The translations under genes were made by a program, and so were the position numbers. Below, in pieces: positions 1 through 64,000 of a stretch of DNA of 64,000 nt; the stretch's first letter is position 1, and each line of letters begins with the position of its first letter. The notes below the pieces were generated by a model that was given only the letters and a program-made list of their open reading frames with translations, was not told where the DNA came from and did not search any database. Source of the DNA: Micromonospora halophytica (GTDB taxonomy: Bacteria > Actinomycetota > Actinomycetes > Mycobacteriales > Micromonosporaceae). The stretch lies in the NCBI RefSeq assembly GCF_900090245.1, contig NZ_FMDN01000005.1:248001-312000 (forward strand), written 5' to 3'.

Positions 1-833
1 AAGAGCGCGGTGTGCACCAGCAGCAGGTGCAGCTGGTGCAGCGGCACCCGTTCCCGCCAGCCGTCGGTGAGCGGCCACGTCTCCTGGTACGCGGCCATGA
101 CCCGGTCCAGGTGCGGCGGGCCGCCGAAGAGGGCGAGCTGGGCCAGGTCGGTCTCCCGGTGACCGCCGTGCGCCGCCGGGTCGACCAGCCAGGCCCGGTC
201 GTCCGCCCCCCAGAGCACGTTGCCCGGCCACAGGTCACCGTGCACCCGGGCCGGCGGCTCGTCGCCGCCGAACTCCCCGATCCGCGCCACGACCTGCTCG
301 ACCAGGGCGGCCTCCGGGGCGCCGAGCGCGCCGTCGTCCACCGACCTGCGCAGGTACGGAAGGAGCCGCCGCCGCGCGAACCAGTCCGACCACGGCCCCC
401 CGTCGGGGGTGTTGTCCTGCGGCAGCGCGCCGATGAAGCCGGTCCACTCCGCCCCGAACGCGTCCGCGCCGGCCCGGTGCATCCCGGCCAGCTCCCGGCC
501 GAACCGCTCGGCCGCCCCGGGCGACGGCTCGCCCGGCTCGACCCAGTCCAGCGCCAGCAGCTCGGGCAGCGCCACCACCACCTCCGGCACGGCCACCGTG
601 CCCGTCGCGCGCAGCCAGCGCAGCCCGGCGGCCTCGGCGGCGAAGAAGCCCTCCGGCACCGGGCGGCCGGCCCGCTCCGGCCAGGTCTTGGCGAAGACGG
701 AGTGCCCGTCGTCCAGGGTGAGCCGGGAGGCGGCGCAGATGTCCCCGCCGGAGACCGGCGTCTCCCGGATCCGTTGGTGGGTGAGGAAGGTGGGCAGGTG
801 TTCCGGGTGCGCCCGCAGGTACGCCAGGTCCAT
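1..833 (-). CDS. Fructosamine kinase family protein (3' end cut by window)
   Basis: This gene reads leftward off the window, so only about the first 277 residues are visible. It matches the fructosamine/ketosamine-3-kinase family, which phosphorylates sugar-amine adducts on glycated proteins and small molecules and has an aminoglycoside-phosphotransferase fold. The catalytic loop HGDLWPGN lies near residue 200, followed by VDPAAHGGHRETDLA, which carries the metal-binding Asp. A family-typical stretch ending LHQLHLLLVH is close to the C-terminus. The start ATG at 833 follows a -10-like TACCTT by 6 nt, so the mRNA is probably leaderless. It is divergent from the DUF4192 gene. Confidence 0.88.
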   Translation of the reverse strand, partial: MDLAYLRAHPEHLPTFLTHQRIRETPVSGGDICAASRLTLDDGHSVFAKTWPERAGRPVPEGFFAAEAAGLRWLRATGTVAVPEVVVALPELLALDWVEPGEPSPGAAERFGRELAGMHRAGADAFGAEWTGFIGALPQDNTPDGGPWSDWFARRRLLPYLRRSVDDGALGAPEAALVEQVVARIGEFGGDEPPARVHGDLWPGNVLWGADDRAWLVDPAAHGGHRETDLAQLALFGGPPHLDRVMAAYQETWPLTDGWRERVPLHQLHLLLVHTAL

Positions 834-1006
834 CAGCGCAAGGTATCCGCTTCCGGCCGGGTCGGTGGCCCGGGCGTGTCCGCTGTCGCCTTCCGGGACG
901 TGCCGGAACGTCGTGAGCTGCCCGAACACTCTCCGTGTCTGTGGATGGACCGCGTGTCGTCCACAGGGCCTGTCGGGGCCGGTCCGCCGCGCCGCACGCT
1001 GCCCCC

Positions 1007-2059
1007 ATGACCGCGATCGACCGCCCCCGGCTCACCGTCCGTTCCCCCGCCGACCTCGTCGCCGCCGTGCCGTACCTGCTCGGATTCCATCCCGCCGACA
1101 GCGTGGTCGTGGTGGCGATGCGGGGTCGGCGGATCGTCTTCGCCGCCCGTGCCGACCTGCCCGACCGGGACACCGACCCCCGGCTGCCCGCCGGGCACCT
1201 CGGCGACGTCCTCGCCCGGCAGGACGCCGACGCGGCGACCGTGATCGGGTACGGCCCGCCCGGGCGGGTCACCCCCACCGTCGACGCGGTACGCGACGCG
1301 CTGGCCGTCGCCGGCCTGCCCGTGCTGGAGGCGCTGCGGGTGACCGACGGGCGGTACTGGTCGTACCTCTGCGACGGGGTGGACTGCTGCCCGCCCGACG
1401 GCACCCCGTACGACCCGGGCAGCAGCCGGGTCAGTGCGGCGGCGGTCTTCGCCGGCCAGGTCGCCCTGCCGGACCGGGCGGCGCTCACCGCCCTGGTCGC
1501 GCCCGGCGAGGGGCACGATCCGGCGGCGATGCGGCGGGCCGGGAGACGCGCCGAGGGGCGGCTGCTCACCCTGCTGGAGCAGGCACCCGCCGCCGACCTG
1601 CTCGGTGGCCGGTCGGTCCGGGCCGCCGGGGTGGACGCCGTACGGGCCGCCCTGCGCCGGCACCGTCGGGGCGAGCAGCTGACCGACGACGAGGTGGCCT
1701 GGCTGAGCCTGCTCCTGACCCACCTGCCCGTACGCGACCACGCCTGGGAGCGCACCGACGGGCGGGACGAGGACATCAGCCTCTGGAGCGACGTGCTCCG
1801 CCGCGCCGAGGACGAGTTGATCGCCGCTCCGGCCAGCCTGCTCGCCTTCGCCGCGTGGCGGGCCGGCCAGGGCGCGTTGGCGGCGGTGGCGCTGGAGCGG
1901 GCGCTGGCCGTGCACCCCGACTACTCGCTCGCCCACCTCCTCGACGACCTGCTCCGCCGTGGCGTGCCCCCGTCGGAGCTGGACGGCTGGCCGGCGGTGG
2001 GGGAGCCGTCCACGGTGGTCCGCCGCAGGGGCCGTCGTCCCCGCCGCCGCCGGTCCTGA
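1007..2059 (+). CDS. DUF4192 domain-containing protein
   Basis: The 350-residue product matches the actinobacterial DUF4192 family, whose function is unknown. The family opening is clear: RLTVRSPADLVAAVPYLLGF followed by HPADSVVVVA, predicting an alpha/beta core. The C-terminal part is rich in Ala and Arg and includes a stretch resembling a helical repeat around LLAFAAWRAGQGALAAVALERAL. The start at 1007 is preferred over upstream in-frame codons because a CACGCT -10-like hexamer precedes it by 6 nt and family similarity begins just after. Two degenerate DnaA-box-like 9-mers lie in the divergent promoter region at 940-948 and 957-965. Confidence 0.85.
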   Translation: MTAIDRPRLTVRSPADLVAAVPYLLGFHPADSVVVVAMRGRRIVFAARADLPDRDTDPRLPAGHLGDVLARQDADAATVIGYGPPGRVTPTVDAVRDALAVAGLPVLEALRVTDGRYWSYLCDGVDCCPPDGTPYDPGSSRVSAAAVFAGQVALPDRAALTALVAPGEGHDPAAMRRAGRRAEGRLLTLLEQAPAADLLGGRSVRAAGVDAVRAALRRHRRGEQLTDDEVAWLSLLLTHLPVRDHAWERTDGRDEDISLWSDVLRRAEDELIAAPASLLAFAAWRAGQGALAAVALERALAVHPDYSLAHLLDDLLRRGVPPSELDGWPAVGEPSTVVRRRGRRPRRRRS

Positions 2060-2120
2060 CGCCCTTCGCCGGTGCCAGCCCGTCGGCCGGGCGGTCGTCC
2101 GTTCCGCCGTCGAAGTGCCT

Positions 2121-2975
2121 TCAGGGCTTGATCCGGTGCGCTCCCGTGTAGATGTTCATCGACCGTCCCCGGAGGAACCCGACGAGCGTCATCCCCGCCT
2201 CCTCGGCCAGGTCGGCCGCGAGGGTGCTCGGGGCGGAGACCGCCGCGAGCAGCGGCAGCCCGGCCATCCACGCCTTCTGGGTCAGCTCGAAGCTGGCCCG
2301 GCCGGAGACCAGCAGGAGGTGTCCGGCCAGTGGCAGCCGACGCTGGCGTACCGCCCAGCCGACCACCTTGTCCACGGCGTTGTGCCGGCCGACGTCCTCG
2401 CGCAGCGCCACGAGTCCCCCGTCGGGGTCGAACAGGCCGGCCGCGTGCAGCCCGCCGGTGCGGTCGAAGGTGCGCTGCGCCGCCCGCAGCCGGTCGGGCA
2501 GTTCGGCCAGGAGCCCGGCGGGCACGGTGAGCGGGTCGTCCGCGACGGCGAAGCGGGACCGGGTCCGGACGGCGTCGATGCTGGCCTTGCCGCAGACCCC
2601 ACAGGAACTGGTGGTGTGGAAGTTCCGGGTCGGGTCGGTGACCGGTGCCGGCACGCCGGGGGCGAGCACCACGTCCACCACGTTGTACGTGTTCGGCGTC
2701 TCCGCGCCGGCGCAGAGCTGAGCGGTGCGCACGTCCTCGTCCGAGCGGATCAGCCCTTCGGTGAGCAGGAATCCGATCGCCAGGTCGAGGTCGTCCCCGG
2801 GGGTCCGCATGGTCACCGTCAGCGGGCGTCGCCGCCCCGGGCCGGCCGGACCGACCCGGATCTCCAACGGCTCCTCCACCGCCAGCGTGTCCGGCCGGCG
2901 CAGCACCGCCCGCCCGTCGACCGCCGCGTCGAGGTCGATCCGGAGCACACCCCGCCGGTCAGTCGCCCGTCCCAT
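2121..2975 (-). CDS. fdhD: FdhD, formate dehydrogenase accessory sulfurtransferase
   Basis: The 284-residue product is FdhD, which passes sulfur from a cysteine desulfurase to the molybdenum cofactor of formate dehydrogenase-type enzymes. The essential loop CGVCGK lies near residue 130 with both cysteines. Conserved blocks [33 protein letters not shown] and [12 protein letters not shown] are in order. The ATG at 2975 is chosen because similarity begins right after it. The same reading frame stays open far upstream, but that part is antisense to other genes. It is divergent from mobA, which also serves molybdenum-cofactor maturation. No formate dehydrogenase structural gene is visible in the window. 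Confidence 0.95.
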
Positions 2976-3171
2976 CCCGCCATCCTGCCCCGCCGCCGCG
3001 ACCGCCCGCGCGGCGACGTCCGCCGGATCCGGCCGTGCCGGTTGTCGTCGATCGTGGGGTCCGGGTGTGCCGGTGCCGCCACCTGCCGCGATTCGTGCCG
3101 GGTGGCCGGGTGGACGCGGCAGGAGGCGGTCCGGGGGTCGGCCGGGTCGGGGGCGCGGATACGGTGGCCGG

Positions 3172-3774
3172 GTGACGGCGTACGCGGCGGTGGTGCTCGC
3201 GGGTGGCGCGGCCCGGCGGATGGGCGGGCGGGACAAGCCCGGCGTACCGGTGGGCGGCCTGCCCATGCGGGAGCGGGTGCTGGCGGCGGTCGCCGACGCG
3301 GCCCCGCGCGTCCTGGTCGGGCCGGGCGGCCCGGTCCCCGACGGCGTCCTGGTGACCCGGGAGCAGCCGCCCGGCGGTGGCCCGGTGGCCGCCACCGCGG
3401 CCGGTCTCGCCCCGCTGCGCCCCGGTACGCCCACCGTCGCCCTGCTCGCTGCCGACCTGCCCCTGCTCACCCGGGAGGCGGTCGCCACCCTCCGCGCCGA
3501 GCTGGACGCGGACCGGGACGCCGACGGGGTGTGCCTCGTCGACGACCGGGGGCGGCGGCAGCCGCTCTGCGGGATGTGGCGGGTGGTGCCGTTGCGGGCC
3601 GCGCTCGACCGGCTCACCGCCCGCCGGGGCGGGACGATCGACGGGGCCTCGATGCGGGAGCTGCTCGCCGAACTGACCGTGCGCGACCTGCCGTGGTCCG
3701 GCAGCGGCCCGCCGCCGTGGTTCGACTGCGACACTGACTCGGACGTACGCCGGGCGGAGGAGTGGACACGATGA
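3172..3774 (+). CDS. mobA: MobA-like molybdenum cofactor guanylyltransferase
   Basis: The 200-residue product resembles MobA, which transfers GMP from GTP to molybdopterin. The nucleotide-binding signature [15 protein letters not shown] is at residues 9-23, and a later LLAADLPLL segment carries the metal-binding Asp. The GTG start at 3172 sits 6 nt after a TACGGT -10-like hexamer, which favours a leaderless start. It is divergent from fdhD and overlaps the following DUF6457 gene by 4 bp, so all three are likely one molybdoenzyme maturation unit. A generic nucleotidyltransferase role cannot be excluded, because MobA, CofC and MocA share this fold. Confidence 0.85.
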
Positions 3775-4025
3775 CGGTGATGGACGACTGGGTGACGGCG
3801 GCCTGCGCCGAGCTGGGGCTGGACCCGGCCGACGTGCCGGTGCCGACGGTGCTGGAGCTGGCCAAGGACGTGGCGCACCAGGTGCTGCGGCCGGGTGCGC
3901 CGGTCAGCGCGTACCTGCTCGGGATCGTCGTCGGGCGCGGCGCGGACCCGGTGGAGGCGGCGGCCCGGCTGAGCGCGCTGGCCGGGACGTGGCCGGTCGA
4001 GCTGGGCGGCGAACGCTCCGAGTGA
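3771..4025 (+). CDS. DUF6457 domain-containing small protein
   Basis: The 84-residue protein fits the DUF6457 family, small acidic helical proteins often found beside mobA/fdhD in actinobacteria. Visible features are a leading MDDWV and a central [25 protein letters not shown]. The ATG at 3771 overlaps the mobA stop as ATGA, so translational coupling is likely; an in-frame GTG at 3762 is possible. Neighbourhood suggests a role in molybdenum-cofactor supply, but no catalytic motif is visible. Confidence 0.8.
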
Positions 4026-4118
4026 GCCCCGGCCCGTCCGGGTTGTCCGATCCCGGTCGCGGTGGATTCGTTCCCCGGGCCGGCGTGGGTAGGGTGACCT
4101 TGACGGACGGAGGCGATC

Positions 4119-5225
4119 ATGACGGCGGAGCACCCCTCGAAGCCGGCGACTGGTCAGCCCGGCGCATCGCCGGAACATCACGAGTCGGTCCTGCTGGACG
4201 AGCCGACCACGGCCGACCTGCGGGCCAAGGTCACCGAGGCGTGGCGGGAGTTCGCCCGGGCACTGGCCGAGCGGCTGCGCGACCTGCCTGCCGGGGCGCA
4301 CCTCGAACTGACCCTCGACCCCACCGCCTCCGGCACCGGTGACGCCGTCTACTCGGTGAGCGTGGACGTGGCCGAGGGCCGGGTCGCCGCGCGGGCCGTC
4401 GGCAACGCCACCCTGCCGCAGGGCTACCGGCTGGACCGGGCCGCCGTGGCGGACATGATCGCGCTGGGCTGGTCGCCGCCCGGCGTGCTGGCCGGCTCGG
4501 GCGAGGACTTCGGCCTGGAGGGCTCGACGGAGGACGCGAGCAAGCTCGCCGCGCTGCTCTCCCGCACCCTGCGCGACGTCTACGGCGCCCCGCACCCGGC
4601 GTTCCTGGTCTATCTGGTGCACGACGCGGAGGGGGAGTCGCTGCCGGTCGAGCCGCTCGGCACGGCGCGCAGCGAGTTCGGCCCCGACCGGGACGTGGAG
4701 GCCGACCTGGACGAGGCGCTGGCCGCCGCGGCGACCGCGCAGGGCGGCGACAACGACGTCCTGGCCCTGGAGGAGCGGGTCCGCACGGTCGTGTCGACCA
4801 TGCTGAAGTCGAAGTCCGACGCGCTCCAGGTCGACTCCGACGGCGACATCAACATCCGCGCCGGGTCGGCCATGGTCTTCGTCCGGGTACGCGACAACCC
4901 GCCGCTGGTCGACGTCTTCTCCCCGGTGCTCACCGAGGTCGAGCCGACCGAGCGTCTCTACGTGAAGCTCTCGGAGTTGACCAACCGGATGCCGATCGGC
5001 CGGCTCTACTGCGCCGACGACACCGTCTGGGCGTCCATCCCCGTCTTCGGCCGGAACTTCCAGGCCACCCACCTGATGCTCGCGGTGCAGGTGATGACCG
5101 GGCTGGCCGACGAGTTGGACGACCGGCTGCACGGGGAGTTCGGCGGTAAGCGGTTCTTCGGCGAGGGTGACAAGCCGGGCCGCCCGGCGGCGGAGTCCGA
5201 CCACCGCACCGGCATGTATCTCTGA
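4119..5225 (+). CDS. TY-Chap/YbjN-type peptide-binding chaperone-like protein
   Basis: The 368-residue cytoplasmic protein appears to have two related halves. The N-terminal half (about 25-190) resembles the TY-Chap domain, and the C-terminal half (about 210-350) resembles a YbjN/CesT-like fold with [19 protein letters not shown] and [10 protein letters not shown]. Proteins of this class are proposed to bind partner peptides; no enzymatic motif is seen. A GGAGGCG ribosome-binding site sits 4-5 nt before the ATG, and a TAGGGT -10-like element lies near 4088. It stands alone and converges with the Lrp regulator. Confidence 0.7.
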
Positions 5226-5248
5226 CCCCCGTCCCGCCGGCACGGCAC

Positions 5249-5266
5249 GGCGGCCGCACGGCCGCC
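5249..5266. terminator. Short hairpin between convergent genes
   Basis: GGCGGCCG at 5249-5256 pairs with CGGCCGCC at 5259-5266. It lies 23 nt past the TY-Chap stop and 35 nt before the end of the convergent Lrp gene. There is no T tract, as is usual in this GC range. The stem is short and the 2-nt loop would have to open by a pair. Confidence 0.4.
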
Positions 5267-5300
5267 AGTCGACGGCCGGAGGCCGACCTCGGGTCGAGGG

Positions 5301-5759
5301 TCAGGTCGTGGACGGGCCGACGCCGGGGGACTCGACGAGCCGGGAGAGCACGATGGTGCTCCGGGTGGAGGTCACGAACGACTCCGCCCGCAGCCGTTCC
5401 AGGGCCTCCTCCAGGTGGGAGATGTCGGCCGCGCGCAGGTGCACGAGGGCGTCCGCCTCCCCGGAGACGGTGTACGCCCCGACCACCTCGGGGTGTCGTC
5501 GGGCGGCCACCCCGATCTGGGCGGGCGTGGTCCGGCCGGCGCAGAAGAGTTCGACGAAGGCCTCCGTGGTCCACCCCACGGCGGCCGGGTCGACCACCGC
5601 CGTGAACCCGCGGATCACCCCGGTGGCGCGCAGCCGGTCGACCCGTCTCTTCACCGCCGGAGCGGAGAGTGACACCCGGGTCCCGATGTCTGCGTACGAG
5701 GCGCGGGCATCTGCCACGAGCAACGCAATGATTCGCTGGTCGACCGCATCTATCTGCAA
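5301..5759 (-). CDS. Lrp/AsnC family transcriptional regulator
   Basis: The 152-residue product has the standard layout: an AsnC-type winged helix-turn-helix at about 1-60 (DAVDQRIIALLVADARASYADIG then LSAPAVKRRVDRL) and a RAM/ligand-binding domain at about 65-140 (TAVVDPAAVGW, VVGAYTVSGEADALVHL). Such regulators sense amino acids and commonly control the divergent gene. Here that gene is ddaH, 68 bp away, so control of arginine or methylarginine breakdown is likely. A TTG start at 5759 is chosen because GAGG lies 8 nt before it; a TTG at 5780 is an alternative without a ribosome-binding site. Confidence 0.92.
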   Translation of the reverse strand: MQIDAVDQRIIALLVADARASYADIGTRVSLSAPAVKRRVDRLRATGVIRGFTAVVDPAAVGWTTEAFVELFCAGRTTPAQIGVAARRHPEVVGAYTVSGEADALVHLRAADISHLEEALERLRAESFVTSTRSTIVLSRLVESPGVGPSTT

Positions 5760-5827
5760 CGTTCCGCCCTCAAGAAGCAAGAGTTCTGGCTGTTACCAAA
5801 GTTCTACGCTACCTACCCTTGGTCACC

Positions 5828-6652
5828 GTGAACCAGCAGCGAGTCCCGCGAAAGCGGACATATCTCATGTGCTCGCCCGAGCACTTCGCCGTCGAGTACG
5901 CGATCAACCCGTGGATGGACGTCACGACGCCCGTCGACGCGGAGCTGGCGGTCAAGCAGTGGGACCGCCTGCGGGAGACCCTGGTCGGGCTCGGTCACGA
6001 CGTCTACCTGCTCACCCCCGGGGCGGGGTTGCCGGACATGGTCTTCGCGGCCAACGGCGCCTTCGTGGTGGACGGCACGGTCTACGGCGCCCGGTTCAAG
6101 CACGAGCAGCGGACCGCCGAGGCCGCCGCGCACCGGGCCTTCTACGAGTCGCAGGGCTGGCGGTTCATCGCGCCGAGCGAGACCAACGAGGGTGAGGGCG
6201 ACTTCGCCTACCTGCCGGACGCGCACGGTGGCCTGATCCTCGCGGGCCACGGCTTCCGCACCGAGCTGCCGGCGCACGCCGAGGCGCAGGAGGCGCTCGG
6301 CCGGCCGGTGGTCTCGCTGCGCCTGGTCGACCCGCGCTTCTACCACCTGGACGTGGCGCTCGCCTCGATCGACGACAGCAACGTCGTCTACTACCCGGGG
6401 GCCTTCTCGGCGGCCAGCCAGCGCGTGCTCGCCCAGCTCTTCCCGGACGCGGTGGTCGCGGACGACTCCGACGCGCTGGCCTTCGGCCTGAACCTGGTCA
6501 GTGACGGGCTCAACGTCGTGCTCAACAGCGAGGCCACCCGGCTGGCCGGCAAGCTGAAGGCGGCCGGCTACCACCCGGTCCCGGTCGAGCTGGCCGAGCT
6601 GAAGAAGGGCGGCGGCAGCGTGAAGTGCTGCATCGCCGAGCTGCGCCACTGA
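5828..6652 (+). CDS. ddaH: Dimethylargininase-type amidinotransferase-superfamily hydrolase
   Basis: The 274-residue product belongs to the DDAH/arginine-deiminase superfamily, which hydrolyses methylated arginine or related guanidines to citrulline. The superfamily elements are visible: DMVFAANGAFVVDG near the N-terminus with the substrate-binding Asp, NEGEGDFAY, the catalytic-His region RFYHLDVALA, and a C-terminal KGGGSVKCCIAEL with the nucleophilic Cys. The GTG start at 5828 follows a TACCCT -10 hexamer by 8 nt, indicating a leaderless mRNA; a TTG at 5819 would overlap that hexamer. It is divergent from an Lrp regulator. No rocD follows, although that pairing is common in actinobacteria. 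Confidence 0.88.
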   Translation: MNQQRVPRKRTYLMCSPEHFAVEYAINPWMDVTTPVDAELAVKQWDRLRETLVGLGHDVYLLTPGAGLPDMVFAANGAFVVDGTVYGARFKHEQRTAEAAAHRAFYESQGWRFIAPSETNEGEGDFAYLPDAHGGLILAGHGFRTELPAHAEAQEALGRPVVSLRLVDPRFYHLDVALASIDDSNVVYYPGAFSAASQRVLAQLFPDAVVADDSDALAFGLNLVSDGLNVVLNSEATRLAGKLKAAGYHPVPVELAELKKGGGSVKCCIAELRH

Positions 6653-6670
6653 CCCGTCCGCGACGACGTG

Positions 6671-6701
6671 CGAAGGGCCGGCCCTCAGGGCCGGCCCTTC
6701 G
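6671..6701. terminator. Bidirectional terminator hairpin
   Basis: A perfect 14-bp stem (CGAAGGGCCGGCCC with its complement) encloses the 3-nt loop TCA. It lies between the stop of ddaH (6652) and the end of the convergent substrate-binding protein gene (6717), so it can serve both. Confidence 0.8.
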
Positions 6702-6716
6702 GCGTACCGGGGGTGC

Positions 6717-7943
6717 TCAGCCGAGCGTGGCGACCTCACTGATCATCACGTTGGAGAGCAGCCGTCCGTCGAGCTGGACGGTGCGCAGGTACCACTTCTG
6801 TTGCGGGGTGCGTGGCTGGTTGAACTGCCACACGCCGCGCGGGCTGTCGATCTGGCCGATCTTGCCGAGGGCCAGGTTGACCTGCTGCGGGGTCGGGTCC
6901 GGCCCGGCCAGGCGGATCGCCTTGTCGAGCACCTGCGCGGCGTCGTACGAGGCCATCGCGTAGGTGCTGGGGGAGACGTTGTACGTCTTGCGGTACGCCG
7001 AGGCGAAGAGCCGGTTGGCGGCGTTGTTCAGGTCGGCCGAGTAGTTCGACGCGGTCTGGATCGTCCCGGGCAGCAGGTTGTCGTCGTCGTCCAGCAGCAC
7101 CCCGCGTACCTCGTTGAGGACGTTGCCCTCGGTCAGGAAGCCGGGCGCGTAGAGCGGCCCGGTGTAGGCCGGCCGGGTGCGCCGCAGCTGCCGGATGAAC
7201 TGGATCGCGGCCTGGCCGGTGAAGTGGCAGAAGAGCGCGTCGGGGTCGCGGTCGAGTGCCGCGCGGATGTCGCCGGCGTAGGTGTTCTCGCCGGGGTTGG
7301 CGGAGGCCTTGGCCCAGATCGGTTCGCCGGCGATGCGCGGGTCGTCGATGCCGAATGCCTGGCGGAAGCCCTGCACCACGTCGAGGCTGCCGCCACCCTC
7401 GGGGGCGATGATGACGACCCTGCTGCCGGGCGGCATCCGCTCCTTCAGGTAACCGCCGAGCGCCCGGCCCGGCTCGTCCAGCACGTACGAGGTGCGCCAG
7501 ATGTAGACCACGCTCTGCAGGCTGACCGGTGAGGCGTTCGACCCGATCAGGGGCACCCGGGCCTTCTCCACGATGTCGCGGATGCCCGACATCACCACCG
7601 GGTTGGCCACCCCGGTGAGGGCGAGCACACCCTGTTTGAGCAGGCCGTTGACGGCGGCCTGGCCGGTCTTGGCGGTGTCGCCCTCGTCCCGCTTCTCCAG
7701 GGTCACCGGGTGCCCGCCCAGGCGTTGGTCGTGCATCGCCAGGTAGAGCTCGAAGCCGTTGACCATGTCCTGGCCGACGGCCTTGCCCGCGCCGCTCTCG
7801 GGCGCGACGAGGCCGATCTTGATCGGGGAGCCGTCCGCTACCGTCTCGCCGCCGTCGTCGTCGGTGCCGCAGCCGGCGACCAGCCCGGTGGTACCGAGCG
7901 CGGCCAGCAGTTGGAGGGCGCGCCTGCGGTTCATGTGCGACAC
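6717..7943 (-). CDS. Branched-chain amino-acid-type ABC transporter substrate-binding lipoprotein
   Basis: The 408-residue product is a periplasmic-binding protein of the Leu/Ile/Val-binding family (type I fold). The N-terminus has a Tat-like twin arginine (NRRRALQLLAAL) followed by a lipobox ending GCGTDDDG, so it is probably exported folded and lipid-anchored. Core features include PIKIGLVAPESGAGKAVGQD and a hinge pattern through GVANPVVMSGI. No permease or ATPase genes are adjacent, so it is an orphan binding protein whose ligand cannot be read from context. The GTG at 7943 has GGAAGGA upstream. It lies 30 bp after the hydrolase gene on the same strand and may be co-transcribed. Confidence 0.9.
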   Translation of the reverse strand: MSHMNRRRALQLLAALGTTGLVAGCGTDDDGGETVADGSPIKIGLVAPESGAGKAVGQDMVNGFELYLAMHDQRLGGHPVTLEKRDEGDTAKTGQAAVNGLLKQGVLALTGVANPVVMSGIRDIVEKARVPLIGSNASPVSLQSVVYIWRTSYVLDEPGRALGGYLKERMPPGSRVVIIAPEGGGSLDVVQGFRQAFGIDDPRIAGEPIWAKASANPGENTYAGDIRAALDRDPDALFCHFTGQAAIQFIRQLRRTRPAYTGPLYAPGFLTEGNVLNEVRGVLLDDDDNLLPGTIQTASNYSADLNNAANRLFASAYRKTYNVSPSTYAMASYDAAQVLDKAIRLAGPDPTPQQVNLALGKIGQIDSPRGVWQFNQPRTPQQKWYLRTVQLDGRLLSNVMISEVATLG

Positions 7944-7973
7944 CGAAAATCCTTCCGGGAACGTTGCGGGGCG

Positions 7974-8819
7974 TCACCGCCCCTCCGGCGTTCTACCTGG
8001 TCGGCGACGCTGCGTCAATGGCTCTTGATCTTCCTGGAGCGACTGCAACGCATCCCTGACCTGCGGCCAGGCGTCCGAATCGGGATCGATGAGGCCGAAG
8101 TGTTCACATTCCGGCAGTTCAACCAGCATGACGTCACCGCCCGCCGCCCGCGCGGCGGCGACGTAGTCCCGGCTCATCGCCACCGGCACCTGTCGATCCC
8201 GCACACCGTGGCAAATCACTGTCCGTGTCGGTGGGGGCACCAGTGCCCGTGGATCGGCGGCCGCGTAACGGTCGGGGTGCTCGCTCGGGCCGCCGCCGAG
8301 CAGCGCGGCCACCGCACCGGCGTCCAGGTCCAGCCGGTACGCCTCGGCGAGGTCGGCGATCGGGGCCAGCGCCAGCACGCCGCGTACGGCGGCCGGGGCG
8401 TGCGCCGCGACGTGGAGCGCGAGGTGCCCGCCGGCCGAGTGGCCGAGCAGCAGCGGCGGCCCGGCGGCCACCCGGCCGGGCAGCGCCCGCCCCGCCAGCC
8501 CGGGCAGCGCCGTCACCCCGGCCAGCACGTCGGTGAGGGTGCCCGGCCAGCCGCCGCCCGGCTGCCCGGTGCGCCGGTACTCGACCTGGGCCACCGGCCA
8601 GCCGAGCCCGGCCAGCGCCGCGGCCAGCGGGCCGGTGTGGGTGCGGTCGTACTCGGCCCGCCAGAAGCCGCCGTGCAGGATCGCGACCAGCGGCCGGAGC
8701 GGGCCGTCGCCGGTCGGGTGGCGCAGGTCGACGATCTGGTCCGGATGGTCCCCGTAGGCCACGGTCGCATCGGGCGGTGGCGCGGGGCGGGTGAGCACTT
8801 CGCGCGGGTCGGCGGACAT
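7974..8819 (-). CDS. Alpha/beta hydrolase, kynurenine-formamidase-like
   Basis: The 281-residue product is an alpha/beta hydrolase. The oxyanion-hole motif HGGFW is at about residue 49, the nucleophile elbow GHSAGGHLA near 140, a catalytic-Asp candidate in VRDRQVP, and a catalytic His in ECEHFGLIDP. The HGGFW and GHSAGG combination is typical of arylformamidase-like and esterase enzymes, but the neighbourhood has no tryptophan-catabolism genes, so the substrate is unknown. The ATG at 8819 follows a TACCGT -10-like hexamer by 7 nt, suggesting a leaderless mRNA. Confidence 0.88.
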   Translation of the reverse strand: MSADPREVLTRPAPPPDATVAYGDHPDQIVDLRHPTGDGPLRPLVAILHGGFWRAEYDRTHTGPLAAALAGLGWPVAQVEYRRTGQPGGGWPGTLTDVLAGVTALPGLAGRALPGRVAAGPPLLLGHSAGGHLALHVAAHAPAAVRGVLALAPIADLAEAYRLDLDAGAVAALLGGGPSEHPDRYAAADPRALVPPPTRTVICHGVRDRQVPVAMSRDYVAAARAAGGDVMLVELPECEHFGLIDPDSDAWPQVRDALQSLQEDQEPLTQRRRPGRTPEGR

Positions 8820-8909
8820 GTCGGCGACGGTAGCGCGCCCCGCCGGTGGCCGGCGGCGGTGACCGGTCCCACCGCGTGCGGCTCTCGAGGGTGGGTAAAG
8901 ATGGGTGCC

Positions 8910-9500
8910 ATGACCGAAGCGCACTCCGCTGGACAGAACGACGAGCCGGGCCGCGACGACACCGGGCACTCCGGCACCGTGGTGGTGATCGGACCGGACG
9001 GCCGCCCGGTCGGCACCGTGCAGACCGACGACCAGGCGGGCGAGGACCCGGCCCGCCTGGTCGAGCAGCCCGCCAAGGTGATGCGGATCGGCAGCATGAT
9101 CAAGCAGCTGCTGGAAGAGGTCAAGGCCGCTCCGCTGGACGACGCCAGCCGGCACCGGCTGCGGGAGATCCACGAGCGGTCGATCGTCGAGCTCAAGGAG
9201 GGCCTCGCCCCCGAGTTGCGCGAGGAGCTGGAGCGGATCTCGCTGCCCTTCACCGAGGAGAAGGCCCCCAGTGAGGGCGAGCTGCGGATCGCCCACGCGC
9301 AGCTGGTCGGCTGGCTGGAGGGGCTGTTCCACGGCATCCAGGCGGCGCTGGTCGCGCAGCAGATGGCGGCCCGGGTGCAGCTGGAGCAGATGCGCTCCGG
9401 CCGGCAGGCGCTGCCCAGCGGCCCGGCCGGGATGATGCCCGGCATGCCGGGCATGGGCCAGCCGCAGGGCGGGGAGCACAACACCGGCCAGTACCTCTGA
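8910..9500 (+). CDS. bpa: Bacterial proteasome activator Bpa/PafE
   Basis: The 196-residue protein matches Bpa (PafE), an ATP-independent ring-shaped activator that opens the 20S proteasome gate for unfolded substrates. It has a disordered acidic N-terminus, a helical core at about 60-170 (VMRIGSMIKQLLEEVK, IHERSIVELKEGLAPELREELERI, LVGWLEGLFHGIQAALVAQQMAARVQLEQM) and a Met/Gly/Pro-rich tail. It ends exactly in GQYL, the C-terminal motif that docks into proteasome alpha-ring pockets. An in-frame ATG at 8901 is an alternative start. No proteasome genes are adjacent. It converges with the HAD pair, with only 4 bp between stops. Confidence 0.92.
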   Translation: MTEAHSAGQNDEPGRDDTGHSGTVVVIGPDGRPVGTVQTDDQAGEDPARLVEQPAKVMRIGSMIKQLLEEVKAAPLDDASRHRLREIHERSIVELKEGLAPELREELERISLPFTEEKAPSEGELRIAHAQLVGWLEGLFHGIQAALVAQQMAARVQLEQMRSGRQALPSGPAGMMPGMPGMGQPQGGEHNTGQYL

Positions 9501-9504
9501 CCGG

Positions 9505-10320
9505 TCAGCCCACCTCGAAGACCTTCTCCAGGTACGCCGCCACGCCGTCCTCGGTGTTCGCCCCGGTCACCTCGTCGGCGATCGCCAGGACGGCGGGGTG
9601 CGCGTTGGCCACCGCCACCGCCCGTCCGGCCCAGGTCAGCATCGGCACGTCGTTCGGCATGTCACCGAAGGCGAGCACGTCCTGCTCGGTCACGCCGAGC
9701 CGTTCGGCGTACCAGGCGAGCCCGGCCGCCTTGGTCACCCCGGCGGCGGAGATCTCCACCAGCCCGCTGTACGACGAGTGGGTCGCCTCGGCCAGCCCCT
9801 GCAGCGCCCCGGCGACCAGCTCGACGAAGGCGTCCGGGTCCTGCTCGCCGGCGCGGGCCAGCAGCTTCACCGCCGGGGCCGAGAGCAGCTCCTCCGGCGA
9901 CTCGACGGCCCGGATCGCGTCGTGGTCGGCGTCCCAGCGCAGCGGGTAGTGCGCCTCGTGCCGCATCTGCCGGCTGTCCACGATCTCCACCGCGAAGCTC
10001 ACGTCGGGCACCGCCGCGCGCAGTCGCCGGGCCACCTCGGCGAGGTGTTCCGGGGCGAGCGGGTCGGCCCGGAGCACCTCGTCGGTGGCCGGGTCGTAGA
10101 CCACCGCGCCGTTGGCGCAGATCGCCGGTAGCGGGGCGGGCAGCTGGTCGTACACGAGCTGGAGCCAACGGATCGGACGGCCGGTGACCAGCACGACCGG
10201 CGTGCCCCGCGCGGAGATCCGCTCCAGCACCGCGGCGGTTCGGGCGCTGAGCGTACGGTCGTCGGCGAGCAGGGTGCCGTCGATGTCGGTGGCGACGAGC
10301 CGGGGTGGGACTCCCATCAT
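9505..10320 (-). CDS. Cof-type HAD-superfamily phosphatase (second of pair)
   Basis: The 271-residue product is a Cof/IIB HAD hydrolase. Motif I DIDGTL is near residue 9, motif II VTGRP near 46, and motif IV FGDMPNDVPML near the C-terminus. A large cap domain lies between. Such enzymes dephosphorylate small phosphometabolites. Its ATG overlaps the stop of the upstream HAD gene as ATGA, so the two are translationally coupled paralogues with the same layout. Confidence 0.92.
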   Translation of the reverse strand: MMGVPPRLVATDIDGTLLADDRTLSARTAAVLERISARGTPVVLVTGRPIRWLQLVYDQLPAPLPAICANGAVVYDPATDEVLRADPLAPEHLAEVARRLRAAVPDVSFAVEIVDSRQMRHEAHYPLRWDADHDAIRAVESPEELLSAPAVKLLARAGEQDPDAFVELVAGALQGLAEATHSSYSGLVEISAAGVTKAAGLAWYAERLGVTEQDVLAFGDMPNDVPMLTWAGRAVAVANAHPAVLAIADEVTGANTEDGVAAYLEKVFEVG

Positions 10321-11138
10321 CGGGACAGTAGTCGGTCCAGGTAGACCGCGACTCCGTCGTCGTCGTTGCGCAAGGTCACCTCGTCGGCCGCGGCCCGGAC
10401 CTCCGGGTGGGCGTTCGACACCGCCACCCGGGCCCACCCGGCCCAGCCGAACATCGGCAGGTCGTTCGGCATGTCCCCGAAGACCAGCACCTCCGCCGGG
10501 TCCACGCCCAACCGCTCGGCGACCACGCTCAGGCCGGTGGCCTTGTCCACCCCCGGCGGGCAGATCTCGATGAACCCCAACCCGGCCTGGGTCAGCGTGG
10601 CGACCTGTGGCGGGATGATCTCGCGCGCCACGGCCAGCAGTTCGTCGACGTGGTGGTCGGCGGTACGCGCGAACGCCTTGATCACGTCGGCGGAGAGGCA
10701 CTCGGCGCGGCTGCGCGCCTCGAACCGGTCCTGGTACGGCCAGCTCGGGTGGTAGTCGCCCCAGAGCGGCGCGTCGTGCTCGTCGGACGCCTCGACCATC
10801 ACGGTGAGCGGGCCCGCCGCCGCCTCCAGGTCGGCCAGGAGCATGGCCAGCACCTCACCCGACAGCCGCTCGTCCCGGAGCACCAGCGGGCCGGCCGGAT
10901 CGCTCTGGTCCACCACGCAGCCGCCTCCGGCCATCACCAGGAAGTCGGCGGCGCGGATGTCGTTGCGGGTCAGCTCCTTCAGCCGGGGGCCGCGGCCGGT
11001 GGCGCCGACCACCGGGATACCGGCGGCCCGCACCCGGTCGAGCACCTCGTGCGTGTACGCCGAGACGGTGTCGTCGCTGCGGACGAGCGTCCCGTCGAGG
11101 TCGGTGGCGATCAGCTTGGGCAGTCCCGGGCGGGTCAT
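10317..11138 (-). CDS. Cof-type HAD-superfamily phosphatase (first of pair)
   Basis: The 273-residue product has HAD motif I DLDGTLVRSD near residue 13, motif II GATGRGPR near 47, a Lys in VIKAFA, and motif IV FGDMPNDLPMFGW. It is a paralogue of the downstream gene, which it overlaps by 4 bp; the pair probably arose by tandem duplication and may differ in substrate. A strong GGAGGAG ribosome-binding site sits 3-4 nt before the ATG at 11138. Confidence 0.92.
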   Translation of the reverse strand: MTRPGLPKLIATDLDGTLVRSDDTVSAYTHEVLDRVRAAGIPVVGATGRGPRLKELTRNDIRAADFLVMAGGGCVVDQSDPAGPLVLRDERLSGEVLAMLLADLEAAAGPLTVMVEASDEHDAPLWGDYHPSWPYQDRFEARSRAECLSADVIKAFARTADHHVDELLAVAREIIPPQVATLTQAGLGFIEICPPGVDKATGLSVVAERLGVDPAEVLVFGDMPNDLPMFGWAGWARVAVSNAHPEVRAAADEVTLRNDDDGVAVYLDRLLSR

Positions 11139-11321
11139 GGCTCCTCCTTCGCCCGCCGCCGTCGCAGCCAGCCGTTCTCGGTCGTCGGTGCCTCGACCGG
11201 GGTTGACGGCGGGCAGCAACCGTACCTCGCGGAACCGGCCGCAACCATGACTTCCCGACGAACCGGGTGCCAACGCCCGGTGGCCTGCTCCACACCCCCG
11301 GCGCTGCGCCGCAGACGTCGG

Positions 11322-12041
11322 TCAGGCTTCCGGATCCCGGCGGGCGAACGGGACGGTCGGAGCAACCGTCAGATCGGCGGGGGCCGGGGGTCGGGACTCC
11401 TCCCCGCGCCCCGGCCGGCGGAAGTCGACCGGATCGGCCTCCGTTTCGGGGCCCGGCGCGGGGGACCCGGCCGGCTGCCGGCCGGCGACCTGGAGCGCCG
11501 CCCCGAGCAGCGCCGCCGCGACGAACGCCATCACCAGGCCCCGCCCGTACGTCACCCGGAAACCGTCGTCGGTGGAGTAGAAGAGCGCCCGTTGCCCGGA
11601 GCCGTCCAACGACAGGGCGGTCGCGGTCAGCAGCGCCAGCAGTGCGCCGGCCACGGCCAGGCCGGCCACCCGGGCCTCCCGTCGGACGGCCGGACCGCCC
11701 CGCAGGGCGAGCGCCACGGCGACGGCGAGCAACAGCAGCCCCACCAGGTACGCGACCCCGAAGCCGCCGATCTCGGACACCCCGTTCGGCACCTGGATGG
11801 TGGCCTCGCCCTCCGGCCCGCCGTTCGGCAGCGTCAGCACCAGCCACTCGCCCAGCAGGGAAGCCATCGCCGCCACCGCGCCGAGGGCGGCCACCACCAG
11901 GGGCAGCCGGCCGTCCGACCGGAGGCCGGCCAGTCCGCCCCCGAACCGCCGGGTCGGGGCGTCCTCCGCCGCGCCCCACTCCACGACGGTCGTCCCGTCG
12001 GAACGGTCGTCCTGTCGCGGGACCGGGTGTTCCTGTGACAT
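11322..12041 (-). CDS. Four-helix membrane protein of unknown function
   Basis: The 239-residue protein has a hydrophilic acidic N-terminus (about 1-45) and about four membrane segments: LPLVVAALGAVAAMASLLGE (46-65), a segment around AYLVGLLLLAVAVALAL (98-114), AGLAVAGALLALLTATAL and GLVMAFVAAALLGAALQVAG. The C-terminal tail is Pro/Glu-rich. I do not recognise a family beyond uncharacterised actinobacterial membrane proteins. It lies 183 bp upstream of the HAD pair on the same strand and is not obviously linked to it. Confidence 0.75.
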   Translation of the reverse strand: MSQEHPVPRQDDRSDGTTVVEWGAAEDAPTRRFGGGLAGLRSDGRLPLVVAALGAVAAMASLLGEWLVLTLPNGGPEGEATIQVPNGVSEIGGFGVAYLVGLLLLAVAVALALRGGPAVRREARVAGLAVAGALLALLTATALSLDGSGQRALFYSTDDGFRVTYGRGLVMAFVAAALLGAALQVAGRQPAGSPAPGPETEADPVDFRRPGRGEESRPPAPADLTVAPTVPFARRDPEA

Positions 12042-12170
12042 GGGGATAACCTTCCGCTGTCCCGGGCCTGCCCCGCATCATGTCACGCCCGACCGCGACG
12101 CCCGGGGAGCGTGAGCCGGGGCTCGGAACGGACGGTCGCCGGCCGGAACGGTTTCGGTTAGCGTCGCAGC

Positions 12171-12602
12171 ATGTCTATCCGTACCGCTTCCGCACGTTGG
12201 CAGGGCAACCTCACCGAGGGTTCCGGGACCGTCCGCACCGGCAAGGGCGGCCTGACCGGGGACTACTCCTTCAAGTCCCGCTTCGAGGAGGGCGAGGGGA
12301 CCAACCCCGAGGAGCTGATCGGTGCCGCGCACGCCGGCTGCTTCTCGATGGCCCTCTCCAAGCAGCTCGCCGACGCGGGCGCCGCCGACACCTCGGTGGA
12401 GACCACCGCGAAGGTGCACTTCGACAAGACCGACGCGGGCATGACCGTGACCCGGATCGACCTGGAGACGGTCGGTCAGGTGCCGGGCATGGACGAGGCG
12501 CAGTTCACCAAGCTGGCGGAGGTCGCCAAGGAGAACTGCCCGATCTCGCGGCTGCTCTCCCCGGGCGCCCGGATCACCCTGAGCGCCCGACTCGCCTCCT
12601 GA
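12171..12602 (+). CDS. OsmC-family peroxiredoxin
   Basis: The 143-residue product is an OsmC/Ohr-family thiol peroxidase that reduces organic hydroperoxides. Both redox cysteines are present: HAGCFSMAL near residue 60 and ENCPIS near 125. The glycine-rich YSFKSRFEEGEGTNPEELIGAA precedes the first. The length suits the OsmC branch. The ATG at 12171 follows TAGCGT by 6 nt, so the transcript is probably leaderless. Confidence 0.93.
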   Translation: MSIRTASARWQGNLTEGSGTVRTGKGGLTGDYSFKSRFEEGEGTNPEELIGAAHAGCFSMALSKQLADAGAADTSVETTAKVHFDKTDAGMTVTRIDLETVGQVPGMDEAQFTKLAEVAKENCPISRLLSPGARITLSARLAS

Positions 12603-12610
12603 CCCACCCC

Positions 12611-12646
12611 GGACGCCGCCCGCCCCTTCCCGGGTGGGCGGCGTCC
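12611..12646 (+). terminator. Terminator hairpin after osmC-like gene
   Basis: GGACGCCGCCC at 12611-12621 pairs perfectly with GGGCGGCGTCC at 12636-12646 across a 14-nt loop, beginning 9 nt after the stop codon. Confidence 0.65.
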
Positions 12647-12750
12647 GCGCGTCCGCCCGACTGCACTTCGGTGTCGGTCGGCACTCTTTCCGGCACCGTG
12701 CACGGATCTTGACGCGGCCGACCGGCCCGAGTTCGGGGACAATGGACGAC

Positions 12751-13101
12751 GTGCCGGTGGAGATGAGCCGTGAGCGCTTCGAGGAACTGGTCGGCGAGGC
12801 ACTCGACGAGGTGCCCGAGGAGCTGCTCGGGCTGATGAGCAACGTGGTGATCCTGGTCGAGGACGATCCGCCGCCCGGGGAGGACCTGCTCGGCCTCTAC
12901 GAGGGGCACGCCCTCACCGAGCGCGGCTGGGACTACGCCGGGGTGCTGCCCGACCGGATCCTCATCTACCGCCGCCCGATCCTGCGGATCTGCGACACCG
13001 AGGACGACGTCGTCGACGAGGTGGCGGTGACCGTGGTCCACGAGATCGCCCACCACTTCGGCATCGACGACGAGCGGCTGCACGCCCTGGGCTGGGGCTG
13101 A
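12751..13101 (+). CDS. Zincin-like metallopeptidase family protein
   Basis: The 116-residue protein belongs to the short metallopeptidase/possible zinc-metallopeptidase family (DUF1025-like, zincin fold). Family cues are SRERFEELVGEALDEVPEEL at the N-terminus and the metal site VVHEIAHHFGIDDERLHALGW, with HExxH plus a downstream Asp. The GTG at 12751 is chosen because a GACAAT -10-like hexamer ends 7 nt before it; an ATG at 12742 or 12763 is also in frame. Substrates of this family are not established. Confidence 0.85.
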   Translation: MPVEMSRERFEELVGEALDEVPEELLGLMSNVVILVEDDPPPGEDLLGLYEGHALTERGWDYAGVLPDRILIYRRPILRICDTEDDVVDEVAVTVVHEIAHHFGIDDERLHALGWG

Positions 13102-13178
13102 CGCCCCGCTCGGCGGATGCCGCCCGTTGCGGCGGGAGCCTACGGTTGGGGAGCACACCCCGAATCAGGAGGAAGACC

Positions 13179-13907
13179 ATGCGCAGCGCGCTGTTCTCCG
13201 CGGAGAACCTCGAGAAGGAGTCCGCCCAGCCCGGCATGCGGCTGCAGAACTCCAAGATGCTGAAGATCGAACTCAACGGCGAGGCCATGGCCCGCGTCGG
13301 ATCGATGGTGGCGTACCAGGGTCAGGTGCAGTTCCAGGCACTCGGCTCGGGCGGCATCGGCAAGTTCATCAAGCAGCGGCTGACCGGTGAGGGCGTGCCG
13401 CTGATGAAGCTGAGCGGCCAGGGTGACGTCTTTCTCGCCGAGCTGGCCAAGGACGTGCACATCATCGACCTGGAGCCGGGCGACGCCCTCTCCATCAACG
13501 GCTCCAGCGTGCTGGCCTTCGACTCCACCCTGTCGTACGACATCAAGATGGTCGGCGGCGCGGGCATGGCCTCCTCGTCCGGCCTGTTCAACTGCGTCTT
13601 CACCGGTCACGGCCGGATCGCCATCACCACCAAGGGCACCCCGGTGGTGCTCAACGTCGACGCCCCCACCTACGTCGACCCGCAGGCCGCGGTCTGCTGG
13701 TCGGCCAACCTCCAGACCGGCTACCACCGGGCGGAGCAGCTCGGCCTGGGCACGCTGCTCGGCCGCAGCACCGGTGAGGCGTTCACGATGAGCTTCGCCG
13801 GCCAGGGCTTCGTGGTGGTCCAGCCGTCGGAGGAGCCGCCGGTCATGGGCAGCGGCGCCCAGCAGCAGCAGCAACAGGGCGGTCTGCTCGGCGGTCTGCT
13901 CAGCTGA
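13179..13907 (+). CDS. AIM24 family protein
   Basis: The 242-residue product matches the AIM24/TRAP-like family: a beta-rich fold with KIELNGEAMARVGSMVAYQG, QGDVFLAELAKDVHIIDL and GLFNCVFTGHGRIAI. The role is unknown in bacteria; the yeast relative supports mitochondrial biogenesis. The C-terminus carries a glutamine run (QQQQQQ) followed by a repeated GGLL. AGGAGGAAG lies 3 nt before the ATG at 13179, and a TACGGT -10-like hexamer is at 13141-13146. No signal peptide is seen. Confidence 0.9.
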   Translation: MRSALFSAENLEKESAQPGMRLQNSKMLKIELNGEAMARVGSMVAYQGQVQFQALGSGGIGKFIKQRLTGEGVPLMKLSGQGDVFLAELAKDVHIIDLEPGDALSINGSSVLAFDSTLSYDIKMVGGAGMASSSGLFNCVFTGHGRIAITTKGTPVVLNVDAPTYVDPQAAVCWSANLQTGYHRAEQLGLGTLLGRSTGEAFTMSFAGQGFVVVQPSEEPPVMGSGAQQQQQQGGLLGGLLS

Positions 13908-13914
13908 GAGCGTT

Positions 13915-13943
13915 GGCGGGGCGCCCGGCCCGGGCGCCCCGCC
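13915..13943. terminator. Bidirectional terminator hairpin
   Basis: This is a perfect palindrome of 14 bp on each side of one centre base (GGCGGGGCGCCCGG and its complement). It sits between the convergent AIM24 and pheA stops and would form a long GC stem with a small opened loop. Confidence 0.75.
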
Positions 13944-13946
13944 GGC

Positions 13947-14903
13947 TCAGGTCAGCTCGCCGCGCCGCAGTCGGGCCAGCCAGGCCGCCGCGTCGGCGTA
14001 GTCGGCGTCGGAGAGCCCGGCCGGAGCCGGGACCGGCCGCTCACCCGCCCCGTCGACCCACCGGTGCCGGGGGTACGACCCGAGGAAACGCACGTCGGCA
14101 CAGACCCGGCGCAGCCCCTGCAACGCCTCGCCCATCCGGACGTCCGCGACATGCCCGGTGCCGTCGAGGAAGAAAACGTACCGGCCCAGCGCCTCGCCCG
14201 TGGGGCGGGACTCGATCCGGGACAGGTTGACCCCGCGTACGGCCAGCTCCATCAGCACCGAGAGCAGCGCGCCCACCCGGTCGTGGGCGATGTAGACCGC
14301 CAGCGAGGTGACGTCGTCCCCGGTCGGGGGCGGTGGCGGGCCGGGGCGGGACACCAGCGCGAAGCGGGTCACCGCGTCCGGGTGGTCCGCGATCTTGTCG
14401 GCGAGCACTGCGAGCCGGTGCCGGGCGGCCCCTATCGGCGCGCAGATCGCCGCGTCGTACTCGCCGGCCGCCGCGCCGGCCGCCGCCGCGCCGTTGGAGA
14501 GCACGTCGACCACGGTGGCGTCGGGCAGGTGCTCGCGCAGCCAGTTCCGGCACTGGGTGGACGCCTGCGGGTGGGCGGCGACGTCGCGCACCGACTCCAG
14601 GGTGATGCCGGGGCGGGCACCGAGCACGAACTCGACGGGCAGGATCACCTCGCGGGTGATCACCAACGGGTCCCCCTCGGCGAGTTCGTCCAGGGTCACC
14701 CCCACCGCGCCGCCGATCGAGTTCTCCAGCGGCACCAGGGCGGCGTCCGCCTCGCCCGCCCGTACGCAGTCCAGCGCCTCACCGACGCTGCGTGCCGGCG
14801 TACGACTGCCGTGCTCGGCGGCGGGGACGGTGCGCAGCGCCTGCTCGGCGAAGGTCCCCTCGGGGCCGAGGTAGACGAAGCGGGTCGGCGGTGTTCCGGG
14901 CAT
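13947..14903 (-). CDS. pheA: Prephenate dehydratase
   Basis: The 318-residue enzyme converts prephenate to phenylpyruvate in phenylalanine synthesis. The catalytic domain has YLGPEGTFAEQAL at the start, VPLENSIGGAV near residue 78, and the TRFALVSR signature near 183. A C-terminal ACT regulatory domain follows with GVNLSRIESRP, the phenylalanine-binding ESRP motif, and YVFFLDGTGH. This is the monofunctional form common in actinobacteria. The ATG at 14903 sits 7 nt from a TAGGCT -10 hexamer, suggesting a leaderless start inside the 3' end region of the upstream lipoprotein gene; a GTG at 14921 is the alternative. Confidence 0.96.
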   Translation of the reverse strand: MPGTPPTRFVYLGPEGTFAEQALRTVPAAEHGSRTPARSVGEALDCVRAGEADAALVPLENSIGGAVGVTLDELAEGDPLVITREVILPVEFVLGARPGITLESVRDVAAHPQASTQCRNWLREHLPDATVVDVLSNGAAAAGAAAGEYDAAICAPIGAARHRLAVLADKIADHPDAVTRFALVSRPGPPPPPTGDDVTSLAVYIAHDRVGALLSVLMELAVRGVNLSRIESRPTGEALGRYVFFLDGTGHVADVRMGEALQGLRRVCADVRFLGSYPRHRWVDGAGERPVPAPAGLSDADYADAAAWLARLRRGELT

Positions 14904-14913
14904 GTCACCCAGC

Positions 14914-15501
14914 CTACGCACCCGGCATCACCCCCGGGCCGGCGTCGCAGGCCAACGTCCGGACGGCGGGTGGCGCGGCGGCGCGTACCTCGATCGAGCA
15001 GACGTCCGTGCCGGCGGTGACCAGGCGCAGCGCGCCCGGCTCGCCCCGGGTGACCACCTGGAGCTCCTCGTGGCCGGTCACGGCGAGCACGGTGTACTGC
15101 CAGCCGTCGGCGCAGAGCGGACCGGTGGTGGCCCGGACCCGGACATCGGCCGGCAGCACCCGACCGCGCAGCAGCCCCACCACGCGGTCGGCCGACGGTC
15201 GCCCCGCGCACGCGGTGGCGACCGCCGCCGGAGTGGGACCGGGCGGCGTGAGCGGGGTGGTCGGGGGCGACGTCACGGCGGGCGGGAAGCCGGGGGCGGC
15301 GGTGACCGGCGCAACCGCCGTGGGCACGCCGCCCGGCAGCGCCCCGAGGGTGGGTGGCCCGCCGACGCCCGGCGAGGTGGCCGGGACGGCGGCACCCCCG
15401 GCCGGCGGGGCGCCGCAGCCGGCGAGCGGCAGGACGGCGAGCAGGGTGCCGGCCACGGCCAGCCGGCGCGAGGTGGTGTGGTGCGGTGGGTCAGGCGGCA
15501 C
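14914..15501 (-). CDS. Putative lipoprotein of unknown function
   Basis: The 195-residue product has a signal peptide with a lipobox (LLAVLPLAGCG, Cys near residue 29), then a Pro/Ala/Thr/Gly-rich linker to about residue 95. A small C-terminal domain contains three or four cysteines (ACAGRPS, LCADGW, VCSIEV, LACDAG) that could form disulfides. No family was recognised. It ends 10 bp upstream of pheA, but pheA appears to have its own promoter, so co-transcription does not imply shared function. Confidence 0.7.
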   Translation of the reverse strand: MPPDPPHHTTSRRLAVAGTLLAVLPLAGCGAPPAGGAAVPATSPGVGGPPTLGALPGGVPTAVAPVTAAPGFPPAVTSPPTTPLTPPGPTPAAVATACAGRPSADRVVGLLRGRVLPADVRVRATTGPLCADGWQYTVLAVTGHEELQVVTRGEPGALRLVTAGTDVCSIEVRAAAPPAVRTLACDAGPGVMPGA

Positions 15502-15605
15502 GGCCGGTCCTCAGGGGGCGAGCCTCAACGGCATCGAGACGGGTCGTTGCGGCCGGGTGGCCGGTGCGCCCATGGTAGGAGGATCGGGCGGCGGCGGGAA
15601 GGCTG

Positions 15606-15995
15606 TCAGCGCAGGACGCGGTGCCCGGCGCGTTCCAGCGCGGCGGTCGCCTCGCCGAGGCGTACCGCGGGAACCAGCACATGGTCGGTGTCGTACGTGG
15701 AGAAGGCCACCACGTTGACCCGGGCCGCGGCGAGCGGGCCCACCAGGGCGGCCAGGGTGCCGGTGACCGGCGCGTCCACCGGCCCGACGATCCGCAGGCA
15801 CCGCCACTCGGTCTCCACCACCGCCTGTCCGGGCGTGCGGTCGGCGGGGCAGATCACCGAGATCCCGTCGGCCGTCCAACTCACGGTCACCACGTCGGCG
15901 TGCCCCGGCTCGGCCCACAGTCCGGACGGCAGCGGTGTCCCGGCCGGCAGCCGGCACACCGCGTACTCACCCGGGAGCAGCGCGAGATCGAGCAT
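15606..15995 (-). CDS. ACT domain-containing protein
   Basis: The 129-residue protein looks like a stand-alone pair of ACT-type domains, of the ACT_3/ACT_7 type also seen in CASTOR-like amino-acid sensors. The second domain is clear in IVGPVDAPVTGTLAALVGPLAAARVNVVAFSTYDTDHVLV. Stand-alone ACT proteins usually bind amino acids. The ATG at 15995 follows TAAGGT by 6 nt, so it is probably leaderless. Proximity to pheA is suggestive but they are separated by the lipoprotein gene. Confidence 0.82.
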   Translation of the reverse strand: MLDLALLPGEYAVCRLPAGTPLPSGLWAEPGHADVVTVSWTADGISVICPADRTPGQAVVETEWRCLRIVGPVDAPVTGTLAALVGPLAAARVNVVAFSTYDTDHVLVPAVRLGEATAALERAGHRVLR

Positions 15996-16059
15996 GAGGG
16001 CACCTTACGGCGTCGGTGGGCCCTGGTGCTGCGGCGTGCGGCAGCCGCCACACGACGGC

Positions 16060-16521
16060 TCAGACCTGGGAGAAGAAGGTGAGCGAGCCGGCAACGTCGC
16101 CGTCGGTGAGCACCGGAGTCGAGATGGCGTCCACGGTGGCGTCCGGCGCGTTGTCGTCGCCGGCGGCCTGCACCCGCAGCAGACCCCGGGCGAGCCGGCC
16201 GGAGTGCAGCGCGAGCAGCGGCGGGATCTTGTCGGTCTCCTGCTCGGTGAGCTCGCCGCGGGCCGCGGTGAAGTCGAGCAGCCGCAGGCCGCCCTTCAGC
16301 AGCGGCAGGCCGACCACGTCCTCCGGGGCGCCGAGGCAGAGCAGGCGGCAGCCGGACGCCGAGATGGCCACCACCCGGGTCTCCGCGTCGATCAGCAGGC
16401 AGGGCTCGTCGGCGTGGGAGACGGTGGCGGACCACTGGCCGACGTTGTCGGACTCCTGCTCCGGCGGTGTCCGCGAGGTTGGTGCGAACACTTCCGAGAG
16501 CGAGAGTTCGACGTGGGCCAC
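16060..16521 (-). CDS. PAS-like domain protein
   Basis: The 153-residue soluble protein has a PAS-like core: CLLIDAETRVVAISASGCRLLC, then VVGLPLLKGGLRLLDF, and a closing strand GDVAGSLTFF. No kinase or cyclase domain is attached, so it may be a stand-alone sensor. The GTG at 16521 is chosen because AGGAGG lies 4-5 nt before it; an in-frame start at 16554 is weaker. Confidence 0.6.
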   Translation of the reverse strand: MAHVELSLSEVFAPTSRTPPEQESDNVGQWSATVSHADEPCLLIDAETRVVAISASGCRLLCLGAPEDVVGLPLLKGGLRLLDFTAARGELTEQETDKIPPLLALHSGRLARGLLRVQAAGDDNAPDATVDAISTPVLTDGDVAGSLTFFSQV

Positions 16522-16703
16522 CGCGCCTCCTATGTACACCGACGGTCCGTCCACGCTAGCCGGTCGATTCGACAGGCGCTCGACCGCGCTCGTGCCACCG
16601 GCCGCCGTTGACGTTCGGATGCCCGGACCGACCGGACGGCCGGCGACGGCGCGGTCCGAGGGTGCCTCTCGGCGGCCCTGGCCGCGTGCCGTCGCCGGTG
16701 ACG

Positions 16704-17441
16704 TTACCGGCGGGCGGCCGGCTTGTCAGCGGCCGTTCGGCCCTCCTCGTACCACCGGTAGTCGGCGGCCGGACGGTACGTGCCGTTGAGCCAGGTCTGC
16801 GGCTGCTGCGCGATCCGGGACAGCTTCTCGGCGGTCGCCGGGCTGATCCGGTTGCCGCCGGCGACGAGGAGCCGGTCCAGCTCCCGATGGGTCGCCATGA
16901 GGCAGTCCTTGGGCAGGCCGTACACGCTGATGACGCCGGAGCCGACGAAGGTCAGCACCGGCGTCACCGGGATCGGCAGGCCGACGGCTTCAGAGAGCGC
17001 TTTGCTCGCCCGCTTGGCGTCCCGGCGGGCCTCGGCCACGTACGGCGGCCGCTTGCCGTTGATCTGCACCACGTCGCCGGCCACCAGCACGCGGGCCCGC
17101 CCGTGGTCGGCGATGCTCACCGCGAAGAGCCCGCTCGGGCCGATGGCGAGGAAACCGGCCCGGTCCTCCTGCCCGCGGTCGAGCAACGCGTCGGGGGCGT
17201 CCGTGCGCGGCCACTCGATGACGTGCCAGGCGGGGCCGAGGTGGTCGAGTTGGCCGAGCGCCCGGGCCCCGGCCGCCTCCAGGCGGCGGGCGTCCCGCTC
17301 GGCCCGACGGCGGCGGGCCCACTCCAACGGACCCGGCCGGGCCGGCTGGAGCGCGGAGGGCGCTTCCGTCCGGGGGTGCGGCACCGCCACGGGCGGCAGT
17401 GCCCGGGTGGGTACGGCTCGGCGAGCGGGAAAGACAGTCAT
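16704..17441 (-). CDS. NERD-like nuclease-related domain protein
   Basis: The 245-residue product has a basic helical N-terminus (RRRRAERDARRLEAAGARALGQL) and a central domain resembling NERD: FLAIGPSGLFAVSI, VQINGKRPPYVAEARRDAKRAS and VTPVLTFVG. NERD domains are distantly related to nuclease folds and occur in DNA-processing and defence contexts, but the usual catalytic residues are not clear here. GGAGGTCGCG precedes the ATG at 17441. It is divergent from arcA with about 160 bp between starts. Confidence 0.6.
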   Translation of the reverse strand: MTVFPARRAVPTRALPPVAVPHPRTEAPSALQPARPGPLEWARRRRAERDARRLEAAGARALGQLDHLGPAWHVIEWPRTDAPDALLDRGQEDRAGFLAIGPSGLFAVSIADHGRARVLVAGDVVQINGKRPPYVAEARRDAKRASKALSEAVGLPIPVTPVLTFVGSGVISVYGLPKDCLMATHRELDRLLVAGGNRISPATAEKLSRIAQQPQTWLNGTYRPAADYRWYEEGRTAADKPAARR

Positions 17442-17604
17442 CGCGACCTCCGGCAAAAGGTCCCTCGAAGTTATGTCCTCACTACCCTACGTTGCCATCC
17501 CGGGGGTTCGGCAAGTTGGAGCGCCGGAATGAGTGCGGATGAATGCCATATTCATCCACAGTTCTTCCCGTGAACACTGCTCATACCTGTCCTACGCTGC
17601 GAGG

Positions 17605-18822
17605 GTGACCCACTACGTGGACAGCGAGGTCGGTCGGCTCGGCACGGTGCTGCTGCACCGACCGGGGCCCGAACTCGCCCGGCTCACCCCTCGCAACAAC
17701 GACTCGTTGCTCTTCGACGCTATCCCATGGGTGGGACGCGCGCAGGAGGAGCACGACGCGTTCGCCGCGGCGTTGCGCGGACACGGGGTCGAGGTGCTCT
17801 ACCTCGCCACGCTGCTCGCCGAGACCCTCGCCGTGCCCGAGGCGCGCGCCGAACTCACCGAGCAGGTGCTCCGCTCGCCCCGGCTCGGCGACACCCTGCG
17901 CCGCCGGGTCGCCGACCACCTCGCCTACCTCGATCCGGCCGCCCTGGCCGACGTGCTCATCGCCGGGCTCGCCCACGAGGAGGTACGGATCACCCCGGAG
18001 CGCCCCGGCGGCCTGGTGTGGACGCTGATGGACCGACACGACTTCGTCATCGACCCGCTGCCCAACCTGCTGTTCACCCGCGACTCGTCACTGTGGATCG
18101 GCGACCGGGTCGGCGTCACCAGCCTCGCCATGCCCGCCCGCCGCCGGGAGACCACCCTGACCGATGCCATCTACCGGTACCACCCACGTTTCGTCGGCAC
18201 CGAGGCCGTCTACCACCCGGGGCTGGAGCACCTGGAGGGCGGCGACGTGCTCCTGCTCGCCCCCGGCGTGCTCGCCGTCGGGGTGGGCGAGCGGACCACA
18301 CCGGCCGGTGCCGAGCGGCTGGCCCGGCAGGTGTTCGCCGCCGGGCTGGCGCACACCATCCTGGTGGTGCCGATCGCCCAGGAGCGGGCCACCATGCACC
18401 TGGACACGGTCTGCACCATGGTCGACGTCGACGCGGTGCTGATGTACCCGAACGTCGCCAGCTCGCTGTCGGCGTACACGGTCATCGCCGGGCCGGACGG
18501 CGAGCCGCGGGTGGACGGTCCCGCGCCGTTCCTACGCGCCGCCGCCGACGCGATGGACCTCGACCAGCTCCGGGTGATCGACACCGGCCTGGATCCGGTC
18601 ACCGCCGAGCGGGAACAGTGGGACGACGGCAACAACACCCTCGCGCTGGCGCCCCGGCTCTGCGTCGGCTACGAGCGCAACGTGGAGACCAACGCACAGC
18701 TCGAACGGGCCGGCATCGAGGTCATCCCGATCGCCGGCTCGGAGCTGGGCTCCGGCCGGGGCGGCCCGCGCTGCATGTCGTGCCCACTGGTCCGCGAGCC
18801 GCTGCACCCGACCGGGAGCTGA
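17605..18822 (+). CDS. arcA: Arginine deiminase
   Basis: The 405-residue enzyme hydrolyses arginine to citrulline and ammonia. Family motifs are complete: [29 protein letters not shown] (substrate Asp and Arg), [23 protein letters not shown] (catalytic His) and the terminal [15 protein letters not shown] with the nucleophilic Cys. No carbamate kinase or ornithine carbamoyltransferase gene is adjacent, so it is not in a classical ADI operon. The GTG at 17605 follows a TACGCT -10 hexamer (17593-17598) by 6 nt, implying a leaderless mRNA. A DnaA-box-like TCATCCACA lies at 17552-17560. Confidence 0.95.
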
Positions 18823-18913
18823 CCGGTCGGCCGCGCCCGGCTCCGCCGGCCCGCGACAGGACCACGCTCGCCGCGACGGCCTCCGCTCGGCCGCGCCGGG
18901 CCGCGACGGCCCC

Positions 18914-18994
18914 CATGATCGGCACCAGGGCGCCGAAACGGTGCTGTCCGGCCCACCGCGACTCCGCAGTTCCGGCGCCACGGTGTCGATCATG
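18914..18994. repeat. GATC-capped intergenic inverted repeat A
   Basis: Arms 18914-18935 and 18973-18994 match at 19 of 22 positions, both ending in CATGATCG, around a 37-nt loop. It lies between the convergent arcA and DUF5926 genes. Three similar elements occur at 32950-33023, 52075-52151 and 57793-57862. Confidence 0.7.
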
Positions 18995-19040
18995 CGCCGC
19001 CGGGCGGGCGTCGGCCATGCGCCGCCGGGCGGGCGTCGGC
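18991..19040. repeat. Exact 25-bp tandem duplication
   Basis: Positions 18991-19015 and 19016-19040 are identical copies beginning CATGCGCCGCCGGG. The first copy starts in the right arm of inverted repeat A, so the duplication includes its last 4 bases. Confidence 0.9.
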
Positions 19041-19052
19041 GAGGCGAACGGT

Positions 19053-19081
19053 ACGGCCCGCCGGGTGGGCCGGCGGGCCGT
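19053..19081 (-). terminator. Terminator hairpin after DUF5926 gene
   Basis: ACGGCCCGCCGG at 19053-19064 pairs perfectly with CCGGCGGGCCGT at 19070-19081 across a 5-nt loop. It lies 22 nt past the DUF5926 stop on the minus strand. Confidence 0.7.
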
Positions 19082-19103
19082 GGTGGTGCGGGGCGGGCGA
19101 AGG

Positions 19104-19988
19104 TCAGCGCAGGGTGAGCTGGCGGCCGAGCAGACCCTGGCGGGCCCGGCGTCCTGCGGCGTCCAGCGGTTCCTTCTCCTCCAGCGCCTCGGCGTACCGC
19201 TTGGCGAACTCGGCGACCGGGGCCTCCCAGTCGGCGGCCGGGACGTCCTCCGGCAGGTCCCAGACCGGCACCAGCCGGCCGTGCGCCCGGAACATGCCGG
19301 CGAACTTCGTCTGCTCGCCGAGGGTCAGCGAGCCGGCGGCGGAGAGGCGGGAGAGGGCGTCCAGCGCGGTGTCCTCGTCCTCCGGCAGCACCCAGCGCAC
19401 ATGCGCCTTCTCCGGCACCCGGCACCAGTAGGCGGCCCCGGCGGCGGCGAGCTTCACGGTCGGGTAGACGGCGGCGTTGGCCCGCTCCAGGGACGCCTGC
19501 ACCGCCGGGTCGTCGGCCGCGCCCGGGTCGAGCCAGAACTCGAAGCCGTCGTGCATGGCGATCTCCAGCGGGCTGTCCACCAGGATGTCCTGCAGGCGCG
19601 GGCCGGGGCCCGGCAGCGGCGGCACGGAGACCTGGCCGCCCGGCTCGGTACGCAGCGCGCAGAGCAGCGCCTCGGCCAGGTCCCGGGAGACGTCACCGGA
19701 CTGCTGGTGCCGCTGGAGGCCGATGAAGACCCGCCCGTCCGGCTTGGTCATGGCCGGGGCGGCCATCGGCAGCACGGTGGCGAGGGTGACCGGGCGGTCG
19801 CCGTACTCCTCGACGAGTTCGGGGGTGAGCCGCAGCGGCGCGGAGGCGGCCGGCACGAGCTCGCGCAGGGCGATCCACTCCGGCTCGTCCGCCAGCCCCT
19901 CGAACGGGCGGGGCACGAAGATGTCGCGGACCTTCTCCCGGCGGGGGGCGGCTTCGACGGCGCGCTGGTTCTTTCGACGCTTACTCAC
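19104..19988 (-). CDS. DUF5926 family protein
   Basis: The 294-residue product matches the actinobacterial DUF5926 family. The basic start SKRRKNQRAVEAAPRREKVRD is followed by VPRPFEGLADEPEWIALRELVPAA. The rest is soluble with acidic and Trp-containing segments (FEFWLDPGA, VPVWDLPEDVPAADWEAPV). No catalytic motif is known. The GTG at 19988 follows a TAGGCT -10 hexamer by 8 nt, so it probably has its own leaderless transcript rather than reading through from the kinase genes upstream. Confidence 0.88.
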   Translation of the reverse strand: MSKRRKNQRAVEAAPRREKVRDIFVPRPFEGLADEPEWIALRELVPAASAPLRLTPELVEEYGDRPVTLATVLPMAAPAMTKPDGRVFIGLQRHQQSGDVSRDLAEALLCALRTEPGGQVSVPPLPGPGPRLQDILVDSPLEIAMHDGFEFWLDPGAADDPAVQASLERANAAVYPTVKLAAAGAAYWCRVPEKAHVRWVLPEDEDTALDALSRLSAAGSLTLGEQTKFAGMFRAHGRLVPVWDLPEDVPAADWEAPVAEFAKRYAEALEEKEPLDAAGRRARQGLLGRQLTLR

Positions 19989-20049
19989 GGCGACACAGCC
20001 TAGAGGCCGGAGCCGGGCGGCGTGGGGAGGACCCGCCCGCTGGCGCCGG

Positions 20050-20499
20050 TCAGCCGGCCGCGACCAGGTCGGGCCGGGACGAGGTGGTCGGGTCGAACTC
20101 GGCCCAGACGCTCTGGCCCAGGCCGTCCCGGTCGACTCCCCAGCGGGTGGACAGGCCGGAGACGATGTGCAGGCCACGGCCGTCGACCGCGTCCGGGCTG
20201 GCCTCCCGCATCAACGGACCGGCCGCCGCGCCGCCGTCGGTCACCCGGATCGACACGCGCGGGCCGGTGGGTGTGGGCCGCAGCCGCCAGGCCACCCGGA
20301 CCACCCCGCCGGGCAGCGGGTCGGCGTGCCGGACCGCGTTGCCCACCAGCTCGGCCAGGACCGCCACCAGGTCGGCCAGCAGCGCCGGGGACACCACCTC
20401 GGCGAGTTCGTCGGCGAGCCGGTGCCGGGCCAGCCGCGCGCCGGTGGCGTGGTGGGGCACCACCACACACCACGATCGTTCGACCGTTCGCGCCGACAC
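20050..20499 (-). CDS. ATP-binding protein of the anti-sigma/SpoIIAB-like GHKL family
   Basis: The 149-residue protein has a single HATPase domain: N-box ELVGNAVRHA near residue 59, a degenerate G1 region VTDGGAAAGP, and a G2 box GRGLHIVSGLSTRWG near 120. Stand-alone HATPase proteins of this size in actinomycetes are usually anti-sigma-factor-like serine kinases. The GTG at 20499 is chosen for the GAAGGAG 6-7 nt upstream. It lies 38 bp downstream of the PAS histidine kinase on the same strand, so the two may share a transcript. Loss of the usual D-G-P-G pattern in G1 is common in these paralogues. Confidence 0.82.
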   Translation of the reverse strand: MSARTVERSWCVVVPHHATGARLARHRLADELAEVVSPALLADLVAVLAELVGNAVRHADPLPGGVVRVAWRLRPTPTGPRVSIRVTDGGAAAGPLMREASPDAVDGRGLHIVSGLSTRWGVDRDGLGQSVWAEFDPTTSSRPDLVAAG

Positions 20500-20537
20500 C
20501 CTCGCTCCTTCTCGCCCGCGCCCCGCCGGCCCCCAGG

Positions 20538-21995
20538 TCATCCCCGGGGCAGCCGCACCTCTGCGACGGTACCGCCACCGTTCCTCGGGCGGAGGGATAC
20601 CCATCCATTCTGCTGTTCAACGATCCGACGGACGAGATAGAGGCCGAGCCCGGCGCCCGGGTAGCCCCGGCGGTCGCCGGACTCCCCCTGCCAGAACCGG
20701 TCGAAGGCGCGCTCCACGTGCTCGGGGCGGATGCCGATGCCCCGGTCGCTGACCCGGAAGGAGACCGTCTGCCCGTTCGCCCCGGCGGTCAGCTCGATCG
20801 GCGAGCCCGGCGGCGAGTACTTCCCGGCGTTGGTGCTCAGCTCGGTGAGCACGGTCGCGATGCTGTGCCGGTCCCCGAGCGCCTTGGGCAGGTCGGCGGG
20901 CAGGTTGAGGACGAGTCGGTGGCGCAGGTCGGCCGGGAGGTCCGGCACGGCGGCCCGGAGCGCCTCCGGGAGGTCGAACGGGACGGTCGGGTCGCCGTCG
21001 GGGCGTACGTCGGTGGCCGAGGAGAGCAGCCGGTCGACGAGCCGGGTCAGCTCGTTGGCGCGCTGCCCGATGACCCGGGCGGCCTGCCGCCGGTCCGCCT
21101 CGGTCAGCGACTCCCAGTGGTCGGTGAGGGTGTCCGCGTACCCCTTGATCACGGTGACCGGCGTGCGCAGCTCGTGGCTGGTCACCGCGACGAAGAGGTC
21201 GCGGTCGGAGTCGCGGCGCTGCTGGTCGGTGATGTCGCGGAAGGTGACCACCCGCAGCAAGCCCGGCCCGGCCAGCTCCCCGGAGGTGATCCGCAGCCAA
21301 CGCCCGTCCGGCATCCGGTGGTCGAGCACCTGGCCCGACGGCGGGAGCGGGAACGGCAGCGGCCGGTTCAGCGCCTCCGTGGAGCAGCGCCCGGTGAACT
21401 GGGCGGCGGCCGGGTTCCAGAGCCGGACGTGGCCGTCCCGGTCGACCACGGCCAGTCCGTCGGCGAGCGCCGCCACCACCGGGCCGTCACCGTGCACCGG
21501 CAGGCCGCTCTGGTCGCCGTACATGTGGGCGATGCAGGAGGCGAGGTAGCCGACCACGGCGTGTGCGGTGCCGTCCTCGGCCCCCTCGATGTCGGAGTAG
21601 AGCGCGTGCAGGCTGCCGACGGTCAGGCCGCCGATCTCGGCCCGGGCGGCGATCATCCGGCGCAGTCCGCGCGCGGCCAGTTCGTCGGCGAGCGGGCCGG
21701 GGAGGCGGTCGAGGTGCACCTGCCGGACGCGGGGGCCGGCGAGCAGGCAGACGGTGGCCGGGTCGGTGGCGGGCAGCGGCCGCCCGATGGTCCACTCGGC
21801 GCTGCCGCTGGCGGCGATGACCCGGCCGCCGGTCGGGGTCAGCTCGACGAAGGCCAGGCTGTCCGCGCCGAGCGCCGGACGGGCCACCTGGAGGAGTTGG
21901 GTGAGGACGGGCAGCCCCGCGTCACCGGAATTGATCATCTCGATGACCGTGTTGTGGCCGGTGATGAGGGCGGCGAGATCGGTACGCTCCGGCAT
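20538..21995 (-). CDS. GAF/PAS sensor histidine kinase
   Basis: The 485-residue cytoplasmic kinase has a GAF-like N-terminal domain (about 1-165), a PAS domain (about 175-265: ALADGLAVVDRDGHVRLWNPAAAQFTG), a HisKA dimerisation domain with the phospho-acceptor in FVAVTSHELRTPVTVIKGYADTL (near 285), and a HATPase domain with STNAGKYSPPGSPI, DRGIGIRP and YPGAGLGLYLVRRI. No transmembrane segment is visible. No response regulator is adjacent; an ATP-binding protein follows instead. The ATG at 21995 has only a weak ribosome-binding site. Confidence 0.93.
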   Translation of the reverse strand: MPERTDLAALITGHNTVIEMINSGDAGLPVLTQLLQVARPALGADSLAFVELTPTGGRVIAASGSAEWTIGRPLPATDPATVCLLAGPRVRQVHLDRLPGPLADELAARGLRRMIAARAEIGGLTVGSLHALYSDIEGAEDGTAHAVVGYLASCIAHMYGDQSGLPVHGDGPVVAALADGLAVVDRDGHVRLWNPAAAQFTGRCSTEALNRPLPFPLPPSGQVLDHRMPDGRWLRITSGELAGPGLLRVVTFRDITDQQRRDSDRDLFVAVTSHELRTPVTVIKGYADTLTDHWESLTEADRRQAARVIGQRANELTRLVDRLLSSATDVRPDGDPTVPFDLPEALRAAVPDLPADLRHRLVLNLPADLPKALGDRHSIATVLTELSTNAGKYSPPGSPIELTAGANGQTVSFRVSDRGIGIRPEHVERAFDRFWQGESGDRRGYPGAGLGLYLVRRIVEQQNGWVSLRPRNGGGTVAEVRLPRG

Positions 21996-22047
21996 GTCCC
22001 GAGTGTGCCCCGCCGACCGGAGTCCGGGCACCCCCGCTCGGTGGCCC

Positions 22048-22839
22048 TCACCGGCCCAGCCGGGCCAGCGTCCGGGCCGGCCGGTCGGTGATCACCCCGT
22101 CCACCCCGGCGTCGAGGACCAGTTCCAGGTCGTCCGGTTCGTTGACCGTCCAGACGTACACCTGGTTGCCGGCCGCGCGCAGCGCGGGCACCAGTTGCGG
22201 GCGGGCCCGGACCAGCCCGATGCCAGGGCCGGCGATCCGGGCACCGAAGGGCAGCCGGCCCAGCCGCAGCCAGCGCGGCAGCACCTCCAGCAGCAGCACC
22301 GTGGGCAGCGCCGGGGCGAGTTCCCGCATCCGGCGTACGGCCAGCGGTGAGAACGACATGACGGTGACCTGGACCGGGTCGTCCGGGCGGGGCTCGGCCA
22401 GCCCGTGCCGGCGCAGCGTCGCGACCAGCTTCCGCTCGACGTCCCCGCCGTATCGGGACGGGTGCTTCGTCTCCACCAGCAGCCGGACCGGCCGGCCGGC
22501 GGCCGTCACGGCGGCCAGCAGGCGGTCCAGGGTGAGCAGTCGGGTGTGTGCGTCGTCCAGCACCTCGTCCCCGTCGGCCGGTACGCAGCCCGGGTGCCAG
22601 GACCCGAAGTCCAGCGCCTCCAGCTCGGCGAGGGTACGGGCGCTGACCAGCCCGTGGCCGTTACTGGTCCGGTCCAGTCGGCGGTCGTGCACGCAGACCA
22701 GGTGCCCGTCGCGGGTCAGCCGGACGTCGCACTCCAGTCCGTCCGCGCCCTCGTCCAGGGCGCGCAGGTACGCCGCGAGGGTGTGTTCCGGGAGGTCGGC
22801 CGACGCGCCGCGGTGCGCGAAGACCAGCGGATCGCCCAT
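22048..22839 (-). CDS. Glycerophosphodiester phosphodiesterase
   Basis: The 263-residue enzyme hydrolyses glycerophosphodiesters to glycerol-3-phosphate and an alcohol. Catalytic residues are visible: VFAHRGASADLPEHTLAAY (His, Arg, Glu), DGLECDVRLTRDGHLVCVHD (Glu, Asp and catalytic His), LLVETKHPSRYGG, and the closing YVWTVNEPDDLELVLDAGVDGVITDRP. No signal peptide is present, so it acts in the cytoplasm. It starts 10 bp after the rhodanese gene stop and is probably co-transcribed with it. Confidence 0.95.
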   Translation of the reverse strand: MGDPLVFAHRGASADLPEHTLAAYLRALDEGADGLECDVRLTRDGHLVCVHDRRLDRTSNGHGLVSARTLAELEALDFGSWHPGCVPADGDEVLDDAHTRLLTLDRLLAAVTAAGRPVRLLVETKHPSRYGGDVERKLVATLRRHGLAEPRPDDPVQVTVMSFSPLAVRRMRELAPALPTVLLLEVLPRWLRLGRLPFGARIAGPGIGLVRARPQLVPALRAAGNQVYVWTVNEPDDLELVLDAGVDGVITDRPARTLARLGR

Positions 22840-22849
22840 GCCCCGACTC

Positions 22850-23185
22850 TCAGATGACCTGGCCGGGCTGCCCGTCCTCGCCGATCACCGGCTTGCCGAC
22901 GGCGGCCCACTGGCGCATCCCGCCGTCGGCGTTGCGCACCTGCTCCCACCCGTTGTTGAGCAGGTAGCCGACGACCTGGGCGGAGCGCCCGCCGGAGCGG
23001 CAGATGACCGCCACGTCCCGGTCGGTGGGCACCTCGGCGAGCCGGGCCGGCAACTCCGTCATCGGCAGGTGGTGGGCGCCGGGGGCATGGCCCGCGGCCC
23101 ACTCGTCGTCCTCGCGGACGTCGAGCAGGTAGGTCCGGTCGTCGATCTCGGTCACGGGCACGGTGGGAACCTGGGGTCCGAACAC
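22850..23185 (-). CDS. Rhodanese-like domain protein
   Basis: The 111-residue protein is a single-domain rhodanese, likely a sulfurtransferase. LLDVREDDEWAAGHAPGAHHLPM is the first signature and CRSGGRSAQVVGYLLNNGW holds the active-site Cys in a six-residue loop. The GTG at 23185 follows TAGGCT by 7 nt, so it probably begins a leaderless transcript that continues into the phosphodiesterase gene. Confidence 0.94.
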   Translation of the reverse strand: MFGPQVPTVPVTEIDDRTYLLDVREDDEWAAGHAPGAHHLPMTELPARLAEVPTDRDVAVICRSGGRSAQVVGYLLNNGWEQVRNADGGMRQWAAVGKPVIGEDGQPGQVI

Positions 23186-23242
23186 GGGTGAAAGCCTAGA
23201 TCCTCGGCGGCCGGGTCGGCACCGGGCCGTCCGGTGGTTGTG

Positions 23243-24181
23243 TCACAACCGGGTGACCCAGCGCGGGTTGGCGGTCGCCCAGTCGGGCATCCGTTCGGCG
23301 CGGACGGCGTCGAAGAGCCCACCGCCGCCGTTGTCGAGCACCACGTAGGAGACCTGGTCGATGGTCTGCGGGTACGATGGCACCTGCACCCCGCTCAGCG
23401 CGTCCGTCGGCAGCGCCCGCAGGGCGAGGGCCAACTCCTGCAGGGGGACCCCGTTGGTGTCCACGGTCAACGAGCCGCCGACCGCCCGCAGCACCCGGTC
23501 CAGTTTGACCGGGTCGCCGCGCAGGTCGGTCTGGCCGGCCCGGTCGAGCACCGCCCGGAGCAGTTGCTGCTGGTGCCGTTGCCGGTCGTAGTCGCCGCCG
23601 GGCAGGTCGTAGCGCTGGCGGACGTAGTCGAGCGCCTGCGCGCCGTTCATCTGGTGGCAGCCGGGGGTGAAGACCCGGTTCGTGTGGATCGAGCGCACCT
23701 CGGTCCGTACGCACATCCGGATCCCGCCGAGGTGGTCGATGACCTGCTTGAAGCCGGAGAAGTCGATCAGCGCTGCCCCGTCGAAGCGGATTCCGGTGAG
23801 CCGGCTGAGGGTGGTGGAGAGGAGCCGGGTGCCGCTCTCGCCGCCGCCGCCGTGCTCGTACGCGGCGTTGATCTTGTCCTGTCCGCCCGGGTACCCGTTG
23901 CCGGGCGGGATGGCCACCAGCAGGTCACGCGGCACGGAGATGAGGTACGCCTGCCGCATGCCGGGTGGCAGGTGCACGATCAGGATGGTGTCGGAGCGCT
24001 GGTCCGGGCGCTGCGAGCCGGCCCGCCGGTCCGAGCCGACGAGCAGGTAGTTCAGCCCTCCGTCCAGGTCGGTGCGCGCCTGTCGGGCGTCCGGGGCGAG
24101 CAGTTGCTCGCGGGTGACGGTCCGCTCGTACCGGGAGGTCAGCGCTTTCATGCCGACGACGGCGAGTGCGGCCAGCAGCAC
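23243..24181 (-). CDS. LytR-CpsA-Psr (LCP) family protein with unclear start
   Basis: The 312-residue product is an LCP enzyme, a membrane-anchored phosphotransferase that attaches glycopolymers to peptidoglycan. The extracytoplasmic domain has LLVGSDRRAG, RSDTILIVHLPPG, YLISVPRDLLVAIP, DKINAAYEHGG and RQRYDLPGGDYDRQRHQQQ. The only canonical start in frame is the GTG at 24181, which falls inside the membrane anchor. The frame stays open upstream to a TGA at about 24325. A GTC at 24284-24286 preceded by GGGGAGGG, followed by codons for a basic leader and the rest of the helix, looks like a lost GTG start. It is the last of three consecutive LCP genes. Confidence 0.88.
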   Translation of the reverse strand: MLLAALAVVGMKALTSRYERTVTREQLLAPDARQARTDLDGGLNYLLVGSDRRAGSQRPDQRSDTILIVHLPPGMRQAYLISVPRDLLVAIPPGNGYPGGQDKINAAYEHGGGGESGTRLLSTTLSRLTGIRFDGAALIDFSGFKQVIDHLGGIRMCVRTEVRSIHTNRVFTPGCHQMNGAQALDYVRQRYDLPGGDYDRQRHQQQLLRAVLDRAGQTDLRGDPVKLDRVLRAVGGSLTVDTNGVPLQELALALRALPTDALSGVQVPSYPQTIDQVSYVVLDNGGGGLFDAVRAERMPDWATANPRWVTRL

Positions 24182-24387
24182 CAGCGCGAGGCCGGCGCCG
24201 AGCAGCAGGCGTGGCCAGCGGGCGGCCCGGGGGCCGGGCGGCGGTGCGCCCTGTCTCCGGTTGGCCCGCGCTGACCTGGACGTGACGCCCTCCCCGTGGC
24301 CGTTACGTGAGGCATTCTCACGTCAGGCTACGGGTCGGTCGGTGCCGGGCGGGCGGGTTTCGGGACAGCTACCCGCCGGTCACCCGG

Positions 24388-25599
24388 TCACTTGCGGGTG
24401 GAGAGCACGGACGGGTTCGCGTACACGAATTCGCCCAGCTTGTCGTTCTTGACCGCCTTGAACATCTCCAGCGTCTGCTCGCTGAGCGCCTCACGGTTGT
24501 TGGCGTTGCCGTGGAACGTGCCGCCGTTGGTGCGGAGCATGGTCAGTTCGTTGGCGCTGATGCCGCGCAGGGTGAAGACGAAGTCGGGGACCGGCACCCC
24601 GCCGGTGTCCAGGACGAACGCCTTGCCGGCCGCCCGGATCAGCTGGTTGACCTTGATCGGGTTGGTCAACATGCCCTTGTCGGTGGCCTTCTTCGCCATC
24701 GCCTTGATCAGCTGCTGCTGGTTCTGCTGCCGGTCGTAGTCGCCGCCGGGCAGGCCGTAGCGCTGCCGGGAGTAGTCCAGCGCCTCCAGGCCGGACATCT
24801 GGCGGCACCCCTTCTTGTAGACCACCGGCGTCATCGGCCGGCCGGTCTTCTTGGCGTCCGCCTTCCACATCTGCTTGCCGTCGACCATCACCGTGTGGAT
24901 CGACTTCACCTCGTGCTTCACGCAGATCCGGACGCTGCCCAGGGTGTCGATGACGTTCTTGAAACCGCCGAAGTTGATGATCGCGGCGCCGTCGAAGCTG
25001 ATCCCGGTCATGTTCTTGATGGTCTGCGCCATCAACTGGGCGCCGCCCTCCCAGCCGCCGCCGTTGCGGGCGCCGGCCTGGAACGCTGCGTTGATCTTGT
25101 CGGTGCCGCCCCGGAAGCCGCTCTTCTTGAAGGCCGGGATCTGCGCCTCGGTGTCCCGCGGGATCGAGATCATGTACGCCTGGTCGTGGCTGGACGGGAT
25201 GTGCAGCACGATGATGCTGTCCGCCCGCACGTCGTCGGCCGCCCAGCGCTCGCGGGCGTCCACGCCCAGCAGCAGCATGTCGATCGGGCCCTCAAGGTCG
25301 GCGCCGCCCTCGGCCTCGCTCTTGCCCGCCCCGCCGAGCAGGTTCTTCTGGGCGATGTTGCCCGTCGCCTGGCTGATCAGCGCCTTGCTGCCCACGATGG
25401 CGATGCCGCTGGTCATCATCAGCACCGCGCCGAAGACCACGGTGAGCCGGGCCCAGAGCGGGTCCTTGCGCTTCGAGCGCTTCTTCGCGCCGCCGGTGCG
25501 CTGCCCGCCCCGACCCCCCTGGGCCGGGATGCTCGCGGACGCCCGTGGGTAGGGGTCGGAATCCGGCGACGTGGGGCGGGGGCTGGTCTGAACCGGCAT
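24388..25599 (-). CDS. LCP family protein (middle copy)
   Basis: The 403-residue LCP enzyme has a basic cytoplasmic tail (KKRSKRKDP), one membrane segment (LTVVFGAVLMMTSGIAIVGS, about 52-71) and a full LCP domain: MLLLGVDARERW, RADSIIVLHIPSSH, YMISIPRDTEAQIP, GTDKINAAFQAG and RQRYGLPGGDYDRQQNQQQ. The Arg and Asp residues that bind the pyrophosphate lipid are present. A cysteine pair (RICVKHEV and KKGCRQM) is shared with the next copy. It probably ligates wall polymers, with a partner specificity different from its neighbours. Confidence 0.93.
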   Translation of the reverse strand: MPVQTSPRPTSPDSDPYPRASASIPAQGGRGGQRTGGAKKRSKRKDPLWARLTVVFGAVLMMTSGIAIVGSKALISQATGNIAQKNLLGGAGKSEAEGGADLEGPIDMLLLGVDARERWAADDVRADSIIVLHIPSSHDQAYMISIPRDTEAQIPAFKKSGFRGGTDKINAAFQAGARNGGGWEGGAQLMAQTIKNMTGISFDGAAIINFGGFKNVIDTLGSVRICVKHEVKSIHTVMVDGKQMWKADAKKTGRPMTPVVYKKGCRQMSGLEALDYSRQRYGLPGGDYDRQQNQQQLIKAMAKKATDKGMLTNPIKVNQLIRAAGKAFVLDTGGVPVPDFVFTLRGISANELTMLRTNGGTFHGNANNREALSEQTLEMFKAVKNDKLGEFVYANPSVLSTRK

Positions 25600-25837
25600 G
25601 CGTGCTCCAGCTCGCTTGATCGGGGGGCGGAACCACTTTACGTACCGCTCCCTGTCAAGGCGAGGTCGTCACCTGCTCAATTCTCAGATATCCCGACAGT
25701 TCTGACCACGGTTCATCCGAACGGATGAGGCATTGCATCTGATCGGTGGCTGGTCATCGATGATCGAGCCATGTCGGAGCGTACCTCTGATGACGTCCGT
25801 CGAAATGTGCCGGCAACGACCCGCCCGGCGGACCGAC

Positions 25838-25871
25838 CCCCGGCGGTGGTCGTGCGACCCGGCCGCCGGGG
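25838..25871 (-). terminator. Terminator hairpin after the first LCP gene
   Basis: CCCCGGCGG at 25838-25846 pairs with CCGCCGGGG at 25863-25871, with an inner GGTCG/CGACC stem. It begins 10 nt past the LCP stop at 25881 on the minus strand. Confidence 0.6.
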
Positions 25872-25880
25872 ATTGCGGCG

Positions 25881-27107
25881 TCAGTTGCCCTTGGTGTCCG
25901 GATCCTTGTTGGCGGCGACCCAGTCGGCCATGGTGTCCGCCGACATCGCCTTGTACATCGCCAGCGCCTTCTCCCGGTCGGACACCACCACCGATTCGCC
26001 GTTGATGGTGTCGCTGCCCGAGTTCGGACTGGTCAGGAAGATCAGGTTCTCGCCGCGCAGGCTCCGGAACTGCAACGCCATGTCGGCCAGCGAGAAGTCC
26101 TTGTCCACCGTCACCGCGTCGGTGACCGACTGGAGGAACGCGTTCAGCTTCTTCGGACTGGTCAGCGTGCCCGAACTCGCCGCCTTGTCCATCAGCGCGC
26201 GGAGGAACTCCTGCTGGTGGCGCATCCGGGCGAAGTCGCCGTCCGGGAACTGCTTGCGCTGCCGGATCCAGTCCAGCGCGGTCGCGCCGTCCATGTGCAT
26301 GGTGCCCTTGGTGAACTTCCGGTACGGCTTGTGGATCGAGGTGACGCTCCGCTCCACCTTCAGGTCCACGCCGCCGAGCGCGTCGGTGACCTCCTTGAAG
26401 CCGCCGAAGTCGATCGCCATGACGTGGTCGATCCGGACGTCGGTGAAGCATTCCACGGTCCGTACCGCCAGCGGCAGGCCGCCGAACGCGAAGGCCGCGT
26501 TGATCTTCGCGCGCCGGCCGGAGCCGCACTCCGCGCCGGCGCTCTCCGGGATCGGTACGTACAAATCGCGCGGGATGGAGACCAGGTAGGCCGACTTGTG
26601 GTCGGCCGGGACGTGCATGACGATGATCGTGTCGGCCCGCCACTGGCTCTGCTGGTCCACCGGCGCGTCCGGGTCACGCGAGTCCGAGCCCACCAGCAGG
26701 ATGTTCAGCGCGCCGTTGACCGCCTTCGCCGGCCGGCCGCCGGTGATCTCCGAGAACGGGTCGGTCCGGGCCAGGTCGTTGTTCAGGCTGCGGGTGTACA
26801 TCCAGGCGCCCGCGCCGCCCAGCAGCGCCAGCACCAGCACCGCCACGCCGGCGACCAGGCCGATCCGCCCCCAGCGCGGGCGCGGCCCGCGCCCCCCGGG
26901 GTCGCCCGGACCCGGGGGCAGGCCCGGCCCGCCCGGGCTGCCGGGCCCGCCGGAGCGCGGCTGCCCCTCGTCGTACGAGGGGTACCACTGCGCGTCGGGC
27001 TGTCGGGCGCGCCCGGTGGCGCCCCGGCCGGGACCGGGAACCTGGGCGCGTCCGGAGCTCCGGTGCAGATGCGGGAGCGGGACGCCGGCAGACGATGTCG
27101 CGGACAT
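25881..27107 (-). CDS. LCP family protein (first copy)
   Basis: The 408-residue LCP enzyme starts with a long Gly/Pro-rich cytoplasmic region (about 1-80), one membrane helix (GLVAGVAVLVLALLGGAGAW) and the LCP domain: ILLVGSDSRDPD, RADTIIVMHVPADH, YLVSIPRDLYVPIP, KINAAFAFGG and RQRKQFPDGDFARMRHQQEF. The ATG at 27107 follows TACGCT by 7 nt, so a leaderless mRNA is likely. It is followed on the same strand by two more LCP genes, and preceded by an epimerase gene that makes activated sugars. Confidence 0.93.
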   Translation of the reverse strand: MSATSSAGVPLPHLHRSSGRAQVPGPGRGATGRARQPDAQWYPSYDEGQPRSGGPGSPGGPGLPPGPGDPGGRGPRPRWGRIGLVAGVAVLVLALLGGAGAWMYTRSLNNDLARTDPFSEITGGRPAKAVNGALNILLVGSDSRDPDAPVDQQSQWRADTIIVMHVPADHKSAYLVSIPRDLYVPIPESAGAECGSGRRAKINAAFAFGGLPLAVRTVECFTDVRIDHVMAIDFGGFKEVTDALGGVDLKVERSVTSIHKPYRKFTKGTMHMDGATALDWIRQRKQFPDGDFARMRHQQEFLRALMDKAASSGTLTSPKKLNAFLQSVTDAVTVDKDFSLADMALQFRSLRGENLIFLTSPNSGSDTINGESVVVSDREKALAMYKAMSADTMADWVAANKDPDTKGN

Positions 27108-27160
27108 GTGTTTCAGCGTACGTAGCCCGGTCGAGGGTTGCCCGAAGGCGAAGGCCGGAC

Positions 27161-27184
27161 CGCCTCCCGCGTGGCGCGGAGGCG
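27161..27184 (-). terminator. Hairpin after epimerase gene
   Basis: An imperfect GC stem (CGCCTCCCGCG against CGCGGAGGCG, one bulge) with loop TGG abuts the TAG stop of the epimerase gene on the minus strand. It probably separates that gene from the LCP promoter. Confidence 0.5.
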
Positions 27185-28159
27185 CTACCCTAGCCGGCTG
27201 CGGAAGTACGCGATGGTGCGCCGCAGGCCCTCTTCGGGCGAGACGGTCGGTTCGTATCCCAGCAGCTCCCGGGCGAGCGTGAGATCCGGCCGGCGCATCT
27301 CCGGGTCGTCCGCATTGCGAGTGATGTACGTCACCTCAGAGCTGCTCGCGCAGAGTGACACGATCGTCTCGGCGAGTTGCCGCATGCTCATCTCGTGCTC
27401 GGTGCCGCAGTTGATCGGCCCGGTCTCGGTCGAGTCGAGCAGCAGCAGGATGCCGCGCACCAGGTCGTCGACGTAGCAGATCGACCGGGTCTGGTTGCCG
27501 GTGCCGTGCACGGTGATCGGCTCACCGCGCAGCGCCTGCGAGATGAAGGTGGGGATGGCCCGGCCGTCGTCGGGACGCATCCGCGGGCCGTACGTGTTGA
27601 AGATCCGGACGATGGCGGCGTCCAGCCCCCTGCTCCGGTGGTACGCCATGGTGGCCGCCTCGGAGAAGCGCTTCGCCTCGTCGTAGACGGCCCGCACCCC
27701 GATCGGGTTGACGTTGCCCCAGTACGTTTCGCGCTGCGGGTGCTCCTTCGGGTCCCCGTACGCCTCGGAGGTGGAGGCCATCAGGAAGCGGGCGCCGTCG
27801 GCGAGCGCGCGGTCCAGCAGGTGCAGGGTGCCCACCGAGCCGACCCGGAGGATCTCCACCGGCAGCTTCTCGAAGTCGGTCGGGCTGGCCGGCGAGGCCA
27901 TGTGCAGGATGGCGTCGAACCGCTCCGCCAGCGTCGGGTGGGCCGGCAGCCCGTCGGAGATGTCCGCCTCGACCATGGTGAAGGTCGGCGTGTCCAACAG
28001 GTGGGCGACGTTCTCCTTGGACCCGGTGACGAAGTTGTCCAGCGCCACCACCGTGCAGCCGCGCTCGACGAGCCGGTCGACCAGGTGGGACGGCACGAAC
28101 CCGGCGCCACCGGTGACGAGGACGCGGTGACCGGTTCCGAAGCGCGGGGCTACGTTCAT
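27185..28159 (-). CDS. NAD-dependent epimerase/dehydratase, UDP-glucuronate decarboxylase-like
   Basis: The 324-residue short-chain dehydrogenase has the Rossmann motif VLVTGGAGFVPSHLVDRL, where the position usually occupied by Ile or Leu is Val-Pro. The catalytic Ser-Thr region is MASTSEAYGDP. The usual YxxxK is YDEAKR, and RIFNTYGPRMRPDDGRAIP and TRSICYVDDLVRGI follow. This pattern is typical of the UDP-xylose synthase/dTDP-glucose dehydratase group. The ATG at 28159 follows TAGGCT by 7 nt (leaderless). It may supply a sugar nucleotide for wall glycopolymers that the downstream LCP enzymes attach. Confidence 0.9.
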   Translation of the reverse strand: MNVAPRFGTGHRVLVTGGAGFVPSHLVDRLVERGCTVVALDNFVTGSKENVAHLLDTPTFTMVEADISDGLPAHPTLAERFDAILHMASPASPTDFEKLPVEILRVGSVGTLHLLDRALADGARFLMASTSEAYGDPKEHPQRETYWGNVNPIGVRAVYDEAKRFSEAATMAYHRSRGLDAAIVRIFNTYGPRMRPDDGRAIPTFISQALRGEPITVHGTGNQTRSICYVDDLVRGILLLLDSTETGPINCGTEHEMSMRQLAETIVSLCASSSEVTYITRNADDPEMRRPDLTLARELLGYEPTVSPEEGLRRTIAYFRSRLG

Positions 28160-28205
28160 GCCGGCCAGCCTACTCAGCGGTGCCGGCCGGAGGGGCGCGG
28201 CATGC

Positions 28206-28242
28206 GGCGGGGTCCCGGCGCGTGCCGCGCCGGGACCCCGCC
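28206..28242 (-). terminator. Strong terminator hairpin after symporter operon
   Basis: A perfect 17-bp stem begins GGCGGGGTCCCGG at 28206 and closes with its complement ending at 28242, around loop TGC. It lies 12 nt past the symporter stop on the minus strand. Confidence 0.8.
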
Positions 28243-28254
28243 CGTGGTGGACCG

Positions 28255-29928
28255 TCAGTGCGCGCCCGCGCCGGTGAGCGCGCGCACCTCCAGTTCCGCG
28301 TACTTCTCCTCGTCGTGCTCCTTCGAGATCACCGTGCCGATCCAGCCGCAGAGGAAGCCGAACGGGATGGAGAGGATGCCCGGGTTGGACAGCGGGAACC
28401 ACTGCCAGTCCTGGTCCGGGAACATCGCGGTCGGCGCTCCGGAAACCACCGGGGAGAAGAACACCAGGAACACGGCCGAGAGCAGGCCACCGTAGATGGC
28501 CCAGACCGCGCCGGAGGTGTTGAACCGCTTCCAGAACAGGCTGTAGAGGATCGCCGGCAGGTTGCCCGACGCGGCGACCGCGAAGGCCAGCGCCACCAGG
28601 AAGGCCACGTTCAGGCTCTGCGCGAAGATGGACAGGACGATCGAGACCGCGCCGATGACCAGCGCGGAGACTCGGGCAACCGTGACCTCCTGCCGCTCCG
28701 ACGCCTTGCCGTTCTTGATGACGTTGGCGTAGAAGTCGTGCGCCAGGCTGGACGACGAGGCCAGGGTCAGCCCGGCCACCACCGCCAGGATGGTGGCGAA
28801 GGCCACCGCCGCGATGATCGCCAGCAGGGTCGCCCCGCCCAGGTTCCCGCCGAGGAAGTCCATGCCCAGCGCCTCGGCCAGCTGCGGGGCGGCGGTGTTG
28901 CCGGCCTTGTCCTGGGCGGTGATCGCCTCGCCACCCACCAGCGCCGCCGCGCCGAAGCCGAGAGCCAGGGTGAGCAGGTAGAACGTGCCGATGATGCCGA
29001 TCGCCCAGAGCACGCTCTTGCGGGCCGCCTTCGCCGTCGGGACGGTGTAGAAGCGGATCAGGATGTGCGGCAGGCCGGCGGTGCCGAGCACCAGCGCGAT
29101 GCCGAGCGAGAGCAGGTCCATCTTGCTGTAGAAGGTCTTCAACGCGTCGCCGGGTGTGTCGACCCCGTACCGGAGCCCGGGTTCCAGGAACGCGCTGCCC
29201 TTGCCCGAGGCGGACGCGGCGTCGCCGAGCAGCGAGGAGAGGTTGAACTTGTACTTTGCCAGCACCAGCAGGGTCATCACCAGCGCGCCGGCCATCAGCA
29301 GGAACGCCTTGACGATCTGGACGTAGGTGGTGCCCTTCATCCCGCCGACCGTGACGTAGATGATCATCAGGGCGCCGACCATGACGATCGTGGCGACCTT
29401 GGCGGTCGCGGCGTCCATGCCGAGGAAGGTGGTGCCCGGCTTGATGCCGAGCAGGAGCGCCACCAGCGCGCCCGCGCCGACCATCTGGGCCAGCAGGTAG
29501 AAGATCGACACGGTGATGGTGGAGACCGCCGCGGCGGTGCGGACCGGACGCTGGCGCATCCGGAAGGCCAGCACGTCGGCCATCGTGTACCGGCCCGAGT
29601 TGCGCAGCAGTTCGGCGACGAGCAGCAGCGCCACCAGCCAGGCGACCAGGAAGCCGATCGAGTAGAGGAAGCCGTCGTAGCCGTAGAGGGCGATGATGCC
29701 GGCGATGCCGAGGAACGAGGCGGCCGACATGTAGTCGCCACCGATCGCCATTCCGTTCTGGAAGCCGGAGAAGGAGCGCCCGCCGGCGTAGAAGTCGGTG
29801 GCGGTCTTGGTCTGCCGGCTGGCCCAGATGGTGATGGCCAGGGTCACCGCCACGAAGATCAGGAAGAGCGTGATGGTGAGGTTGCGGGCGGTGCCGCCAC
29901 CCGCCTCAGCCGCGAGGACCGTGTTCAT
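28255..29928 (-). CDS. actP: Cation/acetate-type sodium:solute symporter
   Basis: The 557-residue SSS-family permease has about 13 membrane segments. Recognisable family features are DFYAGGRSFSGFQNGMAIGGDYMSAASFLGIAGIIALYGYDG near the N-terminus, MGAALVA-type helices, and FYTVPTAKAARKS in a loop. It closely resembles bacterial acetate/carboxylate symporters (ActP, MctC). It overlaps the upstream DUF485 gene by 23 bp, the usual partner arrangement. The symbol reflects similarity, as the true substrate (acetate, pyruvate, propionate) is not readable. Confidence 0.92.
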   Translation of the reverse strand: MNTVLAAEAGGGTARNLTITLFLIFVAVTLAITIWASRQTKTATDFYAGGRSFSGFQNGMAIGGDYMSAASFLGIAGIIALYGYDGFLYSIGFLVAWLVALLLVAELLRNSGRYTMADVLAFRMRQRPVRTAAAVSTITVSIFYLLAQMVGAGALVALLLGIKPGTTFLGMDAATAKVATIVMVGALMIIYVTVGGMKGTTYVQIVKAFLLMAGALVMTLLVLAKYKFNLSSLLGDAASASGKGSAFLEPGLRYGVDTPGDALKTFYSKMDLLSLGIALVLGTAGLPHILIRFYTVPTAKAARKSVLWAIGIIGTFYLLTLALGFGAAALVGGEAITAQDKAGNTAAPQLAEALGMDFLGGNLGGATLLAIIAAVAFATILAVVAGLTLASSSSLAHDFYANVIKNGKASERQEVTVARVSALVIGAVSIVLSIFAQSLNVAFLVALAFAVAASGNLPAILYSLFWKRFNTSGAVWAIYGGLLSAVFLVFFSPVVSGAPTAMFPDQDWQWFPLSNPGILSIPFGFLCGWIGTVISKEHDEEKYAELEVRALTGAGAH

Positions 29929-30277
29929 GCTTCACCTCCCCGATCTCGGCGCGGATCCGGTCGGCGATCGGGTCGAGCTTCCGGTCGGCGTGCCGGGAGT
30001 AGAGCCAGGCGATCAGGAACGTCGAGACGAACTGGAGCAGGCCGAAGACGAGGGCCACGTTGACGTTGCTGCCGAAGAGCTTCGTACCCATGAAGCCCCG
30101 CGCGTACGCGGAGAGGATCACGTAGAGCGCGTACCACAGGAAGAAGGCGACGGTCATCGGGAAGACGAAGCCGCGCAGCGCGCGACGCAACCCGGCGAAC
30201 TCGTCCGACCGTTGTACGGCCAGATACCGCTCGGCCGCCGACTCCGTCGGGGCGGACGCGGGCGTGTCCGTGGACAT
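29906..30277 (-). CDS. DUF485 domain-containing membrane protein
   Basis: The 123-residue protein has the DUF485 signature: LRRALRGFVFPMTVAFFLWYALYVIL, then a second helix NVALVFGLLQFVSTFLIAWLYSRHADRKLDPIADRIR. DUF485 proteins (YjcH-like) are encoded with acetate symporters and are thought to assist them. The ATG at 30277 has a purine-rich GAAGGTGGTG upstream. A GTGA-N6-TCAC palindrome lies about 125 bp upstream and may control the operon. Confidence 0.9.
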   Translation of the reverse strand: MSTDTPASAPTESAAERYLAVQRSDEFAGLRRALRGFVFPMTVAFFLWYALYVILSAYARGFMGTKLFGSNVNVALVFGLLQFVSTFLIAWLYSRHADRKLDPIADRIRAEIGEVKHEHGPRG

Positions 30278-30401
30278 TTTGTGGATCACCACCTTCACAG
30301 GTGTCGGGAGTTTCGCGCACGGTAGAGAGCGCGGTCCCCGGCCGGGAAGGCTGTGATCGAGGGTGGTCGCCGGCTGCGCCGAACGGTCCGCCCGCTGCGC
30401 C

Positions 30402-30419
30402 GAGTGACCCAGGTCACTC
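30402..30419. promoter_or_regulatory. CRP-like palindrome upstream of the DUF485-symporter operon
   Basis: The 18-bp perfect palindrome GAGTGACC-CA-GGTCACTC contains GTGA-N6-TCAC, the core of CRP/GlxR-family operators. It lies 125-142 bp before the DUF485 start, in a position suitable for regulation. It is also about 60 bp past the end of the flavin reductase gene. Confidence 0.5.
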
Positions 30420-30435
30420 CGGTGAGCGGTCGCCC

Positions 30436-30465
30436 GGTGCGCCGACCGCCGGTGGTCGGCGCACC
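30436..30465 (-). terminator. Terminator hairpin after flavin reductase fusion gene
   Basis: GGTGCGCCGACC pairs perfectly with GGTCGGCGCACC across a 6-nt loop. It begins 16 nt past the stop at 30481 on the minus strand. Confidence 0.7.
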
Positions 30466-30480
30466 CGGTCGGCGTACCCC

Positions 30481-31236
30481 TCAGGTCAGCTCGTGGTAGC
30501 GGCCCCGGTAGTGCAGCAGCGGCATGGTCTCCTCGGCCAGGTCGACCGCCTCGATGGTGGCCTCGACCAGCAGGCCCCAGCCGTACTCCCGGGCGGCGTC
30601 GAGCCGGCAGCCGGCCCACCCGCCCGCGTCGGACGGCACCGGGCCGTACGGGGTGTCGGTCCACGAGCCGGTGGCGAAGAGTCCGCCCGGGGAGGGGAAG
30701 AGGCCGGCGAACCGGTCGGCGAGCTGCCGGTGCGGTGGCCCCAACGGTGACACCGCGAACCGTCCGGCCTCCTCGATCGCCGCCCACACGTCCGACTCCG
30801 GGTCGATCAGGCCGAGCAGCCGGTCCGGCTCCCCCTCGGCGACAAGCGTGGACGACACGGTCAGCCCCGCCGGACCGGGGGCCGTCCAGAGCGTCACCGG
30901 GGCCGCGAGCCGGCCCCGCAGCCGGCGTACCGGCGAACGCTGCCCGGCCGGCACGGCGAACGGGTCGGTGTGGTGGATCTCGGCACCCGGTTCATGATTC
31001 ACGTGAAACATTGTGCCGCCCCGGGCCCGCGCCCAACCCAGGAAGCGTTCGTGCAGGTCGGCCGGGCGTGCCTGCGGGTGGAGCCGGGCGAGCTGGTCAC
31101 CCGCCTCGACCATCAGCCCGCCCAGGTATACCAGCAGCGCCGCCCGGTCCTGCCGGTACTCGACCAGTAGCCCGAGCCGGGCCGGCTGGCACGGCCAGTG
31201 GGCCCCACAGGCCCGGCACCGCCACAACGGCCGCAT
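30481..31236 (-). CDS. CxxC-module / flavin-reductase-like fusion protein
   Basis: The 251-residue product joins two parts. Residues 1-80 carry WRCRACGAHWPC, a zinc-ribbon-like cysteine cluster, followed by a helical stretch (LLVEYRQDRAALLVYLGGLMVEAGDQLARL). From about residue 105 the sequence resembles the flavin reductase/FMN-binding split barrel: LRGRLAAPVTLWTAPGPAGLTVSSTLVAEG, LGLIDPESDVWAAIEEAGRFAVSPL, HRQLADRFAGL. The junction MFHVNHEP is encoded by a parS-like 16-mer. A start at 31236 is chosen for AGGCGGAG 10 nt upstream; a GTG at 31257 is also in frame. Two separate genes are possible, the second starting at the internal ATG. Confidence 0.72.
   Translation of the reverse strand: MRPLWRCRACGAHWPCQPARLGLLVEYRQDRAALLVYLGGLMVEAGDQLARLHPQARPADLHERFLGWARARGGTMFHVNHEPGAEIHHTDPFAVPAGQRSPVRRLRGRLAAPVTLWTAPGPAGLTVSSTLVAEGEPDRLLGLIDPESDVWAAIEEAGRFAVSPLGPPHRQLADRFAGLFPSPGGLFATGSWTDTPYGPVPSDAGGWAGCRLDAAREYGWGLLVEATIEAVDLAEETMPLLHYRGRYHELT
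30995..31010. promoter_or_regulatory. parS-like ParB-binding site
   Basis: TGATTCACGTGAAACA differs from the bacterial parS consensus TGTTTCACGTGAAACA at one of 16 positions. The central TTCACGTGAA is perfectly palindromic. It lies inside the flavin reductase fusion gene and encodes the junction residues MFHVNH on the minus strand. Confidence 0.75.
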
Positions 31237-31339
31237 CGGCAGATGGCTCCGCCTCACCGTGCCGCGACCCGTCGAGGTGGTGGCAGCCTCCGGCCGCTCC
31301 GCGTGCCACGTCCGGCCGAGGTCCGGACGAGCGGCGGCA

Positions 31340-31729
31340 TCACCAGCGGCCCCCGTTCGCGCGCCAGGTCTGTGCCGGGGTCAGCCAGCCCGCGCAGCCG
31401 GGCCGGGGGAAGGCCACGGTCGGCTCGGTCGACCACGCCGGTGCCTGGTTCGGCCGGCGTGTCGCCCGCGGCGTCGCCACGCCCGGCACCCCGGTCGCCG
31501 GTCCCGCCATCCCCGGGTACGACCGGAAGGCCGCCGGTGCCACCGTCCCCGGGTACGGCGGAAAGCTCGCCGGTGCCGGTGCCGGTGCCGGTGCCGGTGC
31601 CGACCGTCCGGTCACCGATCCCGTCGGGAACCGTCCAGCCCGACTCCGGGCCGTTGGCCCGGCCGTTCTCCGGTGCCTCGGTGTCACCCGAGTGCGCCGA
31701 TCCCGCCGGCCGCGCAGGAATCCGAACAT
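31340..31729 (-). CDS. Small Pro/Ala-rich protein with conserved C-terminal WRANGGRW tail
   Basis: The 129-residue product starts MFGFLRGRRDRR, has a low-complexity APAPAPAPA middle encoded by a hexanucleotide repeat, and ends PTVAFPRPGCAGWLTPAQTWRANGGRW. I recall similar short actinomycete proteins ending in a TPAQ-type segment and an RANGGRW-like tail; their function is unknown. AGGAG lies about 7 nt before the ATG at 31729. It precedes the fusion gene on the same strand by about 100 bp, next to an XRE/DUF397 locus. A longer overlapping frame (31254-31844) lacks such features and is less likely. Confidence 0.65.
   Translation of the reverse strand: MFGFLRGRRDRRTRVTPRHRRTAGPTARSRAGRFPTGSVTGRSAPAPAPAPAPASFPPYPGTVAPAAFRSYPGMAGPATGVPGVATPRATRRPNQAPAWSTEPTVAFPRPGCAGWLTPAQTWRANGGRW
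31569..31600. repeat. Hexanucleotide tandem repeat GCCGGT
   Basis: About five consecutive copies of GCCGGT/GGTGCC lie within the Pro/Ala-rich gene, giving the (AP)n run. A multiple of three keeps the frame, so copy number could vary without breaking the protein. Confidence 0.75.
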
Positions 31730-31924
31730 GCCGCTCTCCTCCCGGTGTCAGGGGTCGCCCCGGCCAGGGGGGATCGGCCGGGGCGACCCGCGCAGGACCG
31801 GCCGCCGGGTAGTCGCCTCCACCGGCCGGGCCGCGTGTCTCCACCCTGGACGCGACAGCGCGGACACGGGAGGATGCCAGGGCTTACTACGCAGCGCGGT
31901 CACGTACTTACGGGAGACGTAAGG

Positions 31925-32710
31925 ATGAAGGTCGAGATGTGGATCCGGGCGCTCAAGGCGGCCCGGGCCGGCGCGGAGGTTTCCCAGGAGGGCCTGGCGA
32001 CACTGATCAGGTGGAGTCCGTCCACGGTGGCCGCGATCGAGACCGGTCGCCGCCGGCCGACCATGGAGTTCGCCGTCGCCGCCGACGAGGCCCTGAACAC
32101 CGGCGGCCTCCTCGCCAGCCTCCTCAAACCTGCTGAGGGCAGCAGCTCACCCACCTGGTTCGAGTCGTGGCCCGGGCACGAGGAGCGGGCGATCCGGCTG
32201 TGCAACTTCGAGCCGTGCCTGGTGCCAGGGCTCCTGCAGACCGAGGAGTATGCGCGCACCGTCTTCTCGACGGGTGGGCTGTACCGGAGCTAGGAGGTGG
32301 AGCACCGGCTCATGCTCCGGATGAGCCGGCAGGCACTGCTCCGGCGCGACGACCCCCCGGAGGGCGTGTTCGTCATCGACGAGAGTGCCCTGCGCCGGTC
32401 GGTTGGCGGGCCTGCGGTGATGGATCGACAGCTCGGGCGGCTGCTGGAAGTCGCAGAGCTGCCGAACGTTCGGCTTTACGTCCTACCGCTCGACGTCGGC
32501 GCGCACGTTTCGATGGGAGGTGGATTCGTGATCGCGGAGCTTCCCGGCGACCACCGTCTGGTGTGTCTAGACAACGCGGCGCGAGGACAGATCGCCGATT
32601 ATCCGGAGTGGATAGGCTTGGTCCAGCGGAAGTGGGAGCGTCTCCTGGGTGAGGCGCTCGGCGAGCGGGCCTCGCTCGATTTGATCAACAAGTTGAAGGT
32701 GACACCATGA
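31925..32710 (+). pseudogene. XRE-family HTH / DUF5753 regulator split by an in-frame TAG
   Basis: Residues 1-70 form an XRE-type HTH (SQEGLATLIRWSPSTVAAIETGRRRPT). The following region is DUF5753, and its start is seen in FESWPGHEERAIRLCNFEPCLVPGLLQTEEYARTVFSTGGLYR. A TAG at 32291-32293 then interrupts the frame, and the same frame continues as EVEHRLMLRMSRQALLRRDDPPEG through LDNAARGQI and KWERLLGEAL to 32710. There is no frameshift, so a single substitution (for example GAG to TAG) is the simplest cause. Intact relatives are one protein of about 260-280 residues. GGAGG next to the stop might allow restart at GTG 32297 or ATG 32312, giving two half-proteins. The stop overlaps the DUF397 start as ATGA. 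Confidence 0.85.
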
Positions 32711-32901
32711 CCATTGCCGTGCCCCTCTGGCGTAAGTCGACGCGCTCGGACAATGACGGCAACTGTGTCGAGGTGGCCGACAATCTGCCCGGGGTGGTGC
32801 TGGTGCGGGACAGCAAGGACCGGTCCGGCCCGACGCTGCGCTTCACCCCCACCGCCTGGCGCTCCTTCCTCGCCCTCACCCGCGCTCCGCACGCCGACTG
32901 A
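32707..32901 (+). CDS. DUF397 domain-containing protein
   Basis: The 64-residue product is a complete DUF397 protein: WRKSTRSDNDGNCVEVADNL, VVLVRDSKDRSGPTLRFTPTAWRSFL. DUF397 proteins pair with XRE/DUF5753 regulators in actinomycete development and may act as a small antagonistic partner. It overlaps the broken regulator by 4 bp and remains intact, so it may be an orphan half of the pair. Confidence 0.93.
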   Translation: MTIAVPLWRKSTRSDNDGNCVEVADNLPGVVLVRDSKDRSGPTLRFTPTAWRSFLALTRAPHAD

Positions 32902-32949
32902 CACCCACAGGTGGACTGACGCCCGCACGTCGACTGACACCCCGCGCGT

Positions 32950-33023
32950 TGATCGCGCAGAAACAGGGAAATAGTGGCCTCCTTCGCGATCGAGGCCACT
33001 ATTTCCATGTTCGAGCGCGATCA
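32950..33023. repeat. GATC-capped intergenic inverted repeat B
   Basis: Outer arms TGATCGCGC (32950-32958) and GCGCGATCA (33015-33023) are perfect. Inner arms 32967-32981 and 32992-33006 (GGAAATAGTGGCCTC and its complement) are also perfect. They are separated by symmetric 8-nt internal loops, with a 10-nt apical loop. It lies between the convergent DUF397 and lipoprotein genes. Confidence 0.85.
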
Positions 33024-33030
33024 TGCCCGC

Positions 33031-33070
33031 CGATCCGGCCCGATCCGGCCCGATCCGGCCCGATCCGGGC
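33031..33070. repeat. Decanucleotide tandem repeat CGATCCGGCC
   Basis: Three exact copies (33031-33060) and one near copy (33061-33070) follow inverted repeat B. Each unit contains GATC. Confidence 0.9.
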
Positions 33071-33132
33071 CGGAACGGCCGATCAGGCCCGGCGCATTGG
33101 CGGGTCGTCACCGGGCGGGTGGGCTGGTCAGG

Positions 33133-33999
33133 TCAGCGGGCGGTGGCCAGATCGCCGCAGTCGGCCTCGTCGGGCAGCAGCGGCCGGAAGGTGACCGTCC
33201 ACCGCTTTCCGCCCGAGGCCCACGGGGTCGCCGCGTTCGCCGTGGCGGCGGCGTCGAGGACCTGCCGCACCCGCTCACCGGTGACCGTCACGCAGCTCAG
33301 GTCACCGGCCGTGCCGAGCGGGGCACCGGGCAGGTCCGGGCCGGGCCAGGCCACCTCGACCTGCTCACCCGCCTCGTCGTTGGCGACCCACGGCTCGGCG
33401 ACGGCCGCCACCGCGGTCGGCCGGTACGGCGACGGTGTGGCCGACCCGCCCCCGGTCGCCGCGTCGGTCAGCGACCGGGCGAAGGCGCGCAGCTTCTCCC
33501 GGGCCGCCCGCTGGTCGGCGCTCAACCCGCCTTCCGCCTCGACCATGTCGAGGGCCTCGACCGTGGTCTCCTCCACACCGGTGGCCCCCAGCAGGGCGAA
33601 GCGGGTCGTCGGGACGTCCGTGACCGGCGGGGTGCCCAGGTCGTCGGCGGTGCCCACCCCGGCCGCCCGGGCCCGCTCGACGAGCCGCGCCACCGCCCCG
33701 GCGTCCAGCGTCGTCACCTGGACGTTGGGCAGGGCCGGTGCGGGGTACCGCAGGGCCACCGGCCCCTCGGTGATCATCCGGCCGTCGCCGTACACGGTGA
33801 CCCTGGGCAGGCGGGTGGCGAGCGCGGCCGGGGTCACGAAGCCACCGATGTGGTCGATGCGGAGCACCACGGCATCGCCGGGGTACGCGGGTGCGGCCGG
33901 TCGGTCGCCGGCGCCCCCGTCATCCTGCGGGGCGCACGCCGTCACCAGCAGGATCAGCGGTAGGACCGCCACCCCCCGTACGGCGGAAACAGTCGTCAT
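33133..33999 (-). CDS. Putative lipoprotein of unknown function
   Basis: The 288-residue product has a signal peptide and lipobox (LPLILLVTACAPQDD, Cys near residue 22). The mature part contains VVLRIDHIGGFVTPAALATRLPRVTVYGDGRMITEGPVAL, a pattern found in uncharacterised actinobacterial lipoproteins, and two cysteines near the C-terminus (LSCVTV, EADCGDL). No enzyme motif is visible. Start ATG at 33999. Confidence 0.75.
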   Translation of the reverse strand: MTTVSAVRGVAVLPLILLVTACAPQDDGGAGDRPAAPAYPGDAVVLRIDHIGGFVTPAALATRLPRVTVYGDGRMITEGPVALRYPAPALPNVQVTTLDAGAVARLVERARAAGVGTADDLGTPPVTDVPTTRFALLGATGVEETTVEALDMVEAEGGLSADQRAAREKLRAFARSLTDAATGGGSATPSPYRPTAVAAVAEPWVANDEAGEQVEVAWPGPDLPGAPLGTAGDLSCVTVTGERVRQVLDAAATANAATPWASGGKRWTVTFRPLLPDEADCGDLATAR

Positions 34000-34086
34000 G
34001 CCGGTGTGACGCGGCCACGGCCCGGACCGTTCCCGCCCGGCGTCCGTGGCGGGCTCGGTTCGCTCGGACGGCCTACCCTGCCGGGC

Positions 34087-34344
34087 ATGGCTTTCGTGTC
34101 GCCGCAGCAGCTGGCGCAGACCCTCGTCGTCCGGGCCGACTCGCTCCTGCAGGGTGCGGTGGACCTGCGCGCCTACCCGCACCGGCACCTCGCCCTGGTG
34201 GCCAGCTCCGGTTTCATGCGTAGCGCCGTACCGCAGCTCATGCAGGCCGTCGAGCACCTGTCGAACTACGGCTGGGAACTGGTCACCGTCACCGCCGTCG
34301 GCGACGGACACAACGTGTACGCGTTCATGCGCCGCACCACGTGA
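34087..34344 (+). CDS. Small DUF4177-like protein
   Basis: The 85-residue protein contains VEHLSNYGWELVTVTAVGDGHNVYAFMRR, which resembles DUF4177-type small proteins with the GWELV core. It is soluble and of unknown function. The ATG follows a TACCCT hexamer by 7 nt, indicating a leaderless transcript. Confidence 0.75.
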   Translation: MAFVSPQQLAQTLVVRADSLLQGAVDLRAYPHRHLALVASSGFMRSAVPQLMQAVEHLSNYGWELVTVTAVGDGHNVYAFMRRTT

Positions 34345-34413
34345 GCACCGGGACCACCGCCGGCGACCCGTGCGCGGCAGCCCCGAACCGGCGCTCCCGG
34401 CGGGCGGTGACGC

Positions 34414-34929
34414 TCAGGGCGTACCCTCGTCGGTCCCGTCGTCGGCGGTGAGCGAGCGGCGGGCGGCGGCCAGCACCTGCGGGTCGGCGCAGCCGGCGGC
34501 GTAGCCGGCGATGCGTCGGCGGATGTCCCGGGTGAGCAGCCACACCCCGATCCGGTCGGCGACCGGGCGCAGCCACGCCGGGCGGCAGCGGAAGCTGTAC
34601 CGCCAGGTGGCCACGGTCGTCCCCGGCGCCGGGCCGGGCGCGAACCGCCATCCGCCGGCGAACATCTCGAAGAACCACGGGCCCCGCACCATTTTCATCC
34701 CGACGTTGGTCGGCGGCGCGAACGAGACGTACTCACTCACCATGACCAGCCCGTGCCGGGAACGGGTGAAGGTGCGCACACCCTTGCCGGGCCGGGTCGC
34801 CCCGTCGACGAAGTGCTGCTCCCGGACGAACGGGTCCCACCGGTACCGGACCGGCGCGGTGGTCTGCGACACCGCGAAGGCCAGCTCGGGCGGCACCGGG
34901 ACGGTGGTCACCGACTCGACGACCGGCAT
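34414..34929 (-). CDS. SRPBCC (START-like) family protein
   Basis: The 171-residue product resembles the SRPBCC/polyketide-cyclase-like fold: SVTTVPVPPELAFAVSQTTAPVRYRWDPF at the N-terminus, then beta strands and a C-terminal amphipathic helix (WLRPVADRIGVWLLTRDIRRRIAGYAAG). Such proteins bind hydrophobic ligands. Its ATG overlaps the ABC permease stop by 1 nt (TGATG), so it is translated with the transporter. Confidence 0.78.
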   Translation of the reverse strand: MPVVESVTTVPVPPELAFAVSQTTAPVRYRWDPFVREQHFVDGATRPGKGVRTFTRSRHGLVMVSEYVSFAPPTNVGMKMVRGPWFFEMFAGGWRFAPGPAPGTTVATWRYSFRCRPAWLRPVADRIGVWLLTRDIRRRIAGYAAGCADPQVLAAARRSLTADDGTDEGTP

Positions 34930-36617
34930 CAGCGCCTCGGCGTGACGGTGGCCAGCAGCTCCGGCTGCCGGCGGTCCAGCACGTCACCGGCCAGGTACGA
35001 CCCGAGCAGCGCCGCCCCCACCCCGTACGCCGCGCCCAGCGGCAGCGCCAACCAGAGCCAGGCGTCCCCGAGCAGCGCCGCAGCCACCACCATCGGCACC
35101 GCCGCAGCCGTCGACACCACCATCGACAGCAGGGTGAGCAGGCTCTTCGCCATCCCCGCGCCGGTGTTCATGGCGAACGGGTTGCTCGTCTCCGGCAGCG
35201 AGTACGCGCCCAGCACCGACAGGTACCCGTTGATCGCCAGCCCCGCCCCGTACGCGGCCAGCAGCGCGCCGGCGGCCATCCCGATCCAGCCGGGCTCGCC
35301 CAGCACCACCGCGATCACCACCGAGACCACACCGAGCATCGGCACCACGTACACCGAGAAGGCGACCATCCGGGCCCGCAGTTCCAGCCGGCCCGGCACC
35401 CCGGCCACGACGTTCGCCGCGTACGCGCTGCCGTCGAAGCCGAACTGGTTGGCCAGCGTCACCGAGGCGAGCACCCCGACGAAGAGCATGGAGAGGCTGA
35501 CCAGCACCGGCGACGAGTCACCGGTGAACTCGACGCCCTGCTCCGAGGCGGCGAAGCCGGGACCGCCCAGGTTGACCATGACCGGGACGAAGACGCCGAC
35601 CACCGCGATGGTGATCAGGTTGGCCCGCCGCCGGGCGTCCCGCCACCAGTAGCGGCACTCCCGCGCGACCAGCGCGCCGAACCGGTCCCGCCCGGCCCAG
35701 CCGAGCACCTTCGGGAAGAGCTGTCCGACCGCGCCGCCCGTCGGGGCACGCCGGGTCTTCGTCGGGGCGGCGCCGGCCGCGCCGACCATCGCCGACTCCA
35801 GCGACCGCGACCACCAGAACAGCAGCACGCCGATGGTGACCGCGGTGATCAGCAGCTTCACCGGCACCGCCCAGGCCCGTCCCTCGGCCACGTCCACACC
35901 GACCGTCCACGGCGCCCCGAACGGCGTCCAGCCCACCACGCCGGCCACCCCGGCGAGCCGGTCCCAGTCCGCGTCCTGCACCGCCGCCAGCACCACGATC
36001 TGGAGCGGGCCGAGCAGCGCGGCGACCACCGCCAGCAGCACGGCGGCCAGGTCCCGGACCCGCCGGGATCGCAGCATGGTGGCGAACGCGCTGGTCACCG
36101 CGCGGCTCGCCGCGACGCAGAGCAGCAGTCCGGCGAGTACGCCGACGGTGGCGGCCAGCCCGGCCGGCCAGCCGCCGAGCGCGCCGGCGGTGACCACCAG
36201 ACCGGCGGTCGCGAGCAGCATCGTCAGGACCGGGACGCTGGCCAGGGCCGCCGCGAAGAGTCCGCCGACCAGGGTGCGGCGGGACAGTGGCAGCAGCGCG
36301 AACCGGGCCGGGTCCAGGGTCTCGTCCACCCCGAAGAACACCAGCGGCAGCAGCAGCCAGCCGAGCACCAGCAGCCCGCCGCCGAATGCGGCGGTCATCA
36401 GCGCGTACCGGGGCTCGCCCGCGAAGCCGGGCGCGGCCAGCAGCAGGAAGCCGCCGGCGGCGAACCAGAGGCCGACCAGCACACCGGCCACGAAGAGCGC
36501 GATCCGCCAGCCCTGGCCGCGGAAGTTGTTGCCCATCACCCGCAACTTGAGCCGGACGAAGTGCCGGGCCGAGACCTGCCGGTCCGGCTCGGCAGCCGCG
36601 GTCACCGGGACAGCCAC
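34929..36617 (-). CDS. ABC transporter permease
   Basis: The 562-residue membrane protein has about 12-14 hydrophobic segments, beginning with WRIALFVAGVLVGLWFAAGGFLLLA. A large soluble loop lies around the middle (RSLESAMVGAAGAAPTKTRRAP), typical of ABC-2-type exporters. No substrate can be read. It overlaps the upstream ATPase gene by 16 bp, and the downstream SRPBCC gene by 1 nt, so the three form one operon. Confidence 0.88.
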   Translation of the reverse strand: MAVPVTAAAEPDRQVSARHFVRLKLRVMGNNFRGQGWRIALFVAGVLVGLWFAAGGFLLLAAPGFAGEPRYALMTAAFGGGLLVLGWLLLPLVFFGVDETLDPARFALLPLSRRTLVGGLFAAALASVPVLTMLLATAGLVVTAGALGGWPAGLAATVGVLAGLLLCVAASRAVTSAFATMLRSRRVRDLAAVLLAVVAALLGPLQIVVLAAVQDADWDRLAGVAGVVGWTPFGAPWTVGVDVAEGRAWAVPVKLLITAVTIGVLLFWWSRSLESAMVGAAGAAPTKTRRAPTGGAVGQLFPKVLGWAGRDRFGALVARECRYWWRDARRRANLITIAVVGVFVPVMVNLGGPGFAASEQGVEFTGDSSPVLVSLSMLFVGVLASVTLANQFGFDGSAYAANVVAGVPGRLELRARMVAFSVYVVPMLGVVSVVIAVVLGEPGWIGMAAGALLAAYGAGLAINGYLSVLGAYSLPETSNPFAMNTGAGMAKSLLTLLSMVVSTAAAVPMVVAAALLGDAWLWLALPLGAAYGVGAALLGSYLAGDVLDRRQPELLATVTPRR

Positions 36618-37366
36618 GACAGCTCCTCGCCGGTCGCCGTCCGCCCGCCGACCACCTCGACGAAGACCTCCTCCAGGGAGCGGGCCCCGCGCACCTCGTC
36701 GAGGCCGCCGACCCGCTTGATGGTGCCGCCGGCGAGGATCGCCACATGCGAGCAGAGCCGCTCGACGACCTCCATGACGTGGCTGGAGAAGACCACCGTG
36801 CCGCCGCCGACGACGTAGCGGTGCAGGATGTCGCGGATCAGCGCGGCGGAGACCGGGTCGACCGCCTCGAACGGCTCGTCCAGCACCAGCAGCCGTGGGC
36901 CGTGCAGCAGCGCGCAGGCCAGGCCGATCTTCTTCTTCATGCCGGCCGAGTAGTCGACCACCAGGGTCCGCCCGGCGTCGGTGAGCGCCAGCACGTCGAG
37001 CAGCTCCGCCGCCCGCTGGTCGACCACCGCCGGGTCCATGCCGCGCAGCAGACCGTGGTACGCCAGCAGCTCCGCCCCGGTGAGCCGGTCGAAGAGCCGG
37101 ACCCCGTCCGGCATCACCCCGAGCAGCCGCTTCGCCCCGACCGGGTCGCCCCAGACGTCGTGCCCGAGCACCCAGGCCCGCCCGTGGTCCGGCCGCAGCA
37201 GCCCGACCGCCATCGACAGCGTGGTGGTCTTGCCGGCGCCGTTCGGCCCGAGCAGTCCGTAGAAGGATCCGGCCGGTACGTCCAGGTCGACGCCCGCCAC
37301 GGCGACCTTGCCGTCGAACGTCTTCGCCAGGCCACGCAGCGCGAGCGCGGGGTGCTCACCAGTCAT
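36602..37366 (-). CDS. ABC transporter ATP-binding protein
   Basis: The 254-residue ATPase has Walker A GPNGAGKTTTLSMA near residue 40, a Q-loop region LLGVMPDGVRLFD, the signature YSAGMKKKIGLA near 140, Walker B LLVLDEPFEAVDP and the switch His in VVFSSHVMEVVE. The CcmA/DrrA-like pattern fits an exporter ATPase. It leads the ATPase-permease-SRPBCC operon. Confidence 0.94.
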   Translation of the reverse strand: MTGEHPALALRGLAKTFDGKVAVAGVDLDVPAGSFYGLLGPNGAGKTTTLSMAVGLLRPDHGRAWVLGHDVWGDPVGAKRLLGVMPDGVRLFDRLTGAELLAYHGLLRGMDPAVVDQRAAELLDVLALTDAGRTLVVDYSAGMKKKIGLACALLHGPRLLVLDEPFEAVDPVSAALIRDILHRYVVGGGTVVFSSHVMEVVERLCSHVAILAGGTIKRVGGLDEVRGARSLEEVFVEVVGGRTATGEELSWLSR

Positions 37367-37445
37367 GCGTCCGACCGTATCCGGGCCGGGCCAGGCGACG
37401 CTCCCGCCGAGGGACGATCTGCCGTCATACCCAGGGCGGACGTTC

Positions 37446-39086
37446 TCACCCGCGCAACGCCTCCGGGGCGTGCAGCCGCAGCATGGTGGCCCCGACGTCG
37501 GCGGGCGCCCGGCGGCGGGTCGCCATGGACCCGACCACCATCACGGTGAAGGCGAGCGGCACCGTCCAGGCGGCCGGCTGTGCGGTGAGCGTGGCCGGCC
37601 AACCGGACAGCGGCGGCCCGAGCACGGTGACCAGGACCGCCCCGATCGCCGCACCGCCACCGGCCAGCACGCCGGCCGCCGCGCCCAGATCGGTCAGACC
37701 GCGCCACCAGATGCCGAGCACCAGCAGCGGGCAGAAACTGGACGCGGCCACGGCGAAGGCCAGCCCCACCACCTGGGAGACGTCCAGCCCGGCGACGTTC
37801 AGGGCGAGCACCGCGGGCACCCCGCCGGCGATCACGGTCGCCAGCCGGAAGCCGCGTACCGAGCCGCGCCCCAGCACGTCCGCGGAGATCACCCCGGCGA
37901 CGCTGGTGAGCAGCCCGGACGAGGTGGAGAGGAAGGCCGCGAACGCGCCGGCCGCGACCAGGGCGGCGAGCAGCCGGCCGGTGGTCCCGTCGCCGAGCGC
38001 GGCGCCGGGCAGCAGCACCACCACCGCGTCGGTCTGCCCGGAGACCAGCAGCTGCGGGGTGTAGATCCGGCCGAGCACCCCGTAGATCGTGGGGAGCAGG
38101 TAGAAGGCGCCGACCAGGGCGAGCACCACCAGGGTGGTACGCCTGGCCGCCGCCCCGTCCGGGTTGGTGTAGAAGCGCACCAGGACGTGCGGCAATCCCA
38201 TGGTGCCGAGGAAGGTGGCCAGGATCAGCGAGTACGTGGCGAAGAGGCCACGGTCGTCATCCCCGGCGGTGCTGGGCAGCAGCCAGTCGGCCGCGCCGGT
38301 CGCCACCTGCGAGACCTCGGGCACCCGGTCACCGGCGGCGAAGGTCAACTCGTCGCCGGGGCGTACCTCCCGGACGGTGCCGTCGGCGAAGGTGAGCGCC
38401 GCGCGGTGCTCGACCACGACGGTGGTCGCGGTCCGGAACGCCGGCCCGTCGGGCGGGGTCACCGCGGGGCGGGCGTCGGCCTGCCACTGCAACGCCAGGA
38501 AGATCGCGGGTACGGCCAGCGCGGTCAGCTTGAGCCAGTACTGGAAGGCCTGGACGAAGGTGATGGCGCGCATCCCGCCGAGCGCCACGTTCGCGGTGAC
38601 CACCGCCGCGACCAGCAACGCCCCCACCGGGTACGGCGAGCCGGCCACCGTGGCGAGGGTCAGCCCGGCGCCCTGCAACTGCGGCACCAGGTAGAGCCAG
38701 CCGATGAAGATGACGAAGACGGTGGCCAGGGTGCGCAGCCGGCGCGAGCCGAGCCGCAGTTCGCAGAAGTCGGGCAGGGTGAACGCGCCGGAGCGGCGCA
38801 GCGGGGCGGCCACGAACATCAGCAGGGCGAGGTAGCCGGCGGCGAAGCCGACCGGGTACCAGAGCACGTCGACGCCGTACTTGAGGATCAGCCCGGCGAT
38901 TCCGAGGAAGCTCGCGGCGGAGAGGTACTCCCCGCCGATGGCGGCGGCGTTCCAGGTCGGGCTGACCGCCCGGGAGGCGACCAGGAAGTCGGACGTGGTC
39001 CGGGCCAGCCGCAGCCCGTAGAAGCCGATGCCGAGGGTGACCAGGGTGACCGCCACGATGGCCGGGACGACGAAGCCGTTGCCCAT
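37446..39086 (-). CDS. Sodium:solute symporter family permease (second copy)
   Basis: The 546-residue SSS-family permease has about 13 membrane helices. The N-terminus TSDFLVASRAVSPTWNAAAIGGEYLSAASFLGIAGLILKYGVDVL and the later RFYTNPDGAAARRTT place it with the acetate/carboxylate group, a paralogue of the symporter at 28255. A periplasmic loop around 220-270 is longer than usual. It lies 1 bp after a small membrane protein gene (stop 39088, start 39086), matching the DUF485-symporter layout. Confidence 0.9.
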   Translation of the reverse strand: MGNGFVVPAIVAVTLVTLGIGFYGLRLARTTSDFLVASRAVSPTWNAAAIGGEYLSAASFLGIAGLILKYGVDVLWYPVGFAAGYLALLMFVAAPLRRSGAFTLPDFCELRLGSRRLRTLATVFVIFIGWLYLVPQLQGAGLTLATVAGSPYPVGALLVAAVVTANVALGGMRAITFVQAFQYWLKLTALAVPAIFLALQWQADARPAVTPPDGPAFRTATTVVVEHRAALTFADGTVREVRPGDELTFAAGDRVPEVSQVATGAADWLLPSTAGDDDRGLFATYSLILATFLGTMGLPHVLVRFYTNPDGAAARRTTLVVLALVGAFYLLPTIYGVLGRIYTPQLLVSGQTDAVVVLLPGAALGDGTTGRLLAALVAAGAFAAFLSTSSGLLTSVAGVISADVLGRGSVRGFRLATVIAGGVPAVLALNVAGLDVSQVVGLAFAVAASSFCPLLVLGIWWRGLTDLGAAAGVLAGGGAAIGAVLVTVLGPPLSGWPATLTAQPAAWTVPLAFTVMVVGSMATRRRAPADVGATMLRLHAPEALRG

Positions 39087-39087
39087 C

Positions 39088-39498
39088 TCAGCGCTCCGGC
39101 CGCTCGACCAGGTCGGTGAAGTCCTGCTCGTTGCGTTCGGCCAGCCGCACGTACGCCCAGCCCACCGCGATCAGGAAGGGGAAGGAGACCACCCCGAGCA
39201 GCAGCCAGGGCAGGTTGACCCCGAGCACGGTGACCCGGCCGACGGTGGGCGCGATGGCGAAGAGCCCTGGCAGGCCGCCCAGCCCGACGAGCACCACCAG
39301 GGAGAGCCGCAGCGCCAGCGACAGTTGGGCGCGGACCAGCCCGCGCACCAGCGCCTCGCCGACCCGGGTCTGCTGGGCCAGTTCGGTGCGGGTCCGGCCG
39401 GCCCGGCTGTCCCGGCGGGTGACCTCGGCCAGCACGATCCGCACCCGGGGCTGCGGTTGCGGCGCGCGGGGGGCGGGCAGCGGGTCGTCGGCGGTCAT
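39088..39498 (-). CDS. Small two-helix membrane protein, symporter partner
   Basis: The 136-residue product has an Arg-rich N-terminus (about 1-50) and two membrane helices (LRLSLVVLVGLGGLPGLFAI and LPWLLLGVVSFPFLIAVGWAYVRLA) with a charged tail. It corresponds in position and size to the DUF485 partner of SSS permeases, though the sequence is not a clear DUF485. Promoter and DnaA boxes lie just upstream. Confidence 0.78.
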   Translation of the reverse strand: MTADDPLPAPRAPQPQPRVRIVLAEVTRRDSRAGRTRTELAQQTRVGEALVRGLVRAQLSLALRLSLVVLVGLGGLPGLFAIAPTVGRVTVLGVNLPWLLLGVVSFPFLIAVGWAYVRLAERNEQDFTDLVERPER

Positions 39499-39535
39499 CT
39501 GGGCAGTCTCGCCTGCTCACGCGGGATGTCAAGGG

Positions 39536-39589
39536 TTGTCCACCGGGGCTGTGGACAACCTGTGGACAAAGCTTCGATCCTGTGGACAA
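39536..39589. promoter_or_regulatory. Cluster of four DnaA boxes
   Basis: Three perfect boxes, TGTGGACAA on the plus strand at 39550-39558, 39561-39569 and 39581-39589, accompany TTGTCCACC (8 of 9) at 39536-39544. Actinobacterial DnaA boxes follow TTGTCCACA. A slightly AT-richer stretch with two CATTAAG copies (39603-39609, 39613-39619) follows. The cluster sits in the divergent space between the second symporter operon and the first surface paralogue. There is no dnaA/dnaN here. Confidence 0.75.
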
Positions 39590-39660
39590 CCGCGCGGTGG
39601 CGCATTAAGACACCATTAAGTCCCGCCAGTTTCACCCTTTGTGTTGGTCGGAGTACCTCC

Positions 39661-39689
39661 TTGCCGGTCTTGAGGCGGCCCCCTACGCT
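39661..39689 (+). promoter_or_regulatory. Sigma-70-type promoter of first surface paralogue
   Basis: TTGCCG (39661-39666) and TACGCT (39684-39689) are separated by exactly 17 nt, 43 bp before the ATG at 39732. Confidence 0.6.
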
Positions 39690-39731
39690 GAGGCGGCAAT
39701 TCCCTGTTTCCTCTTCATCCACGGGGTTTCT

Positions 39732-41096
39732 ATGCGCAAATTCCGCACTCTGCTCGGCGCGACCCTCGCCGGAGCCTGTGCCCTGGCCGTCGTCCCGGGT
39801 ACGGCGTCCGCGGCTCCCGCTGTCACGCCGCAGGCCGTGGCCGGTCTCGCCGACACGACCGGCGCCTACTACCCGCTCTCGCCGTACCGCCTCATGGACA
39901 CCCGCTCCGGGCTGGGCGGCAAGACCGGGAAGATCGGGCCGCTGAGCAAGTTCGACCTCCAGGTCTCCGGCCGGGGTGGCATCCCCGCCAGCGGCGTCGG
40001 CGCGGTGGTGCTGAACGTGACCATCGTCAACCCGACGGCCGACAGCTTCGTCACCGCGTACCCGGCGGGCGAGGCCCGGCCGGACGCCTCCTCGGTCAAC
40101 TTCGCCAAGGGCTGGCTGGGCTCGAACAACGTCACCGTGAAGCTCGGCTCCGGCGGCAAGGTCTCGGTCTACAACCGCAACGGGTACACGGACGTGGTGG
40201 TCGACGTCGTCGGCTTCTACGCCAAGGACGACACGATGGTCGACCGCAACGGTGGCCAGTACGAGTGGCACTACCCGGCGCGGGTCTTCGACACCCGTAA
40301 CGACCCGGAGGGCAAGCCGCCGGCCGGCACCGTTCTGGAGTACTCCCTCAGCTTCGAGGACCAGGACCAGCACGCGCACATCAAGTCCCTGGTCCTGAAC
40401 CTCACCGCGGTCGCCCCGGCCAGTGCCGGCTACCTGACCGCCTGGTCGGGTGCGGGCAGCCGCCCGGTCTCCTCGACGGTCAACTACGGCGCGGGCGTCA
40501 ACGTGCCGAACCTGGCCTTCGTGCGGACCACGCCGTGCCTCGCCACCGACGGCTGGTGCATCACCGGCGCGCCGAAGTTCAAGATCTACACCCACGCCGC
40601 GGCGCACGTCCTGGTCGACTTCGTCGGTCTGGTGGACGACGGTTACAGCCCGCTCGGCCTGCGGTTCTCGCCGATGAGCCCGACCCGGATCGTGGACAGC
40701 CGGATCAACCTGGGCATCAGCGGCGCGCTCGGCGCCGGCTCGGTCGCCAGCGTCACCCCGCCGGGCGGCATGATCACGGACGCGACCGAGGTGCTGGTCA
40801 TGAACCTGACCGCCGTGAAGCCGACCAAGAACACGGTCCTCACCGTGTGGCCGGACGACCCGGAAATCCTCAAGCCGGAGACGAGCAACCTCAACCCGTA
40901 CGCCAACCAGATCGTGTCCAACGCCGTGCCCGCGGTGATCTACCCGTACGGCGCGTTCAACGTGCACAACCTCACCGGCACCACCCACGTGGTGGCCGAC
41001 GTGGTCGGCACGTTCTACTGGCCGGCTCCGGCGGCGGCCCTCAAGGGCGGCGCGACCAAGAGCAAGCCGCAGGTCACCGGATCCTCGCACCGCTGA
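39732..41096 (+). CDS. Secreted DTR/NVT-repeat protein, paralogue 1
   Basis: The 454-residue product has a Sec signal peptide (MRKFRTLLGATLAGACALAV, cleavage near ASA-AP). The mature protein has three related modules. Each starts with a D[TS]R motif (RLMDTR near 55, RVFDTR near 193, RIVDSR near 320) and contains VVLNVT-, YPAG/P-, NVTVKLG- and VVDVVGFY-type strands. The pattern predicts beta-rich domains seen in actinobacterial surface proteins without known function. No wall-sorting motif is visible. The ATG at 39732 precedes the signal peptide; an upstream TTG lacks a purpose. It has its own promoter and a terminator. Confidence 0.85.
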   Translation: MRKFRTLLGATLAGACALAVVPGTASAAPAVTPQAVAGLADTTGAYYPLSPYRLMDTRSGLGGKTGKIGPLSKFDLQVSGRGGIPASGVGAVVLNVTIVNPTADSFVTAYPAGEARPDASSVNFAKGWLGSNNVTVKLGSGGKVSVYNRNGYTDVVVDVVGFYAKDDTMVDRNGGQYEWHYPARVFDTRNDPEGKPPAGTVLEYSLSFEDQDQHAHIKSLVLNLTAVAPASAGYLTAWSGAGSRPVSSTVNYGAGVNVPNLAFVRTTPCLATDGWCITGAPKFKIYTHAAAHVLVDFVGLVDDGYSPLGLRFSPMSPTRIVDSRINLGISGALGAGSVASVTPPGGMITDATEVLVMNLTAVKPTKNTVLTVWPDDPEILKPETSNLNPYANQIVSNAVPAVIYPYGAFNVHNLTGTTHVVADVVGTFYWPAPAAALKGGATKSKPQVTGSSHR

Positions 41097-41113
41097 TCCT
41101 GCACCGCACCACG

Positions 41114-41146
41114 AATGGGCGCCCGGCCGACGGCCGGGCGCCCATT
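41114..41146 (+). terminator. Terminator after paralogue 1
   Basis: A perfect 15-bp stem (AATGGGCGCCCGGCC with its complement) encloses loop GAC and is followed by CCCC. It begins 18 nt past the stop of paralogue 1. Confidence 0.85.
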
Positions 41147-41290
41147 CCCCATCAACGGTCACCGGCCCTATTCCGGCATTGATCCGCATACACACCCGAT
41201 GCCCCCGTTCAGCACTCCGAACCCGGTGCCGCTGATCGACGGCCGTCGGTAGGTGTGCCGGCCTGTCCATTTCTGCTACGAGGGATCTCC

Positions 41291-42574
41291 ATGCGCAAAC
41301 TTCGTGCTCTGCTCGGCGCGACGGTCGCCGGGGCATGTGCAGTCACGTTGCTGCCCGGGGTGGCCGCCGCCGCTCCGCCCCCGTCGTCCACCGCGGTCGA
41401 CGTCACCGGAACCTACTACCCGGTCACCCCCACCCGGCTCGTGGACACCCGCACCGGACTGGGTGTCCCGGCGGCTGCCAAGATCGGCCCCGGGCAGACC
41501 GTCGAGTTCCAGGTCGCCGGCCGGGGCGGGTTGCCGTCCGCTGGCGTCGGCGCGGTCGTGCTGAACGTGACCGTCACCGGCCCCACGGCGGCCAGCTTCG
41601 TCACCGCGTACCCGACGGGCCAGGCCCGGCCGAACGCCTCCTCGGTGAACTTCCCGGCAGGCTGGCTGGGGTCCAACAACGTCACGGTGAAGCTCGGCAC
41701 AGGCGGGAAGGTGTCGGTCTACAACCGCAACGGTCACACCGACCTGGTGGTCGACGTGACCGGCTTCTACGCCGCCGACAACACCCTGGCCGCCCGCGGC
41801 ATGGGCAGCCGCTACCACCCGCACCCCCCGCACCGGCTGTACGACAGCCGGGTGGACACCAAGCGGCCGGCCGGCAGTGTCCTGGACCTGACCATGCTGC
41901 ACGGGGGCGACAATCCGCACGTCCGGGCGTTGGTCGTCAACGTCACCGTGGTCGACCCGGAATCCGCCGGCTTCGTCACCGTCTGGTCCGGCGCCGCCGA
42001 CCAGCCGGCCGTCTCGACGGTGAACTTCACCGCCGGCACGATCACGCCGAACCTGGCCATCGTGCAGACCAGACCCTGCGACGAGGACGACTTCTTCTGT
42101 GGTCCGGCCGGCGCGCCGACGTTCCGGCTCTACACCTCGACGCGGGCGCACGTGGTCGTCGACACCGTCGGCATGTTCGACGACGGCACGCTGCTGTTCG
42201 GCCGGCGGTTCCAGCCGATGAACCCGACCCGGATCGTCGACAGCCGGATCGGCCAGGGCCTCCCGGCGGCGCTCGGCCCGGACTCGACCGGCAGGGTCAC
42301 CGCACCGGCCTCGATGGTGGGCAAGGACGAGGACGTCCTGGTGCTGAACGCGACTGCGGTGGCGCCGACGAACAACACCGTGCTCACCGTCTGGCCGGCG
42401 GACTACGAGGGCACCGTCCGGCCGCAGGCCAGCAACGTCAACCCGGCCGCCGGTCAGACCGTCTCGGCGGCGGTGTTCGCCGAGTTGGGTCCGTACAAGC
42501 GGTTCAACGTGCACAACAATGCGGGCACCACGAACGTCGTCATGGACGTCGTGGGCCGGTTCTACTGGCCGTGA
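41291..42574 (+). CDS. Secreted DTR/NVT-repeat protein, paralogue 2
   Basis: The 427-residue product repeats the same plan: signal peptide MRKLRALLGATVAGACAVTL, then modules starting RLVDTR (near 50), RLYDSR (near 180) and RIVDSR (near 315), with VVLNVTVTGPTAASFVTAYP, NNVTVKLGTGGKVSVYN and DLVVDVTGFYA. It is the most compact of the three and lacks extra domains. A ribosome-binding-site-like GAGGGA lies 5-6 nt before the ATG. No clear -35/-10 pair was seen upstream. Tandem gene duplication from its neighbours is the likely origin. Confidence 0.85.
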   Translation: MRKLRALLGATVAGACAVTLLPGVAAAAPPPSSTAVDVTGTYYPVTPTRLVDTRTGLGVPAAAKIGPGQTVEFQVAGRGGLPSAGVGAVVLNVTVTGPTAASFVTAYPTGQARPNASSVNFPAGWLGSNNVTVKLGTGGKVSVYNRNGHTDLVVDVTGFYAADNTLAARGMGSRYHPHPPHRLYDSRVDTKRPAGSVLDLTMLHGGDNPHVRALVVNVTVVDPESAGFVTVWSGAADQPAVSTVNFTAGTITPNLAIVQTRPCDEDDFFCGPAGAPTFRLYTSTRAHVVVDTVGMFDDGTLLFGRRFQPMNPTRIVDSRIGQGLPAALGPDSTGRVTAPASMVGKDEDVLVLNATAVAPTNNTVLTVWPADYEGTVRPQASNVNPAAGQTVSAAVFAELGPYKRFNVHNNAGTTNVVMDVVGRFYWP

Positions 42575-42635
42575 CCCTGGCCCGGTGGCCCCGGTCACGG
42601 TCCGGGCACGTCTTCTCCGTGCACCGTGAATGCGC

Positions 42636-42664
42636 TTGTCCACATTGATCACCGCCCCTACTCT
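42636..42664 (+). promoter_or_regulatory. Promoter of paralogue 3 overlapping a DnaA box
   Basis: TTGTCC (42636-42641) and TACTCT (42659-42664) have a 17-nt spacer. A perfect DnaA box TTGTCCACA (42636-42644) covers the -35 element. The ATG lies 37 nt downstream of the -10. Confidence 0.6.
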
Positions 42665-42700
42665 GGGCCGACAATCCTTCTCTTCTTCCACGGGGTGTCC

Positions 42701-44812
42701 ATGCGCAAAATCCGCACTCTCCTCGGCGTCACCGTCGCCGGGGCATGTGTGCTGGCGGGGCTGCCGGGCGTCGCGCTCGCCGCGCCCACCGCGCCGTTCA
42801 AGGTCCTCACCGTCGACGTGGGCGACCAGACCGGCGGCTACCCGATCTACCAGTCCGGTGTGTACGACACCGGCAACTCCACCCTCTCGCTCACGCCGGA
42901 CTCGCTGGACCGCATCTCCGTCTACGCGAACCAGAGCGGCTCCTACGTCAACCTCCGGACCGAACCGCCCACCGGACAGAAGTGGGTCGAGGGGCAGACG
43001 TACCGGGCCGCCGAGCTGGCCGACGCCACCTCCGCCGGCCTCAGCCTCGCCTCGGACGGCCGGGGCTGCGGAAACACCACCGGTTCGATCACCATCCGGG
43101 AGGTCGGCCGCAACGCGGAGACCGGCCTGGTCGAGAAGTTCGCCGCCTCGTACGACTACAGCTGCCCCGGCGGTAACAAGAGCGGCGTGATCAGCGGCGA
43201 GCTGCGCTGGGACTCCTCGGTGGACTACGTGGTCGCCCACGGCTCGCCGAACCCGGTCTCGTTCGGGTACCAGGAGCTGGCGGTGCGCAGCGCGGCCAAG
43301 ACGGTCACGTTCACCTCGGTCGGCAGCAAGCCGATCACCTTCGGCGCCGCCAGCATCGGCGGCCCCACCCCCGACTCCTTCAGCGTCACCGGCTCCGACT
43401 GCACCGGTCGGATGCTCGCCCCCGGCGAGACCTGCACGGTCTCCGTGGTGACCCACCCGGTCAAGGAGGGCGTCCAGACGGGCAGCCTGCTGCTCGCCGA
43501 CGACAGCTCCACCGGCACCCGCCGGGTGCAGCTCTCCGTCGAGGCGTTCCGCGGCGTCACCGGGATGTACTACCCGATCTCCCCGGCCCGGATCATGGAC
43601 ACCCGGACCGGCCTGGGCGCGCCCAAGGCCAAGATCGGGGCTGCCAAGAAGGTCGACCTCCAGGTCGCCGGTCGTGGCGGGGTGCCGAGCAGCGGGGTCA
43701 GCTCGGTGGTGCTGAACGTGACCGTCACCGGTCCCACGGCCAGCAGCTTCCTCACCCTCTACCCGGCGGGGCAGAGCCGGCCGACCGGTTCGTCGATCAA
43801 CTTCCCGAAGTACTGGCTCGGTTCGAACAACGTGACCGTGAAGCTGGGCTCGGGCGGCAAGGTGTCGATCTACAACCACGCCGGCTCGACGGACGTGGTG
43901 GTGGACGTGGTCGGCTTCTACGCCGGCAACAACTCGATCTCCAGCCGCGGCTGGGGCAGCCAGTACCAGTGGTTCAAGCCGTCCCGCCTCTGGGACAGCC
44001 GCACCGACGGGGGCGCCCTGCCTGCCGGGTACTACACCGATGGAGCGGTGGACTTCGGCGCGAGCTTCAGCCCGAGCGTGCGGGCCGTCGTCGTCAACAT
44101 CACCGCCGTCTCGCCGAAGAAGGCCGGCTTCCTGACGGCTTGGGACGGAGCGGGTGACGTGCCCACGTCCTCGACGGTGAACTACGGCGCCGGCAAGGTG
44201 GTGCCGAACCTCGCGGTGGTCAAGGTTCGCCAGGAGTGGAACAGCAGCAAGGGCTACTACATGCCCTGGTTCGCGGTCTACACCTCGCAGACCTCGAACA
44301 TCGTCATCGACCTGGTGGGCGTGATGGACGACGGGACGGTCCCCGACGGCCTGCGGTTCACGCCGCTGGCCCCGACCCGGATCGTGGACAGCCGGATCAA
44401 CCAGGGCATCCCCGGCGTGATCGGTCCCGGGGCGGTCGCCAAGGTCACCGCCCCGGCGAACCTGGTGACCGACTCGACCGAGGCGCTGGCGATGAACGTC
44501 ACCGCCGTGTCGCCGACCAACAACACGGTGCTCACCGTCTGGCCGGCCGACTACGGCATGAGCAAGCCGACGGCCAGCAACCTCAACCCGGCGGCCGGGC
44601 AGATCGTGTCCAACGCGGTGATGGGGGTCATCGGCCCGCAGGACGCGTTCCACGTGCACAACCTCTCCGGCAGCACCCACCTGGTGGCCGACGTGGTCGG
44701 CACCTTCTGGCTCTACCCGGGCACGGCCAGCGCGGCGACGCTGACCAGGGCGGGAGCTGGCGAGCGACCCGAGGTGGTCGGCTCGACGCAGCGCGTCACC
44801 CGACGCGGCTGA
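42701..44812 (+). CDS. Secreted DTR/NVT-repeat protein, paralogue 3 with extra N-terminal domains
   Basis: The 703-residue product has the same signal peptide type (MRKIRTLLGVTVAGACVLAG). Residues about 30-170 form a unique region. Residues about 180-285 form a choice-of-anchor/ASPM-SPD2-Hydin-like Ig domain (TVTFTSVGSKPITFGAASIGG, ESCTVSV-type LAPGETCTVSV, GVQTGSLLLADDSSTGTRRVQLSV). Three modules starting RIMDTR (near 300), RLWDSR and RIVDSR then match the paralogues. ASH/Ig-like domains often mediate adhesion or protein binding. Start, promoter and leader match paralogue 1. A terminator follows at 44824. Confidence 0.85.
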   Translation: MRKIRTLLGVTVAGACVLAGLPGVALAAPTAPFKVLTVDVGDQTGGYPIYQSGVYDTGNSTLSLTPDSLDRISVYANQSGSYVNLRTEPPTGQKWVEGQTYRAAELADATSAGLSLASDGRGCGNTTGSITIREVGRNAETGLVEKFAASYDYSCPGGNKSGVISGELRWDSSVDYVVAHGSPNPVSFGYQELAVRSAAKTVTFTSVGSKPITFGAASIGGPTPDSFSVTGSDCTGRMLAPGETCTVSVVTHPVKEGVQTGSLLLADDSSTGTRRVQLSVEAFRGVTGMYYPISPARIMDTRTGLGAPKAKIGAAKKVDLQVAGRGGVPSSGVSSVVLNVTVTGPTASSFLTLYPAGQSRPTGSSINFPKYWLGSNNVTVKLGSGGKVSIYNHAGSTDVVVDVVGFYAGNNSISSRGWGSQYQWFKPSRLWDSRTDGGALPAGYYTDGAVDFGASFSPSVRAVVVNITAVSPKKAGFLTAWDGAGDVPTSSTVNYGAGKVVPNLAVVKVRQEWNSSKGYYMPWFAVYTSQTSNIVIDLVGVMDDGTVPDGLRFTPLAPTRIVDSRINQGIPGVIGPGAVAKVTAPANLVTDSTEALAMNVTAVSPTNNTVLTVWPADYGMSKPTASNLNPAAGQIVSNAVMGVIGPQDAFHVHNLSGSTHLVADVVGTFWLYPGTASAATLTRAGAGERPEVVGSTQRVTRRG

Positions 44813-44823
44813 TTTCGCGGGTG

Positions 44824-44854
44824 AGGGGCGTCCCGGCAGGTCCGGGGCGCCCCT
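44824..44854. terminator. Terminator after paralogue 3
   Basis: AGGGGCGTCCCGG (44824-44836) pairs with CCGGGGCGCCCCT (44842-44854) with one T-G pair and a 5-nt loop, 12 nt past the stop. It also faces the end of the convergent DUF5701 gene, 84 bp away. Confidence 0.75.
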
Positions 44855-44937
44855 TCGGGTACCGGCGACCGGTCGTTGCACCGTCACCCGGGGGCGCAGG
44901 CCGGCCGGTGCGGGACGATCCGCACCGGCCCGGCCGG

Positions 44938-45600
44938 TCAATCCAGGCCCACCCGCTGCGGCCGGGCGGTGGCGGAGCCGAGCCAGGTGTGCGGGTTGCC
45001 GTACCAGCACCAGCCGAGCTTCGGCGCGCCCTGGCTGATCCAGAGTGCCGGCACCCGCTTGTCCCCGCAGCGGGAGCCGACCAGCGAGAAGCACTTGTTC
45101 TTCGCCAGCGCCACCGGGTGCAGCGTGACCAGGGCCAGGCCCTCGTCGATGGTGAGCGGCAGCCGGCCCTGGCCGGTGATCACCTCCATCGCTGCGGCGG
45201 GGGCCAGGTTGAGCGTCTCCTCGCCCCGGTCCACGTCGAAGAGCAGGTACGCCGGCCCGGCCGGCACCTCCAACTCCTTGATCGGGTCGAAGCGTGCCAG
45301 GTCACCGTCGGCGTAGTGCCGGTCGACGATGCCCGGCTTGCGTTTGCCGGCCAGGGTGGTCAGGGCGACCCGCTCCTCGACCGGCACGAGGTCCCGGGTG
45401 GTCACCAGCAGGAAGGGGACCCGGGCCTCGGTGGGCGGTGGCAGTTCGGCCGTGCCGGCGACGGCGGCGTCCCGCAGTGGCGCGACCAGGTCGCGGAAGG
45501 TGTCCTCGGTGATGCCGGCGAGGGCCGGGTAGCCGAGGTGGACGAGGGTGTCGACCTGACGGTCGAACTCGGCGGCGGCGTCGAATCGGCGGTCGGGCAA
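44938..45600 (-). CDS. DUF5701 family protein
   Basis: The 220-residue soluble protein fits the DUF5701 family: FDRQVDTLVHLGYPALAG, VPFLLVTTRDLVPVEERV, LFDVDRGEETLNLAPAAAMEVI and ending GCxWYGNPHTWLGSATA. Four cysteines (KNKCFSLVGSRCGDK, GWCWYG) are present but no metal site is established. The TTG at 45600 is chosen because GGAGG lies 5 nt upstream. Confidence 0.83.
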   Translation of the reverse strand: MPDRRFDAAAEFDRQVDTLVHLGYPALAGITEDTFRDLVAPLRDAAVAGTAELPPPTEARVPFLLVTTRDLVPVEERVALTTLAGKRKPGIVDRHYADGDLARFDPIKELEVPAGPAYLLFDVDRGEETLNLAPAAAMEVITGQGRLPLTIDEGLALVTLHPVALAKNKCFSLVGSRCGDKRVPALWISQGAPKLGWCWYGNPHTWLGSATARPQRVGLD

Positions 45601-45677
45601 GGGGCCTCCACTCAGTCGTACGGCCTGCCGTACAGCGTACGGTCACCCTCGCCTATTCCCGGCCCGCGGAGAAGATC

Positions 45678-46439
45678 TCAGCGGCTCCAGTCCTGCTTCG
45701 CCGCCCGCACCAGCTTGTCCTTCAGCTCCCGGGTGTGCCGCCGGCTCACCGGCAGCTCCGTCGAGTCGATCACCACCACGTAGCCCGAGTTGACCAGCCG
45801 CAGCTCGGCGATCAGCTTCAACTGCACCAGGTACGACCGGTGGATCCGCACGAACCCGGCGTCCGCCCACCGCTCGGCGAGCGTCGCCAGCGACACCCGG
45901 ACCAGGTGCGAGCCCTCGGCGGTGTGCAGCCGCGCGTAGTCGCCCTGCGCCTCCACCCAGCGCACCGCCGAGCGGGGCAGCATCCGGGTCGTGCCGGCCA
46001 GCTCGACCGGGATGGTCGGGTCCTCCTCCGCCCGGGCGAGGGCCGCCGGATGCGACGGGACCACCCGCGAGCCGATCACCCGGCGCAGCGACTCGGCCAG
46101 CCGATCCGCCCGGACCGGCTTGCGCACGTAGTCGGTGGCGCCCAGGTCGAAGGCGTCCACCGCGCCGTCGTCGTATGCGGTGACGAAGACGATCGCCGGG
46201 GGCCGGGCGAACCGGCGCAGCACCCGGGCCAGCTCCATGCCGTCCAGCCCGGGCATCCGGATGTCCAGGAAGACCACGTCCACGTCGGCGTCGCGGAGCA
46301 CCCGCAGCGCCTCGGTGGCGTCGCCCGCCGTGTGCAGCCGGGCCACCCGGGGATCCGCCCGCAGGTGGTACGCCAGCTCGTCCAGCGCCGGCGGCTCGTC
46401 GTCCACCGCCAGCACCCGCAGAAATCCGGACGTGTTCAC
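45678..46439 (-). CDS. LytTR-family response regulator
   Basis: The 253-residue regulator has a receiver domain (about 5-125) with the phospho-acceptor in VVFLDIRMPGLDGMEL, a Thr and Lys in VTAYDD and YVRKPV, and a C-terminal LytTR DNA-binding domain (about 145-250: SAVRWVEAQGDYARLHTAEGSHLVRVSLATLAERW, RIHRSYLVQLKLI). The partner kinase gene lies 31 bp upstream. LytTR/LytS pairs in this lineage commonly control carboxylate symporters, and two SSS operons lie within 20 kb. Confidence 0.95.
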   Translation of the reverse strand: MNTSGFLRVLAVDDEPPALDELAYHLRADPRVARLHTAGDATEALRVLRDADVDVVFLDIRMPGLDGMELARVLRRFARPPAIVFVTAYDDGAVDAFDLGATDYVRKPVRADRLAESLRRVIGSRVVPSHPAALARAEEDPTIPVELAGTTRMLPRSAVRWVEAQGDYARLHTAEGSHLVRVSLATLAERWADAGFVRIHRSYLVQLKLIAELRLVNSGYVVVIDSTELPVSRRHTRELKDKLVRAAKQDWSR

Positions 46440-46450
46440 CGCGTCGACCC

Positions 46451-46479
46451 GGTTCGCTCGCTGCGCTCGCTCACGAACC
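46451..46479. repeat. Short REP-like palindrome at the kinase stop codon
   Basis: GGTTCG (46451-46456) and CGAACC (46474-46479) flank a GCTCGCTGCGCTCGCT-type core that is itself near-palindromic. The kinase stop TGA lies within it, so the element ends the reading frame. Confidence 0.55.
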
Positions 46480-47694
46480 CGCCCGTACGCCGGGATGGAA
46501 CTTCGGCACCCGCAGACTCACCTTCGTACCCGAGCCGGGGCCGGTCTCGACGACCAGGCCGAACCGGTCCCCGAAGACCGACCGGAGCCGCTCGTCGACG
46601 TTGGAGAGGCCGACGTGCTGGCCCGGGTCGTCGGTCGGGTCGCTGCCGGCGCGGGCCAGCTCGGCGATGCCCGCCGTCAGCGTGGCCGGATCCATGCCCA
46701 CTCCGTCGTCCTCCACCGTTATGTGACACTCCGCGCCCGCGTCCCGGGCCTCGATGCTCACCATGCCGGTGCCGGGCTTGCGGGACAACCCGTGCCGGAC
46801 GGCGTTCTCCACCAATGGTTGGAGGCAGAGGAACGGCAGGGTTACCGGCAGCACCTCCGGCGCGATCTGCAACCGCACCTGCAACCGGTCGCCGAACCGG
46901 GCCCGCTCGATGGTCAGGTAGCGGTCGATCGAGCGCAGCTCCTCGGCGAGCGTGGTGAACTCGCCGTGCGCCCGGAACGAGTACCGGGTGAACTCGGCGA
47001 ACTCCAGGATCAGCTCGCGGGCCCGTTCCGGGTCGGTGCGGACGAACGAGCCGATCGCGGTCAGCGCGTTGTAGATGAAGTGCGGGCTGATCTGGGCCCG
47101 CAGTGCGCGGACCTCGGCCCGGGCCAGCCGCTCCCGCGACGACTCCAGCTCGGCGAGGGCGAGCTGGTCCCCGGCCCAGTGCGCGGTCTCCAGGGTGGCC
47201 TGCACCAGCCCCGGCGCGGGTGGGGCGTCGGCGACCGCGACCAGCGCGCCGACCACCCGCCCGTCGGCGCTCAACGGGGCCAGCACCGCCCCGCGCACCG
47301 GGCAGTCCACCCGGTCGCAGCGCAGCTCCGAGTCGCCGAGCACCGTCGACCGGCCCGCCTCCACCGTGCGCCGGGCCGCCGCCAGCAGTTGGTCGCCGTG
47401 GTGCGCGCCGCGACCGTCGAGGGCGAGCAGCTGGTCGCGGTCCGTCAGCGCCAGCCCGGCCGCGCCCACCAGGGCCCGCAGATGGCGTACGGCCTTCGCC
47501 GCGCCCGCCGGGCTCAGCCCTGCCCGCAGCGGCTCGGCGGCCAGGCCGGCGGTGTGCAGCACCTCGTAGGTGGCCCGCTGGCTGGCCGTGGCGATGCCCC
47601 GCCGGCCACGCAGCCGCAGCGCCGCCCAGAGCGCCGCGGCCAGCGCGGTGACCAGCGAGACGACGCCGACGACGGCGGAGAGGTTGCCACCCAC
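46471..47694 (-). CDS. LytS-type sensor histidine kinase
   Basis: The 407-residue kinase has one N-terminal membrane helix (VVGVVSLVTALAAALWAALRL), a GAF-like domain (about 70-200: HGDQLLAAARRTVEAGRSTVLG), the His_kinase domain with QISPHFIYNALTAIGSFVRT (phospho-acceptor His near 235) and a HATPase domain with PLVENAVRHGL and ITVEDDGVGMD. This is the LytS/YehU arrangement that partners LytTR regulators. The GTG at 47694 has a weak ribosome-binding site. The C-terminus is shortened to VRAGS at the REP-like repeat. Confidence 0.93.
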   Translation of the reverse strand: MGGNLSAVVGVVSLVTALAAALWAALRLRGRRGIATASQRATYEVLHTAGLAAEPLRAGLSPAGAAKAVRHLRALVGAAGLALTDRDQLLALDGRGAHHGDQLLAAARRTVEAGRSTVLGDSELRCDRVDCPVRGAVLAPLSADGRVVGALVAVADAPPAPGLVQATLETAHWAGDQLALAELESSRERLARAEVRALRAQISPHFIYNALTAIGSFVRTDPERARELILEFAEFTRYSFRAHGEFTTLAEELRSIDRYLTIERARFGDRLQVRLQIAPEVLPVTLPFLCLQPLVENAVRHGLSRKPGTGMVSIEARDAGAECHITVEDDGVGMDPATLTAGIAELARAGSDPTDDPGQHVGLSNVDERLRSVFGDRFGLVVETGPGSGTKVSLRVPKFHPGVRAGS

Positions 47695-47737
47695 GCAGCG
47701 ATCCTGGCCTGTTCCGGCCGTTCCGCCAAGGGGCAGG

Positions 47738-49300
47738 TCAGTACGCGCCCTTGCGGGCCAGCACCACGCCCACCGTGCGCCACAGGATGCTCAGGTCGTA
47801 CGCCAGCGACCAGTTGTCGACGTAGTAGAGGTCCAGCCGGACCGCCTCGTCCCAGGACAGGTCGGAGCGGCCGGAGACCTGCCACAGCCCGGTCATACCC
47901 GGACGCACCAGCAGTCGACGCCGGACGTCGCCCAGGAAGTCGCCGTCGTCGGCGGGGAGCGGACGCGGCCCCACCAGCGACATCTCCCCCCAGAGCACGT
48001 TGATCAGCTGGGGCAGTTCGTCCAGCGACGAGGCGCGCAGGAAGCGGCCCACCGGGAAGACCCGGGGATCCTGCTTCATCTTGAAGAGCATCCCGTCGGT
48101 CTCGTTCTGGTCGACCAGACCGGCCAGCCGCTCCTCGGCGTCGACGTACATGGTCCGGAACTTCCAGACCCGGAAGGTGCGCCCCTCGTGGCCCACCCGG
48201 GGCTGCCGGAAGAAGACCGGGCCGGGGTCGGAGAGGCGGATCGCGATCGCGATCGCGGCGAAGACCGGGATCAGCGCCAGCAGGCCCAGGCCGGCGGCGA
48301 CCCGGTCCATCAGGTTCTTGGCCAGCAGCGCCGGACCCGACAGGGTCGGCTCCTCGACGTGCAGCAGCGGCAGGCCCTCGATGGGGCGGATGTGCACCCG
48401 GGGGCCGGCGATGTCGGTGAGCTGCGGGGCGACCACCAGGTCGACGCCGGAACCCTCCAACTGCCAGGCCAGCCGGCGCAGCTCGCCCGGCTCCGCGCTG
48501 GCCGAGCCGCAGACCGCGATGGTGTCGCCACCGACCTCACGGACCAGGGCGAGCACGTCCCGGCCGGCGTACACCGGCACCGGGGTCTCGATGCCCCGGG
48601 CCGCGGCGTACCCGTCGGTGATGTGGATGGCCACCGGCACCAGGCCGGCGCCCGGGTTGCGGGTGACCGCGGTGTAGACCTCCAGGCACTCCGGCAGGGT
48701 GCCGACCAGCACCATCCGGTGCCCGGCGTGGCCGGCCCGGCGGCGTACCGCGTGCAGCAGGGCGCGGGCCACCATCCGCTCGACGAGGATCAGGACCAAC
48801 GCCCCGAGCAGGGCGAAACCGACCGTCCAGCGGGAGAGTTGCGTCACGGTGGCGAAAGCGATGAAGGAGACCGTCGCGGCCACCGCGACCCCGCCCCGGA
48901 TCACCCGCTTGAACTCGTCCGGGCCGAGCCCGAGGTAGCGCCGGTCGTACGCCCGGTTGCCCCAGAGGATGACCACCCAGCCGAGCGGCAGCAGCAGGAA
49001 GGCCACCGTGTGGAACCAGGTCGGGTCCTCCTTCACGCCGTAGAAGCCGGAGGCCGCCTGGTCGAAGATCTGGATGGCGAGGAAGCTCGCCAGCGCCGCA
49101 GCCCCGAAGTCGAGCAGGAGCAGGGCGATCGTGTACGGCCGGTGCCAGCGGGACACCCGACGGCGGGCGCGAGCCCACGCCGACCGGGGTACGCCGTTGT
49201 GCGACGGCGGTGTCGGCGGCTGGATCTCGAAGCTGTCGACGTGCCGCACGAGTTTGCTCCGGCCTGTGTTGGTTACCGGGCGCTGGAGGCTTGTCGTCAC
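47738..49300 (-). CDS. Exopolysaccharide polyprenyl glycosylphosphotransferase
   Basis: The 520-residue enzyme has an N-terminal part with about five membrane helices (IALLLLDFGAAALASFLAIQIF onward), a CoA-binding-like middle (about 190-300) and a C-terminal bacterial sugar transferase domain: PVFFRQPRVGHEGRTFRVWKFRTM, RASSLDELPQLINVLWGEMSLVGPRP, RPGMTGLWQVSGRSD. It transfers a sugar-1-phosphate to undecaprenyl phosphate, starting exopolysaccharide or wall-polymer synthesis. The GTG at 49300 and another at 49249 are possible starts. A TATAGT -10 lies about 180 bp upstream. Confidence 0.92.
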   Translation of the reverse strand: MTTSLQRPVTNTGRSKLVRHVDSFEIQPPTPPSHNGVPRSAWARARRRVSRWHRPYTIALLLLDFGAAALASFLAIQIFDQAASGFYGVKEDPTWFHTVAFLLLPLGWVVILWGNRAYDRRYLGLGPDEFKRVIRGGVAVAATVSFIAFATVTQLSRWTVGFALLGALVLILVERMVARALLHAVRRRAGHAGHRMVLVGTLPECLEVYTAVTRNPGAGLVPVAIHITDGYAAARGIETPVPVYAGRDVLALVREVGGDTIAVCGSASAEPGELRRLAWQLEGSGVDLVVAPQLTDIAGPRVHIRPIEGLPLLHVEEPTLSGPALLAKNLMDRVAAGLGLLALIPVFAAIAIAIRLSDPGPVFFRQPRVGHEGRTFRVWKFRTMYVDAEERLAGLVDQNETDGMLFKMKQDPRVFPVGRFLRASSLDELPQLINVLWGEMSLVGPRPLPADDGDFLGDVRRRLLVRPGMTGLWQVSGRSDLSWDEAVRLDLYYVDNWSLAYDLSILWRTVGVVLARKGAY

Positions 49301-49482
49301 CTCAACCCATGTCCTCCCGCATGCCACGCGCCGCTCACTCGCCGTGAGGGGCGCGGGTCGCCCACCGTTCCAGTCTCCCACGCGGGCGGTGGGCCGGACG
49401 CTGACCCGAGGGACATTGCGCCTGGTGTTGCCAGCGGGGATCCGGCCGACTCCAGGTCATTTTCGAAGCCGGGGACCGAGCC

Positions 49483-49488
49483 ACTATA
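49483..49488 (-). promoter_or_regulatory. -10 element upstream of the sugar transferase gene
   Basis: On the minus strand TATAGT, rare in this GC range, lies about 180 nt before the transferase start, with a weak CTTCCG-like -35 after a 17-nt spacer. It implies a long 5' leader. The remaining gap 49301-49577 holds nothing else recognised. Confidence 0.5.
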
Positions 49489-49577
49489 CCGATCGATCAG
49501 GGGTCCGGAAGAGTCGCGGACCGGTAGGTTCCACGCGACCGGGACGATTCCTCTCCGTAGTCGGAGAGTGTCGTCAC

Positions 49578-50438
49578 TCACCGTACGAGACGGGACAACC
49601 GACGGTCAGCGAGCGGCTTGCCGCCGGTCTGGCAGGTGGGGCAGTACTGCAGGCTCGAGTCCGCGAAGGAGACCTCCCGGACGGTGTCGCCGCAGACCGG
49701 ACAGGGCAGCCCGGTCCGGGCGTGCACCTTGAGCCCGGAGCGTTTCTCGCCCTTCAGCTCCGCCGCGCGCTGCCCCACCGACCGGCGGACCGCGTCGCCG
49801 AGAACCGCCCGGGTCGCCGCGTGCAGGGCGGCGAGCTGGTCGTCGGTGAGCCGGTCCGTGATCGCGAACGGTGACAGCTTCGCCGCGTGCAGGATCTCGT
49901 CCGAGTACGCGTTGCCGACCCCGGCCAGCACCGCCTGGTCGGTCAGCACCCCCTTGACCTGGCCCCTGCGGCTGCACATCCGCTCGGCGAAGGTGGCCAG
50001 GTCGGCACCGAGCGCGTCCGGACCCAGCTTCGCCACCCCGGGCACCTGCGCCGGGTCGGTCACCAGGTACGCGGCCAGGCTCCGTTTGGTGCCCGCCTCG
50101 GTCAGGTCGAAGCCGGAGCCGTCGTCGAGGCGTACCCGCAGGGCGACCGGACTCCTGCCGGGGCGCAGCGGGGCGGTCGAGGCGAACGCCTCCCGGTAGT
50201 GCAGCCAGCCCGCCCGGGCCAGGTGGACCACCAGGTGCAGGCCACCGTCGAAGACCACGTCGAGGAACTTGCCGTGCCGCCGGGCGTCCACCACCGCCCG
50301 GCCCGACACCGCCGTGGGCGCCGGGTCGTACGTCTTCAGGGCGCTGATCGCGGCGACCTCGACCCGGTCGACGCGCCGCCCCACCGCGCGCTCACGCAGG
50401 TAACCCGCGAGCGCCTCCACCTCCGGTAGTTCGGGCAC
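49578..50438 (-). CDS. Fpg/Nei family DNA glycosylase
   Basis: The 286-residue enzyme excises oxidised bases and nicks the strand. It begins PELPEVEALAGYL with the catalytic Pro and Glu, has the helix-two-turn-helix ILHAAKLSPFAI-type region after GVGNAYSDEILH, and a C-terminal zinc finger CPVCGDTVREVSFADSSLQYCPTC. The residues AELKGEKRSGLKVHARTGLP precede it. In actinobacteria this resembles the Nei2/Fpg2 branch. The GTG at 50438 follows a TACCGT hexamer by 6 nt, suggesting a leaderless start. Confidence 0.95.
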   Translation of the reverse strand: MPELPEVEALAGYLRERAVGRRVDRVEVAAISALKTYDPAPTAVSGRAVVDARRHGKFLDVVFDGGLHLVVHLARAGWLHYREAFASTAPLRPGRSPVALRVRLDDGSGFDLTEAGTKRSLAAYLVTDPAQVPGVAKLGPDALGADLATFAERMCSRRGQVKGVLTDQAVLAGVGNAYSDEILHAAKLSPFAITDRLTDDQLAALHAATRAVLGDAVRRSVGQRAAELKGEKRSGLKVHARTGLPCPVCGDTVREVSFADSSLQYCPTCQTGGKPLADRRLSRLVR

Positions 50439-50566
50439 GTCCCAACGGTAGCCTTCTTTCCCGTGCGCGCGAGGAACGCGCCTGCGAGTCCTGCCGGGCG
50501 GGGCGAACTCGCCGGCCGGAGCCCGCGGGCGCGGACCGGCCCGGTCGGCGACGAGAGGCGAGCCCT

Positions 50567-51847
50567 GTGAAGATCGTGGTGGCGCACAACCGGTACCGGG
50601 AGGCCCAGCCCTCCGGCGAGAACACCATGGTCGACTCGGAGATCGCCCAGCTCACCGCCGCCGGTGTGGAGGTGCTGCCGTTCATCCGCAGCTCCGACGA
50701 GATCCCGTCGATGTCGAGGGCGGCCAAGGCGCTGCTGCCGATCTCCCCGATCTGGGCCCCGCGCGCCCAGGATGACCTCAGCCGCCTGCTGCGGGAGCAC
50801 CGCCCCGACGTGCTGCACCTGCACAACCCGTACCCGCTGCTCTCGCCCTGGGTGGTGCGGACCGCGCACCGGCACGGCGTGCCGGTGGTGCAGACGGTGC
50901 ACAACTACCGGCAGGTCTGCTCCTCCGGGATCTACTTCCGCGACGGGATGATCTGCCAGGACTGCAAGGGGCGGGCGTTGGGCGTGCCGGCGATCGTGCA
51001 CAAGTGCTACCGGGGCTCGACGGCGCAGAGCGCCCTGATGGCCACCACGCTGGCCGTGCACCGGGGCACCTGGCGCTCGGTGGACCGGTTTATCGCGCTC
51101 ACCTCGGCGATCGCCGACCACCTGCGCGACTACGGCGTCCCGGCCGACCGGATCGTGGTCAAGCCGAACTCGGTACCCGACCCGGGTGCCCCGGCCCTGC
51201 TCGGCGACGGCTTCCTCTACATGGCCCGACTGACCCCGGAGAAGGGCCTCGACCTGCTGCTGGAGGCGTGGCGGCGGCACCCGGTGGGAGCGCTCGGCAC
51301 GCTACGCGTCGCCGGGGACGGCGAGCTACGCCCGCTGGTCGAGGCGGCGGCCGCCGAACGCCCCGACGTGGTCTACCTGGGCCAGCTCGACCGGGCCGGG
51401 GTCCGCGCCGCGGTCGAGGCGAGTGCGGTGGTGATCGCCGCCTCGATGTGGCACGACGTGCTGCCGACGGTGATCATCGAGGCGCTGGCCAGCGGTCGCC
51501 CGGTGCTCGGCACCGCGCTCGGCGGCATCCCGTACCTGGTCGGGGCGGACGCCCCGCACGAGCCGGCCGGCACCGGCCCTGCCACGGTCGCCTCCGCCGT
51601 CGCCGGTCAGCTGCCGCCGCCGGCCGGTCCGTCGGGCGTGCCGGCCGGCCTGGTCACCGGCGAGGCCGGCTGGGTGGTGCCGCCCGACCCGGTGGCGATG
51701 GCCGCCGCGCTCCCGGTCGCCCGGGCCGGCGCGCCCGCGCTCGCGGCGGCGGCCCGCGCCCGCTACGAGCGCACCTTCCACCCCGACGTGGTCATCAAGC
51801 GCCACCTCGACATCTACGCCGCCCTCGCCGCCCCGACCCGCCCCTGA
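50567..51847 (+). CDS. GT4-family glycosyltransferase
   Basis: The 426-residue enzyme is a GT-B glycosyltransferase. The N-terminal domain begins KIVVAHNRYREAQPSGENTMVDSE and carries LHLHNPYPLLSP and VQTVHNYRQVCSSG. The C-terminal domain has FLYMARLTPEKGLDLLLEAW and the donor-site E-x7-E pattern in IIEALASGRPVLGTALGG. It is cytoplasmic. The neighbouring sugar transferase and CDP-alcohol genes suggest a role in glycopolymer or glycolipid synthesis. It is divergent from fpg. Confidence 0.93.
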   Translation: MKIVVAHNRYREAQPSGENTMVDSEIAQLTAAGVEVLPFIRSSDEIPSMSRAAKALLPISPIWAPRAQDDLSRLLREHRPDVLHLHNPYPLLSPWVVRTAHRHGVPVVQTVHNYRQVCSSGIYFRDGMICQDCKGRALGVPAIVHKCYRGSTAQSALMATTLAVHRGTWRSVDRFIALTSAIADHLRDYGVPADRIVVKPNSVPDPGAPALLGDGFLYMARLTPEKGLDLLLEAWRRHPVGALGTLRVAGDGELRPLVEAAAAERPDVVYLGQLDRAGVRAAVEASAVVIAASMWHDVLPTVIIEALASGRPVLGTALGGIPYLVGADAPHEPAGTGPATVASAVAGQLPPPAGPSGVPAGLVTGEAGWVVPPDPVAMAAALPVARAGAPALAAAARARYERTFHPDVVIKRHLDIYAALAAPTRP

Positions 51848-52074
51848 CCGGGGTGCCCGGCCCGCAGGACGGCACGCTGGTCGAGGCGGCCGACCGTCCC
51901 TGCGCAGCCGGCCCGTTCCAGCGGGCCGGCGTTGCTGCGGGCCGGCCCGTCCCTGCGCAGCCGGCGTTGCTGCGCAGTCGGCCCGTCCGGCCTGCTCGCC
52001 CGTCCGGCCTGCTCGCCCGCCTGTCGGGCGTGGCCTGCGGGCGGTCCCGGCCGGACGCGGGGCCGTTACACGCA

Positions 52075-52151
52075 TGATCCACTCCATTGCGGCGACATGG
52101 CGGTGTCGGAGACGGTGGGAAGCCGCCATGTCGCCGACATGGAGTCGATCA
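52075..52151. repeat. GATC-capped intergenic inverted repeat C
   Basis: Outer arms 52075-52087 (TGATCCACTCCAT) and 52139-52151 match at 12 of 13. Inner arms 52091-52103 (GGCGACATGGCGG) and 52123-52135 are perfect. The spacers are 3 nt on both sides. It lies between the convergent GT4 and CDP-alcohol genes. Confidence 0.85.
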
Positions 52152-52213
52152 ACCCAACCAACGCGACCAACCCAACCAACGCGATCAACGCGATCAACGT
52201 GGTCGGCGTGGTC
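52151..52213. repeat. 9-bp-periodic tandem array
   Basis: Units AACCCAACC, AACGCGACC, AACCCAACC, AACGCGATC, AACGCGATC, AACGTGGTC, GGCGTGGTC run end to end. The right arm of inverted repeat C flows into the first unit. Confidence 0.85.
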
Positions 52214-52293
52214 GGCGTCGGGACGAGGTCGGCGCGCAGAGCGCCTGACTGGATGGCCTCGACCGCACCGCGCGAGCCGGGCGAGGGCCGCGG

Positions 52294-53016
52294 TCAGCGG
52301 AGGGAGGCGCGGGCGGAGAAGGCGATGCTGGCCAGCAGGAAGCCGCCGTTGACGACGGTGAACGCGACGACCACCCAGAAGGTGAGCGCGGGCGCGAACA
52401 TCAGCACCAGCGCCGCCACGAAGATCACCGCGCCGTAGTCGCGGACCAGCTTGGCCAGGCGTACCGGCAGCGAGGTCGAGGTGACCATGCTGGCCGCGTT
52501 CGGGCCGGACTGCATCACCGAGGTCACCAGGTTGACCATCCAGGTGCCGGCGAAGACCGCCACCAGCCAGCTCGGCGTCCCGGGCCGCTGCGCCACGGCC
52601 GTCGCCGCGAGCGCGGCCACCAGGGCGATCTGGGCGGCCACGTCACAGAGCACGTCGACCCGCGCGCCGGCCGCGCTGCCCTGCCCGGTCACCCGGGCGA
52701 GCTGACCGTCGGCGCAGTCCAGGGCGTACGCCACCTGCCAGCCGACCAGCGCGGCGAGTCCGACCACCCAGGCCGGTACGTCCCCGGCGGCGACCCGGCC
52801 GGCCAGCGCCACCACGGTCACCGAGGTGGCCAGCCCGAGCACCAGGTTGGTGATGGTCAGCGCGGTGGGGCGCAGCCCGAGCCGCTGGGCGACCAGCGCG
52901 AACACCGCGCCGATCCACTGGCTGACCGACTCGCTGAACAGGCCGCCGCCCCGGTTGACCCGGTGGAAGTCGGCGACGGTGGGACGGGGCTCAACCACAG
53001 TGGTCGCGGATTGCAC
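52294..53016 (-). CDS. CDP-alcohol phosphatidyltransferase family protein
   Basis: The 240-residue membrane enzyme has the CDP-alcohol signature DCADGQLARVTGQGSAAGARVDVLCD, with every conserved Asp, Gly, Ala and Arg in place, at about residues 92-117. It has about six membrane segments. It transfers a phospho-alcohol from a CDP donor to an alcohol acceptor. The GTG at 53016 overlaps the upstream dehydrogenase gene by 26 bp. With the dehydrogenase and cytidylyltransferase genes it could complete synthesis of a phosphodiester-linked polyol product. Confidence 0.9.
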   Translation of the reverse strand: MQSATTVVEPRPTVADFHRVNRGGGLFSESVSQWIGAVFALVAQRLGLRPTALTITNLVLGLATSVTVVALAGRVAAGDVPAWVVGLAALVGWQVAYALDCADGQLARVTGQGSAAGARVDVLCDVAAQIALVAALAATAVAQRPGTPSWLVAVFAGTWMVNLVTSVMQSGPNAASMVTSTSLPVRLAKLVRDYGAVIFVAALVLMFAPALTFWVVVAFTVVNGGFLLASIAFSARASLR

Positions 53017-54058
53017 CGGCGTAGTCTGCCAGCCGATCCCGCGTCTCGGAAGGCGACATCGCCAGGTGCTCCAGGATGGTGTACCGGTCCGGCCGGGTGC
53101 TCGGCGCGAACTGCACCGCCGCCACGAACTGGTCGTCGCTGAGGCCCACGTCGGCGGGGAGCCGGGGCAGTCCGTGTCGGGCGAGGCAGGCGGACATCTC
53201 CCTGAACCGGCGCTCGTCGCCGCGCAGGAAGGTGCAGAACAGCGCACCGAGCCCGGCCAGTTCCCCGTGCGAGGCGGTGTCCGGGTAGAGCGCGTCGACG
53301 GCGTGCATGATCTCGTGGCAGCCGCCGCTCGCCGGCCGGCTGGTGCCGCAGACCGCCATCGCCAGGCCGCTGGAGATCAGCGCCTCGGCGAGCACGGTGA
53401 CGAACGCGTCGTCGGTCATGTCGCCGGGATGGGCGAGCACCGCCTCCGCGCCCATCCGGGCCAGCGACGCGGCCAGGCCGTCGACCGGCTCGCCCCGTAC
53501 CTGACGGGCCAGCTCCCAGTCGGCCAGCGCGCTGATGTTGCTGATCGCGTCGCCGATGCCCGCCCGGTTGTGCCGCTCCGGCCCGCTCTCCACGAAGTCC
53601 AGGTCGACGATGACCGCGATCGGGATGTGCACCCCGTACGAGCCCTTGATGCCCTCGCTGACCAGGCTCGCCACCGGGGAGGCGATGCCGTCGTTGGCCA
53701 GGCTGGTCGCCACGGTCACCATGGGCAGCCCACGCCGGGTCGCCGCATACTTGGCGACGTCTACCGTCTTGCCGCCGCCGATGCCGACCACCGCGTCGTA
53801 CGACCGGGCCCGGAGCTTGCCGCCCAGCTCGTCGGCGGCCTCCAGGGTGCCCCCGGCGACGGTGAACACGTCCGCCGAGCGCAGCGACGGCCGGACCAGC
53901 TCGGCGATCTGCCCGCCCTGGCCCGGACCGACCACCACCGCGACGTCACCGCCGGCGGAGATCCGGCCGTCGGCGAGGATCGCGGCCAGGTCGGCCACCG
54001 CCCCGCGCCGCACGTCGATGTGCAGCGGGGTCAGCACCGTACGGGCTAGTAGCGGCAC
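52991..54058 (-). CDS. Glycerol-1-phosphate dehydrogenase-like (iron-containing alcohol dehydrogenase family)
   Basis: The 355-residue enzyme resembles the G1PDH/AraM branch: VGIGGGKTVDVAKYAATRRGLPMVTVATSLANDGIASPVAS at about 92-133 binds NAD(P). The metal-binding His residues are in GCHEIMHAVDALYP and TASHGELAG. Enzymes of this group reduce dihydroxyacetone phosphate to sn-glycerol-1-phosphate in archaea and some bacteria. It overlaps the upstream cytidylyltransferase gene by 13 bp and the downstream CDP-alcohol gene by 26 bp. A related polyol phosphate product is possible. Confidence 0.85.
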   Translation of the reverse strand: MPLLARTVLTPLHIDVRRGAVADLAAILADGRISAGGDVAVVVGPGQGGQIAELVRPSLRSADVFTVAGGTLEAADELGGKLRARSYDAVVGIGGGKTVDVAKYAATRRGLPMVTVATSLANDGIASPVASLVSEGIKGSYGVHIPIAVIVDLDFVESGPERHNRAGIGDAISNISALADWELARQVRGEPVDGLAASLARMGAEAVLAHPGDMTDDAFVTVLAEALISSGLAMAVCGTSRPASGGCHEIMHAVDALYPDTASHGELAGLGALFCTFLRGDERRFREMSACLARHGLPRLPADVGLSDDQFVAAVQFAPSTRPDRYTILEHLAMSPSETRDRLADYAGAIRDHCG

Positions 54059-54777
54059 GCGATCTCCCGCGCCCGGGCCAGGTCGTCGTGGTTGTCGACC
54101 TCGACCCAGGAGACGTCGCCGATCGGGGCCGCCCGCACCTCGCCGCCACGGTCGGCGAACTCCTGGTAGCCGTCCTCGTAGTAGAGGTTCGGGTCGCGCC
54201 GCCAGGTCGTCTCCAGGGCGTCGGCCAGGGCGTCGGCCACCTGCGGCTCGATCAGCGTCGCGCCGATGTACTCGCCGTACGCCTCGCCCGGGTCCATCAG
54301 CTTGGTGATCCGGGTGAGCTGGCCGGCGGCGTCGAAGGTGGTCTTCATCTCCTCGTCGGCCAGCGCCTTGATGGTGTCGACCGCCAGCAGGATGCCCGGG
54401 CCGCGCTCGGCCAGCAGGGTCTTCTCCACGCTCACCGGGTGCACGGTGTCGCCGTTGACCAGCAGCACGCCACGGGAGAAGTGCTCCCGGGCCAGCCACA
54501 GCGAGTAGGCGTTGTTCCACTCCTCGGCCTTGTCGTTGTGCACGAGGGTGATCGTGACGCCGTAGCGCTTCTCCAGCTCCGCCTGGCGGGAGACGACCGC
54601 ATCGGCGGCGTACCCGACCACGATCACGATCTCGGTGAGCCCCACCTCGGCCAGGTTGCGCAGCGCGATGTCCAGGATGGTGGTGTCACCGTCCACCGGC
54701 ACCAACGCCTTGGGCAGCGTGTCGGTGTACGGGCGCAGTCGGCGTCCCGCGCCGGCCGCCAGCACCATCCCGATCAT
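54046..54777 (-). CDS. Nucleotidyltransferase (phosphocholine/CDP-polyol type)
   Basis: The 243-residue product is a sugar-nucleotidyltransferase-fold enzyme. It begins MIGMVLAAGAGRRLRPYTDTLPKALVPVDG, the NTP-binding loop, followed by IVIVVGYAADAV and VLLVNGDTVHP, with the metal-binding Asp. The relatives are phosphocholine cytidylyltransferases and inositol- or glycerol-phosphate cytidylyltransferases. The ATG at 54777 has GAGGGAGG 7-10 nt upstream. It begins a three-gene overlapping operon and would make the CDP-activated substrate. Confidence 0.85.
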   Translation of the reverse strand: MIGMVLAAGAGRRLRPYTDTLPKALVPVDGDTTILDIALRNLAEVGLTEIVIVVGYAADAVVSRQAELEKRYGVTITLVHNDKAEEWNNAYSLWLAREHFSRGVLLVNGDTVHPVSVEKTLLAERGPGILLAVDTIKALADEEMKTTFDAAGQLTRITKLMDPGEAYGEYIGATLIEPQVADALADALETTWRRDPNLYYEDGYQEFADRGGEVRAAPIGDVSWVEVDNHDDLARAREIACRY

Positions 54778-54858
54778 GCGGGGTCCTCCCTCGTACGACT
54801 CCCAGGTCACCGTGGAGGATAGCCCCGGGTGACGGACGGCCCGTCGCCAACCGGTTGA

Positions 54859-55629
54859 TCAGCCGGGCAGGGCGGCCAGGTCGGCCAGCACGGCCAGCCG
54901 CTCCTCGGCGCTGAGCACCGCGTACGGGCCGGCGGCCCGCCGATCCGTCTCCAGATCGATCGCCCGGCGCTCCGGCCCCTCCGGCAGCTCGGTGACGCTG
55001 GTGGCGGTGTGCCCGGCGGCGGTCCACGCTGCGGCGTGCGCGTCGGCCCGGCGGTAACGCAGCGTGCCGAGCCGGTTGAGCAGCAGCACCCCGGGCGGGG
55101 CGCCGTCCGGCTCGTACGGCGGGGCCATGGCGGCGAAGGCCGGCCCGGGTTCGGCGTCCGGCTCCTCCGCCAGCAGCAGCGCGTACGCGAGCAGCCGGCC
55201 GAACGCCTCGACCAACCGCAGCACCCGGGCGTCGTGCCCGGCCCACAGCTCCTCGGTGACCTCGCCGTGCACCTGGTACATCTCGGTGAGGAAGTCGGTG
55301 CCACGTTCGGTGGCGGCGAAGCCGCCGTCCGGCCGCCGGGTGATCGTGCCGTGCGCGACGTGCTTGTCCAGCACCCGCTGGCAGGTGGCCGGATCCCGGT
55401 GGCGGGTGACGGCGGCGAAGCCCGCCCCGTCGACCACCCCGCCGGGCGCGGCGAGCCGGGTGCGGAACTCGACCAGGAAGCCGGTGGCCGTCGGCCCGCC
55501 GTACCGTTGGCTCAGCTCGGCGCCGCCGCCGTCGCGGCCGGCGAGCATGCCCGCGACGAAGGTCCGCTCGACCGCCGGGGCGACCAGCCCGGCGAACCGG
55601 TGCGGCGGCAGGTCGACGCCGGAGTTCAC
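54859..55629 (-). CDS. Winged-helix-like protein of unknown function
   Basis: The 256-residue protein has a likely winged-helix segment (DPATCQRVLDKHVAHGTITRRPDGGFAATERGTDFLTEMYQVHGEV) within a mostly helical fold. The N-terminus contains RFAGLVAPAVERTFVAGMLAGRDGG. It resembles uncharacterised MarR-like actinobacterial proteins. Its GTG overlaps the stop of a small upstream ORF as GTGA. It precedes the cytidylyltransferase operon on the same strand, about 80 bp upstream, and could regulate it. Confidence 0.65.
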   Translation of the reverse strand: MNSGVDLPPHRFAGLVAPAVERTFVAGMLAGRDGGGAELSQRYGGPTATGFLVEFRTRLAAPGGVVDGAGFAAVTRHRDPATCQRVLDKHVAHGTITRRPDGGFAATERGTDFLTEMYQVHGEVTEELWAGHDARVLRLVEAFGRLLAYALLLAEEPDAEPGPAFAAMAPPYEPDGAPPGVLLLNRLGTLRYRRADAHAAAWTAAGHTATSVTELPEGPERRAIDLETDRRAAGPYAVLSAEERLAVLADLAALPG

Positions 55630-55754
55630 CGTCCGATCGACCGGAGCGTGGCGGACGTGTGCGGGACGACCCGCCGCAGCCGCTCGGCAGTCCGGCGCTG
55701 GCCATCGTCGTCCACGATCAGCGCGTCGGCGCAGCGGAGAGGCTCGGTGGGCAC
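55626..55754 (-). CDS. Small leaderless ORF (42 residues) upstream of the winged-helix gene
   Basis: A GTG at 55754 lies 6 nt after a TACTGT hexamer and opens a 42-residue frame (ending TLRSIGR). Its TGA overlaps the GTG of the next gene by 4 bp. The arrangement suggests a small protein or a translational-coupling leader; the sequence (LIVDDDGQRRTAERLRRV) has no recognised family. Its start context is as good as that of annotated neighbours. Confidence 0.45.
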   Translation of the reverse strand: MPTEPLRCADALIVDDDGQRRTAERLRRVVPHTSATLRSIGR

Positions 55755-55869
55755 GTCACGACAGTAGCGAGCGGACGCCGCCCGCGCCGATGCCCGGTCT
55801 TGTCCTGATCTGCCGTCGGGCCCACCATGTGGGGGATCGGGTGCCACCGTCCCAAAGGGGTGATGCGTG

Positions 55870-56259
55870 ATGCAGGTTCGGGAAGCGATGTCCAAGCAGG
55901 TTCTCGTGGTCGGTCCGGAGCACACGCTCCGTCAGGCGGCCCGGATGATGTCGGCCCGCCGGGTCGGCTCGGCGGTGGTGATCGACCCGGACTCCGAGGG
56001 GGTCGGCATCATGACCGAACGTGACGTGCTCAACGCGATCGGGGCCGGGCAGGACTGCGACGTGGAGCGGGTCGCGGCGCATGTGAGCTGGGAGGTCGTC
56101 TACGCCGGTCCCGACTGGACGGTGGAGGAGGCGGCCGCGGCGATGGCCCGGGGCGGCTTCCGGCACCTGGTGGTGCTGGACGGCCGGGAGGTGGCCGGCG
56201 TGATCTCCGTACGCGATCTGATGCGGGTCTGGTCGCAGCAGCGCCAGGAGGTCGGTTGA
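55870..56259 (+). CDS. CBS domain protein
   Basis: The 129-residue protein is two CBS motifs in tandem (about 1-60 and 68-127), with VREAMSKQVLVVGPEHTLRQAARMM and the second at VVYAGPDWTVEEAAAAMARGGFRHLVVLDGREVAGVISVRDL. Stand-alone CBS pairs bind adenosyl ligands (AMP, ATP, SAM). AAAGGGG lies upstream of the ATG at 55870; a GTG at 55867 is also possible. Confidence 0.93.
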   Translation: MQVREAMSKQVLVVGPEHTLRQAARMMSARRVGSAVVIDPDSEGVGIMTERDVLNAIGAGQDCDVERVAAHVSWEVVYAGPDWTVEEAAAAMARGGFRHLVVLDGREVAGVISVRDLMRVWSQQRQEVG

Positions 56260-56406
56260 CGGTCGGTGTCGGGGGCTGTCGGAGCGGCCCCCGGCCCGGG
56301 CGGACGGGAGCCCGGCTCGCGTCCGCCGACCGCCTCGCCTGCCCGCATGTTGAACTTGGCGTGTATGCCGGTCGGAGTCGCCGGGGCAGGCCCTAGGCTC
56401 GTGCGC

Positions 56407-57501
56407 ATGACCGCCGAGCAGCTGATCTCGTTCGCCCGTGGAGCTCCCTCGCTGGACATCGTCGATGTCGAGGGCCTCAAGGCCGCCGCCGTCCGTGCCT
56501 TCGACGCCGATCCCGCCGGGGTGACCGCGTACGGCACGTCCGTCGGGTACCCGCCCCTGCGCAGGTGGATCGCGGAGAAGCACGGCGTCACCCCGGAGCA
56601 GGTGCTGGTCACCAACGGTTCGCTCCAGGCGGACGCGTTCCTCTTTGACCACCTGGTCCGGCGTGGCGACGCGGTGGTCGTGGAGCGCCCGACGTACGAC
56701 CGGACGCTGCTCAACCTGCAGAAGATGGGTGGCGAGGTGCACGGCGTCACGATCCAGCCGGACGGCCTGGACACCGCCGAGCTGCGCAAGCTGCTGGAGT
56801 CCGGGGTGCGGCCCCGACTCGCGCACGTCATCCCGAACTACCAGAACCCGGCGGGCGTGACCCTCTCCCTGGAGAAGCGGCGCGAACTGCTCGACCTGGC
56901 GGCCGAGTACGAGTTCACCATCTTCGAGGACGACCCGTACGCGGACATCCGGTTCCGGGGCGAGCCGCTTCCGTCGATGCTCTCGCTGGACACCCGCAAC
57001 GTCGTGGTGCACGCCTCCAGCTTCACCAAGACGGTCTGCCCGGGTGTCCGGGTCGGCTACCTGGTCGGGCCGGCGGACCTGATCGCCGACATCGCCAAGA
57101 AGGCGACCAGCCTCTACATCTCGCCCGGCATGGTCTCCGAGGCGATCGTGCACCAGTTCTGCGTCTCCGGCGACATCCAGCGGTCGATCGAGACGGTCTC
57201 GACCGCTCTCGGTGAGCGGGCCCGGGTGCTGGCCGAGTCGCTGCGCCGGCACATCCCGGGAGCCCGTTTCGTGGAGCCGGACGGCGGCTACTTCCTCTGG
57301 GTCGAGTTCGGCGAGGACGTGGACGTGGCGAAGCTCGCCCCGGCCGCCGCCGAGCGCGGTGTCGCCGTGGTGAAGGGGAGCGACTTCATGGTCGACGGCG
57401 GTCGGCACGCGCTGCGGCTAGCGTTCTCCGCCGTGACCGCGGACCGGATCGACGAGGGCGTGCGGCGGCTCGCGGATGCCGTGGCCGCCGTTCGAGGCTG
57501 A
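56407..57501 (+). CDS. PLP-dependent class I/II aminotransferase
   Basis: The 364-residue enzyme is a fold-type I aminotransferase. Features are ARGAPSLDIVDVEGL at the N-terminus, YGTSVGYPPLRRWIAEKHG, an N-rich VIPNYQNPAGVTLS, the cofactor Asp in FTIFEDDPYADIRF and the PLP-lysine in HASSFTKTVCPGVRVGYLVG. The layout resembles the MocR-like/2-aminoadipate aminotransferase group without an HTH. The ATG at 56407 lies 7 nt after TAGGCT (56394-56399), so the mRNA is probably leaderless. The substrate is not readable. Confidence 0.93.
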   Translation: MTAEQLISFARGAPSLDIVDVEGLKAAAVRAFDADPAGVTAYGTSVGYPPLRRWIAEKHGVTPEQVLVTNGSLQADAFLFDHLVRRGDAVVVERPTYDRTLLNLQKMGGEVHGVTIQPDGLDTAELRKLLESGVRPRLAHVIPNYQNPAGVTLSLEKRRELLDLAAEYEFTIFEDDPYADIRFRGEPLPSMLSLDTRNVVVHASSFTKTVCPGVRVGYLVGPADLIADIAKKATSLYISPGMVSEAIVHQFCVSGDIQRSIETVSTALGERARVLAESLRRHIPGARFVEPDGGYFLWVEFGEDVDVAKLAPAAAERGVAVVKGSDFMVDGGRHALRLAFSAVTADRIDEGVRRLADAVAAVRG

Positions 57502-57744
57502 GCAGCACCGACTTCACCACAATCGCGTAACGACGGCCGGTCCGGGTCTGCCCCCGGGCCGGCCGTCGTCACACAATGCTGCGAGCGTCGCTCACCTCTT
57601 GGCCGCCGGCCCCCGGTGACCTGCCGCCACCCCGGCGACGCCCTCGACATCACCCCCGCCCCCACCGGGCGCCGGGTGGGTCGGGTCGCCCCCTCACCCC
57701 CCTGAACGCGGCCCGCCCCACCCGGCCCCCACCACCCTCCTCCC

Positions 57745-57780
57745 ACCCCTCCCTCCACCCCTCCCTCCACCCCTCTCCTC
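57745..57780. repeat. 12-bp tandem in a C/T-rich tract
   Basis: ACCCCTCCCTCC repeats twice exactly and once partially. The complement is a run of G tracts that could adopt a quadruplex. Confidence 0.7.
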
Positions 57781-57792
57781 CCTCGCCCCCGG

Positions 57793-57862
57793 CGATCTTG
57801 CAGTTGTGGTCGGTGCATACCGGGCGGAAAGTCGCGAACGGGCGACCCGAACTGCAAGATCG
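57793..57862. repeat. GATC-capped intergenic inverted repeat D
   Basis: Arms CGATCTTGCAGTT (57793-57805) and its complement (57850-57862) are perfect. An inner GTCGC/GCGAC stem lies at 57831-57846. The right arm runs into the CGGCR array. Confidence 0.8.
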
Positions 57863-58020
57863 GCGCGGCGCGGCGCGGCGCGGCACGGCACGGCGCGGCG
57901 CGGCACGGCGCGGGGTGGCACGGCGCGGCGCGGCACGGCACGGCGCGGCGCGGCGCGGCACGGCACGGCGCGGGGTGGCGCGGCACGGCACGGCGCGGGG
58001 TGGCGTGGCGCGGGGTGGGG
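57861..58020. repeat. Pentanucleotide CGGCR array
   Basis: About 30 near-exact CGGCG/CGGCA units run through the region, broken by CGGGGTGG segments near 57910, 57970 and 58000. A 5-bp period cannot be coding. The array is strongly purine-skewed on the plus strand. Confidence 0.9.
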
Positions 58021-58093
58021 TGGGCGGGGGTGAGGTGGGGGTGGGAGGGGCGGCGTAGCGTGCAGGGCGGAGCGGGTGGGGAGGGGACCGGTC

Positions 58094-59242
58094 ATGGTGG
58101 AGCGGGGTGGTCGGGAGCGGTCGGCGACGCAGTACAGCGCCCGGGTGCTCAGCCCGCGCGCCTGGGCCGCGCCGGTGCGCGCGATGTCCCGCATCCTCAA
58201 CGCCGACGGCTCCCCCCGCACCCCCGCCCCGGCCGGGCCGGTGCGCAGCGGCGTGGTGGACTGCGCCCTCTACGTCGACGGCGAACGGCAGCCCGGCGAG
58301 TGGCACTACGCCGAGGCGCTGGAGGCCGCCCGCAGGGAACGGGACGCGTTCGTCTGGCTCGGGCTGCACGAGCCGGAGCTGACCGAGATGTCCGCCATCG
58401 CCGAGACGTACGGCCTGCACGAGTTGGCCGTCGAGGACGCGGTCAAGGCGCAGCAACGCCCCAAGCTGGAACGCTTCGGTGAGGTCAGCTTCCTGGTGCT
58501 GCGGACCGCCCGCTACTGCGAGCACGCGGAACTGACCGAGAGCTCCGAGGTGGTGGAGACCGGGCAGGTGATGCTCTTCATCGGGCCGGATTTCCTGATC
58601 AGCGTCCGGCACGGGGACGCCAACCGGCTCGCGCCGGTCCGGGCCGACCTGGAAGCCAAGCGGGAACTGCTGCTGCACGGCCCGTGGGCCGTCGCGTACG
58701 CGGTCACCGACCGGGTGGTGGACCTCTACCTGGAGGTGGCCGACCGGCTGGAGGACGACCTCGACGTGTTGGAGGCCGACGTCTTCGCGCCCCAGGGCAG
58801 TGGCCGGATCCAGCGGATCTACCAGATGAAGCGGGAACTGGTGGAGTTCAAGCGGGCGGTGGTGCCGCTGCAACGACCGCTGCTGACCCTGGTGGCCGAG
58901 GTCAACCGGGAGGTGCCCCGGGAGGTGCGCCGCTACTTCCGGGACGTGCAGGACCACCTCAGCCGCACCGTCGAGCAGGTCAACTCGTACGACGACCTGC
59001 TCAACTCGATCCTCCAGGCGCGGCTGGCGCAGGTCACCGTCGACCAGAACAACGACATGCGCAAGATCGCCGCGTGGGCGGCCATCGCCGCGGTCTGGAC
59101 CGCGTTCGCCGGGGTCTACGGCATGAACTTCGAGAACATGCCCGAGCTGAGGTGGACGTACGGCTATCCGGGCGTACTCGCCCTGATGCTCGCCATCTCG
59201 CTGGCCCTGTACCGCTGGTTCCGCCGCAACGGCTGGCTGTAG
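58094..59242 (+). CDS. corA: CorA-family magnesium/divalent-cation transporter
   Basis: The 382-residue protein has a large cytoplasmic domain, a long helix leading into two C-terminal membrane segments, and the signature YGMNFENMPELRW. The terminal helix is followed by a basic tail RRNGWL. It forms a pentameric Mg2+/Co2+ channel. The ATG at 58094 follows GGGGAGGGG. It ends directly in a strong terminator. Confidence 0.95.
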   Translation: MVERGGRERSATQYSARVLSPRAWAAPVRAMSRILNADGSPRTPAPAGPVRSGVVDCALYVDGERQPGEWHYAEALEAARRERDAFVWLGLHEPELTEMSAIAETYGLHELAVEDAVKAQQRPKLERFGEVSFLVLRTARYCEHAELTESSEVVETGQVMLFIGPDFLISVRHGDANRLAPVRADLEAKRELLLHGPWAVAYAVTDRVVDLYLEVADRLEDDLDVLEADVFAPQGSGRIQRIYQMKRELVEFKRAVVPLQRPLLTLVAEVNREVPREVRRYFRDVQDHLSRTVEQVNSYDDLLNSILQARLAQVTVDQNNDMRKIAAWAAIAAVWTAFAGVYGMNFENMPELRWTYGYPGVLALMLAISLALYRWFRRNGWL

Positions 59243-59290
59243 GGCGGGTGTCGAAGTCCGTGGCCGAGCCGAGGACTTCGACACCCGCCC
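59242..59290 (+). terminator. Terminator after corA
   Basis: A perfect 18-bp stem begins GGGCGGGTGTCGAAGTCC at 59242-59259 and closes at 59273-59290 around a 13-nt loop. It starts at the last base of the stop codon. Confidence 0.85.
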
Positions 59291-59343
59291 TGGCCCCGAC
59301 CTCGGCGCTGCGTCGTCGATCCGGCACGAACGGGCGCGTGAAC

Positions 59344-59379
59344 GCCGGCGGCACGGGAGTCGCCTCCCGCGCCGCCGGC
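59344..59379 (-). terminator. Terminator for the minus-strand gene at 59391
   Basis: GCCGGCGGC-A-CGGGAG pairs with CTCCCG-C-GCCGCCGGC with one A-C mismatch and a TCGC loop, 12 nt past the stop at 59391. Confidence 0.7.
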
Positions 59380-59390
59380 GATACCGCTGG

Positions 59391-60191
59391 TCAGCGGCTG
59401 CTGGACTTGGCCGTGCCCTTGCCGACCGCCTTCGACACGTCGTCCGCCGGACGCCCGGAGACGTCGGTGGCGCCCTCGGCGACCGAGGGGACCTTGTCGT
59501 CGGCGTGGATCACCGGCTGGGCGCCGGGGGTGGTGGTCGAGGCGCTGTCCCCGCCGGCCACCGCCGAGCTGCCCGCGCCGGTCGGGCCACCGGCCGTGCC
59601 GGCGCCGCTCGACCGGGTCGAGGAGTCGGTCACCTTGCCACCGTTGGCCGAGGGGGTCTCGACCAAGAGGGTGTCGACCTCGTCACTGATGGTGTCGATG
59701 CTGCGGGTCGGGTCGTACTCGGCCCACTCCTGCTGCTCGCGGCGGCGGCGCATGGCCATCGCGCCGGCCATGCCGGCGACCGCGCCGGCGGCCAGCAGGC
59801 CGGTCATCAGGCCGCCCCGCGACTTCTTCTGCTTCTTCTTGGCGGCCTTCATGTTCTTGGCCTTCACCTTCTTGTTCATCGCGGACTGCCTGGCAGCGGC
59901 GGCCCTCTTGCCGGTGACCACCTTGCCCGCCTGCTCAGCCTGCGCCTTGCGCAGGGCGAGGACCAGCGGCGCGACGGCTGCGGCCGTCGACGCGAAACCG
60001 CTCGACGCCTTGTCCCGCACGACGATCGCGGTCGGCGCGACGGCGCCCCGGGCTGCCTGGACCCGCGGGCCGACCGTGGCGCCGGCGCCCTTCGCCGCGT
60101 ACGCCGCGGCCTGTCGAAGGTGACCGATGCCCTGGTTCAGCTCGACCTTGGCGAGCTGCCCCTGGGTCTTTCGCCGCCCGATTCCAAACAC
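59391..60191 (-). CDS. DUF5324-like membrane-associated protein
   Basis: The 266-residue product has a helical, Ala/Lys-rich N-terminus (about 1-110), a very basic stretch (NKKVKAKNMKAAKKKQKKSRGG), one membrane helix (LMTGLLAAGAVAGMAGAMAM) followed by RRRREQQEWAEYDP, and an acidic Ser/Gly-rich tail. The repeated GPRVQAARGAVAP pattern resembles DUF5324-type actinobacterial proteins. Function is unknown. The GTG at 60191 has AGGAGG 8 nt upstream. Confidence 0.65.
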   Translation of the reverse strand: MFGIGRRKTQGQLAKVELNQGIGHLRQAAAYAAKGAGATVGPRVQAARGAVAPTAIVVRDKASSGFASTAAAVAPLVLALRKAQAEQAGKVVTGKRAAAARQSAMNKKVKAKNMKAAKKKQKKSRGGLMTGLLAAGAVAGMAGAMAMRRRREQQEWAEYDPTRSIDTISDEVDTLLVETPSANGGKVTDSSTRSSGAGTAGGPTGAGSSAVAGGDSASTTTPGAQPVIHADDKVPSVAEGATDVSGRPADDVSKAVGKGTAKSSSR

Positions 60192-60309
60192 GGTTCCCAC
60201 CTCCTGGGAGTTGTTCCTCCGTCATCCTCCACCTTCGGATGCCTCCGCACTGCCAGATCGGGCACATGGGAGGATCCGCATGGAACTGACCAACGAGTGA
60301 GGAGTACCC

Positions 60310-60730
60310 GTAGCCGAGGCTGTCTACGCCACCTTGCACACCAACGCTGGCCCGATCCGGCTGGAGCTCTTCCCCAACCACGCTCCGAAGGCGGTCCGCA
60401 ACTTCGTGGACCTGACCGAGGGCTGGAATACACCGATCCGCGTACGGGGCAGCCAAGTTCGGTGACGAGTTCCACCCGGAGCTGCGCTTCGACCGGCCGT
60501 ACCTGCTGGCGATGGCGAACGCCGGGCCGGGCACCAACGGTTCGCAGTTCTTCATCACCGTCGCGCCGACGCCGCACCTGAACAACCGGCACACCATCTT
60601 CGGCCAGGTCGCCGACGAGGAGTCGGCGAAGGTGGTGGACTCGATCGCGAACACGCCGACCGGTCCGAGCGACCGGCCGCTGCAGGACGTGGTGATCGAG
60701 CGGGTCGAGATCGAGCGCGTCCCGGCCTGA
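60310..60730 (+). pseudogene. Decayed peptidyl-prolyl cis-trans isomerase (cyclophilin)
   Basis: Cyclophilin sequence is split over three frames. Frame 1 from 60310 reads AEAVYATLHTNAGPIRLELF through RNFVDLTEG and stops at 60463. A fragment [10 protein letters not shown] follows in another frame (60426-60455). The C-terminal part [52 protein letters not shown] reads in a third frame from 60455 to 60730. About 35 codons carrying the catalytic FHRV and FMIQGGD segments are absent. The expected start codon is GTA rather than GTG. At least three lesions make it non-functional. Confidence 0.92.
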
Positions 60731-60757
60731 CCGGGGCGGCGAGGTACCTTTGCACGC

Positions 60758-61696
60758 ATGACTGAACGCCCCGGGCAGGCAGGTGACGCCACCGGTGGGT
60801 CGGTGCCGGCCACTCCGGTCTGCTACCGCCACCCTGACCGGGAGACGTGCGTCCGGTGCACCCGCTGCGACCGGCCGATCTGTCCGGAGTGCATGCGGGA
60901 CGCCTCCGTCGGCCACCAGTGCCCGGAGTGCGTGAACGAGGGACGCCGCAGCGTGCGGCCGGCGCGTACCGCCTTCGGTGGCGGTGCCGCCGGCCGTCGC
61001 GGCCTCGTCACCCGGACGCTGATCACGCTGAACCTGCTGATGATGGTGCTCTCCATCGCCAGCGACGGGGGCGGCGACTCGATGGCCGGCGGCGGGCTCG
61101 GTGGTCTGCTCGGTGGCGGCACCCCGCTGACCCAGTGGGGCGCGGTGCTCGCCGAGTGGCCGCCGCGGTTCCCGGTGGAGGGCATCGTCACCGGCGAGTG
61201 GTACCGGCTGGTCACCGCGATGTTCCTGCACTACGGCCTGGTGCATCTGCTGTTGAACATGTGGGCGCTCTGGGTGCTGGGGCGGGAGCTGGAGGCCCTG
61301 CTCGGGCCGCTGCGATTCCTCGCGCTCTACCTGGTCGCGGGGCTCGGCGGCAACGTCGCGGCGTACCTGTTCAGCAGCCCGAACGCCGCGTCGGCCGGTG
61401 CCTCCACGGCGATCTTCGGGCTCTTCGCCGCCGTCTTCGTGCTGATGCGCCGGCTGGGCCGGGACACCTCGGCGATCGTGCCGATCCTGGTGATCAACCT
61501 GATCTTCACCTTCACCGTGCCGGGCATCTCGATCCCCGGGCACGTCGGCGGGCTGGTCACCGGCGCGGCGATGGCCTGGGTGCTGGCGTACGCGCCGCGG
61601 ATGCGGCGGTCGGTGTTCCAGTCGGTGGGCACCGCGGTCATCCTGGTGGCGCTGCTCGGCCTGGCGATCGTCCGGACGGCCGCGCTGGCCGGCTGA
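60758..61696 (+). CDS. Rhomboid-family intramembrane serine protease with B-box-like zinc finger
   Basis: The 312-residue protein begins with a Cys/His cluster (CYRHPDRETCVRCTRCDRPICPECMRDASVGHQCPECV, about 22-60) like a B-box zinc finger. Six or so membrane helices follow. The catalytic Ser lies in AGASTAIFGLFAA (family usually GxSG) and the His in GHVGGLVTGA. ATG 60758 follows TACCTT by 7 nt (leaderless). Substrates unknown. Confidence 0.92.
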   Translation: MTERPGQAGDATGGSVPATPVCYRHPDRETCVRCTRCDRPICPECMRDASVGHQCPECVNEGRRSVRPARTAFGGGAAGRRGLVTRTLITLNLLMMVLSIASDGGGDSMAGGGLGGLLGGGTPLTQWGAVLAEWPPRFPVEGIVTGEWYRLVTAMFLHYGLVHLLLNMWALWVLGRELEALLGPLRFLALYLVAGLGGNVAAYLFSSPNAASAGASTAIFGLFAAVFVLMRRLGRDTSAIVPILVINLIFTFTVPGISIPGHVGGLVTGAAMAWVLAYAPRMRRSVFQSVGTAVILVALLGLAIVRTAALAG

Positions 61697-61756
61697 GCCC
61701 CGGCCCGGCGCCCCGCGAGCTGCACGCCGGCGCGGTCCGGCCCGCGACGGGTCGGT

Positions 61757-62185
61757 TCAGCCGGGTCGGGCGGCCCGGAGCGTCTCGGCCACCTCGTCGG
61801 GCGGGGCGTCCAGGTCGTACCGGCCGAAGAGATGCAGCGACTCCCCGGCGTCGATCTCCAGCGTCTCGGCGGCCAGCCCGAACCGGGTACGCCGCTGGAC
61901 CGTGATCGCCTCGACCGAGGCCCACGGCAGCCGCCGCCGGCCGGCGAAGCCGTGCACCACGGTGACGCCGTCAAGGTCGGCAGCGAGGCGTACCGGGGCG
62001 AGCAGGTCGCGCAGCGCCCAGGCGGCCAGTCCGGCGGCGGTCACCAGCGCCAGCGCCAGTTGCACCCGGTCGCCCTCGTGGAGGATCAGGCCGAGCCCGG
62101 CCAGCGCGGCCGCGCCGACCAGCTTCACCACGGGAAGGGCCGGCGGTATCCGCCACTGGTGGGGCGGGGACGATGAGGGCTGCAC
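61757..62185 (-). CDS. PH domain-containing membrane protein
   Basis: The 142-residue protein has two N-terminal membrane helices (VVKLVGAAALAGLGLIL and LALALVTAAGLAAWALRDLL) and a bacterial PH domain (about 75-138: DGVTVVHGFAGRRRLPWASVEAITVQRRTRFGLAAETLEI). Such proteins are common in actinobacteria with unknown role. It converges with the rhomboid gene. Confidence 0.83.
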   Translation of the reverse strand: MQPSSSPPHQWRIPPALPVVKLVGAAALAGLGLILHEGDRVQLALALVTAAGLAAWALRDLLAPVRLAADLDGVTVVHGFAGRRRLPWASVEAITVQRRTRFGLAAETLEIDAGESLHLFGRYDLDAPPDEVAETLRAARPG

Positions 62186-62270
62186 CGGACCAGCATGCCA
62201 GCCCGGGGGAGGACGATCCGCCGGTGCAGGACGTACGATCGAGGGCAGCCTAAGTTACCGGGGAGTAGTC

Positions 62271-63443
62271 ATGAGTGACGCAGTCATCGTCGGCGCGGTA
62301 CGCACCCCGGTCGGGCGGCGCAAGGGCAGCCTGGCCACCGTGCACCCGGTCAACCTCTCGGCGCACGTGCTGCGCGCCCTCGCCGAACGCACCGGGATCG
62401 ACCCCGGCCAGGTGGACGACGTGGTGTGGGGCTGCGTCTCCCAGGTCGGCGAGCAGTCCTGGAACGTCGCCCGCAACGCCGTGCTGGCCGCCGGTTGGCC
62501 CGAGTCGGTCCCCGGCACCACGCTGGACCGGCAGTGCGGCTCCAGCCAGCAGGCGCTGCACTTCGCCGCCGCCACCGTGCTCTCCGGCCAGGCCGACCTG
62601 GTGGTCGCCGGCGGGGTCGAGTCGATGACCCGGGTGCCGATGGGCTCCAGCGTCGCCGACGGCGTGCCCTTCAGCGATCAGGTCCGCCAGCGGTACCGGG
62701 GCGTCGAGGGCTTCGCCGACGACCAGCCGCTCCCGTTCAACCAGGGCGTCGGGGCGGAGCTGATCGCCGCCCGCTGGCACTTCTCCCGTACCCAGCTCGA
62801 CGAGTTCGCGCTCGCCAGCCACGAGAAGGCGGCCGCCGCGCAGGACGCCGGGGCGTTCGACCCGGAGCTGGCCCCGGTGGCGCTCGCCGACGGTGGCAGG
62901 TTCGCCGCCGACGAGGGCATCCGGCGGGACACCACGCTCGAGAAGCTGGGCGAGCTGAAGACCCCGTTCCGCGCCGACGGCGTGGTCACCGCCGGCTCCG
63001 CGTCGCAGATCTCCGACGGGGCCGCCGCGCTCGCCGTCACCACCAGCGAGTGGGCCAGCCGGCACGGCCTGCGGCCGCTGGCCCGGGTGCACACCGCCGT
63101 GGTGGCCGCCGATGACCCGGTCGCCATGCTCACCGCGCCGATCCCGGCCACCGCGAAGGCGCTGCGCCGTGCGGGGCTGGGCATCGAGGAGATCGGGGTG
63201 TACGAGGTGAACGAGGCGTTCGCCCCGGTGCCGCTCGCCTGGCTGGCGGAGACCGAGGCCGACCCGGAGCGGCTCAACCCGCGCGGCGGGGCGATCGCCC
63301 TCGGCCACCCGCTGGGCGCCAGCGGTGCCCGGATCATGACCACCATGCTGGCGCACATGCGGGACAACGGCATCCGGTACGGCCTGCAGACCATGTGCGA
63401 GGGCGGCGGCATGGCCAACGCCACCATCGTCGAGCTGCTCTGA
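62271..63443 (+). CDS. Acetyl-CoA C-acetyltransferase (thiolase)
   Basis: The 390-residue enzyme condenses or cleaves acyl-CoA at the beta-keto position. Active-site residues are in TLDRQCGSSQQAL (nucleophilic Cys near 90), NPRGGAIALGHPLGASGARI (His near 345) and TMCEGGGMANATIVELL (second Cys near 377). VESMTRVPMG is typical of degradative thiolases. GGGGAG lies 6 nt before the ATG and a TACGAT -10 lies about 35 nt upstream. Confidence 0.96.
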   Translation: MSDAVIVGAVRTPVGRRKGSLATVHPVNLSAHVLRALAERTGIDPGQVDDVVWGCVSQVGEQSWNVARNAVLAAGWPESVPGTTLDRQCGSSQQALHFAAATVLSGQADLVVAGGVESMTRVPMGSSVADGVPFSDQVRQRYRGVEGFADDQPLPFNQGVGAELIAARWHFSRTQLDEFALASHEKAAAAQDAGAFDPELAPVALADGGRFAADEGIRRDTTLEKLGELKTPFRADGVVTAGSASQISDGAAALAVTTSEWASRHGLRPLARVHTAVVAADDPVAMLTAPIPATAKALRRAGLGIEEIGVYEVNEAFAPVPLAWLAETEADPERLNPRGGAIALGHPLGASGARIMTTMLAHMRDNGIRYGLQTMCEGGGMANATIVELL

Positions 63444-63486
63444 ATTCGCTGGCCGCCGTCGGGGTGCGCCGCCTAGCCTGCGGACC

Positions 63487-64000
63487 GTGACAACTGCCCC
63501 CGCTTCCGACTGGTCGGACCCGCTGTGGCGCGACGCCGCGCTCGCCTGGATCGCCGCCGCGCTCGGCCGGCACGGCCGCCGGGTCACCGGCCCGGTCGAG
63601 CCCCGGGTACGCCCCTGGTCGCTGGTCTGGCGGGTGCCCACCGACGCCGGTGACGCCTGGTTCAAGGCCAACAACCCGGGCACCCGGCACGAGGCGGCGC
63701 TGCTGGCCGAGTTGGCCCGGATCGCCCCGGGCCGGGTGCTCGATCCGATCGCGGTCGACACCCGCCGGGGCTGGTCCCTGCTCCCCGACGGGGGCCCGAG
63801 CCTGCGCGACACCCTGGCCGGGGGGAAGGACCTGTCGTACTGGGAGCGGCTGCTGCCCCGGTACGCCGCACTCCAGCTCGCGGTCGCCCCGCACGCCCGC
63901 GCGCTGCTGGACGCCGGGGTGCCCGACCATCGGCCGCAGCGGCTGCCGGCGCTCTACGCCGAACTGCTCGACGACGACGCGGCGCTGCTGCTCGGCACGC
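63487..64000 (+). CDS. Phosphotransferase-family protein (3' end cut by window)
   Basis: The visible 171 residues resemble the N-lobe of aminoglycoside/choline-kinase-like enzymes: WSLVWRVPTDAGDAWFKANNPGTRHEAALLAELARIAPGRVLDPIAVDTRRGWSLLPDGGPSLRD. The KAN segment holds a candidate ATP-binding Lys. The catalytic HGD motif would lie beyond the window. The GTG at 63487 follows TAGCCT by 7 nt, suggesting a leaderless start. Confidence 0.75.
   Translation, partial: MTTAPASDWSDPLWRDAALAWIAAALGRHGRRVTGPVEPRVRPWSLVWRVPTDAGDAWFKANNPGTRHEAALLAELARIAPGRVLDPIAVDTRRGWSLLPDGGPSLRDTLAGGKDLSYWERLLPRYAALQLAVAPHARALLDAGVPDHRPQRLPALYAELLDDDAALLLGT

Follow-up and report, generated by a model that had tools for sequence, protein, structure and literature searches.

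Organization of the Array Locus

The window, a stretch of 64,000 nucleotides from Micromonospora halophytica (contig NZ_FMDN01000005.1, positions 248,001 to 312,000), contains a compact array of predicted DnaA boxes between a DUF485-symporter operon and the first of a set of DTR genes, with a DUF5701 gene and the genes of a LytTR response regulator and a sensor histidine kinase further along (Table 1). The core of the array is a direct-repeat module, box-N11-box-NN-box, in which three perfect copies of TTGTCCACA, referred to as boxes A, B, and C, fall within 40 bp. The weak inverted box past C is kept as an extra and not as a full member of the element, since by eye only its GTCCACC portion is common to the six sampled genomes sharing this flank, M. 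halophytica included, and the complete 8/9 match occurs in M. halophytica alone among them. The three perfect boxes and the 8/9 box, together with a fifth, perfect box in front of DTR paralogue 3, had been located by a sequence-only reading of this DNA, and their coordinates and sequence were confirmed. The short distance between the predicted -10 and the start codon suggests that the DUF485-symporter transcript is likely leaderless. Scans of the window with Rfam at gathering scores and with a tRNA search gave no matches.

Table 1. Features of the array locus (window positions)
Feature	Position	Strand	Remarks
Sodium:solute symporter (SSF) gene	37446-39086	-	
DUF485-like gene	39088-39498	-	below the Pfam cut-off; matched once per genome in 61 genomes of the genus
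Predicted -10 (GAGACT)	39505-39510	-	spaced 16 bp from the -35; start codon 6 bp further on
Predicted -35 (TTGACA), divergent DUF485-symporter operon	39527-39532	-	17 bp from box C; promoter assigned by sequence conservation
Inverted weak box, TTGTCCACC (8/9)	39536-39544	+	past C; GTCCACC portion alone recurs in relatives
Box C, perfect TTGTCCACA	39550-39558	-	2 bp past B, with which it makes a close pair
Box B, perfect TTGTCCACA	39561-39569	-	11 bp past A
Box A, perfect TTGTCCACA	39581-39589	-	first of three direct repeats
DTR paralogue 1	39732-41096	+	between DUF5701 and the array; excluded from the element
Fifth perfect box	42636-42644	+	covers the -35 of DTR paralogue 3; not kept in two relatives
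DUF5701 gene	44938-45600	-	in several of the relatives checked, close to the array on its 5' side
LytTR response regulator gene	45678-46439	-	in Actinoplanes, the array usually begins just past this gene
Sensor histidine kinase gene	46471-47694	-	adjoins the LytTR regulator

Occurrence and Conservation of the Array

The array box is also the box of the host origin, TTGTCCACA occurring three times in the dnaA-dnaN gap (L004), and is the DnaA box of Mycobacterium tuberculosis and Streptomyces coelicolor (PMC4285127, Table 1). When up to one mismatch is allowed, the window holds nine boxes against a shuffle mean of 5.03, a density that is not unusual (nine or more in 8 of 100 shuffles), and the genome holds 406 matches against 441 for the reversed word, which is the background level. 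Perfect boxes, by comparison, number 32 in the 6.27-Mb genome versus 7 for the reversed word, so that the box signal resides in the perfect matches and not in those with up to one mismatch; by a crude gene caller of our own making, 28 of these perfect boxes fall outside called genes. The sequence-only reading had proposed counting such clusters genome-wide against chance, and at least three perfect boxes per 100 bp are found at only three sites, namely (i) the array, (ii) the dnaA-dnaN region (oriC), and (iii) C28:160933-160994.

Within a sample of 61 genomes of Micromonospora sensu lato, the module is present in 59, with one copy per genome, whereas reversed-pattern controls recover 0 of 61. 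One of the two misses (G057) carries the module with a 3-bp gap (L106), and in the other (G052) the module is, by eye, interrupted between A and B by an inserted gene. Conservation is concentrated in the boxes, the mean information per column in the 59 arrays being 1.76 bits in the boxes, 0.97 in the spacers, and 0.36 in the flanks. The tetranucleotide CACA is invariant in all 177 boxes, and positions 3 and 5 account for 128 of the 137 departures from TTGTCCACA, part of this skew having been selected for because the search pattern left those positions loose (position 3 of A and B free, two letters permitted at positions 3 and 5 of C). Variation at positions 3 and 5 matches the known degeneracy of the DnaA box. 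The earlier designation of the repeats as DnaA boxes is well supported.

Most Micromonospora have a B-C gap of 2 bp, and a gap of 3 bp is seen in the majority of Actinoplanes-group loci as well as in two Verrucosispora. The possibility that every locus of a lineage moved from the 2-bp to the 3-bp gap at once was ruled out, the gaps in the Micromonospora gyrB-gyrA boxes being 3-4 bp by eye. Across the class, the module is found with up to two mismatches in 17 of 394 genomes. Outside the family it occurs in 14 genomes, in 13 of which dnaA or dnaN is no more than 1.5 kb away, the module lying at a contig end in the remaining one. Four loci from four other genera (L263-L266) display no box in the 4.5 kb upstream of DUF485. 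A literature search, with subscription papers mostly outside its reach, found no earlier description of the array among the top-listed papers.

Position Relative to oriC

The sequence-only reading held that no dnaA lies nearby, which is correct within the window; nevertheless, the contig also carries dnaA and oriC, separated from the array by about 111 kb, a distance equal to 1.8% of the genome. Among the 34 genomes with array and dnaA on one contig, 32 have the array 98-150 kb away on the 5' side of dnaA, and the other two have it on the opposite side, 287 and 349 kb away. Conserved gene order around oriC may alone account for this constant distance.

Further conserved clusters consist of two TTATCCACA boxes in 21 of 21 gyrB-gyrA gaps and, at 30 of 30 loci, of one or more boxes upstream of a ThiF-domain gene. 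A second Actinoplanes cluster, considered as a counterpart of the mycobacterial Rv0010c-Rv0011c site, was rejected as such, being situated in the gyrB-gyrA gap. The oriC of M. halophytica contains two perfect boxes 20 bp apart, the same arrangement as A-B, and such a pair is seen in only 3 of the 21 genus oriC regions examined.

Functional Interpretation

The array shows several boxes close together, identity with the box of its own oriC, and conservation among relatives, the features of a DnaA-box cluster outside oriC. Binding of the array by DnaA is highly probable, and the array is, on balance, best read as a conserved cluster of DnaA-binding sites outside oriC that acts on the availability of DnaA; a role in replication timing appears somewhat favored as well.

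The main rival, possible although rather unlikely, is that the chief role of DnaA at this site is to regulate transcription of the adjoining operon, the DUF485-symporter operon in M. halophytica and an OmpR-type regulator-kinase pair elsewhere. DnaA is a known transcription factor in Escherichia coli, as the accessible part of one report describes (PMC11317965). The array precedes the start of a DUF485 gene in 43 of the 61 genomes and of an OmpR-type regulator gene in 15; it lies 17 bp upstream of a good -35 in M. halophytica, and in 28 of the 43 DUF485 genomes this distance is 5-7 or 16-18 bp, two classes about one helical turn apart. Against a constant target gene at the boxes, however, stand three alternative downstream genes, a carboxypeptidase-regulatory-domain gene being the third (one genome), with the array split in one of the two remaining genomes and a contig break in the other. 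In addition, 17 genomes have genes between the array and DUF485 (an arrangement known in three of them only from separate contigs), and there the DUF485 promoter is still recognizable, yet, with up to one mismatch allowed, no box is found within 400 bp of it. At three Actinoplanes-group loci (L257, L261, and L262), the array and the next gene are separated by about 180, 350, and 640 bp, respectively, and by eye the array is retained at L082 although most of the OmpR gene has been lost. The array is independent of any single neighboring gene.

The other alternatives are considerably weaker. LytTR regulators recognize 9-bp direct repeats separated by 10-13 bp, and many of the loci opened have a gene for such a regulator 5' of the array, so that the repeats could be sites of this regulator instead of DnaA; this is very improbable, as the repeats carry the actinobacterial DnaA-box sequence (PMC4285127, Table 1) and its pattern of variation, the module also adjoins dnaA or dnaN in other families, and the array occurs without a full-length LytTR match in L168, L169, and L170 (8-kb loci only, a copy elsewhere in these genomes being possible). 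The sequence-only reading had offered two roles, DnaA control of the DTR/NVT surface proteins and titration of DnaA away from oriC, of which titration stays the leading function and the link to the surface genes is unsupported. Such control, suggested by the position of the array 142 bp upstream of the start codon of DTR paralogue 1 and by the perfect box over the -35 of paralogue 3, is very improbable and was rejected because DTR genes are absent from the locus in most array-bearing genomes: they occur there in 7 of 61 genus genomes (a weaker match lies somewhere in 21 of 61), whereas the array occurs in 59. Moreover, the two relatives alignable by eye (G038 and G232) lack the fifth box in their closest counterparts to this promoter; the box was therefore ruled out as part of the element and is probably a chance variant of the TTG[CT]C -35 of the paralogue 3 promoter. 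Finally, the clustering of a common word by chance agrees with the counts at up to one mismatch, both in the window and genome-wide, but its probability is negligible in view of the excess of perfect boxes over the reversed word and of the module's recurrence against controls without a single hit.

As an extra-oriC cluster acting on DnaA availability, the array would work as follows. DnaA would bind the close pair B-C, as well as box A about two helical turns further along the same face, and would thereby build a small assembly on the three boxes. Given its distance from oriC, the array would be duplicated soon after initiation, and the duplicated array would most likely tie up DnaA or help to alter its nucleotide state, either of which would limit re-initiation; effects on the adjoining promoters may be secondary. 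A more specific proposal, which we regard as doubtful, is that the array serves the Micromonosporaceae as a dedicated replication-control element and actively converts DnaA from one nucleotide form (ATP or ADP) to the other, in the manner of datA or DARS, acting with the gyrB-gyrA and ThiF-upstream clusters as a set spaced along the chromosome.

To our knowledge, little is known about replication timing in antibiotic-producing filamentous actinomycetes. The array provides a precise 40-bp element of fixed geometry, present in one copy per genome in its gap-2 form and accompanied by predicted partner sites, and offers a natural comparison between 2-bp and 3-bp gaps in paired DnaA boxes.

Comparison with Known DnaA-Box Clusters

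A DnaA-box cluster of S. coelicolor, reportedly described by Smulczyk-Krawczyszyn in 2006, is said to lie outside oriC and to affect replication; it would share with the array an actinobacterial host, a location outside oriC, and DnaA boxes. The mycobacterial genome has dnaA at position 1. The Rv0010c-Rv0011c site of mycobacteria likewise is an intergenic DnaA-box cluster near oriC yet outside it, and the accessible part of the report describes DnaA binding in vitro, binding of the homologous region in vivo in Mycobacterium smegmatis, longer cells in site mutants, and unaltered expression of the two flanking genes in dnaA mutants (PMC7738170). From the same portion of that report, the site differs from the array in its position at about 13.6 kb in the genome, its neighboring genes, and the palindromic arrangement of the mutated boxes, whereas the array is a predicted site of three direct repeats (PMC7738170).

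Boxes A, B, and C share one strand, with just the weak inverted 8/9 box past C, unlike the arrangement in DARS of E. coli. The core boxes of DARS point in opposing directions, and datA requires IHF and comprises five boxes in about 1 kb. The array resembles both in being a noncoding DnaA-box locus, following the accessible text of a review (PMC5295017), and the relative distances of datA and DARS from oriC are described as conserved among E. coli in the part available of another source (PMC5010248). In E. coli, the accessible sections of a ChIP-seq study report that DnaA favors box pairs 2 or 3 bp apart, a preference matched by the B-C gap of the array (2 bp, or 3 bp in most Actinoplanes-group loci), that only 13 of 32 consensus single boxes are bound in vivo, and that the targets include genes of nucleotide synthesis, replication, and repair; unlike the double boxes described there, the array has a third box 11 bp off (PMC11317965). 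As related in the accessible portion of the review, removal of all six extra-oriC clusters of Bacillus subtilis leads to early initiation and restoration of one gives partial relief, although the review also downplays the role of these clusters (PMC5295017). By this account the array resembles them as a DnaA-box cluster outside oriC and differs from them in that they are six redundant clusters in another phylum (PMC5295017).

Architecture and Conservation of the Module

The array comprises three perfect boxes, A, B and C, arranged on the minus strand as A-N11-B-NN-C, and a recheck of the sequence bears out the box sequences and positions that the sequence-only reading had given for the window. 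When searched with this spacing, leaving degenerate positions open and allowing up to three mismatches, the module is found in single copy in each of 59/61 sampled genomes of Micromonospora sensu lato, including Verrucosispora and Salinispora, and the reversed pattern, used as the control, in 0/61. The two genomes missed are (i) G057, with a B-C gap of 3 bp (L106), and (ii) G052, in which, as judged by eye, an inserted gene of 358 aa separates A from B and the A-like box is imperfect; this split array is a natural disruption, useful as a comparison. Among the 250 genomes sampled across the Micromonosporaceae, 59/63 genus members contain the module, the additional misses being G185 and G259, where the A-B distance is longer by two and one bases, respectively, and the B box of G259 is degenerate. 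The pattern with 3 bp between B and C (gap-3, as opposed to gap-2) also matches 15/63 genus genomes of this sample, the place in G057 being the only one of these matches opened.

Across the 59 genus arrays, the mean information reaches 1.76 bits per column in the boxes, 0.97 in the spacers and 0.36 in the flanks. CACA is invariant in 177/177 boxes, and positions 3 or 5 account for 128/137 departures from TTGTCCACA, a skew partly built in, since the search pattern left those positions partly open. Variation at positions 3 and 5 is the pattern of DnaA boxes.

Coordinates of the array, its surroundings and the companion clusters
Feature	Location	Strand	Remark
Window	C31:248001-312000		
Box A	window 39581-39589	-	
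Box B	window 39561-39569	-	
Box C	window 39550-39558	-	
DTR genes	window 39732-44812		three secreted-protein paralogues
Split array of G052	L130, 11383-12860		
gyrB-gyrA gap boxes	L386, about 8295-8350; also L387-L406		~8 kb from dnaA in the host genome
Host gyrA	L386:4488-8270	-	
ThiF-upstream cluster	G000:C28:160933-160994 (L003, 4934-4995)		three boxes, all perfect, with starts spaced by 21 and 32

Distribution in the Family

The gap-2 array also occurs in genera g2, g8, g10, g32 and g36, and in g37 at two mismatches; in g32 (L168-L170), the 8 kb examined per locus contain no LytTR gene of full length. In genus g29, which includes Actinoplanes cyaneus, judging from the agreement in contig positions between G247 and L344, the gap-3 form is usual: at least one match is present in 60/60 sampled genomes, but other loci are counted too, such as the gyrB-gyrA gap. 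A LytTR gene adjoins the array in 19/30 gap-3 loci returned, usually ending just before it. Another gap-3 box cluster recurs in g29 (L355, L363, L373, L383, L384); in L383 it is flanked by a RibD_C-domain gene on one side and, on the other, by a 593-aa gene without a Pfam match. The 4.5 kb upstream of DUF485 contains no box in the single loci opened from g6, g31, g34 and g22 (L263-L266, respectively), and some genomes of these genera have gap-3 matches elsewhere. Family-wide, the gap-2 and gap-3 patterns each match 107/250 genomes, counts that mix the array locus, oriC, gyrB-gyrA and weak matches.

Eighty named loci were picked by DUF485 similarity, several of them being genomes already sampled above and hence not independent. 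The 62 labelled Micromonospora, Verrucosispora or Salinispora comprise 53 with the gap-2 form, two with the gap-3 form and seven with neither, of which two have <70 bp and two just ~1.5-1.7 kb of sequence upstream of the gene.

The Module beside dnaA

Searched class-wide with no more than two mismatches, the module turns up in 17/394 genomes, three from this genus and 14 from other families; in 13 of these 14, dnaA or dnaN is less than 1.5 kb away, and in the remaining one the module sits at a contig end. Within the family, 20 places from the 250-genome search were opened. In genera g11 and g40 the module is the dnaA-dnaN region itself (8/8 places), and the others are mostly the array locus; the exceptions are L171, an additional copy in G136, and L178 and L182, which are either unrelated or unclear. 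Because the module recurs beside dnaA, the strongest reason for the assignment, the array ligand is predicted to be DnaA.

The host genome (6.27 Mb, 64 contigs) contains 32 perfect TTGTCCACA sites versus seven for the reversed word; once one mismatch is allowed, the genome-wide excess disappears (406 versus 441). Since dnaA is on the same contig as the array and the dnaA-dnaN gap contains three perfect boxes, oriC is placed ~111 kb from the array. Two perfect boxes of the host oriC stand 20 bp apart, the same spacing as A and B, a pair present in just 3/21 genus oriC regions.

Companion Clusters, Chromosomal Position and Neighboring Genes

Two TTATCCACA boxes occupy the gyrB-gyrA gap in 21/21 Micromonospora genomes examined. 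A ThiF-domain gene, matched in 61/61 genomes, is preceded by one or more boxes in the adjoining 250 bp in 30/30 genus loci opened, and by three in 17/30; in 19/21 genomes computed (the eligible G026 and G052 left out), this cluster is found on the 5' side of dnaA at a distance of 0.9-1.2 Mb. As both clusters are also conserved, the array is apparently one of a small group of conserved DnaA-box clusters. The host gyrA probably contains an intein, since it carries a LAGLIDADG domain and has an intein-splicing match, though a weak one.

Where dnaA and the array share a contig, the array is located 5' of dnaA at a distance of 98-150 kb in 32/34 genomes (median 112.9 kb) and on the dnaA strand in 34/34; in the two exceptions it falls on the opposite side, 287 kb (G012) and 349 kb (G008) away. 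This constant distance could arise simply because gene order around oriC is conserved. By analogy with mycobacterial and B. subtilis clusters, the array, being replicated early, would most likely hold DnaA soon after initiation. The main rival is that the array acts directly on the adjacent promoter, which could also be true alongside DnaA retention in the host genome. The DUF485-like gene, with one match per genome (61/61), has a conserved promoter comprising TTGACA, a spacer and GAGACT, with the start codon 6 bp further in the host genome. In 43/61 genomes the array precedes the -35 of this promoter by 5 to 176 bp, the distance being 5-7 or 16-18 bp in 28 of the 43. An OmpR-type regulator gene stands directly downstream of the array in 15/61 genomes (assigned by Pfam in L117 and by a shared start sequence in the other 14), and a carboxypeptidase-regulatory-domain gene comes next in G017; the G009 locus is cut by a contig end, and the G052 array is split. 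In the 17 genomes with the array elsewhere (the 15 OmpR-type, G017 and G052; array and DUF485 lie on separate contigs in G004, G014 and G040), the promoter of DUF485 can still be recognised, and a search allowing at most one mismatch shows no box closer to it than 400 bp. One locus (L082) retains, as judged by eye, an OmpR gene remnant between array and promoter, and two genomes, G237 (L254) and G243 (L253), have a B-C pair beside the OmpR-type gene in addition to a full array at DUF485.

The DTR genes, to which the sequence-only reading had linked the boxes, are present at the array locus in 7/61 genus genomes and in 3/5 further close relatives opened (G232, G185, G259). The DUF485, OmpR-type and DTR neighbors all vary; therefore, no single neighbor accounts for the conservation of the array. 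None of the three DTR paralogues has a Pfam match at E 0.001; paralogues 1 and 3, and not clearly 2, have a common promoter layout, and paralogue 1 has 16 matches each in G038 and G040.

Comparison with Known Systems

DnaA-box clusters are a kind of element already known, and the array is not surprising in principle; a limited literature search found no published description of this particular one. Its deep conservation, fixed geometry and independence from neighbors make it a good test case. A mycobacterial study describes five genomic DnaA binding sites, including an intergenic Rv0010c-Rv0011c cluster whose alteration results in longer cells, with neighboring gene expression unaltered in dnaA mutants (PMC7738170). 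Removal of six DnaA-box clusters from B. subtilis leads to early initiation according to a review that elsewhere plays down their role (PMC5295017). In E. coli, just 13/32 consensus single boxes are bound, and DnaA binds box pairs 2 or 3 bp apart (PMC11317965), the same two gaps that separate B and C in the arrays.
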